From NCBI RefSeq assembly GCF_041146795.1, contig NC_135174.1, positions 24,762,878-24,826,877 on the forward strand: a stretch of 64,000 nt of DNA, given 5' to 3'. The notes beneath the pieces were generated by a model. That model saw only the letters and a list, made by a program, of their open reading frames with translations, made no database searches and was not told where the DNA came from. The translations under genes were made by a program, and so were the position numbers. The stretch is from Maylandia zebra. Taxonomy: Eukaryota; Chordata; Actinopteri; Cichliformes; Cichlidae. Shown here piece after piece: positions 1-64,000 of this stretch; positions within the stretch are counted from its first letter, which is position 1, and each line of letters opens with the position of its first letter.

Positions 1-8850
<8,850 letters not shown>

Positions 8851-9226
8851 TAAACTGCACAATATAATTATTTGTCTCTTCCCTCTATTCTTTTTTTTTT
8901 TTTTTTTAACAGTGATGGAAACTGTTCTTGTTAATGTATAAGTGTTGCTGATATGCTTTTTAACTCTAGATACAGAAGAGTCTAACTGATGTTTCGAATG
9001 CAGTTTTTATCCCTAAACTTAAGAATCTATTCCTCTTTTTTTTCATGCTACATTTAATTTTCTTGGGTATTGAAAGTGAAACTGAAGTGTGTACTGCCAA
9101 GCAGGTTCAAAATAACAGGGTTTTTGTGTGCAAAAGTGCGCGTTAACTGCCTTGACAAAACCTACAGGTTCAGTTTTAAGGTTCAGTTCAGTTTTAATGA
9201 GTTCAGTTGGTGGTGGTGGTTCACAA

Positions 9227-9265
9227 GTTAACAGAGAAAGTTGGTAACCAACTTTCTCTGTTAAC
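9227..9265. repeat. Perfect 39-nt palindrome downstream of scn4a
   Basis: A 19-nt arm starting GTTAACAGAGAAAG (9227-9245) is followed by one A (9246) and its exact complement (9247-9265). It lies about 380 bp after the scn4a stop, probably in the 3' UTR. As RNA it would form a near loop-less hairpin. It could also be a recent foldback or an assembly artefact. Confidence 0.85.
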
Positions 9266-10139
9266 CCCAGTTTTCTGTTTCAGGCTCAGGGAAATTTGAT
9301 GCTTTCTTCTACACAAAATAAACAAATTGCCTTGCATCAGTAGGGAGGAAAAGGAGGCAAAATCAAACAAAAATAAAAAAAATATGATGAGAAGAACACA
9401 CCAGAAAACTGCTAATGTTGTAAATCCACATGAATATATGTGTTTTACCATTCTCGTCAGTTACACATAGGAGGTCTGAAACTTCAAACTATATTTCATC
9501 ATGATATTGATGAACGATAATGATGGAATAAACATGAAATCGTACATATACATTTCATGCATCATCAAATTAACGTGTGCTAATTCTCGTGGCAATGCGA
9601 AGCTTGGAGTTTGCGCTGTTGCAATTAGACTGGGGTATTACGCTAATAATAGTCTGTGGCTCAGCTGGTATTAAAATAATATTCTCTCAGCTCAGAATCA
9701 TATTTCATTAAAAGAACTTTTGAAAACACAACACTTACAGCTAATTATACCTAACCTATCCGGGTTAAAAGAGGTTTTAGTGACACTAAAATCTCTGGTT
9801 TAAGTCTGAACATACCTTGTCGTACACCCCTCAATGTTTCCTTCATAGAAACATAAAACTTAACAAAATTAGTCAAGGAAAATTGTGATTTAATGCACAA
9901 TTCAAAAATAATGAAACAGTAAGATATGATTTCTTTCAGTTTAACAGAAATACAAGATCTAATATTTATTTTAACCTTTTTTATCCAATAAAAATATGCT
10001 AGACTTTACTGTAGGCTGAAACATTATTGTGGACTAGAATCTGTTTTATGGTAAATTTCTAGTGGGAAGAAAACAAACAAACAAACAAACAAAAAAAACA
10101 AAGAAAAACAAAGGCAAAACCTAAATTGAGATAAGCTAA

Positions 10140-10600
10140 CAATAGCTGATTCACATGAACGTGAATCAGAACAGATGGATTGCAAAAACTATGATGAAAA
10201 ACATGAACATAAACCAAAGCTTGAAAATAATCCTGTGACTTGAAGTCCATGATGCTAGACAAACAGATAACCCGACACTGAACAGAGAACGACAGAGGAC
10301 CTAAATACACAGGATAATGATAATGAGGGAAGTGAAAACACCTGGGGATAATGAGCTGACACAATTGAATCTGAATGCAACAGGGGAAGTACAACTAAAC
10401 ACACTGAACATGGAACACCAGACCCTTCAAAGTAAAACAGGAAACAACAGAACGTAGACAAGACAAGACAAGCTTGACAACGTGAACACAAAGACATTAC
10501 AAATGACAGACTTCACAGGGGACAGGATAAGACTCATATCAGGAGACATAGACGAAACATAAACTAAAACTCAACTAAGACAAATTAATAATACTGGAAC
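10140..10600. repeat. Unclassified interspersed-repeat-like segment
   Basis: An A-rich segment with phrases such as GAGGGAAGTGAAAACACCTG and CAGGGGAAGTACAACTAAAC resembles the ends of common fish interspersed elements. No coding frame or terminal repeats could be established, so the family is left open. Confidence 0.3.
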
Positions 10601-11624
10601 AAGTATTATCTCAATATATAAGAAGCAAAGGAAATACAAAATAAAACAAAAAAATCATAATTCATGTTATCAAAAGGTAAAGAGTATAAAAGACTAATAT
10701 TAGTGTTTTATTATTAATTAGGTACCAGATGACTTTCTATGGGGAATCTGTTTTGTACACAGGTAAATAAATTGCTATAAAATAGAGTCTCTGGATCTCA
10801 TTGTCCCTCTCTTTCTGTGAAACTACTTATTAGTTAACAATGGGGTTAACTAAACCCACATGGTGTGGCTAATATAGTTAGCATCTGTTCCTAACAGGCT
10901 CATTCAGGCAGGCCCAGTTTATATTGCACTATTTATGTCCCTCCAAGTCAAATAAGAGCAGTTCACTGCACTCCACTGAATGATTTCAAAGGTTATTTCC
11001 CACTTACATACTGTATGCATGTTTATATTTATATTTTTTGGTCCCTTCAGATATCAGATGTTCTCAAAACCTAAATCAGCCATGTTTGGCCATTTCATAG
11101 CTGGATTTCCCTTTCAGCATTCAGGTTTGAACGCTGTCTGTAAACTTACAATGTGATGTTTTTATGTTAATGTGGCTGTATTAGAGAACTGCTAAGCACA
11201 TACTTACTCGCTGTGCATTAAAAGGAAGTTTCGTCTCAGGTTAGATCACAAGATGCAAGGCACACACATTGAATGGTTGAATAAAAAAAAAAAAACATGT
11301 GCCACTTTCCAAAATGTAGTTAATCAGATCTTTTTACAAATTTACAAGAAAACCTGCAGTGGATCTAGTCATATAAACATGTTAATTCTCTTGCTTTTGT
11401 CTAAGTCTTAATAGAAATTATGATGTCTTACTTTAAATATATGGTACTGTGTAAAACTTGCAGGCAGTTTTAAAAGTAATTTCATATAAACATATTTTTT
11501 TTAAATTTAGCAATAAACTTCATTTAAAGTGCAGTAAACACAGAAAGAAATCAAATAAAATCACTCTTTGTGAATATAATTTATTTCGAGAACGGTACCA
11601 CTCCTCTTTGGTACTTCGTCATGC

Positions 11625-11627
<3 letters not shown>

Positions 11628-11675
<48 letters not shown>
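11628..11675. repeat. (ATT)n microsatellite
   Basis: About 16 uninterrupted ATT units. The leucine-rich open frame across it on the plus strand is a by-product of the repeat. Confidence 0.95.
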
Positions 11676-14600
11676 TCATTTTAATTTGCACAGGTAGGTT
11701 GTCCCAAGCATCCTAAAGACTTTCCTTGACTGTTTTGTGGATTTATTTTTTCTCTTCATGCAGTTCTCGACTCACAAAATGATGTTGATATCTGATCAGA
11801 TGCCCCTTTACATTCTGCACAGTACTGTATATACATGAATAACATATGCACTTTTACAGTTTTCTAGCTTGTTTTTTTTAACAATAAGCAATAACATGTC
11901 TATTTTCATTGAGTTTGACACTGTTCCAATTTCATCTTTGGAGAAGGTACATAAATTATGAATGTTTCCTCCACAAGGGGTCTCTCTTGTCATATCCTGC
12001 TGCTACAGCATGGCAGTTTTTCCTGTCAGGAGACTGTAACGTGACCATCCGAACTCCTATGTGAGACTGAGACACCGCTGCACCACTCAGCTATAGTGTC
12101 CTCTCATGGGACAGTCATATTCACAAGACAGTGTCCTCTTTTTGTTTACATTTCTACTGGAGGAAAAGACACATGGGGAGCTTTGCTGGTACAACCTACA
12201 ATCACCTACAATGTTGCTTGTACATACTTTTTTCTTTTTTTCTTCTGAAATGTACATTTATATCATTTTGTTATTTTAAAACTATGTTGTTAGAATAAAA
12301 CAGTTATTGTAAAGAAAAGTAGGCTGTGCGATCACTTGTCAGTTACTACTTTGTCTTGTCTGTGAAATTGCATTGATGCACTGTAGCCCTCTGCTGGTGG
12401 AGAGGTTGACAGCAACACTAAAAACTGAAGATGGAAAACAACCAAGAGAACATAATGTAGTGACTTTTTACTCTTTAAAAAAGCCACTATAGTCAGACTT
12501 TTTAATGAACTATGCTTTACATTAATCTCTATGTCTATGAGTGTCCATCTTTTTGCATAATTATAAGAAATGTAGGTTAATGAGTAAGAAAAAGCACATT
12601 AAAAAAGCCTCATCACTAAGGAGCAACACTTCGAGAGCTCTACTTTAACCTCCTCAAAAACAACTTACAACTGTTAAACATGTGCAGTGTGTTTTTTTTG
12701 TTTTTTTTTTACAGTCAAACCATTTTTATTAACAGGGGATTAATTGAGGCCTTAACTTAATAGCAGGTTCTATGTTGAAAAATATGCATTCACTGACTTT
12801 TTCAAGCATGAGTGTCAGTAGATTAAAAAGCACCCTGTTTCTGTCATGGAGTGGGACGATGGGATTTTTGATTTATTTGCATTTTATGTCATTTCATTCT
12901 GCATCACCCAGCTAGAGATCACCTCTGCAAATGCATGTTTCTAGTGACTGTTTTCTTGCCACCTGGTTTTCAATGCTACTCTTTTTTTGGTTTTTTTCTT
13001 CAGGCCCTAATGTCTAGTAAACCAAATTGGTTGAGGTTGGCAACATTTTTTTAACAAGTAGGATTAATCCAGAATTTTTACATCAAATAATTAGAAAACT
13101 GTAAATAGATCTGTCACAATTAAGAGCCAAACACCAAATGACATTTAATTTTGTAGATTTTGTGCTTGCATTTTACTTTTGATTGATTAAATAAATCAGC
13201 TTTGCAAACAATTGCAGCCACCATTTCTTATAAAAATGTAAAGGTTCGACATCCTAAACATTGCAAATCTTTTTGGAAATATTTCTTTTCTTTTAGGAGA
13301 GGTACAGCATTTCTAGTTATTACATATTTCTTGAAAGAAGCTTTTTATCTCTTCCTTACAGACTGTGATAGGTGATGAAAATCCACACTGTACGCAAAAA
13401 TCGAGGACTCTGCTGTGCGGAGTTTATCAGCTTTAAAAATTAGGGAAATGAGATCAGCTTGACTGACCTGAAAACTTCACTCTTGACTGCAGCTTTATGT
13501 TGCATAACAAGATTGAGAGTCCACAGCAAAGCTAAAAGCTCTTTGGGGGATGTACCGAGCCACATAATGGCATTGTATGTTGTGTTCGTACAATTCTCAT
13601 TCTCAAATATATTTATTATTTATAGGTTTATATTTTTCTTAGTTTGTTTATTTATTTTACTGTATATTCCATTTTTTATTTTCAGTTCACTTTAGTTTCA
13701 GTTAGTTTCCAGAGCTGATTTGGTCGTTTCAGTTTAGTTTTTTATTAGTTTCAGTCTTAGTTTTAGTTTTATACCATTATAACATGGGTGGCATTCAGAA
13801 GTTTAGAACATTTATTGCTATGCACATCATTTTAATATCATTTAGCCAAGCACTCATTTAGCCAAACACTCCCAAAACACGCCTGTGTTAAAGCTTCCTG
13901 ATGCTTGTCGGGTTGACAAATTTGTGTGTAGTAAGAAGGACTAAAATGAACAAAGACTGAGATGATCAGGTGTTTTGAGCTGAGTTTAATTCAACAGTAC
14001 CTTTATTTTTTTGTTCTTTTTCATAAGTTCATAACTTATAAAAGAGTAAACAATCCTCCAACTCTTACCCATTAGTTGAGCTTGTGTGACTCGAGGCACA
14101 GAGAGGGGACTGGCATGGCCTTTATTGGCAGAAGTTTGTGTGTCTTTGCAATTCAATCCCCCCAAAACAACAACATTGTGTTTTTTAAAATCTCCATCTA
14201 GTTTTAAGAACCACCACTGCATGTATTAGTGCAACTAACCAAACCATCCTGTAACAAATGACAGTCACACAGACGGTTTTCTGTCTAACACCACTGGGTA
14301 TTTATGCCCAAAAGGAGGCTTTGGTTTACAATTAGACTTTAGGCTAACTAAAGTCTAAAAAAGCCTGCTATTTTCACTTGAACTCACAAAATTTGGCAAG
14401 TTAGATGTGAGTCAACGTTCATTCATAATTAAAAATTCAGACATTAGACAAACTACTTATAAAATACCTGATTTTTGCAAGACAGACAGCAGAAACAGAT
14501 TAAACATGAGGAGAATGCTATAATACTACAAGCCTGGTTAGAATGATGAGCATATAAAAGTTCCCTGTAATCGGTTAAATATAAATGATTACAGGTAGTT

Positions 14601-15914
14601 AGTTACTGATACCTGATAGTCATTTCTTCACACTTTTCTGCTATACAAAATTATGAACTACTATCTTATGGCAGCTATTTCAAATAAATGTAATGAAGGC
14701 TAAATGAGCATATCATAGCTACCATGCTTTTGTAATGTGTCACTAATTTCTCTGGTCATATATACTTTTATTTCTCTGGTGCTAATTTATTATACAAAAT
14801 AACTACCAAAAGGCAATGATAGCTACTTTAATAGCCATTATTTCCCTTTCGGACAAATTTGGATTTGTCACTTGATTTGTCACCTCTTGCCACTGATTTT
14901 CAGAGCATTTCTGAGGAAGCTTTGGCAAATTGTGTATATATGGATCAACTTAAGGGCCAGGTTTATCTCTCAGGCCCTGTTTCAGGTAATTGGTAGGGTT
15001 TTTTTCTGTTATTTTTCATACATAACTTTCAGTTACTGCTAATTTACCACAGATATATATTGCTATATATCGCCACTTCTTCTTCTGTCCTTCACTTTTC
15101 CAGTTACCTCATTTCTTTAAGGATACACTGCACACCATGCCAAAATATGCTAGCTTTCTGGTAAAAGCTCTCTATAAATTGGGGTTTTCGTTCTGAAGAG
15201 ACCATTTAAAATTGGTTCTTTGCCAATTTGCTTGTGAACTAGTTCATCAATTTCAATAGGTGCCATTTTTATGCTGGAATGATTCATAGTTGAGTGTTGA
15301 GTGGTTTAAAAACTGTAGAAACTTTAGTCCAAGCCTGGAGAATTGTTGCTAAAGACCACTGCTAAAGACATATTTGACTCATTGGAAACAAAACAAACAA
15401 ACAAATAAAAAGGGTTGAAAAGTCTCAACGACTTTTGCAGAGTATAGTATCTTCTTTTGCATACTGTGTCTTGTAAATGGTCTTTTTAAAAAGGAATTAC
15501 ATGTTTAAAAACGATCTGCTTTGGTTTCTTGACCATAAAAGCTTTCTATAGAAATCTAAGTTATCTAAAACCATCATCTTGGCATCAATATTGAAACTAT
15601 GATATTATATTGGCTGTAGTATCACTAATCATAACCTTAATGTTTAGCTTAATAATGCTGTTTCATCTGTCCCTAAAAATGGAACATTTAATCACACGGG
15701 TTACCGACAGTAAAAGTGTGGGCTGTTATTTTGGTTCAACGATAGAGCCCTCTTCCTCTTATTTGCCTGCCTGCATGGTGACAGAAGACAGACTGCACAC
15801 CCACTGATGTGGATACTTCATCTTCGTTCACAACACTTTTAGACCTGCAGAGAAACTCAGATACAGCCGTGGAGTCAGCATCTGAAGCGTATTTCTCTTC
15901 TTTTTGAGGACATC

Positions 15915-18900
15915 ATGCGCTGGATGTTAGCTGGATGGTGGGGGCTTGTTTTAATCAGTCTGTCAGGTAAATGGAAACTTTTGGAATATAATCAACACGG
16001 TTTTGTGACTGAAAAATGAAACCAATACAGGAAAAATACCAGTTTGAGTGCTACATATATTAACTCACAGTGCCAGTACACCAAAATAATTCAGTAAAGT
16101 ACAGTACTGGTAATTTATAACACCTCACGCAGTCTTTTTAATTGTATTTTTTATAACTGTTAAACCACAACTACACTGCGTACTAGTGTTTTGCATGTTA
16201 TTTTTGACTCTGCAGCACCATTACTTCCTGCCCATCTGGGGAAAAGAGGAAGTTTTCTTCTGAAACAAAGACTATAAGATTATTGTCATGTTGATGAATT
16301 GAAGTCCTTTATAATTTTATAGTAAATAAATATCACACCTGCACCTCCAAGTTATTCAGTTCCTAGTTTCCATTGCTTTATTTTACATATAACTTGTAAT
16401 CTAATTTAAAGAATGAATATAGAAATAGCAAATAAAAGAAAAAAGCATCTGATATTTATGTGTTGTAAACATTAAAAACAAACAAATATGATATCCTCAT
16501 ACATGCATGTATACATGTCTTGGGCCATAAATAAGAATTATTTTCAATATCAGTGGATGATAAGGCTTTTATTTACATTAATTGATTTATCATTACTCCA
16601 TAGTATTAGAGAAAATAGTGCAATTTATCATTTCATTGGCATTACCATTTCAAAAAGGAAATTCATTATTCACTTTGTTTTCTAAACTTTGTGGATTACT
16701 ATAGGTTATCAATTAAACTTTAGCTTATCTGCAATGATTGCTTTTGTAGCAACATTCATAAAATCTTCCTATTTTTGATGCTTGTGGTTTGTGTAATTTA
16801 TACTGTAGGTTAGATGAAACCTGGAAATCTGGCAACATCTTTTTATTATGTTTTTTAGACTGAATAAACTGAATAATGGAGACAAAGAATAATGTCTCTT
16901 ACAACAATGGCACTTTTCTCCACCATGTGTACCATTTGGTTCCATCATCATCTTGAAGTTTGTCTCTTTTTATGTAGTAATTTTTCATAATTAGTGTTAC
17001 AGGGCATTTATCTTTTGTTTCCACATGCATTAGCCTCTTGTATGGAAGCCCGTTTCCGCCACTAAATAAAAACAAAACAGCTAGTATCCATAACTCGAAA
17101 TTTCGAGTTATTTTCTCGAAATTTCGAGTTAATAACTCGAAATTTCAAGAAATATAACTCACATTTTTGAGTTACTTTTCTCAAAATTTTGAGTTAGCTC
17201 TGCCAATAAAAAATATACGTGAATGAGGTCGCTTTCTTGTTACCCGGAAGCATATGGCGCAGAGGAACGCGCACTCAAAAACGGATCCCAACAAATTGGC
17301 GCTTTCGCGAGTACGTTTGCTGATAGTAACACCATGTGATTCAGCTAATAACACAGGGATTTCATCATTTGTGAAGCCAGGCTGAAAACACTCAGCAATC
17401 TGTGCATTCACGACTGGATGTAATACCGGTAGCTTAGCTGTAGCATTTGTAGCCTAGGGCTTCAGCTTTCGGGTAACATGGAAATGACGTCATTCACGTA
17501 GATTACTGATTGGCAGCGCTAACTTGAAATTTCGAGTTGCTTTTCTCAAAATTTTGAGTTAATAAATCGAAATTTCGAGTTATTGTGTCGAAATTTCGAG
17601 AAACTAACTTGAAATTTCGAGAAAATAACTCGAAATTTTGAGAAAATAACTCGAAATTTTGAGAAACTAACTTGAAATTTCGAGAAAATAACTCGAAATT
17701 TTGAGAAAATAACTCGAAATTTTGAGAAAATAACTCGAAATTTTGAGTTATGGATCCTTTTTTTTTTTTTAGTGGCGGAAACGGGCTTCCATACTCTTGA
17801 GACCTGAGCTCTTGTTTAGTACGCATTTTTAACTTCTCCTAGCTAGCTCCTTCGTGATACAAACTAAGCTTCCTCTTTCAACAGGAAGCCCTTATGATTT
17901 CACAGAAAAACATGTCCTCATCCTGGGACAATGGGTTTATTTCACAGGATAAAACAAGAAAGTTAACATTATTTGAAAAAGTACAAAATCTCAGCCCCCC
18001 CAGGTGTGGGTTAGGGTTAGGGGTTACCCTGCTGGTGGCTGATGCCCGCAGACGTCAGTGCATTGGTGGTTCTCGGTGTCCGGGGCTGCACTCAGGTATG
18101 CACCGACTCAATCTTGGTGGGGCATGGCACCTGTGGCTCAGTTGGGCTCCTTCTGGGGGGGTGGGGGGACCTCGGCCCTCTGGGCCTGGGGCTCGTCCCG
18201 CGGCTGGCTGCCGACAGGGCCTGTGGGCATGTCACCGCAGTCTCCTGTAGCTTCTTCACCGTGGCTGCTGGGTGACCCTCAGTCTGGGGCTCTCCTCAGC
18301 TCTTTCCAGGAGGATGGCACTGCTGCCCCTCCGGTGGTCCTCCTTGGGCTATCGCGCTCTGGAGGGCCTCTAGATGTTTGGGACCTGGATCTCCTCCATG
18401 TCTGCTTCATGCCCTGGGGGACAAGGCTATGGCTCCCCACACCCTCTATCAGATAGTTAAATGGAGAAACCTTTTACATACAAGCGCGCTCACGCAGACA
18501 AGTCTGCACACAGGTGTACACATGGGTGCTCATAGACACACTCTATATCTTCCTTTGTTGCTGCCTCAAAGCATACTGTGCATTGACGGTCTTGTGTTCT
18601 GCTTGGTAACATTCAACATTTATTATTTACTGTTATTTATAGTTACCAAGGTTGTTGCTGTGGTCTCCCTACTGTGTTGTTCTCTTTTTTTTCTTCCAGC
18701 AGGTGAACCAGTGGACTTTTTAAGGTCTTTTCTCACTGTCCTTCTGCCTGTTTTTCTTTCCCCTCTCCTTTTCTTGAACTCTTGTCTTTGTCTTCCCCTT
18801 TCCTATCCCCCAGTCATGTCTGTTCTGTTTGTAATAACTTAAAAGTTAAAAATAAATGAAAAAATAATACCAATCAATCTAGTGGGCCAATAATGATCTA

Positions 18901-21900
18901 CTTGATTAAAAAAAAATCTGTTGGGTTTTTGGCCTTCAGACAATAATTCTGATTGCTACAGTGCCGAACGGGACAGGCACAAAAAACCACAAACAAACAA
19001 ACAAACAAACAAACAAACAAACAAACAAACAAACAAACAAAAAACTAAGAAACATGATTCATTAGAATGAAATATATATGGTGAAGAAAAGTCTTAATGC
19101 AATGTCCCTGTATGAGAACACGGGGTCCCAGGAGGTTACGTACATCACTGTTCTCTGTAAAGCAAGCATCTCATAAGTGGCATACACATTATTTATCCTC
19201 AACCACAATGACAAAATCCTTTTAATGTATATTTTGTCCATTTGAAATGTGTGATAATTGCTGGTATAACTGTGTCACAGTCTCTTTCAACCTTTCTTTG
19301 TCTGCTTAGTTGCTGATAACAAGATACTGCAGATCAAACAGAAACCCCGCTTCTATGGTGTGGCAGTTAAAAGCAATGTGCCCATTTACTGTTCATCCTC
19401 ACGACAACATAATTCTACTGTGAAGTGGTTCAAGGCCAACAAGATCGGAGACGAGCAAACACCGCTATCGACATTGATAGATGACAACATTCGTTTCCAA
19501 ATGGCCTATCTTTACATCAACAACATACAAATGAGGCACAGTGGCGTGTACTACTGCAAGATAAATGAAACACAGGGACCCGGAACCGAAGTAAAAGTTT
19601 TCAGTAAGTAGCTGGAACAGCATGTCATCAGCAGATCTTTAAAAATACAGTGAACTTTTACCATATTTTTTATTTTTTAAGTATGTACCAACTCACTCAT
19701 GAAAATGCGCAGCTGACATACATCTTTTCACTGTGCAGGACCCGTTGTGATGGAAAAGGCACTCTACAGGAGCAATCTGAAGGACGGTCTTATTGTGTTC
19801 CAGGGTTTTCTTTTAGCTGTGTTCATTGCTGCTCTGTTGCTACGTAAACAAAAACTGGTAAGGCACATGATGAACAAAACTCGAGGCAAATGTGTGCTCC
19901 AAAAAAGGATTTTGTGCAGAACTTGCATAACAAATCTTCAGCAAAAAGCAGGGTTTTTTGGATCAAGAATTTTTTTAAAATATGGTTTATTTCAGGAAAA
20001 CTTAGAGGTTTTTCTTTAGAAGCAGGGAAATGAAATGACAAGGCTGTGGAGAAAAATATATGCATTTACTATGATTAAACTCACAACAGAAAGGCTTTCT
20101 AACTGATCATTTCGCATTGCTTAATGTGTATGCAACGTGGTGCACTGAGTAAAATGCTTTGTATCCCAGTGGCAAAGGCAAAAGCTTTACATTGACTTTT
20201 CTGTAAACATACTAACAGTCCAAAGTAAAGCAAAAGAAAGGCAGAAAATCATCTAATTAAGAAGACAGTCGATCAACAGTAGCTCAAATATCATAGCTGC
20301 TGCCTGATCATTTTCTAAATTGTATCATATTTATAGAACATGCTTTGTTATCTCATCTTGTGATTTGCTCAATAAAATGCACATATAAATGTTGCTGTTG
20401 CAAAACAGAAGCTGGCTTTTTGTCAAGATGCTAGCTTAGTTTTTACTTAAAAAGAAGCTAGCTGTTAAGATTTCTGACATGTTGAAATGACAAGTACCCG
20501 ATTACTAAGGCGCCAGCCAGATACCAATCAGTGCCAATCTAGGTTAGGCATTCCCACTATACTGTAAATGGCTGCATTTCATCCAGGTGCTCATGAGATA
20601 GCTATTGAGCTACACAGCTAAAATAACTATTTACACCTGCTTCATATATGTCTGAAATTAAATTAAAACAATACCTATGTCCTTAAATTTTTCTGAAAAG
20701 TAAGCCAGTTTTACCTATACAACACTTTTTCAGAATCTGAATTGCCTGAAATCAAAGTTGTCAATGCCATAAAGTGTCTTAGAATGTTTCGACATCCTTA
20801 ATACACACATGAATCCATTTTACTTTAAATAAAACCTGTAATAAATCTAAAAAAAGATGATCAGTATTGCCAGAGGGAACATGTGCACCCCAAGATATAA
20901 CTGTTTTTGAGCTAAAGCTCCGTAGGCCTTCATTCATTCTATGTTGTAACCAGCACCTACGAAACTGGAAGTGGAGATAATAGCAGGTTTCAAATAGACG
21001 TATTAGATAAGAGGTTCTCTAACATACCAAAAATTACCAAAGGTGTGTTGATATTAATAACTGACAGTGATTTCCACCGATAGTTAAAAAAGAAAATCCA
21101 TACATTTTATTAAAATAGTTCTTACTCGGTTTAATTCTATATATGAAGTTAAATCTAGTTTTTGAGTTATCACAGTGTTAGCTACAATTATGTTGCCATT
21201 TAATAGGTTAATCATTTTCTACAAACATTTATTTAGCTTTTGTCTTTATAACACAGGAAAGCAACTGCAACTGTATTTTTTTTTTAATATAACCTACAAC
21301 AAAACTCGCTTTAGTGATTTTCACTACAGTTATTTGAGTTGACCGATGCTTACAACACCTACTTCCACATTACTGCAAAAAGACAAATTTTGAAAAAAAA
21401 GAAAACAAAACTTTAAATATCATTTTAATTTATTTTATTGTGTGTTATGTGCGATGTGTCTCTAAATAAGATGGTACCCGCTCTTTAACTGCATTCATTC
21501 TCCCCACCCACACCCCCATTTCCTTTTTTAACAGTGGGAACGAAGGGACAGCGAATACGAGGAGCCGGAAACAGATCACATCTATGAGGTTTGTCAGCTC
21601 TTTGTTTTACAATAAAAAGTGAAAAAAAGAAAGACACTGGCTTTCTTTAAGAAAAAAAATATTACAGTGATGCTTCACTGTGTGGTCTCATTTGTGTAAA
21701 CATGTCACAGTGAATACACACCACAGCTGTGTGACTTTACATAAAAATGCAGGCGCACAATAGACAGCGAAAAAACAGGAATCGCAATCTCCGTGCACCA
21801 CTGCGCTCCTAACCACAAATTTACCGTCAGGTTTATTGTTGAATGTATGAATACACATCCTATATTTGAGTTAATAAATAAAGTACATCTAGCTGGCTGA

Positions 21901-23373
21901 ATTTGTATTTCATTTGTTTATTGCATTAATAATAACACATTTGAAGGATTTTTATAGATCTTGTTGCTGCTGTTCTCTTGCACAACAAACAGAACTGTTT
22001 GTAAATCAATTATACCAAAAGTGTAGATAGTAGTCTTACTGTGATTGCTTGACTTTTCATATAGTGAAGAGTCATTTAAAGCAACATAGCAAAAACATAG
22101 TCATAAATTATAATCTTACTAAGGCTCCAGAATAGTGTACATAAGTGTAAGTTAATAAATAATAATAATAACAATAGCAAGATCAACTTCAATTATCGTA
22201 CTCAATGCATGAGTCTTTGTGTTTTTTCTTGAGACTTTTTCATCATCAGTGTGAGTTTTCCCCTGAAAATCCTTTTAAAAAAAAGTAAATATATTTTACA
22301 CAAAAATTGCCAAAAAAAGAGAAAGAAAATAACATAAAATGCTGGATGCAGCATATGTGATACAAATTAAAGCTCATATATGCAAAATAATATTTAAGGT
22401 CCATTTAAAAAAAGGTTATTTCATTATTTCATATTTCAGGCTTTACAGGGTTAAGTGGGAGAAATGATAACTTTTATTTTGAGCATGCACGTCTCATGTA
22501 AATCAGTCAAACCCACAAATTAACCAAATGAACATGGCTGTAATTCAGAATTTCTAAGTTTTACTAATATCAACACTTTGAGTCACCCTTTTAGGAACTA
22601 CTAGGAAGGTAAGACTGCACCTGTTTTAAAAGTCAGTGAGCTCACTTTTTCTTGCAGTCCTGTGACTCATACATCACTTAGTTACAATATATTTTATTAA
22701 GATTTGAACAACCCTGAATATGTACACTGCACTATAGGACTGTCAGTCGCAATGGCTAAACCTAATAACCTAAACACTGCCAAACTAAGGATTTGAAGTT
22801 AAATATGAACAACTATTGGTACAAATTATTAAGTAAAACTAATAAAAAATAAAAGAATACCCAATTACACTTCTTAGTATGCAGACAGCAATTACAGATA
22901 CATTAATAATATAATTAAGTAAAATTCAAAAATAAATACAAACGAAGTAAAATCCATGAACTCAAATGAAGTAAGGATGTTGGGCTGAGCTCCAATTTGC
23001 ATTATGAATGAAGAACAGTAGCGTTTGAGGTTCATGCAAACATTGTTATGTTTTGTTACTTTTTCAGTTAATGTCATTCTGCAGTGACATTAAGCAGGAG
23101 CCCATTTTTAACTCTGAGTCATGTCTGAAACACCAACTATGCAAATAAAAACTGTAGCTGCCAGTATGCCCAGACATATACAGTAACTATGTAATGGATT
23201 TTCAGAATTTTTTTAATCAATCTAGACACATGTATAAGTAAAACAAATTAAGTTAGTAAAACTGACTTATTTCCGTCTTTTAGGGCTTGGCAATCGAGAC
23301 ATGTGGTGGAGGTCTGTATGAGGAACTCTCCGTGTATGCTCAGGCTGAGGGAGCTGAGGCCCCGTGGGAGTGA
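15915..23373 (+). CDS. cd79b: CD79B, B-cell receptor signalling chain (Ig-beta)
   Basis: CD79B pairs with CD79A and membrane immunoglobulin and carries the signalling tail of the B-cell receptor. Exons: 15915-15966, 19310-19603, 19739-19857, 21535-21588 and 23284-23373, giving 202 residues. Residues 1-18 form a hydrophobic signal peptide (MRWMLAGWWGLVLISLSV). Exon 2 is one Ig V-type domain with the first Cys in PIYC, the core Trp in VKWF and the second Cys in HSGVYYC, where the usual Asp is replaced by His. Exon 3 encodes a transmembrane helix (LIVFQGFLLAVFIAALLL). Exons 4-5 give an acidic tail with DHIYEGL and LYEEL, forming an ITAM. The ITAM spacer is 9 residues, longer than the usual 6-8. 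The first intron (3.3 kb) holds repeats. Its neighbours scn4a and interferon match known teleost synteny. Confidence 0.93.
17041..17793. mobile_element. Foldback transposon with 23-bp perfect terminal inverted repeats and a palindromic satellite
   Basis: The element begins TATGGAAGCCCGTTTCCG and ends with the exact complement (23 bp in total), flanked by the direct repeat CTCTTG (17035-17040 and 17794-17799). Inside each end is an array of palindromic AACTCGAAATTTCGAGTT-like units (about 17095-17195 and 17520-17760). Further in is a second inverted pair (TGCCAAT...TACGTGAATGA against TCATTCACGTA...ATTGGCA). The centre carries a minus-strand frame (17181-17411) with a helix-turn-helix-like stretch, FTNDEIPVLLAESHGVTIS, that resembles transposase DNA-binding regions. 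It lies in cd79b intron 1. The superfamily is not assigned. Confidence 0.8.
17990..18840. repeat. GC-rich interspersed repeat in cd79b intron 1
   Basis: An abruptly GC-rich block (about 18000-18440) in AT-rich surroundings. It is followed by a tail with ACAAGCGCGCTCACGCAGAC and a pyrimidine-rich end near 18660-18830. Several overlapping open frames (18042-18275, 18058-18456, 18378-18842) reflect composition rather than coding. It looks like a dispersed fish repeat, but I cannot name the family. Confidence 0.5.
18991..19043. repeat. (AAAC)n microsatellite
   Basis: About 13 AAAC units in cd79b intron 1. Confidence 0.95.
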
Positions 23374-23543
23374 GACTCACACAAGTACTTTTCACCTGCT
23401 AAAGCCTCTGAATAAGGACAGATTATATGTTCTTAATTGCAAGTTGTAAAGTAAGTCCTTAAATAGTTTACTGAGAATGGAGACGTGCATTTTTCTCACA
23501 ACACAATACATGGTTTGTTTGTAGATGTGCAGCAGCATGCTTG

Positions 23544-23575
23544 CCCCCCCCCCCCCCCCCCCCCCTTTTTTTTAA
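23544..23575. repeat. Poly-C run of about 32 bases
   Basis: A homopolymer in the cd79b 3' region, followed directly by a T run. On the minus strand it is a long G-run with G-quadruplex potential. The stated length may be unreliable in sequencing. Confidence 0.9.
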
Positions 23576-24022
23576 TGTGATGTTTAGTAACACTGTTTTG
23601 AATTAATCTGTTGTCATAAAGTGTAAATAAGCCCTTCTGAAATTTAGACCCAAAAGCTGATATTTCAGCGGATCTTTTTGGTGCTTCTGGTGATGTTTAT
23701 TTAAACTGTATTGTGTATCAGTTGGTCCTATAAATGTCCAGTCTATCAGTCTCACAGGCTCTGGGTTGTACCCCTGCTCTTGATCAGTGTGAGCTGGGAC
23801 AGAATTCACGCCCCTTATGACTCCTAACAAAATAAGTCTTAAGTAAGTAGATGGATAATGTCATACTGACTGTGCTAACATGAAATTTTGAAGCCTGAGG
23901 GTGGTGCAAAAACAAAGACTAACTTGTGTCAAAGAACAAAAACAACATCTACTTGTTTTTTTTATTTTTCAGTTGTTTGTTAAGATTAAGTGTATACATA
24001 TGTATTTGGTTTGTTTGACATG

Positions 24023-24066
24023 AATAAAAACAATAAATACATCTTTCTTTGCTGAAGAAATTTATT
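24023..24066. promoter_or_regulatory. Convergent polyadenylation signals of cd79b (+) and IFN-1 (-)
   Basis: AATAAA at 24023-24028 and 24032-24037 on the plus strand lies about 650 bp after the cd79b stop. TTTATT at 24061-24066 is AATAAA for the minus strand, about 165 bp after the IFN-1 stop. The two genes are tail to tail, so the signals nearly meet. This is inference from motif and position only. Confidence 0.5.
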
Positions 24067-24229
24067 TTTTTTCCATAACTAAGGAAAACATTTTTCTTTT
24101 TTTAAAATCACCAACATGTTTGATTAAAAAGACAATGGTAAATAGAAATACTGTAAATTAATAAGTAAATAGATAAATAAATAAAAAGAAGCAAATAAAT
24201 TAACACATCCTTCCTGTAACAGACATGTT

Positions 24230-25327
24230 TTAGTTGGCAGTGTGCAGAGATGAAACCAGCTGTTCTGCTCTCATGAGATGGGCTTTGGTTTCCTTCCTGA
24301 TCACCTCCCAGGCTTCAGCACTGTGACCCTACAGACACAACAATATTATCATTAGTAAAATATTCCAGAGGTGTTTAATAAAAGAATTGGTTAAAAAATA
24401 AATAAAGACCTACCTTTTTCTTTAGGATATCATCTGAAAGTCTTTTGAAATACATTTTTGTCTTGAAATACAGCTGTGAGTTCTTCTTCTTGTGACTGTG
24501 GCTCCCAATCTAAATCAGGAAAAATAGTCATTTAAATATATGTTTTAGCAGTATAATTGATCTCAGTTATCTCAATAGTGGTGTTACTGAAAGTGAACTT
24601 ACACAGGTGTGAAGCTCTTCAGCCTGTTTGTTGACAATATTGAGCAAGTTCCTCACTGTGCTGTCCTCCCATGATGCAGAGCTGTGATCCTCCTCAAACA
24701 GGGCAGCCACCTCCTCCAGAACCTGAACTGTGAAAGCCAGTTTATCCTCAGCCTGGAAGAAGAAGAAGAATCATAGGTTTTTGTAATTCAAAAAACTTGA
24801 AAAATGAGAACAAATATCAGAACACTCAGACCTGGGTTTGCATAATAGGAACTTAAAGTTATGACGGTTATGAATTTTAGTTTTTGATTGTATGTCATAC
24901 CCATGGTAAAATTTGAAAACCTTTACATTATTTTACTTTAAGGAGAAATTAGTCTGGGATTTTATGCGATACAATGAGAAAAGCTGAGGTTGACTTACTG
25001 ATGCTTTTGATGCCTGGTGGTACAGATGATTAGGGAAGGCCACGGTGTCCTCCACCTCAGTGGTGTTAGTTGAGTTGTTACCCTGGATCACACACAGAAC
25101 CAGACTTAGAGTTGAAGTGCAGACACTAAGTCTGAATAATTTAATTTAATAAAAATTTGACAAAATTTTAAGCCTATTAAAAGAAACACACTCACCATGG
25201 TTTCAAGTAGATTCAGAGTCTCTTCGTTGTGCTGTTTGAATTTATGATCCATCCATTTGCAGCTCAGCGAGGAGCCTGCAGTGAACAGACCAAGAAACAG
25301 GCAAGCAAAGAGAATCCTGCTGATCAT
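24230..25327 (-). CDS. IFN-1: type I interferon, two-cysteine (IFNd-like), intact
   Basis: A secreted antiviral cytokine of the class II helical family that signals through a CRFB-type receptor and JAK-STAT. Minus-strand exons: 25327-25196, 25082-24999, 24752-24603, 24509-24414 and 24328-24230. They give 186 residues with all junctions phase 0 and GT-AG. The five-exon, four-intron plan is typical of fish type I IFN. Residues 1-22 are a signal peptide (MISRILFACLFLGLF...). Mature cysteines are C23 (SCKWMDHKF) and C122 (ELHTC), the two-cysteine group I pattern. Exon 2 has NST and NTT sequons. The last exon has AEAWEVIR, matching the conserved CAWE-type helix of type I IFNs. TATAAG lies at 25408-25413 and an ISRE at 25428-25437. 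It is tail to tail with cd79b. The subgroup label IFNd is from recall. Confidence 0.92.
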
Positions 25328-25407
25328 TTTTTAAGGATGACAATTGTCGTTGTATGAAGCAGACTCAGATATCTCCTGTGCTGATGGAGCTGACATGCCC
25401 AGCAGCA

Positions 25408-25437
25408 CTTATAGCAGAGCACACCTGTTTCATTTTC
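25408..25437 (-). promoter_or_regulatory. IFN-1 proximal promoter (TATA and ISRE)
   Basis: On the minus strand GAAAATGAAA (25437-25428), an IRF/ISRE core, sits about 15 bp upstream of TATAAG (25413-25408). That is about 80 bp upstream of the start codon. The same arrangement recurs at IFN-6A, IFN-6B, IFN-7A and IFN-7B. Confidence 0.75.
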
Positions 25438-25639
25438 CATATTCACCTCTGTGGCTTTCACCTCAACAAAGGTGGGTTCTGATGTCACACATTTCAGACT
25501 TGGTTTCTATGGGAGCAAAAAAATCCCACATTAATTTTTTTGTCCGGTTCAGCTGTTGTATAAAGCAGAATAATGGTCTGCTTTGTTGTGACACATATAT
25601 TTGCTTTCTAAAGAGGAGCACTTGACCAGGTCATTTTCA

Positions 25640-25990
25640 AGTGTCTTTCATGACAAAAGTGCATACACAGACACTCACACTCACAGACACACACTGGTTT
25701 TCATATTTTAGTGAGGACACCTGATTGTGACATAATGCTTTCCCCAGCTGCTTACCCTAACCCTAACAAACAAAAATGAATGCTTAACTGCAACCCTTAG
25801 CCTAAACTTAGCCATAACCTAATTGCAACCCTGACACTAAAACCACATTTTAAACCTCAAAAATGCCTTCAAACTGGTGGGGACGGGCACTTTGTCCCTA
25901 CAAGTGACTGTTGGTCCCCACAAGTATAGCAGCATGCTAATTTTCTGTCCTTACAAAGATATCTGAACGTACAAGAACACACACTGCAAA
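25640..25990. repeat. Teleost interspersed repeat with GTCCCCACAAGTATAGCA motif
   Basis: Flanked by CACA-rich DNA, it contains TTACCCTAACCCTAAC and GGTCCCCACAAGTATAGCAG, phrases I know as very common in fish genomes. No terminal repeats were established. It lies upstream of IFN-1. Confidence 0.5.
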
Positions 25991-26489
25991 GTCGTATATT
26001 TGTTTGTGATCCAGCATGTCTGTTTGCTTTATCGTCGACTTTTCCTCCTACCCCCTTCTTTTCTCTCTTTTTCTGTTGTTTTCTTCTTATATTCCTCCGT
26101 TTTCTTCTATCTTTCTCCAGTTTGGCCTTCACCCCCGTCTGCTCAAGCATAATATCCATAACAATATGGATAATGAAATACTAACAGTATAATCCACAAT
26201 GTGCAAAATATCCCCATAAATGCACAAATATAGAATAGTAAAGTGTAAAAGAAAAACATTTAAAAAGTATAGAAACGTTAGTGTTATAGGTATTTTACTG
26301 TGAGTATACATATAAATGTTTTTAAAGCCTAAACATTTTACTTATATGTCCTTACTTAAATGCACGTTGCATGGATGAAATTTCCGCAATTCATGATGAT
26401 TAAAAAACAAACAAACAAACAAAAAATGTTTACATTTACGCACTCTCTCCAGTGTGGTGGTTGTAAGTGTATATTAAAGCTTTTGAATG

Positions 26490-26720
26490 GAGTCACATTT
26501 CACAGTTACTTCTAGTTGTGATTGTGCCATAAAAGGGAAGTTCTTACACGGAGAAAAAAAAAGTGGCTTCGTGACTCTTTGGCCTACAGTGACGCTCATT
26601 CATACGAACCAGTCAGCGAAATTTCACCTTGTTTTATCGAGAATATCTGCTTCACCGTGGGAACCAGGTGAAGGGGATTGTCCTTCACGATCAGTGGGGA
26701 AATTAGAGCATATTTTCAGC
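26490..26720 (+). promoter_or_regulatory. IFN-associated upstream module, copy M1
   Basis: Homologous by eye to 28880-29105 and five other sites. Shared blocks include TGCCATAAAAGGGAAGTTC, TGACGCTCATTC..ACGAA and AGGTGAAGGGGATTGTCC. The ISRE position here is degenerate (GGAGAAAAAAAAAGTGG). It points away from IFN-1, and no plus-strand interferon follows directly. Confidence 0.6.
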
Positions 26721-27775
26721 CTTATATAAATCAAAAATGTGCCAATATGTGCTTTTGCTAATGCTTTTGTTATATTCTTCTTCCCTTATTTTGGTCTAAC
26801 TTGTTTTACAACTTTTTGTTTTATTGCATTTGTCTGTTTTGCCAAAGGACAAGACATGTGAAACAAATTATTAGTGCATGTCTAATCACTAAAAATTCCA
26901 ACGCAGCGCGGTACTGAATTATAATATGATATCCCCGATGCAACAAGTGTATTTGTAAAATGTATTTCCTCCTATTCCACAATCATCCGTAAGTGGTATT
27001 ATTGTAACTTGAAATGAAGGGGAAGAGCGCGTAAAGTTACGGGGTTGCCAAATGGTCAGGCGCAAAGTGCGCACAAGTCTTCAACGCTTCGCTGTCTCAG
27101 TAACTACAGATACATAAACCTCCTCTGGCATTAACATCAGTATCAATCACATTACGACCCTCCTCATATGCTGGCACTGATACAAGTGTTTGGTGCTGAA
27201 TTATCGTCACGTTAATTCACATCGTTTGAATGTGTGGTGAGAGGTGAGTCCAGAAGAAGGGGGATGAGGCGGTACTGACCCCGACTGAAATATGACTTGC
27301 CCTCCACGAATGCCATAGGGTAAATTAGTGGCATCAAGGAAAATAATCCAAAGGTGTACACGCCAGCGAACTCAATATGTGGGTATAAATGGGGAGAGTT
27401 GCTTCATGAAGGGAATATAACATGATTTGCTGCTAAATCTTTGTGCGAATCAGAACAATTTCATACTACATTGGTTACTCGGATGGAAGTAGGTGTTGAA
27501 CTTGGCCCGCTTAAAGTCAGCTGCCAAAAGAAGAAGTTGAACTCAAATACTTTACTGGAGTACTGTTTTAATGTACGTGTACTTTAAGTACATTTTTATT
27601 ATTTTTACTTCTTCTCCACTATAAATCATCTTACCTTACCTTATTTTACCTATTGGGGACAATATTTTTGCACTATACTATTCGTGTTAAGGCTTTATTT
27701 ACTGTTTACTAGTATTCAGAAATATTGATATCCAACCTAAGGAATTAAAATCTCCAGCAACAAAAGTGAACAGGT

Positions 27776-28125
27776 GAATGAAGCACGCATCATCAGATCG
27801 TGCTTTTGCTGTAGCAGCTCCAAAACTGTGAAACGATCTGCCTTTAGAGATTAGACAGGCCTATTCTCTGCCTGTGTTTAAATCACTTCTGAAAACCCAT
27901 CTCATGGCCTTTGACACCTCGGTTTTTTGTTTTAGTTGATTCTATGATGTTTTATCTTGTTTTTTAAATATAAGGCTGTTTTCATTTTTATGTATTATGT
28001 GTTTTATTTTCTCTGTTTTGTTTTATTGTATTGTTCTTAACTGAATTACTGCACAGCACTTTGGTCCTGTGGTGGGTATTTTAAAGTGCTTTGTTGCAAA
28101 AAGTTGGATTGAATTTTAAACTATT
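27776..28125 (+). mobile_element. LINE 3' end (non-LTR retrotransposon remnant)
   Basis: Translation gives the widespread fish LINE ORF2 ending: FAVAAPKL, an in-frame stop where Trp is expected, then NDLPLEIRQAYSLPVFKSLL and KTHLMAFDT. An AT-rich 3' tail follows, ending near GTTGGATTGAATTTT. It is 5' truncated to about 350 bp and no longer coding. Exact clade not assigned. Confidence 0.65.
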
Positions 28126-28879
28126 ACTAAGGTATGATTATGCTGTTTTGTTAAGGAAAAGGTCTAACTGTTTCTTTTGTCACATTTTTCAGTTTAAGAA
28201 TGTGTTTATGTACGTGACCATGCAGATAGACAGTAAGATAGTTAGATAGACAGATCAAGCACTCTTGCGCCCCCTGCTGAAAAGGAAGAACGGGCCTCAC
28301 ACAGTATTATACCGCATTAAAATGATTGATCGTGTTTATTGTTTGTTGCTTAATTTGAAATCAAGTCTAAATTTCACTATACTGTACTTTGTGTCTGTGA
28401 GGTATAACTGTACTTAATACATAAACTGACTCAAATTAAAATAGATAACTACATTCTTCCTCAATTTTAATTTTAGAAATAATAATAACAGCAATAAATA
28501 CCTTTCTGATTCCAAGAGGAGGTGATCCTTTTATGCTATAAAATAATGCAAAAATATCTAATTTTGCTCAATGAACATTTTAAAGAATACAGAACAGACA
28601 TAACATTTCATTTTCATTTAGATTTATATAAGATATATATATATAATTATTATTATTATTTTAAAATAATATATATGTATGTATCTCTGGTATTTCACAA
28701 TTATATAGTTACTTAATTTATTTCATTTCCACGGATATTTGTCATGGTTTTGTTTCCCCAGTTGTTCTTTCCATGTAGGCACAGTGTTTTCGGCCTGTTT
28801 TTTTTTTTTTTCTGTTGTTCAAATTACCTAATTGCGCCTGTTTGAATAATAACCCTTTATGCAATACGTAAAACTGCAG

Positions 28880-29105
28880 ATCTGCTTGTTCAGTATCCAG
28901 TGTGCCGTAAAAGGGAAGAAACTGTGTCGAGAAAGTGAAAGCGTCCTGGTGACTGGGCGCCTGAGCTGTGACGCTCATTCTTACGAATCGGTCAGTGATA
29001 TTTCGCCTTGTTTTATCAGCGTGTGAACCAGATAACCTGGAGAAGGGGATTGTCCTTCACATTTTTATTAGGAAGATTAGAGTGGACTTTCATCCTAGTA
29101 GAAAA
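28880..29105 (+). promoter_or_regulatory. IFN-associated upstream module, copy M2 with ISRE
   Basis: Contains GAAAGTGAAAG (28931-28941), a strong ISRE core, followed by the conserved blocks TGACGCTCATTCTTACGAAT, TTTCGCCTTGTTTTATCA and GGAGAAGGGGATTGTCCTTC. It lies about 770 bp upstream of IFN-2 in the sense orientation. A distal virus-inducible enhancer is a reasonable inference. Confidence 0.6.
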
Positions 29106-29592
29106 ACGAAAGTCATGCAATATTATATTCAGCCTAAGACTGATAAGAGAGGGTGTCTTCGCTTAGACTTTTATTGTTCCTCTGCCAAAAATAATATTTA
29201 AATAAATAAAAAAAATAAATCTTATAGGCAATGATGGGTGATCATGGCTTGGTGTTTGCAACCTACTTGTATTAGCAGCTAAAATCCCAATAGTCATTAT
29301 TACCATTTATAGTTTTCAATATCAAATATCAAAGATCAAACATTTCAAATTGCCGCATCGGTCGTGAGCTGTGTCTGTTTTCACTTGCTCCGTGTTATGG
29401 CCGGTGTTTGTAGGCTGCTGTTTTACCAGGAGCCCTTTTATTTTATTATATAACTTCTTCCTACTTGAGCCGATATTCTTACTTTTTGTACCCCAGTGAT
29501 TGTTTCACACGATTTGGGATCTAATTAAATATGTTCGACTCTACCTGAATGCTGCGGTGAAAGCCACAGTTTACGTTCAGGTCCCGCAGGTA

Positions 29593-29622
29593 GAAAACGA
29601 AATATGTTGCTCTACCATAAAT
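29593..29622 (+). promoter_or_regulatory. IFN-2 proximal promoter, altered TATA
   Basis: GAAAACGAAA (29593-29602) is a consensus ISRE. At the TATA position the sequence is CATAAAT (29616-29622), where the intact paralogues have TATAAA. This fits with decay of the gene. Confidence 0.6.
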
Positions 29623-29704
29623 GCGGCGTTACAGGTCTGCTCCATCAGAACACCAGGAGACATCCGAGTTTGCTTCATACAAGAGCAGTTAATACGTTTT
29701 GAAA

Positions 29705-30843
29705 ATGATGATGAGCAGGATTCTCTTTGCTTGCCTGTTTCTCGGTCTGGTCACTGCAGGCTCCTCGCTGAGCTGCAAATGGATGGATCAAAAAATTCAG
29801 ACAGCACAACGAAGAAACTCTGAATCTACTTGATACCATGGTGAGTGCGCTCTTTTTAAGAAAACTGTAACAACATTTAGTGGTTTGAACTTGATGTTTG
29901 ATTATTTTAACACACAAGCTGTGTGTTTCTGGTTGTTATACAGGTTTATAACTCCACCAACACCACTGAAGATGCTGAAGGGGAGGTCACTCTGGCTTTC
30001 CCTAATCATCTGTACCGCCAAGCGTCCAAAGCATCAGTAAGTTAATCTTAGCGTTTATTTATAAACTAATTATCTCTTAGTTCACAATGAGAGCACAGAA
30101 CAATATCTCCTTATACATAAAACAGTCCAAATGGGCCACATGGCGCATATTTCTATGTGTTTTTCTTTAAACGTTAGCCCATAGTATCAATAATCTACAA
30201 TGTTATGTAAATATTATATTGGTAATTTATGTGAGCCAAACAATATATTTCTGGCTACTGAATGTCTCTCTAATAGAGGAGGGAATTATGGTAATCTGTT
30301 CTTCTTCTTCCAGGCTGAGGATAAACTGGCTTTCACAGTTCAGATTCTGGAGGAGGTGGCTGCCCTGTTTGAGGAGGATCACAGCTCTGCATCATGGGAG
30401 GACAGCACAGTGAGGAACTTGCTCAATATTGTCAGCAAACAGGCTGAAGAGCTTCACTCCTGTGTAAGTTCACTTTCAGTTAGGTTTTTATTACATTCGA
30501 ATATGATACTTTACATGACATGACATATTCTTAATTGTCATTTTGCTTGTAATTAAATTAGATTGGGAGCCACAGTCACAAGAAGAAGAACTCACAGCTG
30601 TATTTCAGGACAAAAATGTATTTCAAAAGACTTTCAGATGATGTCCTAAAGAAAAAGGTAGGTCTTTATTATTTTTTTAAAACCAATTCTTTAATTAAAC
30701 ACCTCTGGCATATTTTACTAATGTTAATGTTGTTGTGTCTGTAGGATCACAGCGCTGAAGCCTGGGAGGTGATCAGGAAGGAAACCAAAGCCCATCTAAT
30801 GAGAGCAGAACAGCTGGCTTCATCTCTGCACACTGCCAACTAA
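29705..30843 (+). pseudogene. IFN-2: type I interferon with a frameshift in exon 1
   Basis: Exons 29708-29840, 29944-30036, 30314-30463, 30562-30657 and 30745-30843 align to IFN-1 and IFN-3, with normal splice signals and an intact final stop. Exon 1 has 133 bases instead of 132. Where the paralogues read GATCATAAATTCAG, this one reads GATCAAAAAATTCAG (29786-29800). That shifts the frame after MDQKIQ and brings TGA at 29831-29833, leaving 41 residues. Exon 2 is one of the longest (31 codons, YNSTNTTEDAEGEVT). Exon 5 starts with Asp where the others have Gly. Everything downstream of the lesion is open, so the inactivation is recent or is an A-homopolymer sequence error. Exon 3 and intron 3 match IFN-3/6, while exon 4 matches IFN-1. 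Confidence 0.88.
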
Positions 30844-31016
30844 AATCTGTCTGTTACATGAAAATGTATTCATTTATCTGCTTGCCTGTTACTTTTTGTA
30901 TTTATTTATTTATCTATCTATTGACTTCTATTTATCGGTTGACTGCATCAGTATTTTCAGTGCTTACAAACTAAATCTAATATTTTCTATAACTTTTTTT
31001 GTCTTGACGTAATAAA
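30844..31016 (+). promoter_or_regulatory. IFN-2 3' UTR with AU-rich element and poly(A) signal
   Basis: ATTTATTTATTTAT-type pentamers (about 30899-30915) are followed by AATAAA at 31011-31016. AU-rich elements of this kind mark unstable cytokine mRNAs. Confidence 0.55.
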
Positions 31017-31039
31017 AAGAACACTTATTGCAAATGGAT

Positions 31040-32790
31040 ATTGTCAATCTTTTGATTCATAGGAAACAAAATAAGAAACAGAAAAATAAGAAATTTAAAC
31101 TTGTTTGTAATTATTACAAATAAGCGGTTTGGTCAGTTCAGTAAGGTTCAGTAAACAGGAGCATGAAAGCCTTACCTTTAGTCTGGAGCAGTTTATTTGT
31201 AGCTATAAATGCTTCACACTGGTTTAAGTCTTCTCTAACTGACTGATCTGTTTCTATTAACACTGATGGTCATTTTGCGTTGTTAGCCCCTCACACCTGT
31301 AGTGTTCAGATTTACCTCTTGGTTATATTTTAATGAATTTTATGATGATGATCAGTAGATAATGAAAGCTGACAATTATTTGTCTGTCATTTCTTTACAA
31401 AGTTAATCTTATGTTAAATCTCAGGTCTCTCTGTCTCTCTACACTTTGCCATTTTAAATGAAAGTTTATTGATTAATCCTTCTCTCCTGCCAGAGGTGTC
31501 ACAGACCTTGCTTCAATGCCTCCCTTATGTAATAGGCTCATCCTTGTACAACATTCATCAATCCATCATGGAGCCTATGTCAGCTCTCATAAGGCTAAAG
31601 GAGGGACGTACTCTGAACAGGTCGCACAATGACACTCACAATACGACCAACTTTGAATCGCCTGTTGACTTAACCCATGTATACTTGTCTGTTCTGTGGG
31701 AAGATGCCACAAGAACAGAAAGAGCATCCAAACCCCACAACAATAAAGGACCCCTGTGACTACGGATTAAAACCTGTGACTGTGTCACTGCAGTCAACAA
31801 AACTAAACACATCACAGCACTGTTCTGTTTTATTTGAGTCTTCTGTTTAATTAGACATTTCAAATTTGTTCTTAAAGTTGTATCCTTCCCATTATGCCCT
31901 CGTTTAAATTGAACTATCGTGCTTTTCTTAGTTCTGCATTTATATATAAATTTACTATTGCAATGGTCGATGGCTTATTAAATATGTCCAAAGTTTCAGG
32001 TATTGTCAGAGTATGTACTTTGAAACAAACATGCATCTTAGGTTTTTCACCTGTCTTGGCTATATATGATGTCAGTGAGATGGGATATATTTAATATGGT
32101 CATTTCAGCAAGACAGATAGGAGATTTATGTAGAAGGCTGAGTATCCAATCAGAGGAAAGCTGGCTTCAAAAAGTGGAAAGGGCAAAAATGATTTGGTGC
32201 AAATAACATTTTCTTTTCTTCTTAAGAATCAAGAAATGTAAACAAAGCATAGTTTACTATACTCCAGGTCTACTGAGAACATAAACTCTGGTTCTTTAGA
32301 AAGACTCCAACAGCTGATATTTTTAAAATGAAACAAAACATTATAAGTAGTAGTAGTTATAATGACTTCTCCAAAAGATTCTTGGATTATACGTGCTTTG
32401 CTTTGAAACTTGCTTATCTTGTTTAATGATTTTTATTAATGTTTTCATTTGTAGTTTTCAGTAATCCATCACAGTGACACTGCACAATGTCAGCAGCATA
32501 GTGTATGAAGAAATTTGAATCAGGTTTTTTTTCGTCCCCTTTAGCTAAATGTTGTGATATCTTATGATATCAATCTTATGATAAAGTGAGAGGGAAAAAA
32601 TAGACTAATCTGTTTTTGTAATTTCTATGTTATACGTGCAGATCTGTCTTTGTGAACGATCAAAGAGATTTTTCTTTGGCTCGGCAGGTTTCTGATATTT
32701 GATTCTACCTATTAAAAAGCATCATCTGTGAAAATGCAACATCTGTTTACTTCGTTTTGCAGGAAAAAAAACATGTCCACTTTCTTTTTT
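31040..32790. other. Interval between IFN-2 and IFN-3, no gene; contains paralogous IFN flank
   Basis: The stretch 31180-31345 matches 40665-40870 by eye (TTGTTAGCCCCTCACACCTG and neighbouring blocks), so the 3' flank was duplicated with IFN-2 and IFN-4. The segment around 32640-32690 (GCAGATCTGTCTTTGTGAAC) matches 42085-42110. The small open frames (31469-31759, 31894-32094) are not recognised and lack support. Confidence 0.5.
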
Positions 32791-33001
32791 AAATGGGAAA
32801 TATTTATTGATTTCAACATATAAAATTATACAGAAAATGTTCTGTTTAATTTAAAGTAAATTCACAAATAAATAAAGACATGCTGTTTAACACTTAGAAA
32901 TATTCACTTATACAAGCAATGTAAAAATCAGTAAATAAATTAGTAGATAAATAAGTTAAAAAATGACTAAATTAATAAATCCTTCCTGTAACAGACAGAT
33001 T

Positions 33002-34005
33002 TTAGTTGGCAGTGTGCAGAGATGAAGCCAGCTGTTCTGCTCTCATTAGATGGGCTTTGGCTTCTTTCCTGATCACCTCCCAGGCTTCAGCACTGTGACC
33101 CTACAGAAATACCAATATTAATATTCTTATTGTTATTGAAACAAGTTATTATATCTATTTATCTTAAGGATGATCTAAACCCCAAATTAATGAGAATGAT
33201 GTGATCTTACCATTTCCTTTAGGATATGATGTGAGAGTCTCTTAAAGTACATGTGCAGCTTTGTGGTTTTCTTCTTGTGACTGTGGCTCCCAATCTAATT
33301 TAATTACAAGCAAAACGACAATTAAGAATATGTCATGTCATATAAAGTATTTGAATGTAATAAAAACCTAACTGAAAGTGAACTTACACAGGAGTGAAGC
33401 TCTTCAGCCTGTTTGTTGACAATATTGAGAAAGTTCCTCACTGTGCTGTCCTCCCATGATGCAGCGCTGTGATCCTCCTCAAACAGGGCAGCCACCTCCT
33501 CCAGAATCTGAACTGTGAAAGCCAGTTTATCCTCAGCCTAGCAGGAGAGTAATCAAATATAATTTACTCACAGGACTGTCTCTGAAAAGAAAATTACGTT
33601 TCTAAGTTAAAACTGAAGTTGGCTTACTTTAAAGAGTTGTCTGGGATATTACGGGATTAAATCAGAAAAACAGAGATTTACTTACTGATGATTTGGACAC
33701 CTGGTGGTACAGGTGATTAGGGAAGGCCACGGTGACCTCCACTTCAGTGATGTTAGTGGAATTATTAGCCTGCATCACACACAGAAGCACATGGAGTGTT
33801 TCAGTAAACAGGCACTAAATTTACGCACATTTAAATTTTTTTTTAGCATAAATATTAAAAGACGTGCACTCACCATGGTATCAAGTAGATTCAGAGTCTC
33901 TTCGTTGTGCTGTTTGAATTTATGATCCATCCATCTGCAGCTCAACGAGGAGCCTGCAGTGACCAGACCGAGAAACAGGCAAGCAAAGAAAACCCTGCTG
34001 ATCAT
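33002..34005 (-). CDS. IFN-3: type I interferon, two-cysteine (IFNd-like), intact
   Basis: Minus-strand exons: 34005-33874, 33769-33686, 33537-33388, 33294-33211 and 33100-33002, giving 182 residues. The signal peptide MISRVFFACLFLGLV... precedes C23 (SCRWMDHKF); the second cysteine is C122 (ELHSC). Exon 2 starts ANNSTNITEVEV with N-glycosylation sequons. Exon 4 is the short 28-codon form (KKKTTKLHMYFKRLSHHILKEM), shared with IFN-6A/6B and unlike the 32-codon form of IFN-1/2. The last exon has AEAWEVIRKEAK. The frame is open 38 codons upstream of this ATG, but that stretch crosses the TATA box, so 34005 is the start. An antiviral cytokine role is inferred from the family. Confidence 0.92.
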
Positions 34006-34084
34006 TTTCCAAAAGGTATTAACTGCTCTTGTATGAAGCAAACTCAAATGTCTCCTGATGTTCTGATGTAGACCAGTAACGCCG

Positions 34085-34121
34085 GATTTATAGCAGAAAA
34101 AACGGAAAAAGGAAAACACCT
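34085..34121 (-). promoter_or_regulatory. IFN-3 promoter: TATA present, usual sense ISRE absent
   Basis: TATAAA on the minus strand lies within 34085-34093, about 85 bp upstream of the start codon. In place of the GAAAATGAAA seen in paralogues, the adjoining DNA is purine-rich on the plus strand (AACGGAAAAAGGAAAAC, about 34101-34117). This could still bind IRF/ETS factors in the opposite orientation. Confidence 0.5.
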
Positions 34122-34599
34122 GTGGCTTTCATTACATCATGCAGGTAAGTGACACATTTCAGAATTTGTATTTATATTGTAATTTATACATTTCAAACAT
34201 CCTAAACTATTAATAAAGATTCATTTACTTATAATTACTATTAATTTAGTTATAACGCCTACTGTTAAGAAATGCATTTTATTTATAATCACTGAAATGC
34301 TTTACCTTCTCTCTGTTTATATCGAGACCTAACATGTAACAAATCAAATTTTTAAACTTATTGTTGGATACTTGACTTACATATATTTAACACAAAATAT
34401 ATTAAGCATTTAAGCTCATTTATATTTTACTCTATTTATTTAATATTTACTCTGTTTATTTAATAATAAATTATTTCATTGACTTTTATGTAATGATTTT
34501 TTTCCCCAAGGAATTCTTTCCATACAGACACGATGTTTTCGGTAGTAATGCGGATTTTCTTCATTTTCGAATTATCTAATTAACTACCTAAACACGTAA

Positions 34600-34830
34600 A
34601 ACTGTTAATTACGCAGTACGTGAAGCTGTAGATCTAATTGCACCATATCCACAGTGCCACAAAGTTCCTGTATAAAGAAACTGAAAGTGATTTCGTGACC
34701 CAGCGCCTGCGCTATGTCGCGCATTCTGAGTAATATTTAACCTTCTGGGAATTTAGAGTGAGAAGCAGGTAACCTGGAGAAGAGGATTCACCCTTACATT
34801 TTAATGTGGCAACCTGAGCAGATTTGAATC
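34600..34830 (+). promoter_or_regulatory. IFN-associated upstream module, copy M3 with ISRE
   Basis: GAAACTGAAAGTGA (34677-34690) is a textbook ISRE, followed by conserved blocks (CGTGACCCAGCGCCTG, AGTAATATTTAACCTTCTGG, GGTAACCTGGAGAAGAGGAT). It is about 670 bp upstream of IFN-3 but in the opposite orientation. It is about 570 bp upstream of the plus-strand exon-1 relic at 35.25 kb in the sense orientation. Confidence 0.6.
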
Positions 34831-35245
34831 CTGATTTTTTTTTTTAAATCACTGTTTAAACTATGAAGGAATGCGACTTTTTTTTAGATTTTTATTCTTC
34901 CAAGCCAAAACCCTATACGTCATCACTGCTTGGTGTTGTAATTGACTGTATCTAATTTTACAGAAATAATCTTTTTAGCTTTGTATTGGCAGCTAATTTC
35001 CCAATAATACATGTGAGAGTTTAAACAATTCAAATTATGCCATCATGCATGAGTTGTGTTTGTCGTCATGCTTTTTTAAGGTATTTGGTTACCTGTGTTC
35101 CTGCTTGAAGCCATTATAATGATGTAAAATAATCTTTATCAATGGTTTTTTTTTTTTTTAGCAAATTCTAAATATTTTTAGATCATTTTATTAAATCACT
35201 AGGAGACGTTCAGTTTACTTATATAAAGGCAATTTATACATTTTC

Positions 35246-35315
35246 AAAAATTCATAAACAGGATTTTCTTTGTTTGTCTGTTTCTCAGTCTCTTTACTGG
35301 GGCCTACATGAGCTC
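35246..35315 (+). pseudogene. Interferon exon-1 relic
   Basis: ACAGGATTTTCTTTGTTTGT and the following TCTGTTTCTCAGTCTCTTTACTGG align with the signal-peptide part of IFN exon 1. The start codon is not preserved and the similarity stops near 35315. No exons 2-5 are recognisable after it. Confidence 0.7.
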
Positions 35316-35520
35316 TCATAGAGCCACAGACAGGGTATAGGTAGCAAATCTATCACAGGGCAGACAACCATTAACACATGCATTCACAACTATAGCCAAT
35401 AATTGGCAGTCAGCCTAAAGAATGCATTTCTTTGTGGAAGGAAACCTCAAGCATTGGAAGAACAGAAAAACCCAACACAGAAAGCCCCCAGCCTTTTTGC
35501 TGTGACTCAGTAACAATAAC
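35316..35520. repeat. Diverged fish interspersed repeat
   Basis: Contains blocks resembling a very common fish repeat: CAGGGCAGACAACCATTAAC, GGCAGTCAGCCTAAAGAATG and AACCCAACACAGAAAGCCCC. It cuts off the interferon exon-1 relic. A similar, more diverged stretch is near 40890-41000. Confidence 0.45.
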
Positions 35521-36700
35521 CACAACACCACCACGCTGCCCTTTTTAATTTGCTTCTCTTTTTTCATATTTAAATGCAAATTTCTGTCAGATAAAATCAC
35601 TTCAATAAACCTGGATACAGAATGGTAGGTGTGTGGCAAGAAAAGCCCCCTGCTGCAGAGGGATGCAGGTTTAAAGACTTTCGTTTTGGAGCTTTTATAA
35701 ACAGGTGCACACTTAAGTGCATCAAATGGACCTCGGAAAATTCTCCAAAAACAAGGCACTGAAGTGTCTTGTATCGCCTTGCAAACTTTAAATACAAAAA
35801 TGAAATTATACAAATGTCTCTTTTAAGTCAAACTGCCTCTTTCTGTCATCTGTCCTGATATAAAAACAATTTTTATGCCATTTTTACCATCTCCGATCCA
35901 TCCTGGCTACCTGCAGCAAGTCACATCAAGATGCAGAATACTGTCAGCTTCAACACTGTCTGCATTTTTGATAAACCTGCATAGATTAGCTAAGCTGACA
36001 GAATTTAATCTTAACTTTAATTATTGTTGCCAGGCTGGAGTCACTTCCTTTTACCATTTGAGGGACTCACAGTCAAAAGTCTAAAATGCAGTTGCATGCA
36101 CAAATAACAGTGGATGACCTTATTACATTATACAAACTAGAGGATTATATACAAAACAATAGAAAGACAACATTGGAGAGCAAAGTGCTTGGACGGAGTG
36201 CGAAGCAGTTCAGTGTTTAAATATTAAACATGTTAGTTTTACTGTAACGAACAGGTACAAGTGTAATCAAAATATTAAAGTTCTGATAAGATGATAAGCT
36301 TCGACTTTTAAGTTCATCAGCTTTTTCGGGTTTACAGTAGTTGGCATTAAGAGTAAAAATGTTGAAACTGAACTGCAAACGAGCATAAAAACTCCTATTT
36401 AAAGACCTTGAGTAAATCATTTATTACTTGTAGACTTGACTATGTATTGACATAGTATATTGGAATGAGCAACACTGATATCCCAAGACGCTTCTAGATG
36501 CTGGCAGCGTGTGTTTAGAATATAGAAAGAATATCATAAAAATATTTGCTCAGTATAAATTAAAAGAAAAATGAATATGTTGATCAGCATTAATAAATCA
36601 AAAATCAACATAGCAATAATACATACATACACAAACAATTTAAAAAAAAAAAATAATAACTATAGATATAAATAGAGAATCGAATAAATTAAAACAGCGT
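35521..36700. other. AT-rich stretch without recognised features
   Basis: Short open frames (35415-35813 minus, 35875-36084 plus, 36217-36420 minus) show no known domain. No RNA gene or clear repeat was seen. Confidence 0.45.
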
Positions 36701-36730
36701 TCATGTCACAGACATGATAACAGACAGATT

Positions 36731-36829
36731 TTAGTTGGCACTGTGCAGAGATGAAACCAGCTTGTCTGCTCTTACTAGATGGCCTTTGGTTTCATTCCTG
36801 ATCACCTCCAAGGTTTCAGCACTGTGACC
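36731..36829 (-). pseudogene. Orphan interferon last exon
   Basis: The minus strand reads acceptor CTGTAG, then an open 33-codon exon (GHSAETLEVIRNETKGHL...) ending HSAN and TAA at 36733-36731. This aligns with exon 5 of IFN-1. About 100 bp of intron-4-like sequence follows upstream, then a Penelope-like fragment begins at 36934. No exons 1-4 are found beyond it, so the gene was truncated. Confidence 0.85.
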
Positions 36830-36933
36830 CTACAGACACAACAATATGATCGTAGTTATTATTAACATATTCTGGAATACTTAATACCTAAATATTAATT
36901 CTAAGTAAACATAAATCATAAGGTCTAAAAAAC

Positions 36934-37461
36934 TTGGAAAGAAAAGCGTCTGGACTTCTTTAAGTTGCTTGAAGACGTTTCACCTCTCATCCAAGAAGCT
37001 TCTTCAGTTCTAGGGTCAATTGGTGGAGAGTCCCAGATTTAAACCCTGTGGGAGTTTACCCCCCAAAAGGGAAAAAAGGACCCCCTAATGATCCACTACC
37101 TAATCACATGAGCCAAGGTGTGAAAACGGGTGTAGGTCACAATCAGCCAAGGTTTCAGGGGAGCTCATTGTAAAACCTAGCCCCACCCTATCATGTGATT
37201 TCCTAAGGTCAAATGGCCCAGGATGTGAGTGAGCGTTAAGGCGTCTGGGAAGGGATCTCAAAACTGGATTATAGATGGCAGACAGTTGGTGTCGTAAACC
37301 ACCGCCTCTGTTCAAAGATGGTCACTCACAGTGGACATAGATGCCCTCTTTTACTCCTCTTTCAAACCATCTACATTCCAAAATGTGAACATTGGCAACC
37401 TCCACTGGACAAAGGTCTAAAGGACAAAGGTCACTCTTTCGAGGATGCCAGTGTTCACATA
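36934..37461 (-). mobile_element. Penelope-like element fragment
   Basis: Most of it (36934-37395, minus) matches the 3' part of the element at 53038-54212, including the coding end NRGGGLRHQLSAIYNP. A short end piece (about 37418-37461, DKGHSFEDASVH) is in the opposite orientation. It is an old, broken fragment. It sits where exons 1-4 of the neighbouring interferon would be expected. Confidence 0.75.
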
Positions 37462-37904
37462 TAACTGAAGCAGGTGCACGGCCAGAATTTTTTTTTTTTT
37501 TTTAGAGGTGGCCGTATGGGGGCCACGAAAAATATATGAGTGGTACACCAAAAACAGAACAGCGTAGGGGCACAGCAGAGGGGAGGGGGTGACGACGGGA
37601 AATTGTGAGAGACATACAAAGTGACACAATATGGTTGATAAAAAATGCATATCAAAGAATAAACAAGTTAATGTTTCTACTTATTGTCAAGTGTTGTCCT
37701 GTCTTGTGCTCACGTTTATTAAAATTATTACCGACATAGCTACATGGGACAGTCTTACCAAGGGAACCAGCCATGGAATTTTTGAAATTTTTGGCTACTT
37801 GATTTAATTCTATCTAAGGCAGGATATTTGTGCTATTGCCCATTTATATATTTACTTAATTTCTTTCATACTAATTTATTTCTGTGATTGTCAGTGATGG
37901 TCTT

Positions 37905-38265
37905 GTTTTCCCAGGAATTCTCTGCGTACAAGCAACGTTTTCGATCTGCACACTGACCAACGCGGTATTTTTCTACTGTCCAAATGAGCGATTTAATTAC
38001 TTAAACGGAAAATCACCCAATACGTAAAGCTGCAGGTCTAATTGCACAGTAGGTATCTGTTGTGCCAGAAATGGGAAGTTCAAACATAAAGAAACTGAAA
38101 GTTAGTGAATGTGCGCGTGCACTGTTGCTATCATTCTTAAGAATCGACCTTTGATATTTCACCTTCTGAGGATTTAGAGTGATGAGTAGGTAACCTAGGA
38201 GTTCACCTTTACATTATAATGGGAAAATCTGAGCAGATTTTAACCCTGAAATGGAAACAAAACTT
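37905..38265 (+). promoter_or_regulatory. IFN-associated upstream module, copy M4 with ISRE
   Basis: GAAACTGAAAGT (38091-38102) lies within blocks shared with M3: CTAATTGCACAGTAGGTATC, TTTCACCTTCTGAGGATTTA and AGGTAACCTAGGAG. It is in sense orientation about 1.3 kb upstream of IFN-4. A hAT-type MITE is inserted just after it, and the shared sequence resumes at 38522. Confidence 0.6.
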
Positions 38266-38287
38266 GCGCATTGTTCAAAGTTTACAT

Positions 38288-38513
38288 CAGGGCTGCCCAA
38301 TCCCGGTCCTCGAGAGCTACTATCCTGCAGCTTTTAGATGCATCCCTACTCCAACACAGCTGAATCAAATGGTTTGATTACCTCTTCAGCATGCCATCGT
38401 GTTTGGCAAAGGCCTGATAACAAGCCATTCATTTGATTCGGGTGTGTGGGAACAAGGATGCATCTAAAAGCTGCAGGACGGTAGCTCTCGAGGACCGGGA
38501 TTGGGCACCCCTG
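38288..38513. mobile_element. hAT-type MITE with perfect 8-bp target duplication
   Basis: The ends CAGGGCTGCCCAATCCCGGT and the complement of CAGGGGTGCCCAATCCCGGT form long inverted repeats (at least 30 bp, continuing into CCTCGAGAGCTA and GCTGCAG/TTAGATGCATCC). GTTTACAT flanks both sides (38280-38287 and 38514-38521). At 226 bp with no frame, it is non-autonomous. An 8-bp duplication fits the hAT superfamily. Confidence 0.85.
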
Positions 38514-39153
38514 GTTTACATTATAAAGGAATGCGTCTTTGTTTAGAGTCTTATTCTTCGTCTTCCAAGAAAAAAACCTATATGTGTGCATTGCTTGGTG
38601 TTTGTAATTTAGCACTCATTTAAGGTATCTAATTTGTCAGAAATTATCTTCTGAGCTTTGTGCTGGAAACTCAGCCCAGTAATACACGTTTTCAATATCG
38701 AACATCAAATAACTCAAATTACACCATCAGTTGTGAGTTTTAATTGTGATTTTTTTTTTTTTTTTTAGGTATTCAGTTACACATGTCGATTGCCTGTAAC
38801 CATTATAATGATGGCAATTAATCCTCAGTGTTTAAATTTTTGTTTGTCCTAACATTTGGGATATTTTATTTCCTTATGATACAAATTAAAATCCGTAATG
38901 TTCTCTGCATAGTGAAAGCCGTCATTCACCTTCGGGATTCACACAGCAGGTTATTTTGATTTGATTTGATTTTTATTGATTAGCATTCAAATATCTCAGT
39001 GAAAACAGAACAAAGATCTACCACAAAGCAAGAAAGCATGAGACAAGGCTAATCAAAAGGTATTGGCTGAAGCATTTGCTTATTACGCCAACCCTTTTCA
39101 CAAAATATCTTTTTGCATGCAGCTCGAAGCAAATAATAAAACAAAGCAAAAAC

Positions 39154-39241
39154 CAAACAAACAAACAAACAAACAAACAAACAAACAAACAAACAAACAA
39201 ACAAACAAACAAACAAACAAACAAACAAACAAACAAACAAA
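39154..39241. repeat. (AAAC)n microsatellite
   Basis: About 21 AAAC units. The KQTN and VCLF repeat frames on both strands are by-products. Confidence 0.95.
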
Positions 39242-39299
39242 CTTTCCACCTTAGATAAGTAACTACATCAAAGCAAAAGAATCAAGAGGGGTTTTTTTT

Positions 39300-39318
39300 G
39301 GGGGGGGGGGGGGGGGGG
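39300..39318. repeat. Poly-G run just upstream of IFN-4
   Basis: Nineteen G in a row after a T run. It lies about 110 bp upstream of the IFN-4 start region and close to its TATA-like CTATAAACG. Confidence 0.9.
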
Positions 39319-39428
39319 TTGGAAAAAAATGGAAATGGAAAGCTATAAACGCGGCATTTCAGGTATTCTCCATCAGAACAAGAGGAAGCTCTTGCTTCAT
39401 GCAAAAGCAATTAATACCTTTTGAAAAA

Positions 39429-40374
39429 ATGATGATGTGGATATTTCCTTTGCTTGCCTGTTTCTCGCTTTGTTCACTGCAGGCTCCTCGTTGAGCTGCA
39501 AATGGATGGATCATAAATTCAGACAGCACAACGAAGAGACTCTGAATCTACTTGATACCATGGTGAGTGCACATCTTTTAATATTCAGTCTAAATATTTA
39601 AAAGTGTACTGACTGTAATTTAGTTATTTAAACGTAGTGCCTGTTAACTCAAACATGATATGTCTCTGTATGTGATGCAGGCTAATAACTACACTAACAC
39701 CACTGAAGTGGAGGTCACTGGTCTTCCCTAATCACCTGTACCGCCAGGTGTCCATATCATCAGTAAGTGAACCTCAGCTTTGACTTAATTAATTAATCAA
39801 CGTATTTATTTATTTTCAGAGACAGTCATGTGAATACATAATCTGTGATTGCTCTCCTTCCAGGCTGAGGATAAACTGGCTTTCACAGTTCAGGTTCTGG
39901 AGGAGGTGGCTGCCCTGTTTGAGGAGGATAACAGCTCTGCATCATGGGAGGACAGCACAGTGAGGAACTTTCTCAATATTGTCAACAAACAGGCCGAAGA
40001 GCTTCACTCCTGTTTAAGTTCACTTTCAGTAACACCACTACTGAGATAACTGAGATCAATTATACTGCTTACATGGCTAAAACATATATTTAAATGACCA
40101 TTTTTCCTTATTTAGATTGGGAGCCACAGTCACAAGAAGAAGAACTCACAGCTGTATTTCAAAAGACTTTCAGATGATGTCCTAAAGAAGAAGGTACGTC
40201 TTTAATGTTTTGACCAATTCTTTAATTAAACACCTCTGGCATGTTTTAATAGTGATAATGTTGTTGTGTCTGTAGGGTCACAGTGCAGAACCATGGGAGG
40301 TGATCAGGAGGTGATCATTAGCCCATCTATTAAGAGCAGAACCGCTGGCTTCATCTCTGCACACTGCCAACTAA
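39429..40374 (+). pseudogene. IFN-4: decayed type I interferon
   Basis: Five exon equivalents are recognisable: 39429-39562, 39681-39762, 39864-40013, 40116-40193 and 40276-40374. Exon 1 is out of frame between the ATG cluster and the rest of the signal peptide. Exon 2 is 2 bp short (GTCACTGGTCTTCC where paralogues have GTCACTGTGGCCTTCC). The exon 3 donor reads TTAAGT instead of GTAAGT. Exon 4 lacks 18 bp between copies of GTATTTCA. Exon 5 contains an in-frame TGA after VIRR. Intron 3 matches that of IFN-1. AATAAA is at 40528-40533. No functional protein is expected. Confidence 0.9.
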
Positions 40375-41209
40375 AATCTCTGTCACATAAAGAATGTAAA
40401 ATTTATTGCCTTTATTTATTTATTTATTTATCCATTGATTTTATGTATTAGTTGATTGGATTTGTATCTATTTTCAAATATGACCAACTGAAACTAACAT
40501 TTTCTATAAATGTTTTGTCTGGAATTCAATAAAAAATAACTCTTATTTCCAATTAAATGTTTTCATTATTTTGATTCTTGGAAAACAAAATAACACAAAA
40601 GAATTAAAAATGTGTTTTTAATTTATATAGGTAAGTGTCCTTTGTAAGGAAGAGAGGAACCTGAGAGTCTTACTTCTAGTCTAGAGCAGTTTCTTTGTAG
40701 CTTCACACTGGTTTCAGTCTTCTCTGACTGACTGATCCTTTTCTATTGGCACTGATGGTTATTTTGCTTTGTTAGCCCCTCACACCTGTTGTGTACCTCA
40801 ATTTCAAGAGGTTCACTATATACTCTACCTTTTGGGTATATTTTTAATTAATTTTATGGTGATGATGATGATAATAAAATGAAACCTAACCCATGCATTC
40901 CTTTACTGTAAGATGAAATCACAAGCATGGGAAGAACACCAAACCTTACTCAGAAGGACCATAGCTGGCCAGTGGATTCAAATTGGCCATCATTGTTGTG
41001 AGTCAACACATCTGCTTTGGATTTTGTTGGTCCAGTCAATAGGCATTATGAATAACTACAGAACCATGCTGCCCTTTTCCCCCCCTTTAAATTAGAATTC
41101 AAATTCAAGGTTCAAATCAAATCTGTTCTTCTTATTGTTTTCAAAAGTTGTCTTTTTTTGTTTTGTTTTATGGAATTATTGCTATTGGTTGCTGGAAAGC
41201 AAGTGTAAA

Positions 41210-41615
41210 AAAGAAAAGCCTTGAACTACTTGCAATATGAGAAAATGTGGCTCAATCACTTACAATTCATTGCTAATGACCTTTCCAAAAACATCTTGGA
41301 GTGAGGTTTTCCAGTTAAGCAGACAATATTCACAGCCACATCTTTAGCATAAAGGCATTTCTAAAGGCCCAAGTGTACTGTTGCTGCTGTCCTTGCAAAC
41401 ATCACAGAAGGAAGTCATGAAAGGCTCATTATTCCGCATTTCTATTAAGAAGCTACACCGAATGTCTGATGGAGTTTGCTACTACTAAAGTTGGTTCTTG
41501 AAGTTACTTCATTCATGCAATTATTCACTTTTTCAATCCCATTTGTCACTGAATTATTAGATTTTCAACCAGACATAATTCAATATAAGGTTACACAATA
41601 TATATCAGAAAAACA
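41210..41615. repeat. Paralogous segment, also at 43130-43530
   Basis: Matches 43130-43530 by eye: GAAGTCATGAAAG, AATGTCTGATGG, TTGGTTCTTGAAGTTACTT, and ACCAGACATAATTCAATATA against ACCAGACATAATTTAATGAA. It indicates a second duplication unit in the cluster around 41-44 kb. Confidence 0.55.
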
Positions 41616-41825
41616 ACAACATAAAAATGTATTTTTTTTCATGTAAAAAAGTCAAAGTTATGGTTAATATTTAATAAGCCTTCAATTTATGAAAGCGATG
41701 ACAAACAGCTTGAAATATCTAAACTATTGCATTTCAACAGTTTGTCTGCATGATTGCAGAGGATCTTCAAAGGCATTAAACCTTCAACATAAATAAAAAA
41801 AATTTGGTTAAATGTTGCACAGCAT

Positions 41826-42060
41826 TCATAAAATCTGTATTAAAATAGCTGTGGCTGGGTGTGGTTTGTGGCGCGGCTGCAGGGGAGGCTGACACACATT
41901 GGAGCTCATCACGCCTGCCCCGGAAAAAACGTGCTGGCACCTGAGGTTGTTGTGGTGTGTGTGGGGTTGTAGCTGAAAAGCTGCAACTGAGTGTCGTAAT
42001 AACCAGCAACCAAATAAAACTGTTAAAAGAGTGAACTGTGTAGTCAGGTCCGGGTCCAAC
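41826..42060. other. GC-richer island of unknown origin
   Basis: Contrasts in composition with its AT-rich surroundings and ends with ACCAAATAAAACTGTTAAAA. Overlapping minus-strand frames (41776-42009, 41826-42059) have no recognisable domain. It may be a fragment of a dispersed element; no ends could be defined. Confidence 0.3.
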
Positions 42061-42189
42061 TATTTTTGTAGTTTCTGTATTAAAAGAGCAGATCTGTCTT
42101 GGTGAATGATCAAATAGATATTTCTACACTAAACACTCACCATGTTTTAGACATTTTTTTCTACTCATTATAAATAACGGCAACACCTT

Positions 42190-42430
42190 TTTGCTTCCTT
42201 TTGCAGCAATCTTCCCAAATCTTCCCATTAAAATGTGAAGGAGAATCCCCTTCTTTGGCTTACCTACTTCTAAAACTACATCCTAGAGAGGCAAATATCA
42301 CTGATCGATTCCTATGAATGATCGTGACAGTGCAGTTACTCAGTCACTAACTCACTTTCAGTTTCTTCATACAGAAACTTCCTGTTTATGGCTCTATGGA
42401 TACTATGCTTTTAGACCTCCAGGTTTTTCT
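42190..42430 (-). promoter_or_regulatory. IFN-associated upstream module, copy M5 with ISRE (minus)
   Basis: Complement of the M3/M4 type. ACTTTCAGTTTC at 42354-42365 is the ISRE on the minus strand. Flanking blocks include AAATATCACTGATCGATTCC and GAAACTTCCTGTTTATGGC. No intact minus-strand interferon lies directly downstream of it. Confidence 0.55.
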
Positions 42431-42954
42431 ATTTTACACGCCTGGTAATTAAGTTGGTGATTTGAACAATAGGAAAATACCACATTGCTTATTGTACATA
42501 TCAAATCACCTGTACCCCCACAGAGTATGGAAAGAATTCCTATAAAGCCATGCCAAAAAAATAATAATACTGAAATAAATGAAATTTAATAATAAATATA
42601 TAAATGCCCAATACTACAAATGTTCTGTAATATTAAATCAAGCAGTCAATAATTGTTTTTGATTTGATTGTTTTAATTTGTTTGATGTAAAGTCACCATA
42701 TAAACACTTTATTTCTTTTATCCAGCTAACAAAATAGTCAGTTATGAGTTGTATTTTTTGTCATGCTTTTTTTTGGTCTTTTCTAGATCTTCAGGTACAT
42801 ATGTTTCTTTTTTATCATTCTGATATTTTACCATGTTCTCCGTTCTTTTGTGTAATTATAGATTTAAAGCCAACATTTAACAATCTGCTCCATCAGAACA
42901 CTAGGACACCTGAGGGTTTGCTTCATACAAAAGCAGTTTATAGCTTCTGAAAAA

Positions 42955-43086
42955 GCGATCAGCAGGATTCTCTTTGCTTGCCTGTTTCTCGCTCTGTCCA
43001 CTGAAGGCTGCTCGCTAAGCTGCAGATGGATGGATCATAAATTCAGACAGAACAATGAAGAAACTCTAATTCTACTTGATACCATG
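42955..43086 (+). pseudogene. IFN-5: interferon exon 1 with lost start codon
   Basis: The 132-bp exon is open throughout and encodes ISRILFACLFLALSTEGCSL followed by SCRWMDHKFRQNNEE and LDTM. The start codon position reads GCG (42955-42957) instead of ATG. The donor region is GTGACT, weaker than the GTGAGT of its paralogues. The conserved leader (CTGCTCCATCAGAACAC, TTGCTTCATACAAAAGCAG) is present upstream. The remaining exons are displaced or missing, so this is a dead gene. Confidence 0.85.
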
Positions 43087-43129
43087 GTGACTGTTTTACT
43101 ATTGTTGTGTTTTACGTTTCAGTTTTGCT

Positions 43130-43530
43130 AAAGACTTTTTCAAAAGCCTCTTGGAGTTGTTGTCAGAACAGACTTGTGTGAACCATGCTATGATCATGTC
43201 TTTTACTGCTCTATAGAAAAACAAAAAGCTGGAAACGGCCGCAAAGTTGCTGAAACATCACAGTGGGAAATCATGAAAGAAGTTAAAAGCAACCAAAGGG
43301 CAAACAGAAAGAAAAGGTTCTATTGATTAAAAGGTCAAAGCAGGTCAAAATTTTCCCCTTTTTGTGCAGCTTTGATAAGAGCCTACAGAAAATGTCTGAT
43401 GGCATTTACTGGTTCTTGAAGTCACTTGGTTCTCAAGTTTTTTTTTTCACGTTTTCCAGCATGTTTGCTGTTGGATTATTACAGTCTTGACCAGACATAA
43501 TTTAATGAATAATTATAATAAATAAAAAAT
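43130..43530. repeat. Paralogous segment, also at 41210-41615
   Basis: Partner of the earlier segment. Within it, at about 43238-43310, a frame reading AETSQWEIMKEVKSNQRANR weakly resembles the AEAWEVIRKE last-exon helix of interferons, and may be a further relic of an older gene. Confidence 0.45.
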
Positions 43531-43807
43531 TACACACAACGTACTTTAGAAACAAAAAAACAAAGAAGAACCAAAGTTTAATATTTAATAACCCTTCAGA
43601 AAGCTTAAATATTAAGTATTAAATAATTATATCAACTGTTAAGTTTAATACATATTTATAATTATGTATATCTGTTAGCCCACACAGAGGAAAAAAAGAA
43701 TCACTTATCCAAGCAGCTTGTAAATGAAAAAAAAGAAGAATATATTACAAAATTATAAGCTAAATGAAAAAATCCTTCTTGTAAGAATTAGAATAATGTA
43801 GATTTTT

Positions 43808-43885
43808 TTTCTTCAGATCATCATCTGCGAGTTTCTTGAAATGCATTTCTTTCTTCAAACACAGCTGTGTTATTATTCTCTGGCT
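43808..43885 (-). pseudogene. Interferon exon-4 relic, minus strand
   Basis: ATCATCTGCGAGTTTCTTGA and ATGCATTTCTTTCTTCAAAC align with the complement of IFN-1 exon 4 (ATCATCTGAAAGTCTTTTGA, ATACATTTTTGTCTTGAAAT). It is isolated and diverged. Confidence 0.65.
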
Positions 43886-43929
43886 CTCTTCCTCACCATG
43901 CCTTTTATTTTGTAATTTTGTAAAGTCTC

Positions 43930-44105
43930 AAGGGATGTTAATCTTCCCATGTTGCCACAAGTTTCACATATTCTAGGTAAAAGAAGGTGAAATATCACTG
44001 GCCGGTTCCTTTGAATGAATGCTGAATGGCAACAGTTGCAGAACCACAAAGCCACTTTTTATCGCTTCCTTTTTATGTCTCGTGTGGATACTGTGCAGTT
44101 TCATT
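43930..44105 (-). promoter_or_regulatory. IFN-associated upstream module, copy M6, decayed
   Basis: Shares AATCTTCCCAT, GAAATATCACTGGCCGGTTC and CTTCCTTTTTATG with M5 and M7. The ISRE position reads CCACTTTTTATCGCTTCC, which is no longer a match. Confidence 0.5.
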
Positions 44106-44542
44106 TATTTATGAAGTATTAGTTTTCCACACAAGCAACTGAGTAATCATAAAAAAAATCACATAGGTCAGCGTACAGTAAAGGGTTGTGCCCTAGTGGA
44201 AAAGTACCCAGGAATAAGAAAACAATTAACCAAACCAAACCATTAACAATCTGTGGAAATAATTCATGTGTAAATGCACAATACCCAAATTCAGCAGCTA
44301 ACAAATCATTTTAATTGTATAATAGTCTAAATGTAATAAAGTTGGAATGATATTGTTGTAACACATTATATTTTTTTTTTATACCAAAACACAAGCTATT
44401 CCAGTGATAAAATCTGAAACTTTGAATTTATAATAAAAAGCTACTAAAGCTACTCAATGCCATCTAATAAGTTGGATTTTTGTTTAGTTTAAATATTTCA
44501 ATATTGTGTTTGATGCTTTAAACACTTGATGAGTTTAATGCA

Positions 44543-44865
44543 GGATAACTGAACCAACACCACTGAAGTGGAGGAAAATATACCCTTCCCCAATCATCTG
44601 TACCGTCAGGCGTCCCCAGCTTTTACTTCTAAACCTACTTCTCTTCTTCTTCTTCTTCTTCTTCTTCTTCTTCTTCTTCTTCTTCTTCTTCTTCTTCTTC
44701 TTCTTCTTCTTCTTCTTCTTTTAAACAAAATCACTGGATGTAATAAATACATTGACCTTTCCTTTTAAAAATTTCCTGAGCAGTGGTGTAAAAGTATCTG
44801 TTAGGTAGTCTGTGATTGTTCTTCCAGGTTGCAGGATTAACTGGATTTCGAATGCAATTCTCGAA
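44543..44865 (+). pseudogene. Interferon exon-2 and exon-3 relics split by a microsatellite
   Basis: After ATGCAG (44538-44543), the exon-2 equivalent encodes DN, a stop, then TNTTEVEENIPFPNHLYRQA (about 44544-44614). A long (CTT)n tract follows. Then CTTCCAG and GTTGCAGGATTAACTGGATT (about 44828-44850) match the start of exon 3. These are probably parts of the gene whose exon 1 is at 42955, separated by insertions. Confidence 0.75.
44642..44721. repeat. (CTT)n microsatellite
   Basis: About 26 CTT units inside the relic intron 2. Shorter CTT or GAA tracts lie near exon 3 acceptors of several interferons here, which suggests expansion of an existing polypyrimidine tract. Confidence 0.95.
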
Positions 44866-45549
44866 CTCACAAACTAATTTCTCATCATTGCTTAGCACAC
44901 AAACTGACACAGGTTAACGTGACCACACAAGCAGAAGTTTAGATCGACTTTATTTTAAATCAGTATATAATAAAAGGAATAAAAAATGAGTTAATTAAAG
45001 AAACTAAAAACGACGCTTTAAGTAATATAGGATCATAATGTAGTGGAAACGGTAAATAGACCTAACCTGAAATTTCGAGATCTGCTCCAGTGATCTAGAC
45101 GAGTGTGATCTGGCATATTGGTGCAATAAGTCCGTCAGATAAAGAAGAGTTACTCTTCTTAAGGGTTACTTAAGTGTTTAAAAATGAGCTACAAAATTCA
45201 CAAATGCTAATATTTTATTAATTCGTTAATATATGTACCAGTGAATATATGCTCACATTTGCATGACATCAGAACCACCTGCACTGGGGTATTAGTGTTG
45301 TTCATTCCAATATACAGTGAATTGCTTAATCAAATCTACAGGCGATAAATTACTCAGGGTCTTCAAAATGAGAGTTTTTATGCTTTTTTATAGTGGTCAC
45401 AATTCAAGCTAGGCCGTATTTGTCCTGTACCGGTCCAGAAAATTTTGAAAATTGAAATTGTGGGTTTCAGTCAGGGTTACTGATCTCGTGTCTGCCTATA
45501 CAATAGTAGTGTCTTTATTCATTATTTCTCAATTGAGATGAAAACATGG

Positions 45550-45760
45550 GCTAATCTTCCGATTAAGACGTGAAGCAGTTTTCCGTAGGTTACCTGGTTC
45601 ACACAGGGAAGCCACAGGTTCAAGATAAAACAAGGCGAAATGTCACTCATCGGTTCGCGTTACGACACATTCCGCACAGTCATCAAGCCACTTTCAGTTT
45701 CTGAAAGTAAGAACTTCCCTTTTATAGCACACATGGACACTGTGCAATAGACCTGGAGCG
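45550..45760 (-). promoter_or_regulatory. IFN-associated upstream module, copy M7 with ISRE (minus)
   Basis: ACTTTCAGTTTC at 45690-45701 (minus-strand ISRE), followed by TGAAAG, makes a compact palindromic cluster. Other blocks shared with M2: ACAAGGCGAAATGTCACT and AACTTCCCTTTTATAGCAC. It is about 770 bp upstream of IFN-6A in reverse orientation. Confidence 0.6.
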
Positions 45761-46348
45761 TTAGGTAAAAGAAGCAACTGAGTAATTCCAACTGTGAAAA
45801 AAATACATTGTTCGTTGTTCAAACCGAAAACATTGTGTGCTGTGTGAAAAAAGATGCCGAAAAAAGGAAAAAAAAAAAACAAACAAGTAATGCAAATTGA
45901 TGAAATGTGCAGTACCAGCTTTTATTATAAATTACACAGATTTAAGTAAGGTGGCCGTTAATGAAATCTCATTGTATTTAATTATTTTTATTTTCGGGGT
46001 GTAAACTGGCGCTAAAATCGAGATAAATATTCAAGGAAGACGTAATTTTTTTCATATCACAACTTAACTATTTCAGAAACATGTAGAGGTAGCCTAATGG
46101 GGAAAAAATCAGCTGTGAGATGTGTTTCTTGTTTTGTGTTTCACGTATTTAAGTTCATGTATTTATGTTTGGCAGGTAACTCGTAGTGACGTAAATTACT
46201 AAATTAACGAGGGTGATACCTTAGCTTGTTTAAAAACGCTGCCTATCCTCCACTGTGGAATATTTTCTTTGATTTGGATACAAATTCTAATCTGAGATTT
46301 CCGACATTACAGCCTGTTGTACGTTGAGGCCTCAACCCGCTCACCTGC

Positions 46349-46394
46349 GGGTTTCCCAGGTATGGAAAATGAAATATGTTCGCTCTGCTATAAA
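46349..46394 (+). promoter_or_regulatory. IFN-6A proximal promoter: NF-kB-like, ISRE, TATA
   Basis: GGGTTTCCC (46349-46357; GGGAAACCC on the other strand, one base short of the NF-kB consensus), GAAAATGAAA (46365-46374) and TATAAA (46389-46394) are packed into 46 bp, about 75 bp before the start codon. The order recalls the PRDII, PRDI/III and TATA arrangement of mammalian IFNB. Confidence 0.75.
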
Positions 46395-46468
46395 TGCAGC
46401 GCTGCAGGTCTGCTCCATCAGACATCCGAGAGTTTGCTTCATACAAAGGAAGTTTATACCTTTAAAAA

Positions 46469-47467
46469 ATGATGAACAGGATTCTCTTTGCTTGCCTGTT
46501 TCTCGCTCTGTCCACTGAAAGCTCCTCGCTAAGCTGCAGATGGATGGATCATAAATTCAGACAGCACAACGAAGAAACTCTGAATCTAATTGATACCATG
46601 GTGAGTGTTTAATGCTTTAATATTAGTTAATTTGTTATTTTTCGTGAAAGAATTATTTCACTTGAGCATCTGATGACTAAAACATTCAATGTGTTTCAGG
46701 CTAAAAACTCCACTAACACCACTGAAGTGGAGGTCACTGTGGCCTTCCCTAATCACCTGTACCACCAGGTGTCCAAATCATCAGTAAGTGAACCTCAGCT
46801 TTTGCCTATTTATAGAAAAAAACATAATTTTCCCTTAGGACAGATTAATTTTGTCTTTTAAATCCACTCTTATTATTATTGAAGCATTTCTAAAGTGGTC
46901 TGTATTTGATCTTCTTCTTCTTCCAGGCTGAGGATAAACTGGCTTTCACAGTTCAGATTCTGGAGGAGGTGGCTGCCCTGTTTGAGGAGGATCACAGCTC
47001 TGCATCATGGGAGGACAGCACAGTGAGGAACTTGCTCAATATTGTCAACAAACAGGCTGAAGAGCTTCACTCCTGTGTAAGTTCACTTTCAGTTAGGTTT
47101 TTATTACATTCGAATATGATACTTTACATGACATGACATATTCTTAATTGTCATTTTGCTTGTAATTAAATTAGATTGGGAGCCACAGTCACAAGAAGAA
47201 AACCACAAAGCTGCACATGTACTTTAAGAGACTCTCACATCATATCCTAAAGGAAATGGTAAGATCACATCATTCTCATTAATTTGGGTTTTAGATCAAC
47301 CTTAAAGTAAATAGATATAATAACTTGTTTCAATAACAATAAGAATATTAATATTGGTATTTCTGTAGGGTCACAGTGCTGAAGCCTGGGAGGTGATCAG
47401 GAAAGAAGCCAAAGCCCATCTAATGAGAGCAGAACAGCTGGCTTCATCTCTGCACACGGCCCAATAA
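46469..47467 (+). CDS. IFN-6A: type I interferon, two-cysteine (IFNd-like), intact
   Basis: Exons: 46469-46600, 46700-46783, 46927-47076, 47175-47258 and 47369-47467, all phase 0 with GT-AG, giving 182 residues. It starts MMNRILFACLFLALSTE with a signal peptide, then C23 (SCRWMDHKFRQ) and C122 (ELHSC). Exon 2 has NST and NTT sequons. Exon 3 is EDKLAFTVQILEEVAALFEE. Exon 5 ends HTAQ and TAA. A second ATG (46472) follows directly; either could start. The stop region reads CCAATAAAAC, so an AATAAA overlaps the stop codon. Exon 3, intron 3 and exon 4 are nearly identical to IFN-3 and IFN-6B. It is convergent with IFN-7A. A secreted antiviral cytokine role is inferred from the family. Confidence 0.92.
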
Positions 47468-47517
47468 AACCTGTCTCTTGTCATGTCTGTAATGACGGCT
47501 GTGTTCATTTAATTGCT

Positions 47518-47677
47518 TGTCTATTTATTTTATTTATTTATTTATTTATTTAGTTACTTGGTTATTTGTATATTTTTGTTTTGATTGTTTTTCTATGCTG
47601 ATGAAGATTTAGGAATATTTTTTTATCTTTATAATGAGCAAAATGAAAATTTTGTAAAATATATTTTGCCAAATAAA
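47518..47677 (+). promoter_or_regulatory. IFN-6A 3' UTR: AU-rich element and poly(A) signal
   Basis: Overlapping ATTTA pentamers at about 47522-47553 form a class II-like AU-rich element, typical of short-lived cytokine mRNAs. AATAAA at 47672-47677 with T-rich DNA after it is the likely poly(A) signal. The AATAAA overlapping the stop codon is an alternative. Confidence 0.6.
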
Positions 47678-48397
47678 AGAATCTATCTTCTTACAAAGTG
47701 AATTTATTGTTTATATTACTTTTTAATATCAAAATGGTGAACTTGTAAGTTCCTTTAACCAGATTTCGATTGCAATTAAACTAAAAAATGAAAAACAAAA
47801 CTCCACAGTGCTTGGAAGTTCACGAAAGTGGAATGAAAGTGTTCTTTAATGGGTTAAAAGGAAAGCCCATAATATAAGATGTAACTCTTCTGTCACTTAA
47901 TCAATAAATTGACACGATTAAGACAGTTATTTCATGATGAAATAAAAAAAAACGTGGGTAATGTTTTTCCAGCCTTTCTGTTTTACATTGATCCAGTTTG
48001 GGCCAAATTTTAACTGATGGCCTCACATTTGGAATATTTTGACATAGAGAGGAGTTCATGGTCTCCTCAGGGACTACAAGTTGTTCACGTCTTATGGCTG
48101 CAAAACAAGTCCTCTTGTATCTGTGCTAAAATACTTAATTTCAGATGTGGTGCTGTGAAGTTTACTTTTTGTTAAATAATTATAAATACTGTCGTCTAAG
48201 CTTCCACTTAAATTATTTTACAACCTGAAAATGACCAAATTATTTATTTATTCTTTTATTTATTTTTAATGCTCGAATATGGAAAAACTTAGAATTGAAG
48301 AAGTATGTACCATTTTTCAGTTCTTTTATGCATGATATAGGTATATTTGTATAGGCATTGTGCTCATGTACTGCATCAGTCTAACTTTTACTTTGTG

Positions 48398-48660
48398 TGG
48401 GGTGGCTGAGGCTCAGGTGGTAGAACAGATCAGCTACTGATCGGAAGGTTGGTGGTTCGATCCTTGGCTTCCCCAGTCTGGATGCCTTGGGCAAGTTGCA
48501 TTCATCGGAGTATGAATGTGTGTGAATGTAGTTTAGGTTGCACTTGAAGTGCTTGTATGAGTGGGTGTGAATGGGTGAATGAGGCATGTTGTATAGAGCG
48601 CTTTGAGTACCCCGGGAGAGTAGAAAAGTGCTATATAAGAATCAGTCCATTTACCAGATC
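48398..48660 (+). mobile_element. tRNA-derived SINE, copy A
   Basis: The head has tRNA-like promoter boxes (GGCTCAGGTGGTAGAAC, GGTTCGATCC). The tail is the common fish SINE/LINE 3' end (GCGCTTTGAGTACC, AAAAGTGCTATATAAGAATC, CCATTTACCA). Copy B at 58890 has extra bases (ATACTAACCCTGAG) that copy A lacks. Not a functional tRNA gene. Confidence 0.75.
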
Positions 48661-48661
48661 A

Positions 48662-49430
48662 GGGGTGGTACCTCTGAGGTGGCAGTTAGTCGAACCTTGG
48701 ACAATGCAGTTTACATCCTGATGGTGGAACACTGGACCAGCTCTTTATCCTCTTGAGGATACTTGAGGGTGCATGGGAGTTTGTCCAACCAGTCTACATG
48801 GGCTTTGTGGACCCGGAGAAGGCACTCGACCATGTCCGTCAGAGTGTCTTGTGGAAGGTACTTCAGGAGTATGGGCTGTTTGGCCCATTGCTATGGACCA
48901 CTCAATTCTCATACAACCATTTCAGGAGCTTGGTCCGCATAGCCAGCAATGAGCAATAAGTCAGACTGGTTTCCGGTGGGTGATGGATTCCACCAGGGCC
49001 GCCCTTGTCACCGGTTCTGTTCATAATTTGTATTTAGAGAATTTCTAGGTGTAGCCAAGTGGCAGAAGGCTCAGATGTTCTCTGAATCTCAGCTCTGCAT
49101 TTCGTATATGATGTTGTTCTATTGCCTTCATCGGCTGATGACCTCCAGCTCGCACTGGAATGCTGCACAGCCAAATGTAATGAAGTGAATGAGAATAGCA
49201 CCTCCAAATCTAAGGCCATGGTGCTCAGCCAGAAAAGGGTGGACTGTCCACTCGTGATCAGGGATGAGTTTGTGCCCCGAGTGGAGGAGTTTAAGTATCT
49301 TGGGGCCCTGTTCACGAGTGATGGGAGAAGGGAGAAGGACATTGACAGACAGATCAGTGCTGCGGCTGCTGTACTGGTCCATCAGGGTGAAGAGAGAGCT
49401 GAGTGTAAAGGCAAAGCTCTCAGTTTACTC
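48662..49430 (+). mobile_element. Non-LTR LINE reverse-transcriptase fragment, copy A
   Basis: Translated pieces are FVDPEKALDHVRQSVLWKVL (reverse-transcriptase core), a QGCPLSPVLF-like region (CAGGGCCGCCCTTGTCACCG) and the later SKAMVLSQKRVDCPLV, VEEFKYLGALFTSDGR. They run in different frames with stops between, so the enzyme is dead. It resembles the abundant fish LINEs of the CR1/L2/Rex1 group; exact clade not assigned. It fills the space between the convergent genes IFN-6A and IFN-7A. Confidence 0.75.
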
Positions 49431-49942
49431 GTCATACTTTATAAACCAAAAGAAACCAAACCAAAGAAAGTCTCTAAAGTGGTCTTGGTGCTCATACTCA
49501 CTCCACATGAGGTATCAGTACTTCTACTTTCTATGTTGTAAGAGCTTTTGTGAAGAATCAAAACAATCTTTCTATATAAATCTGGACAATGTGTCTAATG
49601 TTTGATTGCACTCATTAAAAATAAGTGCATAACCCTTATTCTTAATATTTCAGGAACAGAAAAGTCAACAATTTCAATTTGTGTGATAAGAAAATATTTA
49701 TTGACTTTAACATATCAAATAATATGTCTAGTTTACTTTATGGAAAATTTTCAGAAATCTAATAAATAAATGAATAAATAATACAAAAATAAATACTAGT
49801 GTCAATATTATGAATACAATAAATAAATTAAACCAATTAAGAAATACAAATACATTTTAAAAATTTATCCGAAAGACGAGTTTTAGTGGGCATTTCCCAG
49901 AGACTTAACCAGGGATGCGCATTGACTCAGATGGTCTTCTGT

Positions 49943-50055
49943 AAATATATTTTACAAAATTTTCATTTTGCTCATTATAAAGATAAAAAATATTCCTAAA
50001 TCTTCATCAGCATAGAAAAACAATCAAAACAAAAATATACAAATAACCAAGTAAC

Positions 50056-50086
<31 letters not shown>

Positions 50087-50215
50087 AATAAATAGACAAG
50101 CAATTAAATTAACACAGCCGTCATTACAGACATGACAAGAGACAGGTTTTATTGGGCCGTGTGCAGAGATGAAGCCAGCTGTTCTGCTCTCATTAGATGG
50201 GCTTTGGCTTCTTTC
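49943..50215 (-). repeat. Inverted copy of the IFN-6 3' end inside IFN-7A
   Basis: This tract is the complement of about 47400-47665 (IFN-6A last-exon coding end, stop, AU-rich element and 3' UTR). It replaces a few bases found in copy B at about 60465. On its left, 49880-49940 still carries the original IFN-7 exon-5 end, now outside the coding frame. The tract matches IFN-6A at GAAAGAAGCC but IFN-6B at GTGTTAATTT, so the donor may predate the duplication or have been a third copy. Confidence 0.88.
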
Positions 50216-51459
50216 CTGATCGTCTCCCAGGCTTCAGCACTGTAACCCTACAGACAAAACAATATTATCATTATTAAAATACCAGCGGTGTAAAATCTGT
50301 CATATTGAAATACAGGTTTAGTAAAAATAATGCAGACTTACATTGGCCTTTAGGATTTCATTTGAGAGACTCGTGAAATGCGTCAGCTGTGTCGTGTTGC
50401 TGTGGCTTCCAACCTAAATAACCCACAAGGAAAGAACAAAATATATTTGAATACATCATTCACCACTTTAACTTATTCACATTTGTCAGAGACTGATAAA
50501 ATATATATAATAGAGACTGAATTCATTGTAAAATTTAAAAAAAAAATGCAATATCATTGTTCATTGTAATGAAAGTGAGCTTACACAGGAGTTAAGCTCT
50601 TCAGCCATTTTGTCGACAATACTGAGAAAGTTCTCCACTGTGTTCTTCTCCCATGGTGCAGAACTGCGATCCTTCTCAACCAGGGCAAACAGCTCCTTCA
50701 GAATCTGAACTATGAAAGCCAGTTTATCCTCATCCTAGAAGAAGAAGAAGATGAAGATGAAGAAGAAGAGATCACTATAGGAATACTTCTTTAAAACTTC
50801 AAGATGAATAGTCAAAGAACAAGAATTCACACAGCTATGAGAAATTTCCCAGGGACCGAAAATCTTTGTTTGCACAGGAACAAATGTTTGAAAATAACAT
50901 TGTTGTGTTTTGTCTTTGAATTATACATTTTTATGGACAGGAGTTATGACAGAGTCGTGATAAGAGACAACTCCCTTGGCTCTGTGGGAGAGAATCCCTT
51001 TGACCCTTTCATAGCTGAACAGTCTATATATAGGTAAAGACAAACTTTTGTGGATTTGCAATCACTCCATTCTTTCATTAAAAAAGAAACAACTTTATGT
51101 AAAAAGCTGGGGATGACTTACTGTTGCTTTGGACTTCTGGTGATACAGTTGATTAGGGAAAGCCACTGTGTGCTCAATTTCAGCATCCTTAGTGGTGTTA
51201 GTAATCTGCATCACACACAAAACACGCACACACATCATATCCATGGAACTAATCAAACTATTTAAATCAATACCATGTTAAACATTATGCAAAGAAGTGC
51301 ACTCACCATCATATCAAGGAAACCCAAAGCTCTCTTGTTGTACACATGGAATTGATGTTTTATGTCGTCTCGATCATTTACAATCCATTTGCAACCTAGC
51401 AAAGAGCCCGTACTGTACATCCCGAGAAACAGGCAAGCGATGAAAATCCTGCTGATCAT
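50149..51459 (-). CDS. IFN-7A: diverged type I interferon with exchanged C-terminus
   Basis: Minus-strand exons: 51459-51307, 51205-51122, 50734-50585, 50413-50342 and 50247-50149, giving 185 residues with phase-0 GT-AG junctions. It belongs to a subgroup distinct from IFN-1/3/6: the signal peptide MISRIFIACLFLGMYSTGSL precedes C23 (GCKWIVNDRDDIKHQF), and exon 1 is 51 codons rather than 44. Exon 2 is ITNTTKDAEIEHTVAFPNQL. Exon 3 is unusually changed (ILKELFALVEKDRSSAPWEK) and exon 4 is short (24 codons, VGSHSNTTQLTHFTSLSNEI). The last exon starts GYSAEAWETIRKEAKAHL and ends HTAQ, the IFN-6 ending, acquired through the inverted tract at 49943-50215. The frame is open and splice sites are normal, but activity is uncertain. 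Confidence 0.82.
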
Positions 51460-51544
51460 TTTTGAAAAATGTAGAAATTTCCTTAGTGTGAAGCAAATTC
51501 TCAGGTCTCCTGGTGTTCTGATGGAGCAAACCTCAGGCGCTTCA

Positions 51545-51582
51545 TTTATAGCAAAGCCCAAGGACACACCTATTTCATTTTC
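51545..51582 (-). promoter_or_regulatory. IFN-7A proximal promoter (TATA and ISRE)
   Basis: On the minus strand TATAAA (51550-51545) with GAAAATGAAA (51582-51573) about 22 bp further upstream. No NF-kB-like site was seen next to them. Confidence 0.7.
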
Positions 51583-53037
51583 TAATCAGCTGGATAATCG
51601 TCTCAAAAGTAAAAACATAGCAGATTTATGTCATCCTTTTAAGATTTAATATCTGTTCTTTCATTTATAGAGAGTGCAAGATTTCGTTTTCTAACTCTAT
51701 CAAGTAGAAACTAGAAAAACGTGAACCAGAAAAAAGATTTGTCATTATTTTTTTTAGCTTGTGTTTGTGTTTTTTTTTTGTTGTTGTTGTTGTTTTATGA
51801 TAATTGTGTCATATAAAGACAGTGTTGTACAAAAATTGGCTATGATATAACAAAAACTGAGGCAGCAGCACCATGAGATGACGTCAAGTTACCACATAAA
51901 AGCATAAAAACACAAATCTCCACCTCTATGTCAATCTCTTAATACTTGCGATTAACATGAAACCTTTAGGCGATTTTAAAGTAAACGTAGAACAACAGTC
52001 GTTTAATTAGTTTAATTAGTTTAATTAGTTCAATTAGTTTAAATGTAATTTAATTACTGTCAAGTAAAAGTTTATTTATCCAAAATCTGTTTTTACTTCT
52101 TGATTTTAATCTTGGAAAATTGAAGATAGGAGATTTACAGCAATGTTTTTCAGGGAGTCTTTACTTTCTTGGCAGTTTGCAAGACATTAAGGTAGCTAAA
52201 ATTTAAAAAAAAAAATAGTTTTAGTTTTTTAACCTTCAGCTGGTTTCAAGTAAACCTCGGATAATGGTCGTTTAATATATGTGTATTTTAATTACCGTCA
52301 TGTAAAAGTATATTCATCTCAATTCTTTCTTACATTATTTTATCTTGGAAAATTGAAGGTTGGAGATTTACAGTAATTATTTTCAGGCAGTAGTATTCAC
52401 CTTCTTTGCGGGTTGCAAGCAGTAGCGGTTTTTGATATCAGCATCGTGGTGGGGGGCGGATTCACGGGCATCGGCAAATATAAATAAATAAATAAATTGC
52501 TCGTACTCATGCTGCCCAGACATCAGCCAGCGCGTATTGGGAATGGCATAGGCACCATCGGTTTTCTATCGCCCATTTGCTGGGAGTAAGGGCGCCCTCC
52601 GTTTGCGAGGTGCGCCTGCTTCTTGTGGCACAGGGAGGAGAGGGCGGGGCGGCGGGGGATTCTTTGGCTGGTTGGATAGCATCTAATAATCAACTCGCAA
52701 AATAAAACAATAAAAAAACCAACAAACACCAAACACGAGACATCATGATACTGACTTAGAATTTGCACCGATGTTTTTTCGAAATTCTATACGCGAAAAG
52801 TGAGCGCGAGAGCCCTCGGTGCGCCTGCTTGCTGCTGAAGTCAAAGTAAACTTTATTGTCATCTCCGCTATATACAGTCCAGTATATAGGGAGACGAAAC
52901 GCCGAGCCTCCAGTTACAGCAGTGCAAGTAAACGAACAACAAATATAAGAAGAGTAAGAAAATAAATACACACTTTAGGACTCGGGGTAAAGGGATCAAT
53001 AACAACTTAAAATTTATAATTTACAGTTTGATGATCT

Positions 53038-54212
53038 GTCTGTGAAGGTTCTCAGTCATCCAGGTCATCGTAGTCAAAGGAGCTTGCAAAGAAAAGCGTC
53101 TGGACTTCTTTAAGTTACTTGAAGACGTTTCACCTCTCATCCGAGAAGCTTCTTCAGTTCTAAGGTCAAATGGTGGAGAGTCCCAGATATAAACCCCCCA
53201 CAGAGGGACAAAAGGACCCCCTGATGATCCTCTAATCGCCTGAGCCAAGGTGGGAAACTGGGTGTGGGTCCCAATCAGCCAGAGTTTCGGGTGAGTTCAT
53301 TGTGAAACCTGGCCCCACCTTATCATGCGAATTCCTGAGGTCAGATGGCCCAGGATGTGAGTGGGCGTTAAGGCGTCTGGGAAGGGATCTCAAAACTGGA
53401 TTATAGATGGCAGAGAGTTGGTGTCGTAAACCACCGCCTCTGTTCAAAGATGGTCGCTCACAGTGGACATAGATGGCTTCTTTCACTCCTCTTTCAAACC
53501 ATCTGTCTTCTCTGTCCAAAATGTGAACATTGGCATCCTCGAAAGAGTGTCCTTTATCCCTAAGATGCAGATGGACTGCTGAGTCTTGTCCTGTGGAGGT
53601 GGCTCTTCTGTGTTGTACCATGCGCTTGTGAAGTGGCTGTTTGGTCTCTCCAATGTAGAGGTCTGGGCATTCCTCGCTGCACTGTACAGCATACACCACA
53701 TTGTTAAGTCTGTGTTTTGGCGTTTTGTCTTTCGGGTGAACCAGTTTTTGTCTGAGCGTGTTGCTGGGTCTGAAATACACTGGGATGTCGTGCTTGGAGA
53801 AAACTCTCCTGAGTTTTTCTGATACACCGGCTACATAGGGGATGACAATGTTGTTGCGTCTGTCTTTCTTATCCTCCCTCGCTGGTGTCTGATCTTCTTT
53901 TCTGTGCCTCTTTGCTGACTTTAAGAACGCCCAGTTAGGATAGCCGCACGTTTTGAGTGCTTCCTTTACATGTGTGTGTTCCTTCTTTTTTCCTTCAGGC
54001 TTAGAGGGAACATGTTCTGCCCGGTGGTGTAGGGTCCTAATTACTCCAAGTTTGTGTTCCAGAGGGTGATGGGAGTCGAACAGGAGGTACTGGTCCGTGT
54101 GTGTGGGCTTCTGGTAAACTTCGATGTTGAGGTTGCCATTCTCTTCAATGTGCACAGCGCAGTCCAGGAAAGGCAAACAGTTATCCTTTGTGTCTTCCCT
54201 GGTGAACTTTGA
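53038..54212 (-). mobile_element. Penelope-like element with GIY-YIG endonuclease frame
   Basis: The minus-strand frame 54176-53232 (314 codons) begins inside the reverse-transcriptase C-terminal part (FLDCAVHIEENGNLNIEVYQ). It then has a Cys-containing GIY-YIG nuclease motif (VVYAVQCSEECPDLYIGETK), followed by HLRDKGHSFEDANVHILDRE. AGTTTGATGATCT flanks both sides (53025-53037 and 54213-54225), read as a target duplication. The element is 5' truncated to about 1.2 kb, with the surviving frame open. It is nested in the hAT element. Confidence 0.88.
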
Positions 54213-54759
54213 AGTTTGATGATCTCACACACAGCCTGTCGACAGGGGAGGGGGGCCGGCTGCTTCCAAATAGAGCACATTTCATTCATAAAGATGTAAA
54301 TCCAAGCCCATATGTATTCATGATTTGAATCCTGGGTTGTGTGAAATCCCAGAAATACACCTTAGACAAAGTGAATCTGTGAACTAGGTGTAGGTCTATT
54401 AGGTTATATTGTGGCGATCGTTGAGTTGGGGAATTTGTGTTCATACTGGAGTGCAAAATTAAAACCAATGGAAGATGGACAAGAACAGTTCAAAGCCATC
54501 AGGTGCTCGGTTTAGAAAAAATAGAAAAGAAGAGGAGGAGAAACGAGCAAAAGATACAGGTAAGCAGATGTGTCATTGGATAATGGCAGGTCATCCTGAA
54601 ACAATCAGAATCAGAATACTTCATTCCCTAAGGAAATAATGTGGGTTACAGTTGCTCCAAAGAGAAATGGTAAAAATAGTCCTGTTCTCATTGTATGACG
54701 AATTATGATGGCTGTTTGGTCGCCGTTTGCATACAATGCATACTCTCTCTCTCTTCATA

Positions 54760-54763
<4 letters not shown>

Positions 54764-54812
<49 letters not shown>

Positions 54813-54885
54813 CTCTGGCGAAATTCAGTATGGTTCCGTCCAACAGTTTTATGTTACTGTACAATTCCTAATATGTTTTGTGTGT

Positions 54886-54933
<48 letters not shown>
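54764..54933. repeat. (TG)n tracts and a G-run of about 34
   Basis: (TG)n at 54764-54810 and 54879-54900, the second running directly into about 34 consecutive G (54900-54933). Z-DNA- and G-quadruplex-prone, and likely length-variable or mis-assembled. The glycine- and cysteine/valine-rich frames across it are by-products. Confidence 0.92.
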
Positions 54934-54994
54934 CGCTCCAGAGGGAGTGTTCGCCCGGGGCGCCAAACAGGCTAGGACCGCCACTGGTTGCAAG

Positions 54995-56812
54995 ACATTA
55001 ATGGCAGTTTAAAAAAAAATGTTAAAAAATGAAAACAGTCAACGTCGAACACATTTCGTTACTTATGATGAAATAATATGAAAGCGGATGTGCGCCAAAC
55101 GTCAGTGACGCACCTTACGCACGTTTGTTTTCATTTTCAAGTAGGGTTGATTACAGGAGAGAAGAAAAGAGTATAGAGTAATTTAAGTTTATGTTTTTTC
55201 AGGTTCTGAAATATATAAAAAGCCAAATATACAGGTCATATAAGTTGCAGAGTGTGTTATGAAAAGTCTTTAGCAGGGCAGGAGCTGTGAACGGAGAACA
55301 GAAAGTCTGTGGCGTCTACAACAATATGTAACAGAGCACTAAGGTGTCAAATAAAATGTCAAAGAGATAAATGTATAATTTATTTATTTATTCCATCAAT
55401 TAAACATACATTTCCCATTCATTCCCAAACAGGACTCAAAACATATTTTACTAATATTCCAGCTGCACATTAAACCTATCAAACCAAAGGTGCGAGCAAA
55501 TAACACTACACTGCACTACACTAAACCCAGTTTAGAGACACTGCAATCAATTTATCACTGGGCACGCACTGCAAACAGTTCTGGTCTCAGCACAGCTGGG
55601 AATATGCGGTATGCGTAACCTGCAGTCTGGATTTATAAAAGGGAAGTGGCACAAATTAATAAACGAAAAGATAAAAACGAGAGAGGTTAGTCCGCCCTTC
55701 ATTCATAACAGTCTTTACGGCTGGACGGACTAACCAAAGGAAATTACAAATCAACCAAAAAGAAACATTAACTGCAGAGGCATCACAACAACAGAATATT
55801 GATCGCGCGCTGTCGATCTACAGCTTGAACACCATTAAAACGTCACACGAACAACATACCCACTCGCACCAGAGTGAGTTAATTGTCTCTGGAACTTCCT
55901 CACCGAGGAGCGCTGACCTCACCTCACACACCTATTAACTTTCAAAGTTCCTCTGCCAATCACACAGCAGAAAGCAGCAAACTGCCAGGTGACACTTGTT
56001 CCAAGTAGAAACTCTACGCCGCCTATAGGTGATACTCGTAAACTACAGCTTCCACTTTGGGTATTTTTTTTCTCTTTACCGAGGAAAATGAAAGCGGCTG
56101 CCACGTGAGTGAAGAATGGGCGTAGGTATGAATGAGCAGGTGTATTTACCTTGGTTCATTGCATCATTGCGTCATTTCATGTGGCCTGCATTTAGCTTTT
56201 TTAGCAGTTTCTTCATTATTAAACAGCTTGCACTTCTGCTGTAAATCAGTTGTGATGTATTTGTGTTAACCTCATGTAACCGGTAGTGGAGGTCAAACCA
56301 GGAGTATTTATCTGCTCCGATTCTGAATGAGTCTGAAATAATAATAACTGAAAAAAGCCCCCCTCAGCAAAACAAAACAAACAAACAAGAAAAGCAATCC
56401 AGCACATGTAGTACTTGCAATGACGTTATCGTTAACATATATCTGACCTGTGATCTGATCACTTTTGTTTCATCACCTGTTCATGCATGTGGGTCCACCG
56501 TCTGCCTGCCACATGCCCGTTTCTTGACAATAATAGATGAAAATGTCCTCAAAGCAGCATTAATATCCCTGTAACACGTTACCTGTTTAGTATCAAAACG
56601 TAAGCCTATACACGATTTGGTTACAAATGAAATCATCAGTCGTGAGTTGAGTTTGTCGTCATGTTTCTTAGGTGTTCAAATGGATGTGTATGTCCACGAA
56701 TCCTCATAATGAGGTCAAACCCTCATACATCATGATATCTTATCTTCTTTAAGATATATTGTTAAGTGTGGGATATTTTTTTTATAGACGGAAATTTAAA
56801 TCCCACGTGTAC
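54995..56812. other. Interval between IFN-7A unit and IFN-6B, no gene seen
   Basis: Less AT-rich than elsewhere in 55480-56110. Contains an isolated ISRE-like GAAAATGAAAG (56084-56094). From about 56630 it has blocks shared with IFN leader regions (CATCAGTCGTGAGTTGAGTT), the usual far-upstream part of an interferon unit. No coding frame with family character was found. Confidence 0.5.
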
Positions 56813-56836
56813 GACATTACAGCTTGTTGTACCTGC

Positions 56837-56884
56837 GGGTTTCCCAGGTATATAGAAAATGAAATATTTTCGCTCTGCTATAAA
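56837..56884 (+). promoter_or_regulatory. IFN-6B proximal promoter: NF-kB-like, ISRE, TATA
   Basis: GGGTTTCCC (56837-56845), GAAAATGAAA (56855-56864) and TATAAA (56879-56884), in the same order and nearly the same spacing as IFN-6A. Confidence 0.75.
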
Positions 56885-56968
56885 TGCGGCGCTGCAGGTC
56901 TGCTCCATCAGAACACCGGGAGACATCCGAGTTTGCTTCATACAAAGGAAGTTTATACCTTTAAAAAA

Positions 56969-57970
56969 ATGATGAACAGGATTCTCTTTGCTTGCCTGTT
57001 TCTCACTCTGTCCACTGAAAGCTCCTCGCTAAGCTGCAGATGGATGGATCATAAATTCAGACAGCACAACGAAGAAACTCTGAATCTGCTTGATACCATG
57101 GTGAGTGTTTTAATGTTTTAATATTAGTTGATTCGTTATTTAAATAGTTTTAGAATTATTTCACTTGAGCATCTGATGACTAAAACATTCAATGTGTTGC
57201 AGGCTAAAAACGCCAGTAACACCACTGAAGTGGAGGTCACTGTGGCCTTCCCTAATCACCTGTACCACCAGGTGTCCAAATCATCAGTAAGTGGACCTCA
57301 GCTTTTGCCTATTTATAGAAAAAAACATAATTTTCCCTTAGGACAGATTAATTTTGTCTTTTAAATCCACTCTTATTATTATTGAAGCATTTCTAAAGTG
57401 GTCTGTATTTGATCTTCTTCTTCTTCCAGGCTGAGGATAAACTGGCTTTCACAGTTCAGATTCTGGAGGAGGTGGCTGCCCTGTTTGAGGAGGATCACAG
57501 CTCTGCATCATGGGAGGACAGCACAGTGAGGAACTTGCTCAATATTGTCAACAAACAGGCTGAAGAGCTTCACTCCTGTGTAAGTTCACTTTCAGTTAGG
57601 TTTTTATTACATTCGAATATGATACTTTACATGACATGACATATTCTTAATTGTCATTTTGCTTGTAATTAAATTAGATTGGGAGCCACAGTCACAAGAA
57701 GAAAACCACAAAGCTGCACATGTACTTTAAGAGACTCTCACATCATATCCTAAAGGAAATGGTAAGATCACATCATTCTCATTAATTTGGGGTTTAGATC
57801 ATCCTTAAGATAAATAGATATAATAACTTGTTTCAATAACAATAAGAATACTAATATTGGTATTTCTGTAGGGTCACAGTGCTGAAGCCTGGGAGGTGAT
57901 CAGGAAAGAAACCAAAGCCCATCTAATGAGAGCAGAACAGCTGGCTTCATCTCTGCACACGGCCCAATAA
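56969..57970 (+). CDS. IFN-6B: type I interferon, two-cysteine (IFNd-like), intact
   Basis: Exons: 56969-57100, 57203-57286, 57430-57579, 57678-57761 and 57872-57970, giving 182 residues. It is the duplicate of IFN-6A with five residue differences by my reading: Ala to Thr in the signal peptide (FLTLSTE), Ile to Leu before DTM, Ser-Thr to Ala-Ser in the first sequon (NAS for NST, still glycosylatable), and Ala to Thr in RKETK. C23 and C122 are kept. Exons 3 and 4 appear identical in protein sequence. The AATAAA overlapping the stop codon is also present. Both copies look functional, so they could differ only in dosage. Confidence 0.92.
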
Positions 57971-58019
57971 AACCTGTCTCTTGTCATGTCTGTAATGACG
58001 GCTGTGTTAATTTAATTGC

Positions 58020-58180
58020 TTGTCTATTTATTTTATTTATTTATTTATTTATTTAGTTACTTGGTTATTTGTATATTTTTGTTTTGATTGTTTTTCTATG
58101 CTGATGAAGATTTAGGAATATTTTTTTATCTTTATAATGAGCAAAATGAAAATTTTGTAAAATATATTTTACCAAATAAA
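58020..58180 (+). promoter_or_regulatory. IFN-6B 3' UTR: AU-rich element and poly(A) signal
   Basis: Overlapping ATTTA units at about 58025-58056 and AATAAA at 58175-58180, equivalent to IFN-6A. Confidence 0.6.
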
Positions 58181-58889
58181 AGAGTCTATCTTCTTACAAA
58201 GTGAATTTATTGTTTATATTACTTTTTAATATCAAAATGGTGAACTTGTAAGTTCCTTTAACCAGATTTCGATTGCAATTAAACTAAAAAATGAAAAACA
58301 AAACTCCACAGTGCTTGGAAGTTCACGAAAGTGGAATGAAAGTGTTCTTTAATGGGTTAAAAGGAAAGCCCATAATATAAGATGTAACTCTTCTGTCACT
58401 TAATCAATAAATTGACACGATTAAGACAGTTATTTCATGATGAAATAAACAAAAACGTGGGTAATGTTTTTCCAGCCTTTCTGTTTTACATTGATCCAGT
58501 TTGGGCCAAATTTTAACTGATGGCCTCACATTTGGAATATTTTGACATAGAGAGGAGTTCATGGTCTACTCAGGGACTACAAGTTGTTCACGTCTTATGG
58601 CTGCAAAACAAGTCCTCTTGTATCTGTGCTAAAATACTTAATTTCAGATGTGGTGTTGTGAAGTTTACTTTTTGTTAAATAATTATAAATACTGTCGTCT
58701 AAGCTTCCACTTAAATTATTTTACAACCTGAAAATGACCAAATTATTTATTTATTCTTTTATTTATTTTTAATGCTCGAATATGGAAAAACTTAGAATTG
58801 AAGAAGTATGTACCATTTTTCAGTTCTTTTATGCATGATATAGGTATATTTGTATAGGCATTGTGCTCATGTACTGCATCATCACCCCA

Positions 58890-59163
58890 CTTTGTGTGGG
58901 GTGGCTGAGGCTCAGGTGGTAGAACAGATCAGCTACTGATCGGAAGGTTGGTGGTTCGATCCTTGGCTTCCCCAGTCTGGATGCCTTGGGCAAGATACTA
59001 ACCCTGAGTTGCATTCATCGGAGTATGAATGTGTGTGAATGTAGTTTAGGTTGCACTTGAAGTGCTTGTATGAGTGGGTGTGAATGGGTGAATGAGGCAT
59101 GTTGTATAGAGCGCTTTGAGTACCCCGGGAGAGTAGAAAAGTGCTATATAAGAATCAGTCCAT
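58890..59163 (+). mobile_element. tRNA-derived SINE, copy B
   Basis: Duplicate of 48398-48660 and slightly more complete (GGGCAAGATACTAACCCTGA is kept). It has the same A-box and B-box-like head and CTATATAAGAATCAGTCC tail. Confidence 0.75.
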
Positions 59164-59164
59164 T

Positions 59165-59943
59165 TACCAGATCAGGGGTGGTACCTCTGAGGTGGCAGTT
59201 AGTCGAACCTTGGACAATGCAGTTTACATCCTGATGGTGGAACACTGGACCAGCTCTTTATCCTCTTGAGGATACTTGAGGGTGCTTGGGAGTTTGTCCA
59301 GCCAGTCTACATGGGCTTTGTGGACCCGGAGAAGGCACTCGACCATGTCCGTCAGAGTGTCTTGTGGAAGGTACTTCAGGAGTATGGGCTGTTTGGCCCA
59401 TTGCTATGGACCACTCAATTCTCATACAACCATTTCAGGAGCTTGGTCCGCATAGCCAGCAATGAGCAATAAGTCAGACTGGTTTCCGGTGGGTGATGGT
59501 TTCCACCAGGGCCGCCCTTGTCACCGGTTCTGTTCATAATTTGTATTTAGAGAATTTCTAGGTGTAGCCAAGTGGCAGAAGGCTCAGATGTTCTCTGAAT
59601 CTCAGCTCTGCATTTCGTATATGATGTTGTTCTATTGCCTTCATCGGCTGATGACCTCCAGCTCGCACTGGAATGCTGCACAGCCAAATGTAATGAAGTA
59701 AATAAGAATAGCACCTCCAAATCTAAGGCCATGGTGCTCAGCCAGAAAAGGGTGGACTGTCCACTCGTGATCAGGGATGAGTTTGTGCCCCGAGTGGAGG
59801 AGTTTAAGTATCTTGGGGTCCTGTTCACGAGTGATGGGAGAAGGGGGAAGGACATTGACAGACAGATCAGTGCTGCGGCTGCTGTACTGGTCCATCAGGG
59901 TGAAGAGAGAGCTGAGTGTAAAGGCAAAGCTCTCAGTTTACTC
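59165..59943 (+). mobile_element. Non-LTR LINE reverse-transcriptase fragment, copy B
   Basis: Duplicate of 48662-49430, with the same FVDPEKALDHVRQSVLWKVL and VEEFKYLGVLFTSDGR pieces and the same interruptions. The insertion and its decay therefore predate the tandem duplication. Confidence 0.75.
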
Positions 59944-60404
59944 GTCATACTTTATAAACCAAAAGAAACCAAACCAAAGAAAGTCTCTAAAGTGGTCTTG
60001 GTGCTCATACTCACTCCACATGAGGTATCAGTACTTCTACTTTCTATGTTATAAGAGCTTTTGTGAAGAATCAAAACAATCTTTCTATATAAATCTGGAC
60101 AATGTGTCTAATGTTTGATTGCACTCATTAAAAATAAGTGCATAACCCTTATTCTTAATATTTCAGGAACAGAAAAGTCAACAATTTCAATTTGTGTGAT
60201 AAGAAAATATTTATTGACTTTAACATATCAAATAATATGTCTAGTTTATTTTATGGAAAATGTTCAGAAATCTAATAAATAAATGAATAAATAATACACA
60301 AATACTAAAAATAAATAATAGTGTCAATATTATGAATACAATAAATAAATTAAACCAATTAAGAAATACAAATACATTTTAAAAATTTATCCGAAAGACG
60401 AGTT

Positions 60405-61716
60405 TTAGTGGGCATTTCCCAGAGAGTTAACCAGGAATGCGCATTGACTCAGATGATCTTCTGTTATGTTCCTGATCGTCTCCCAGGCTTCAGCACTGTA
60501 ACCCTACAGACAAAACAATATTATCATTATTAAAATACCAGCGGTGTAAAATCTGTCATAGCTAAATACTAAATACAGGCTCAGTAAAAAAAAATAATGC
60601 CGGCTTACATTTTTCTTTAGGATTTCATTTGAGAGTCTCTTGAAATACATTTCTGTCCGCCGTTGCACCTTCTGTGTCGTGTAACTGTGGCTTCCAATCT
60701 AAATAAATCAAGAGAAATAAAACAAAATATATTTAAATAAATCATTCACCACTTTAACTTATTCACAGTTGTCAGGTCTTTTACACAAGAGAGACTGAAT
60801 TCATTGTAAAATTACAAAAACAAATGAAAGTGAACTTACACAAGAGCGAAGCTCTTCAGCCTGTTTGTTCACAATATTGAGAAAGTTCTCCACTGTGTTC
60901 TCCTCCCATGAGGCAGAGCTGTGATCCTCCTCAAACAGGGCAGCCACCTCCTCCAGAATCTGAACTATGAAAGCCAGTTTATCCTCATCCTAGAAGAAGA
61001 AGAAGACGAAGATGAAGAAGAAGAGATCATACTTCTTTAAAACTTCAAGATGGCTGAATAGTCAAAGAACAAGAATCCACACAGCTATGAGAAATTTCCC
61101 AGGGACCGAAAATCTTTGTTTGCACAGGAACAAATGTTTGAAAATAACATTGTTGTGTTTTGTCTTTGAATTATACATTTTTATGCACAGGAGTTATGAC
61201 AGAGTCGTGATAAGAGACAACTCCCTTGGCTCTGTGGGAGAGAATCCCTTTGACCCTTTCATAGCTGAACAGTCTATATATAGGTAAAGACAAACTTTTG
61301 TGGATTTGCAATCACGACACTTTCCATTCTTTCATTAAAAAAGAAACAACTTTATGTAAAAAGCTGGGGATGACTTACTGTTGCTTTGGACTTCTGGTGA
61401 TACAGTTGATTAGGGAAAGCCACTGTGTGCTCAATTTCAGCATCCTTAGTGGTGTTAGTAATCTGCATCACACACAAAACACGCACACACATCATATCCA
61501 TGGAACTAATCAAACTATATAAATCAATACCATGTTAAACATTATGCAAAGAAGTGCACTCACCATCATATCAAGGAAACCCAAAGCTCTGTTGTTGTAC
61601 ACATGGAATTGATGTTTTATGTCGTCTTGATCTTTTACAATCCATTTGCAACCTAGCAAAGAGCCCGTACTGTACATCCCGAGAAACAGGCAAGCGATGA
61701 AAATCCTGCTGATCAT
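60405..61716 (-). CDS. IFN-7B: diverged type I interferon with native C-terminus
   Basis: Minus-strand exons: 61716-61564, 61462-61379, 60989-60840, 60698-60609 and 60503-60405, giving 191 residues, phase 0, GT-AG. The signal peptide MISRIFIACLFLGMYSTGSL precedes C23 (GCKWIVKDQDDIKHQF). Exon 3 (EDKLAFIVQILEEVAALFEE ... AEELRSC) is closer to IFN-1/6 than to its own duplicate IFN-7A. Exon 4 is 30 codons. The last exon, GYSAEAWETIRNITEDHLSQ CAFLVNSLGNAH, differs from every other interferon here. It has a third mature cysteine (C180) and an NIT sequon. This is taken as the native form of the IFN-7 subgroup. The number of cysteines does not fit the simple two- or four-cysteine classes. Confidence 0.85.
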
Positions 61717-61801
61717 TTTTGAAAAATGTAGAAATTTCCTTAGTGTGAAGCAAATTCTCAGGTCTCCTGGTGTTCTGATGGAGCAAACCTCAGGCGCTTC
61801 A

Positions 61802-61839
61802 TTTATAGCAAAGCCCAAGGACACACCTATTTCATTTTC
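61802..61839 (-). promoter_or_regulatory. IFN-7B proximal promoter (TATA and ISRE)
   Basis: On the minus strand TATAAA (61807-61802) and GAAAATGAAA (61839-61830), identical in layout to IFN-7A. Confidence 0.7.
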
Positions 61840-63163
61840 TAATCAGCTGGATAATCGTCTCAAAAGTAAAAACATAGCAGATTTATGTCATCCTTTTAAG
61901 ATTTAATATCTGTTCTTTCATTTATAGAGAGTGCAAGATTTCGTTTTCTAACTCTATCAAGTAGAAACTAGAAAAACGTGAACCAGAAAAAAGATTTATG
62001 TCATTATTTTTTTTAGCTTGTGTTTGTGGGTTTTTTGTTGTTGTTGTTGTTTTATGATAATTGTGTCATATAAAGACAGTGTTGTACAAAAATTGGCTAT
62101 GATATAACAAAAACTGAGGCAGCAGCACCATGAGATGACGTCAAGTTACCACATAAAAGCATAAAAACACAAATCTCCACCTCTATGTCAATCTCTTAAT
62201 ACTTGCGATTAACATGAAACCTTTAGGCGATTTTAAAGTAAACGTAGAACAACAGTCGTTTAATTAGTTTAATTAGTTTAAATGTAATTTAATTACCGTC
62301 AAGTAAAAGTTTATTTATCCAAAATCTGTTTTTACTTCTTGATTTTAATCTTGGAAAATTGAAGATAGGAGATTTACAGCAATGTTTTTCAGGGAGTCTT
62401 TACTTTCTTGGCAGTTTGCAAGACATTAATGTAGCTAAAATAAAAAAAATAAAAATTAGTTTTAGTTTTTTAACCTTCAGCTGGTTTCAAGTAAACCTCG
62501 GATAATGGTCGTTTAATATATGTGTATTTTAATTACCGTCATGTAAAAGTATATTCATCTCAATTCTTTCTTACATTATTTTATCTTGGAAAATTGAAGG
62601 TTGGAGATTTACAGTAATTATTTTCAGGCAGTAGTATTCACCTTCTTTGCGGGTTGCAAGCAGTAGCGGTTTTTGATATCAGCATCGTGGTGGGGGGCGG
62701 ATTGCTGGGAGTAAGGGCGCCCTCCGTTTGCGAGGTGCGCCTGCTTCTTGTGGCACAGGGAGGAGAGGGCGGGGCGGCGGGGGATTCTTTGGCTGGTTGG
62801 ATAGCATCTAATAACCAACTCGCAAAAATAAAACAATAAAAAAACCAACAAACACCAAACACGAGACATCATGATACTGACTTAGAATTTGCACCGATGT
62901 TTTTTCGAAATTCTATACGCGAAAAGTGAGCGCGAGAGCCCTCGGTGCGCCTGCTTGCTGCTGAAGTCAAAGTAAACTTTATTGTCATCTCCGCTATATA
63001 CAGTCCAGTATATAGGGAGACGAAACGCCGAGCCTCCAGTTACAGCAGTGCAAGTAAACGAACAACAAATATAAGAAGAGTAAGAAAATAAATACACACT
63101 TTAGGACTCGGGGTAAAGGGATCAATAACAATTTAAAATTTATAATTTACAGTTTGATGATCT

Positions 63164-63674
63164 GTCTGTGAAGGTTCTCAGTCATCCAGGTCATCGTAGT
63201 CAAAGGAGCTTGCAAAGAAAAGCGTCTGGACTTCTTTAAGTTACTTGAAGACGTTTCACCTCTCATCCGAGAAGCTTCTTCAGTTCTAAGGTCAAATGGT
63301 GGAGAGTCCCAGATATTAGTGGGAGTATCCGCCCACAGAGGGACAAAAGGACCCCCTGATGATCCTCTAATCGTCTGAGCCAAGGTGTGAAACTGGGTGT
63401 GGGTCCCAATCAGCCAGAGTTTCGGGTGAGTTCATTGTGAAACCTGGCCGTAAACCACCGCCTCTGTTCAAAGATGGTCGCTCACAGTGAACATATATGG
63501 CTTCTTTCACTCCTCTTTCAAACCATCTGTCCTCTCTGTCCAAAATGTGAACATTGGCATCCTCGAAAGAGTGTCCTTTATCCTTAAGATGCAGATGGAC
63601 TGCTGAGTCTTGTCCTGTGGAGGTGGCTCTTCTGTGTTGTGCCATGCGCTTGTGAAGTGGCTGTTTGGTCTCTC
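63164..63674 (-). mobile_element. Penelope-like element, copy B, broken
   Basis: Begins after AGTTTGATGATCT (63151-63163), as in copy A. It retains the 3' end and part of the nuclease region (GHSFEDANVHILDREDRWFE). It is shorter and more broken than copy A; its far end is replaced by unrelated DNA (63675-63830). Confidence 0.8.
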
Positions 63675-63830
63675 TTCGATAATCTTTAATCCTACAACTT
63701 GCATAGTTCCCATTTCTGTATAACTGTATATCTCAGATTCTGTAAAGTTATTTATTTCATATTCTGTATAGTTTTTCATATTTATATCCTGTTCATAGCC
63801 TGTACATAGCTTGTACTCACTACAGCCTGT
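63675..63830. other. Copy-B-specific segment of unknown origin
   Basis: Where copy A continues with the Penelope-like element, copy B has about 155 bp rich in CTGTATA/TTCTGTA-type words (TCAGATTCTGTAAAG, CATATTCTGTATAG, AGCCTGTACATAGC). The shared sequence resumes at ACACAGCCTGTCGACAGG. No family recognised. Confidence 0.5.
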
Positions 63831-64000
63831 ACACACAGCCTGTCGACAGGGGAGGGGGGCCGGCTGCTTCCAAATAGAGCACATTTCATTCATAAAGATG
63901 TAAATCCAAGCCCATATGTATTCATGATTTGAATCCTGGGTTGTGTGAAATCCCAGAAATACACCTTAGACAAAGTGAATCTGTGAACTAGGTGTAGGTC

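Follow-up and report, generated by a model that had tools for sequence, protein, structure and literature searches.

Fish type I interferon (IFN) genes are composed of five exons. Group I fish interferons are described as having two conserved cysteines in the mature protein (PMC5013148) and as signaling through CRFB1/CRFB5 (PMC8980424). Ectopic gene conversion among clustered paralogs of type I IFN genes has been reported in cattle (PMC2680415) and pig (PMC4221479). A further type of recombination is described as being begun by homology and, after a tract has been copied, ended by joining to the second end through microhomology (PMC5104497). The locus considered here lies in a window of 64,000 nucleotides of Maylandia zebra DNA (contig NC_135174.1), in which the gene IFN-7A carries the end of a different paralog, IFN-6. 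IFN gene conversion is already known, and a natural hybrid by one-sided copying from an inverted neighbor is an instructive fresh example. This hybrid is not described in the titles and abstract openings of the open-license PMC papers listed for interferon gene conversion or cichlid or teleost IFN, nor is it the subject of the excerpted text of PMC8831618.

An IFN-7 gene with an IFN-6 end

The region is a tandem array in which copy A occupies about 46343-53314 and copy B 56831-63449, and copy C lies beyond the window, at 66476-72082 in coordinates continued past 64000. Every copy has IFN-6 on the plus strand and IFN-7 on the minus strand in a convergent arrangement, and IFN-6A and IFN-7A are inverted relative to each other at a distance of 2.3 kb. 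A remnant that by eye resembles a non-LTR retroelement is located between the IFN-6 and IFN-7 genes of copy A (48650-49470) and of copy B (59170-59990).

IFN-7A (50149-51459, minus strand) has five exons (51459-51307, 51205-51122, 50734-50585, 50413-50342, and 50247-50149) with four phase-compatible GT-AG introns, and its frame is open over 185 codons. The spliced protein is 100% identical to the RefSeq protein "interferon a3-like [Maylandia zebra]" (P0001), which comes from the same assembly as the window and is not independent proof of the hybrid. Exon 5 (50149-50247, including the stop codon) is open and consists of a native head (50247-50213) and an IFN-6-derived end (50212-50149); it reads GYSAEAWETIR and then KEAKAHLMRAEQLASSLHTAQ before the stop, and the last 21 residues of the 185-aa protein are of the IFN-6 type. 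Exon 5 of the comparison copy, IFN-7B (60405-61716, minus strand; native exon 5 at 60503-60405), shares the GYSAEAWETIR start but ends with ETIRNITEDHLSQCAFLVNSLGNAH and a stop codon.

The exon end belongs to a transferred tract of 270 bp of inverted IFN-6 sequence (49943-50212, minus strand), which comprises the end of exon 5, the stop codon, and the first part of the 3' UTR with an AU-rich run. By self-BLAST and junction comparison, the tract matches 47404-47666 (plus strand) in IFN-6A, the likely donor (46469-47467, plus strand; exons 46469-46600, 46700-46783, 46927-47076, 47175-47258, and 47369-47467). In the self-BLAST of the window, 47349-47666 aligns with 50267-49943 in inverted orientation with 95.1% identity over 326 columns (E value of 3e-143), and 49943-50276 aligns with 58169-57843 with 94.3% identity. 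The first donor-only base is 50212, the last donor base is 49943, and the sequence is native again from 49942; four native bases (CATA) of exon 5 are gone at the insert, and the net gain is 266 bp. The displaced native end of exon 5 (49880-49942, minus strand), now part of the 3' UTR, reads TEDHLSQCASLVKSLGNAH with no stop before its own. By parts, exons 1 and 2 of IFN-7A are 98 to 100% identical to those of IFN-7B, and the exon 5 tail is 100% identical to IFN-6A versus 76 to 77% to IFN-7B and IFN-7C; that is, separate parts of one open frame are closest to separate paralogs, IFN-7 and IFN-6.

An earlier note on this DNA had proposed that the C terminus of IFN-7A came from an inverted IFN-6, that the frame stayed open through the exchange, and that the native exon end was left behind the insert. 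The self-BLAST matches, the junctions, and the sister copies without the insert bear out the first proposal, the 185 codons with GT-AG introns agree with the second, and the remnant at 49942-49880 agrees with the third; the alignment of the breakpoints placed the tract edges at 50212 and 49943, with 4 native bases lost. The hybrid is confirmed as real in this assembly, derived, and well delimited.

The predicted protein and transcript

IFN-7A matches the interferon domain PF00143 with 70 bits and IFN-7B with 80.4 bits, compared with a curated Pfam cutoff of 26.8. C23 and C129 are invariant in 28 aligned proteins and are both kept in IFN-7A, which on this alignment has the cysteine pair of group I. 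The hybrid has lost C180 and the sequon at N171 (7B numbering), as the earlier note had stated; both losses stand, but C180 lies outside the two cysteines that define group I, and its candidacy as a defining group I cysteine is rejected in favor of the aligned pair. The new tail is of the common IFNd type, which was found by pattern in 61 of 132 listed proteins, a set that combines two listings (72 proteins and the best 120 of 160 found). In AlphaFold2 models, the C-terminal part is a single long helix in both P0001 (157-179) and the native-tailed P0002 (157-183). The best P0001 model has a mean pLDDT of 82.7, with values of 71.2, 55.5, 50.0, and 48.5 for the other four, and its final stretch is a single predicted helix, with block pLDDT values of 94 to 95 across residues 161-180. 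The predicted fold lends moderate support to the hybrid.

Among PDB entries, the best sequence match of IFN-7A is Larimichthys crocea IFNd (8irq; E value of 2.6e-43, residues 33-183), which is also the best fold match, with a TM score of 0.84 by target length and 0.69 by query length. The two proteins are alike in the cysteine pair and the tail, whereas IFN-7A follows the cichlid IFN-7 kind in its N-terminal part and in its short exon 4. His165 of grass carp IFNa has been placed at the contact with the IFNAR2-type receptor (PMC8980424). Position 170, which is nearly invariant, is still a histidine in the hybrid and may, on our reading of the alignment, correspond to His165. A bactericidal cationic C-terminal peptide is reported for a group II fish IFN (PMC13411935). 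The tail charge of the hybrid (K+R-D-E) is +1, versus -2 in IFN-7B, and no case was made for such a tail in the hybrid, since the native tails of H. burtoni and tilapia are also +1.

In the three-copy alignment, the native part of the IFN-7A 3' UTR (49702-49942, minus strand) comprises the displaced exon end, native AU-rich sequence, and an AATAAA, the first sense base of which is 49702 (hexamer 49702-49697) and which is present in copies A, B, and C. The event is an insertion, because the transferred tract stops a few bases before the AATAAA of IFN-6 (47672). The new stop codon is followed by IFN-6 AU-rich sequence, the native remnant, the native AU-rich UTR, and the AATAAA at 49702, and an IFN-7A mRNA would carry these parts in the same order, with the native poly(A) signal last. 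The AUUUA motif occurs 17 times in 499 nt in IFN-7A, 6 times in 235 nt in IFN-7B, and 9 times in 300 nt in IFN-6A, the lengths after the stop being unequal. The view that the 3' UTR came from IFN-6 holds for its first part, with the AU-rich run, but the native 3' UTR still lies behind it and the whole is composite rather than exchanged; exchange of the whole 3' UTR is rejected, since the native UTR and AATAAA remain behind the insert. In the same way, an AU-rich IFN-6 run was added, as had been claimed, but the AU-rich character is not new, the native UTR being AU-rich already. An AATAAA spans the stop codon in IFN-6A, -6B, -6C, and -7A and not in the other six genes compared. At 47464-47469 and 50152-50147, it is a possible early poly(A) site, and cleavage there could drop all AU-rich elements.

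We infer that IFN-7A would be transcribed and folded, would signal through the group I receptor pair, and would be under stronger or dual control of mRNA decay, and that a repair route such as that set out below gave rise to it. The event may instead be real and without consequence, with IFN-7A redundant or being lost. The many near-identical IFN copies and the neighboring gene G4, with its stop in exon 5, speak for this, and it is a tenable, if less than probable, alternative. On the other side, the start, splice sites, frame, and domain of IFN-7A are intact and its new tail agrees with the consensus of the family, though none of these features is proof of use.

Junctions, donor, and direction of change

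At the upstream junction, the native AC of GAGACGATC is kept and is followed by IFN-6 sequence, with the switch inside nine shared bases, GATCAGGAA. The exon 5 heads of IFN-7A and IFN-6A agree at 33 of 36 bases (92%). At the downstream junction, the IFN-6 UTR breaks off at TATATTT and native exon 5 takes over at ACAGAAG; the two share 0 to 2 nt of microhomology, the exact figure varying with the count of the T run. One homologous end together with one end of microhomology or short addition is the pattern of noncanonical termination of homologous recombination (HR), and because one end here is homologous and the other is nearly nonhomologous, this pathway may well lie behind the IFN-7A junctions. 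A break or stalled fork in exon 5 of IFN-7A would have brought in the convergent inverted IFN-6 as a template, with strand invasion or pairing at the shared 36-bp exon 5 head. About 270 nt would then have been copied from IFN-6, and end joining would have closed the new end onto native exon 5, with 0 to 2 nt of microhomology and a loss of 4 bp. The product would be an intact group I interferon frame with a last-helix end of the IFN-6/IFNd type. The downstream junction is too short to separate end joining from microhomology template switching, and the template-switch route that the earlier note had drawn from the convergent IFN-6/IFN-7 arrangement is consistent with the junctions. IFN-7A is probably a hybrid type I interferon gene of recent origin that arose by copying from an inverted neighbor and end joining.

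Ordinary two-ended ectopic gene conversion between inverted paralogs has a parallel in the same cluster, where G3 contains an inverted tract with homology at both ends. Beyond the IFN-7A tract, however, the sequence is native rather than IFN-6, and the 266-bp net gain is joined there by at most 2 shared bases; the homology at both ends that classical gene conversion entails was absent downstream (0 to 2 shared bases), and we regard this origin as unlikely.

In the aligned insert, the hybrid shows 1 substitution relative to IFN-6A, 1 relative to IFN-6B (56969-57970, plus strand), which was compared as a second possible donor, and 13 relative to IFN-6C, which is rejected as the donor. At the IFN-6A difference, IFN-6A stands alone, and IFN-6B, IFN-6C, and the hybrid agree; at the IFN-6B difference, the hybrid and IFN-6A have G versus A in IFN-6B and IFN-6C. 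The TTTA repeat of the hybrid is 8 bases longer than that of all three IFN-6 copies, and its T run is one T shorter than in IFN-6A and IFN-6B. On the two distinguishing sites, the donor would be IFN-6A or IFN-6B, and IFN-6A before its own change, which is also the neighbor, is the simplest candidate. Copies A and B have 55 differences in 3,596 aligned bases of the flank 46343-49942 (1.5%), and on these small numbers the transfer may postdate the A/B duplication.

Misjoins arise easily among near-identical tandem copies, and IFN-6 reads might have been joined into IFN-7A during assembly. The tract is not letter-perfect IFN-6A, -6B, or -6C, given its 8 additional TTTA-repeat bases and the T missing relative to IFN-6A and IFN-6B, the frame is kept, and both junctions lie in one exon with 4 bases lost, all of which makes an assembly artifact improbable. 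Retroposition of the 3' end of an IFN-6 mRNA, which the retroelement-like remnant seen by eye between the two genes might bring to mind, is very improbable: the insert ends with AAAATATATTT, before the IFN-6 AATAAA and without poly(A), and the join lies inside the homologous exon head. A retroposed copy is rejected, as the 3' end of the insert, AAATTTTGTAAAATATATTT, has no poly(A) tract.

IFN-7B and IFN-7C have no insert and have the native exon 5 end in the alignment of the three copies. The native IFN-7 tail is present in 19 of 132 homologous proteins among the matches listed, from seven cichlid genera (Haplochromis, Astatotilapia, Neolamprologus, Simochromis, Sarotherodon, Oreochromis, and Maylandia), and a tilapia homolog has it. 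In H. burtoni, P0002 shares 87% identity with IFN-7A and follows the 7A type as far as the end of exon 4, and its terminal sequence is NITKEHLRRCGSLVESLGNAH. The 25 listed proteins with an IFN-7-type exon 1 or 2 include 16 with the native tail, 2 whose tail is of the IFN-6 type (P0001 and P0005, an H. burtoni model), and 7 with neither, which are taken for truncated or misjoined models. P0005, a RefSeq model, has IFN-7-type exons 1 to 3 and IFN-6-type exons 4 and 5, joined at exon 3/4; the Ensembl-type H. burtoni models P0066, P0068, and P0072 have the same exons 2 and 3 and a native end. P0005 may be either a second hybrid or a gene-model error. GYSAEAWE.IRKE was matched by 2 of the 132 listed proteins, P0001 and P0102 from the frogfish Antennarius; P0102 is absent from the 25 proteins matched in a search with hybrid residues 140-185 and is taken for a typical IFNd from a distantly related fish. 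Among the proteins listed, the hybrid joined within exon 5 occurs in one species only, in a set clustered at 90% identity, which could mask its presence in closely related species.

The hybrid end is the newer state and copy A the derived one, because IFN-7B, IFN-7C, H. burtoni P0002, tilapia, and other cichlid homologs keep the native end, and the earlier designation of copy A as the altered copy is upheld by IFN-7C without the insert and by the native tails in cichlid homologs. If P0002 is the true counterpart, the hybrid would have arisen after the split from H. burtoni. That copy B is the altered one, as the mosaic makeup of IFN-7B might suggest, is hardly credible and is rejected: the native tail is found in IFN-7C, H. 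burtoni, tilapia, and other cichlid homologs, and a copy of it still lies behind the insert in A.

Mosaic neighbors and comparison with known systems

In IFN-7B, exons 1 and 2 are of the 7A kind (98 to 100%) and exons 3 to 5 are of the 7C kind (94 to 100%). G3 (33002-34005, minus strand) is 96 to 100% IFN-6-like in inverted orientation from exon 3 to the exon 5 head and 78 to 95% elsewhere, and a 570-bp stretch from exon 3 to just beyond the stop is 96% identical to inverted IFN-6. In G2, exon 3 and intron 3 are 99 to 100% identical to IFN-6, the segment limits of G1, G2, and G4 being approximate. G4 (39443-40374, plus strand) has a stop inside exon 5 (IRR*S) and is probably a pseudogene. An orphan IFN exon 5 (GHSAETLEVIRNETKGHLVRADKLVSSLHSA) lies at 36829-36731 (minus strand), and the predicted A. 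calliptera protein P0003 has IFN-7-type exons joined to this ending. Intron 2 of IFN-7C has about 600 extra bases with a CA repeat (70470-70980 in continued coordinates, beyond the window), and the exon 3 acceptor region of IFN-7C is unlike those of IFN-7A and IFN-7B. On these identity values, the hybrid would be the youngest and clearest instance of a mosaic habit in this cluster.

It is a doubtful idea that convergent interferon genes are a standing exchange device for last-exon cassettes, comprising the end of helix F, the stop codon, and the AU-rich element, that pass repeatedly between inverted neighbors. If it were true, a single step could yield new ligands whose receptor contacts and mRNA half-life are both changed, and these could vary between cichlid species, and the inverted repeat, spaced by 2.3 kb, could also yield self dsRNA upon read-through. 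If such swaps recur, whole-protein trees of interferon subfamilies would mislead. The locus offers a clean and recent natural example of a cytokine gene remodeled from an inverted neighbor, in which the donor, the two breakpoints, the native sequence that was displaced, and sister copies left unaltered are found within about 30 kb. Such a natural hybrid could separate the contributions of the last helix and the 3' UTR to fish interferon, and cichlid species and populations can be genotyped for it.

As in the mammalian conversions, clustered type I IFN paralogs exchange sequence at this locus, and in pig, the exchanges are reported to include coding and 3' parts (PMC4221479). Palindromic IFN gene sets are described in cattle (PMC2680415). 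The tracts in cattle and pig are described as homologous replacements or large duplications, and a word search of the text of the two papers does not find the word "inverted" (PMC2680415, PMC4221479). In contrast, the IFN-7A tract has one end without real homology, the native sequence is displaced, and the protein end changes subtype. Noncanonical HR termination as described in PMC5104497 is alike in its start by homology, its copied tract, and its end by microhomology. It was described in a mammalian reporter with kilobase tracts from the sister chromatid, whereas IFN-7A involves about 270 nt from an inverted neighbor, in the course of evolution, in a fish.
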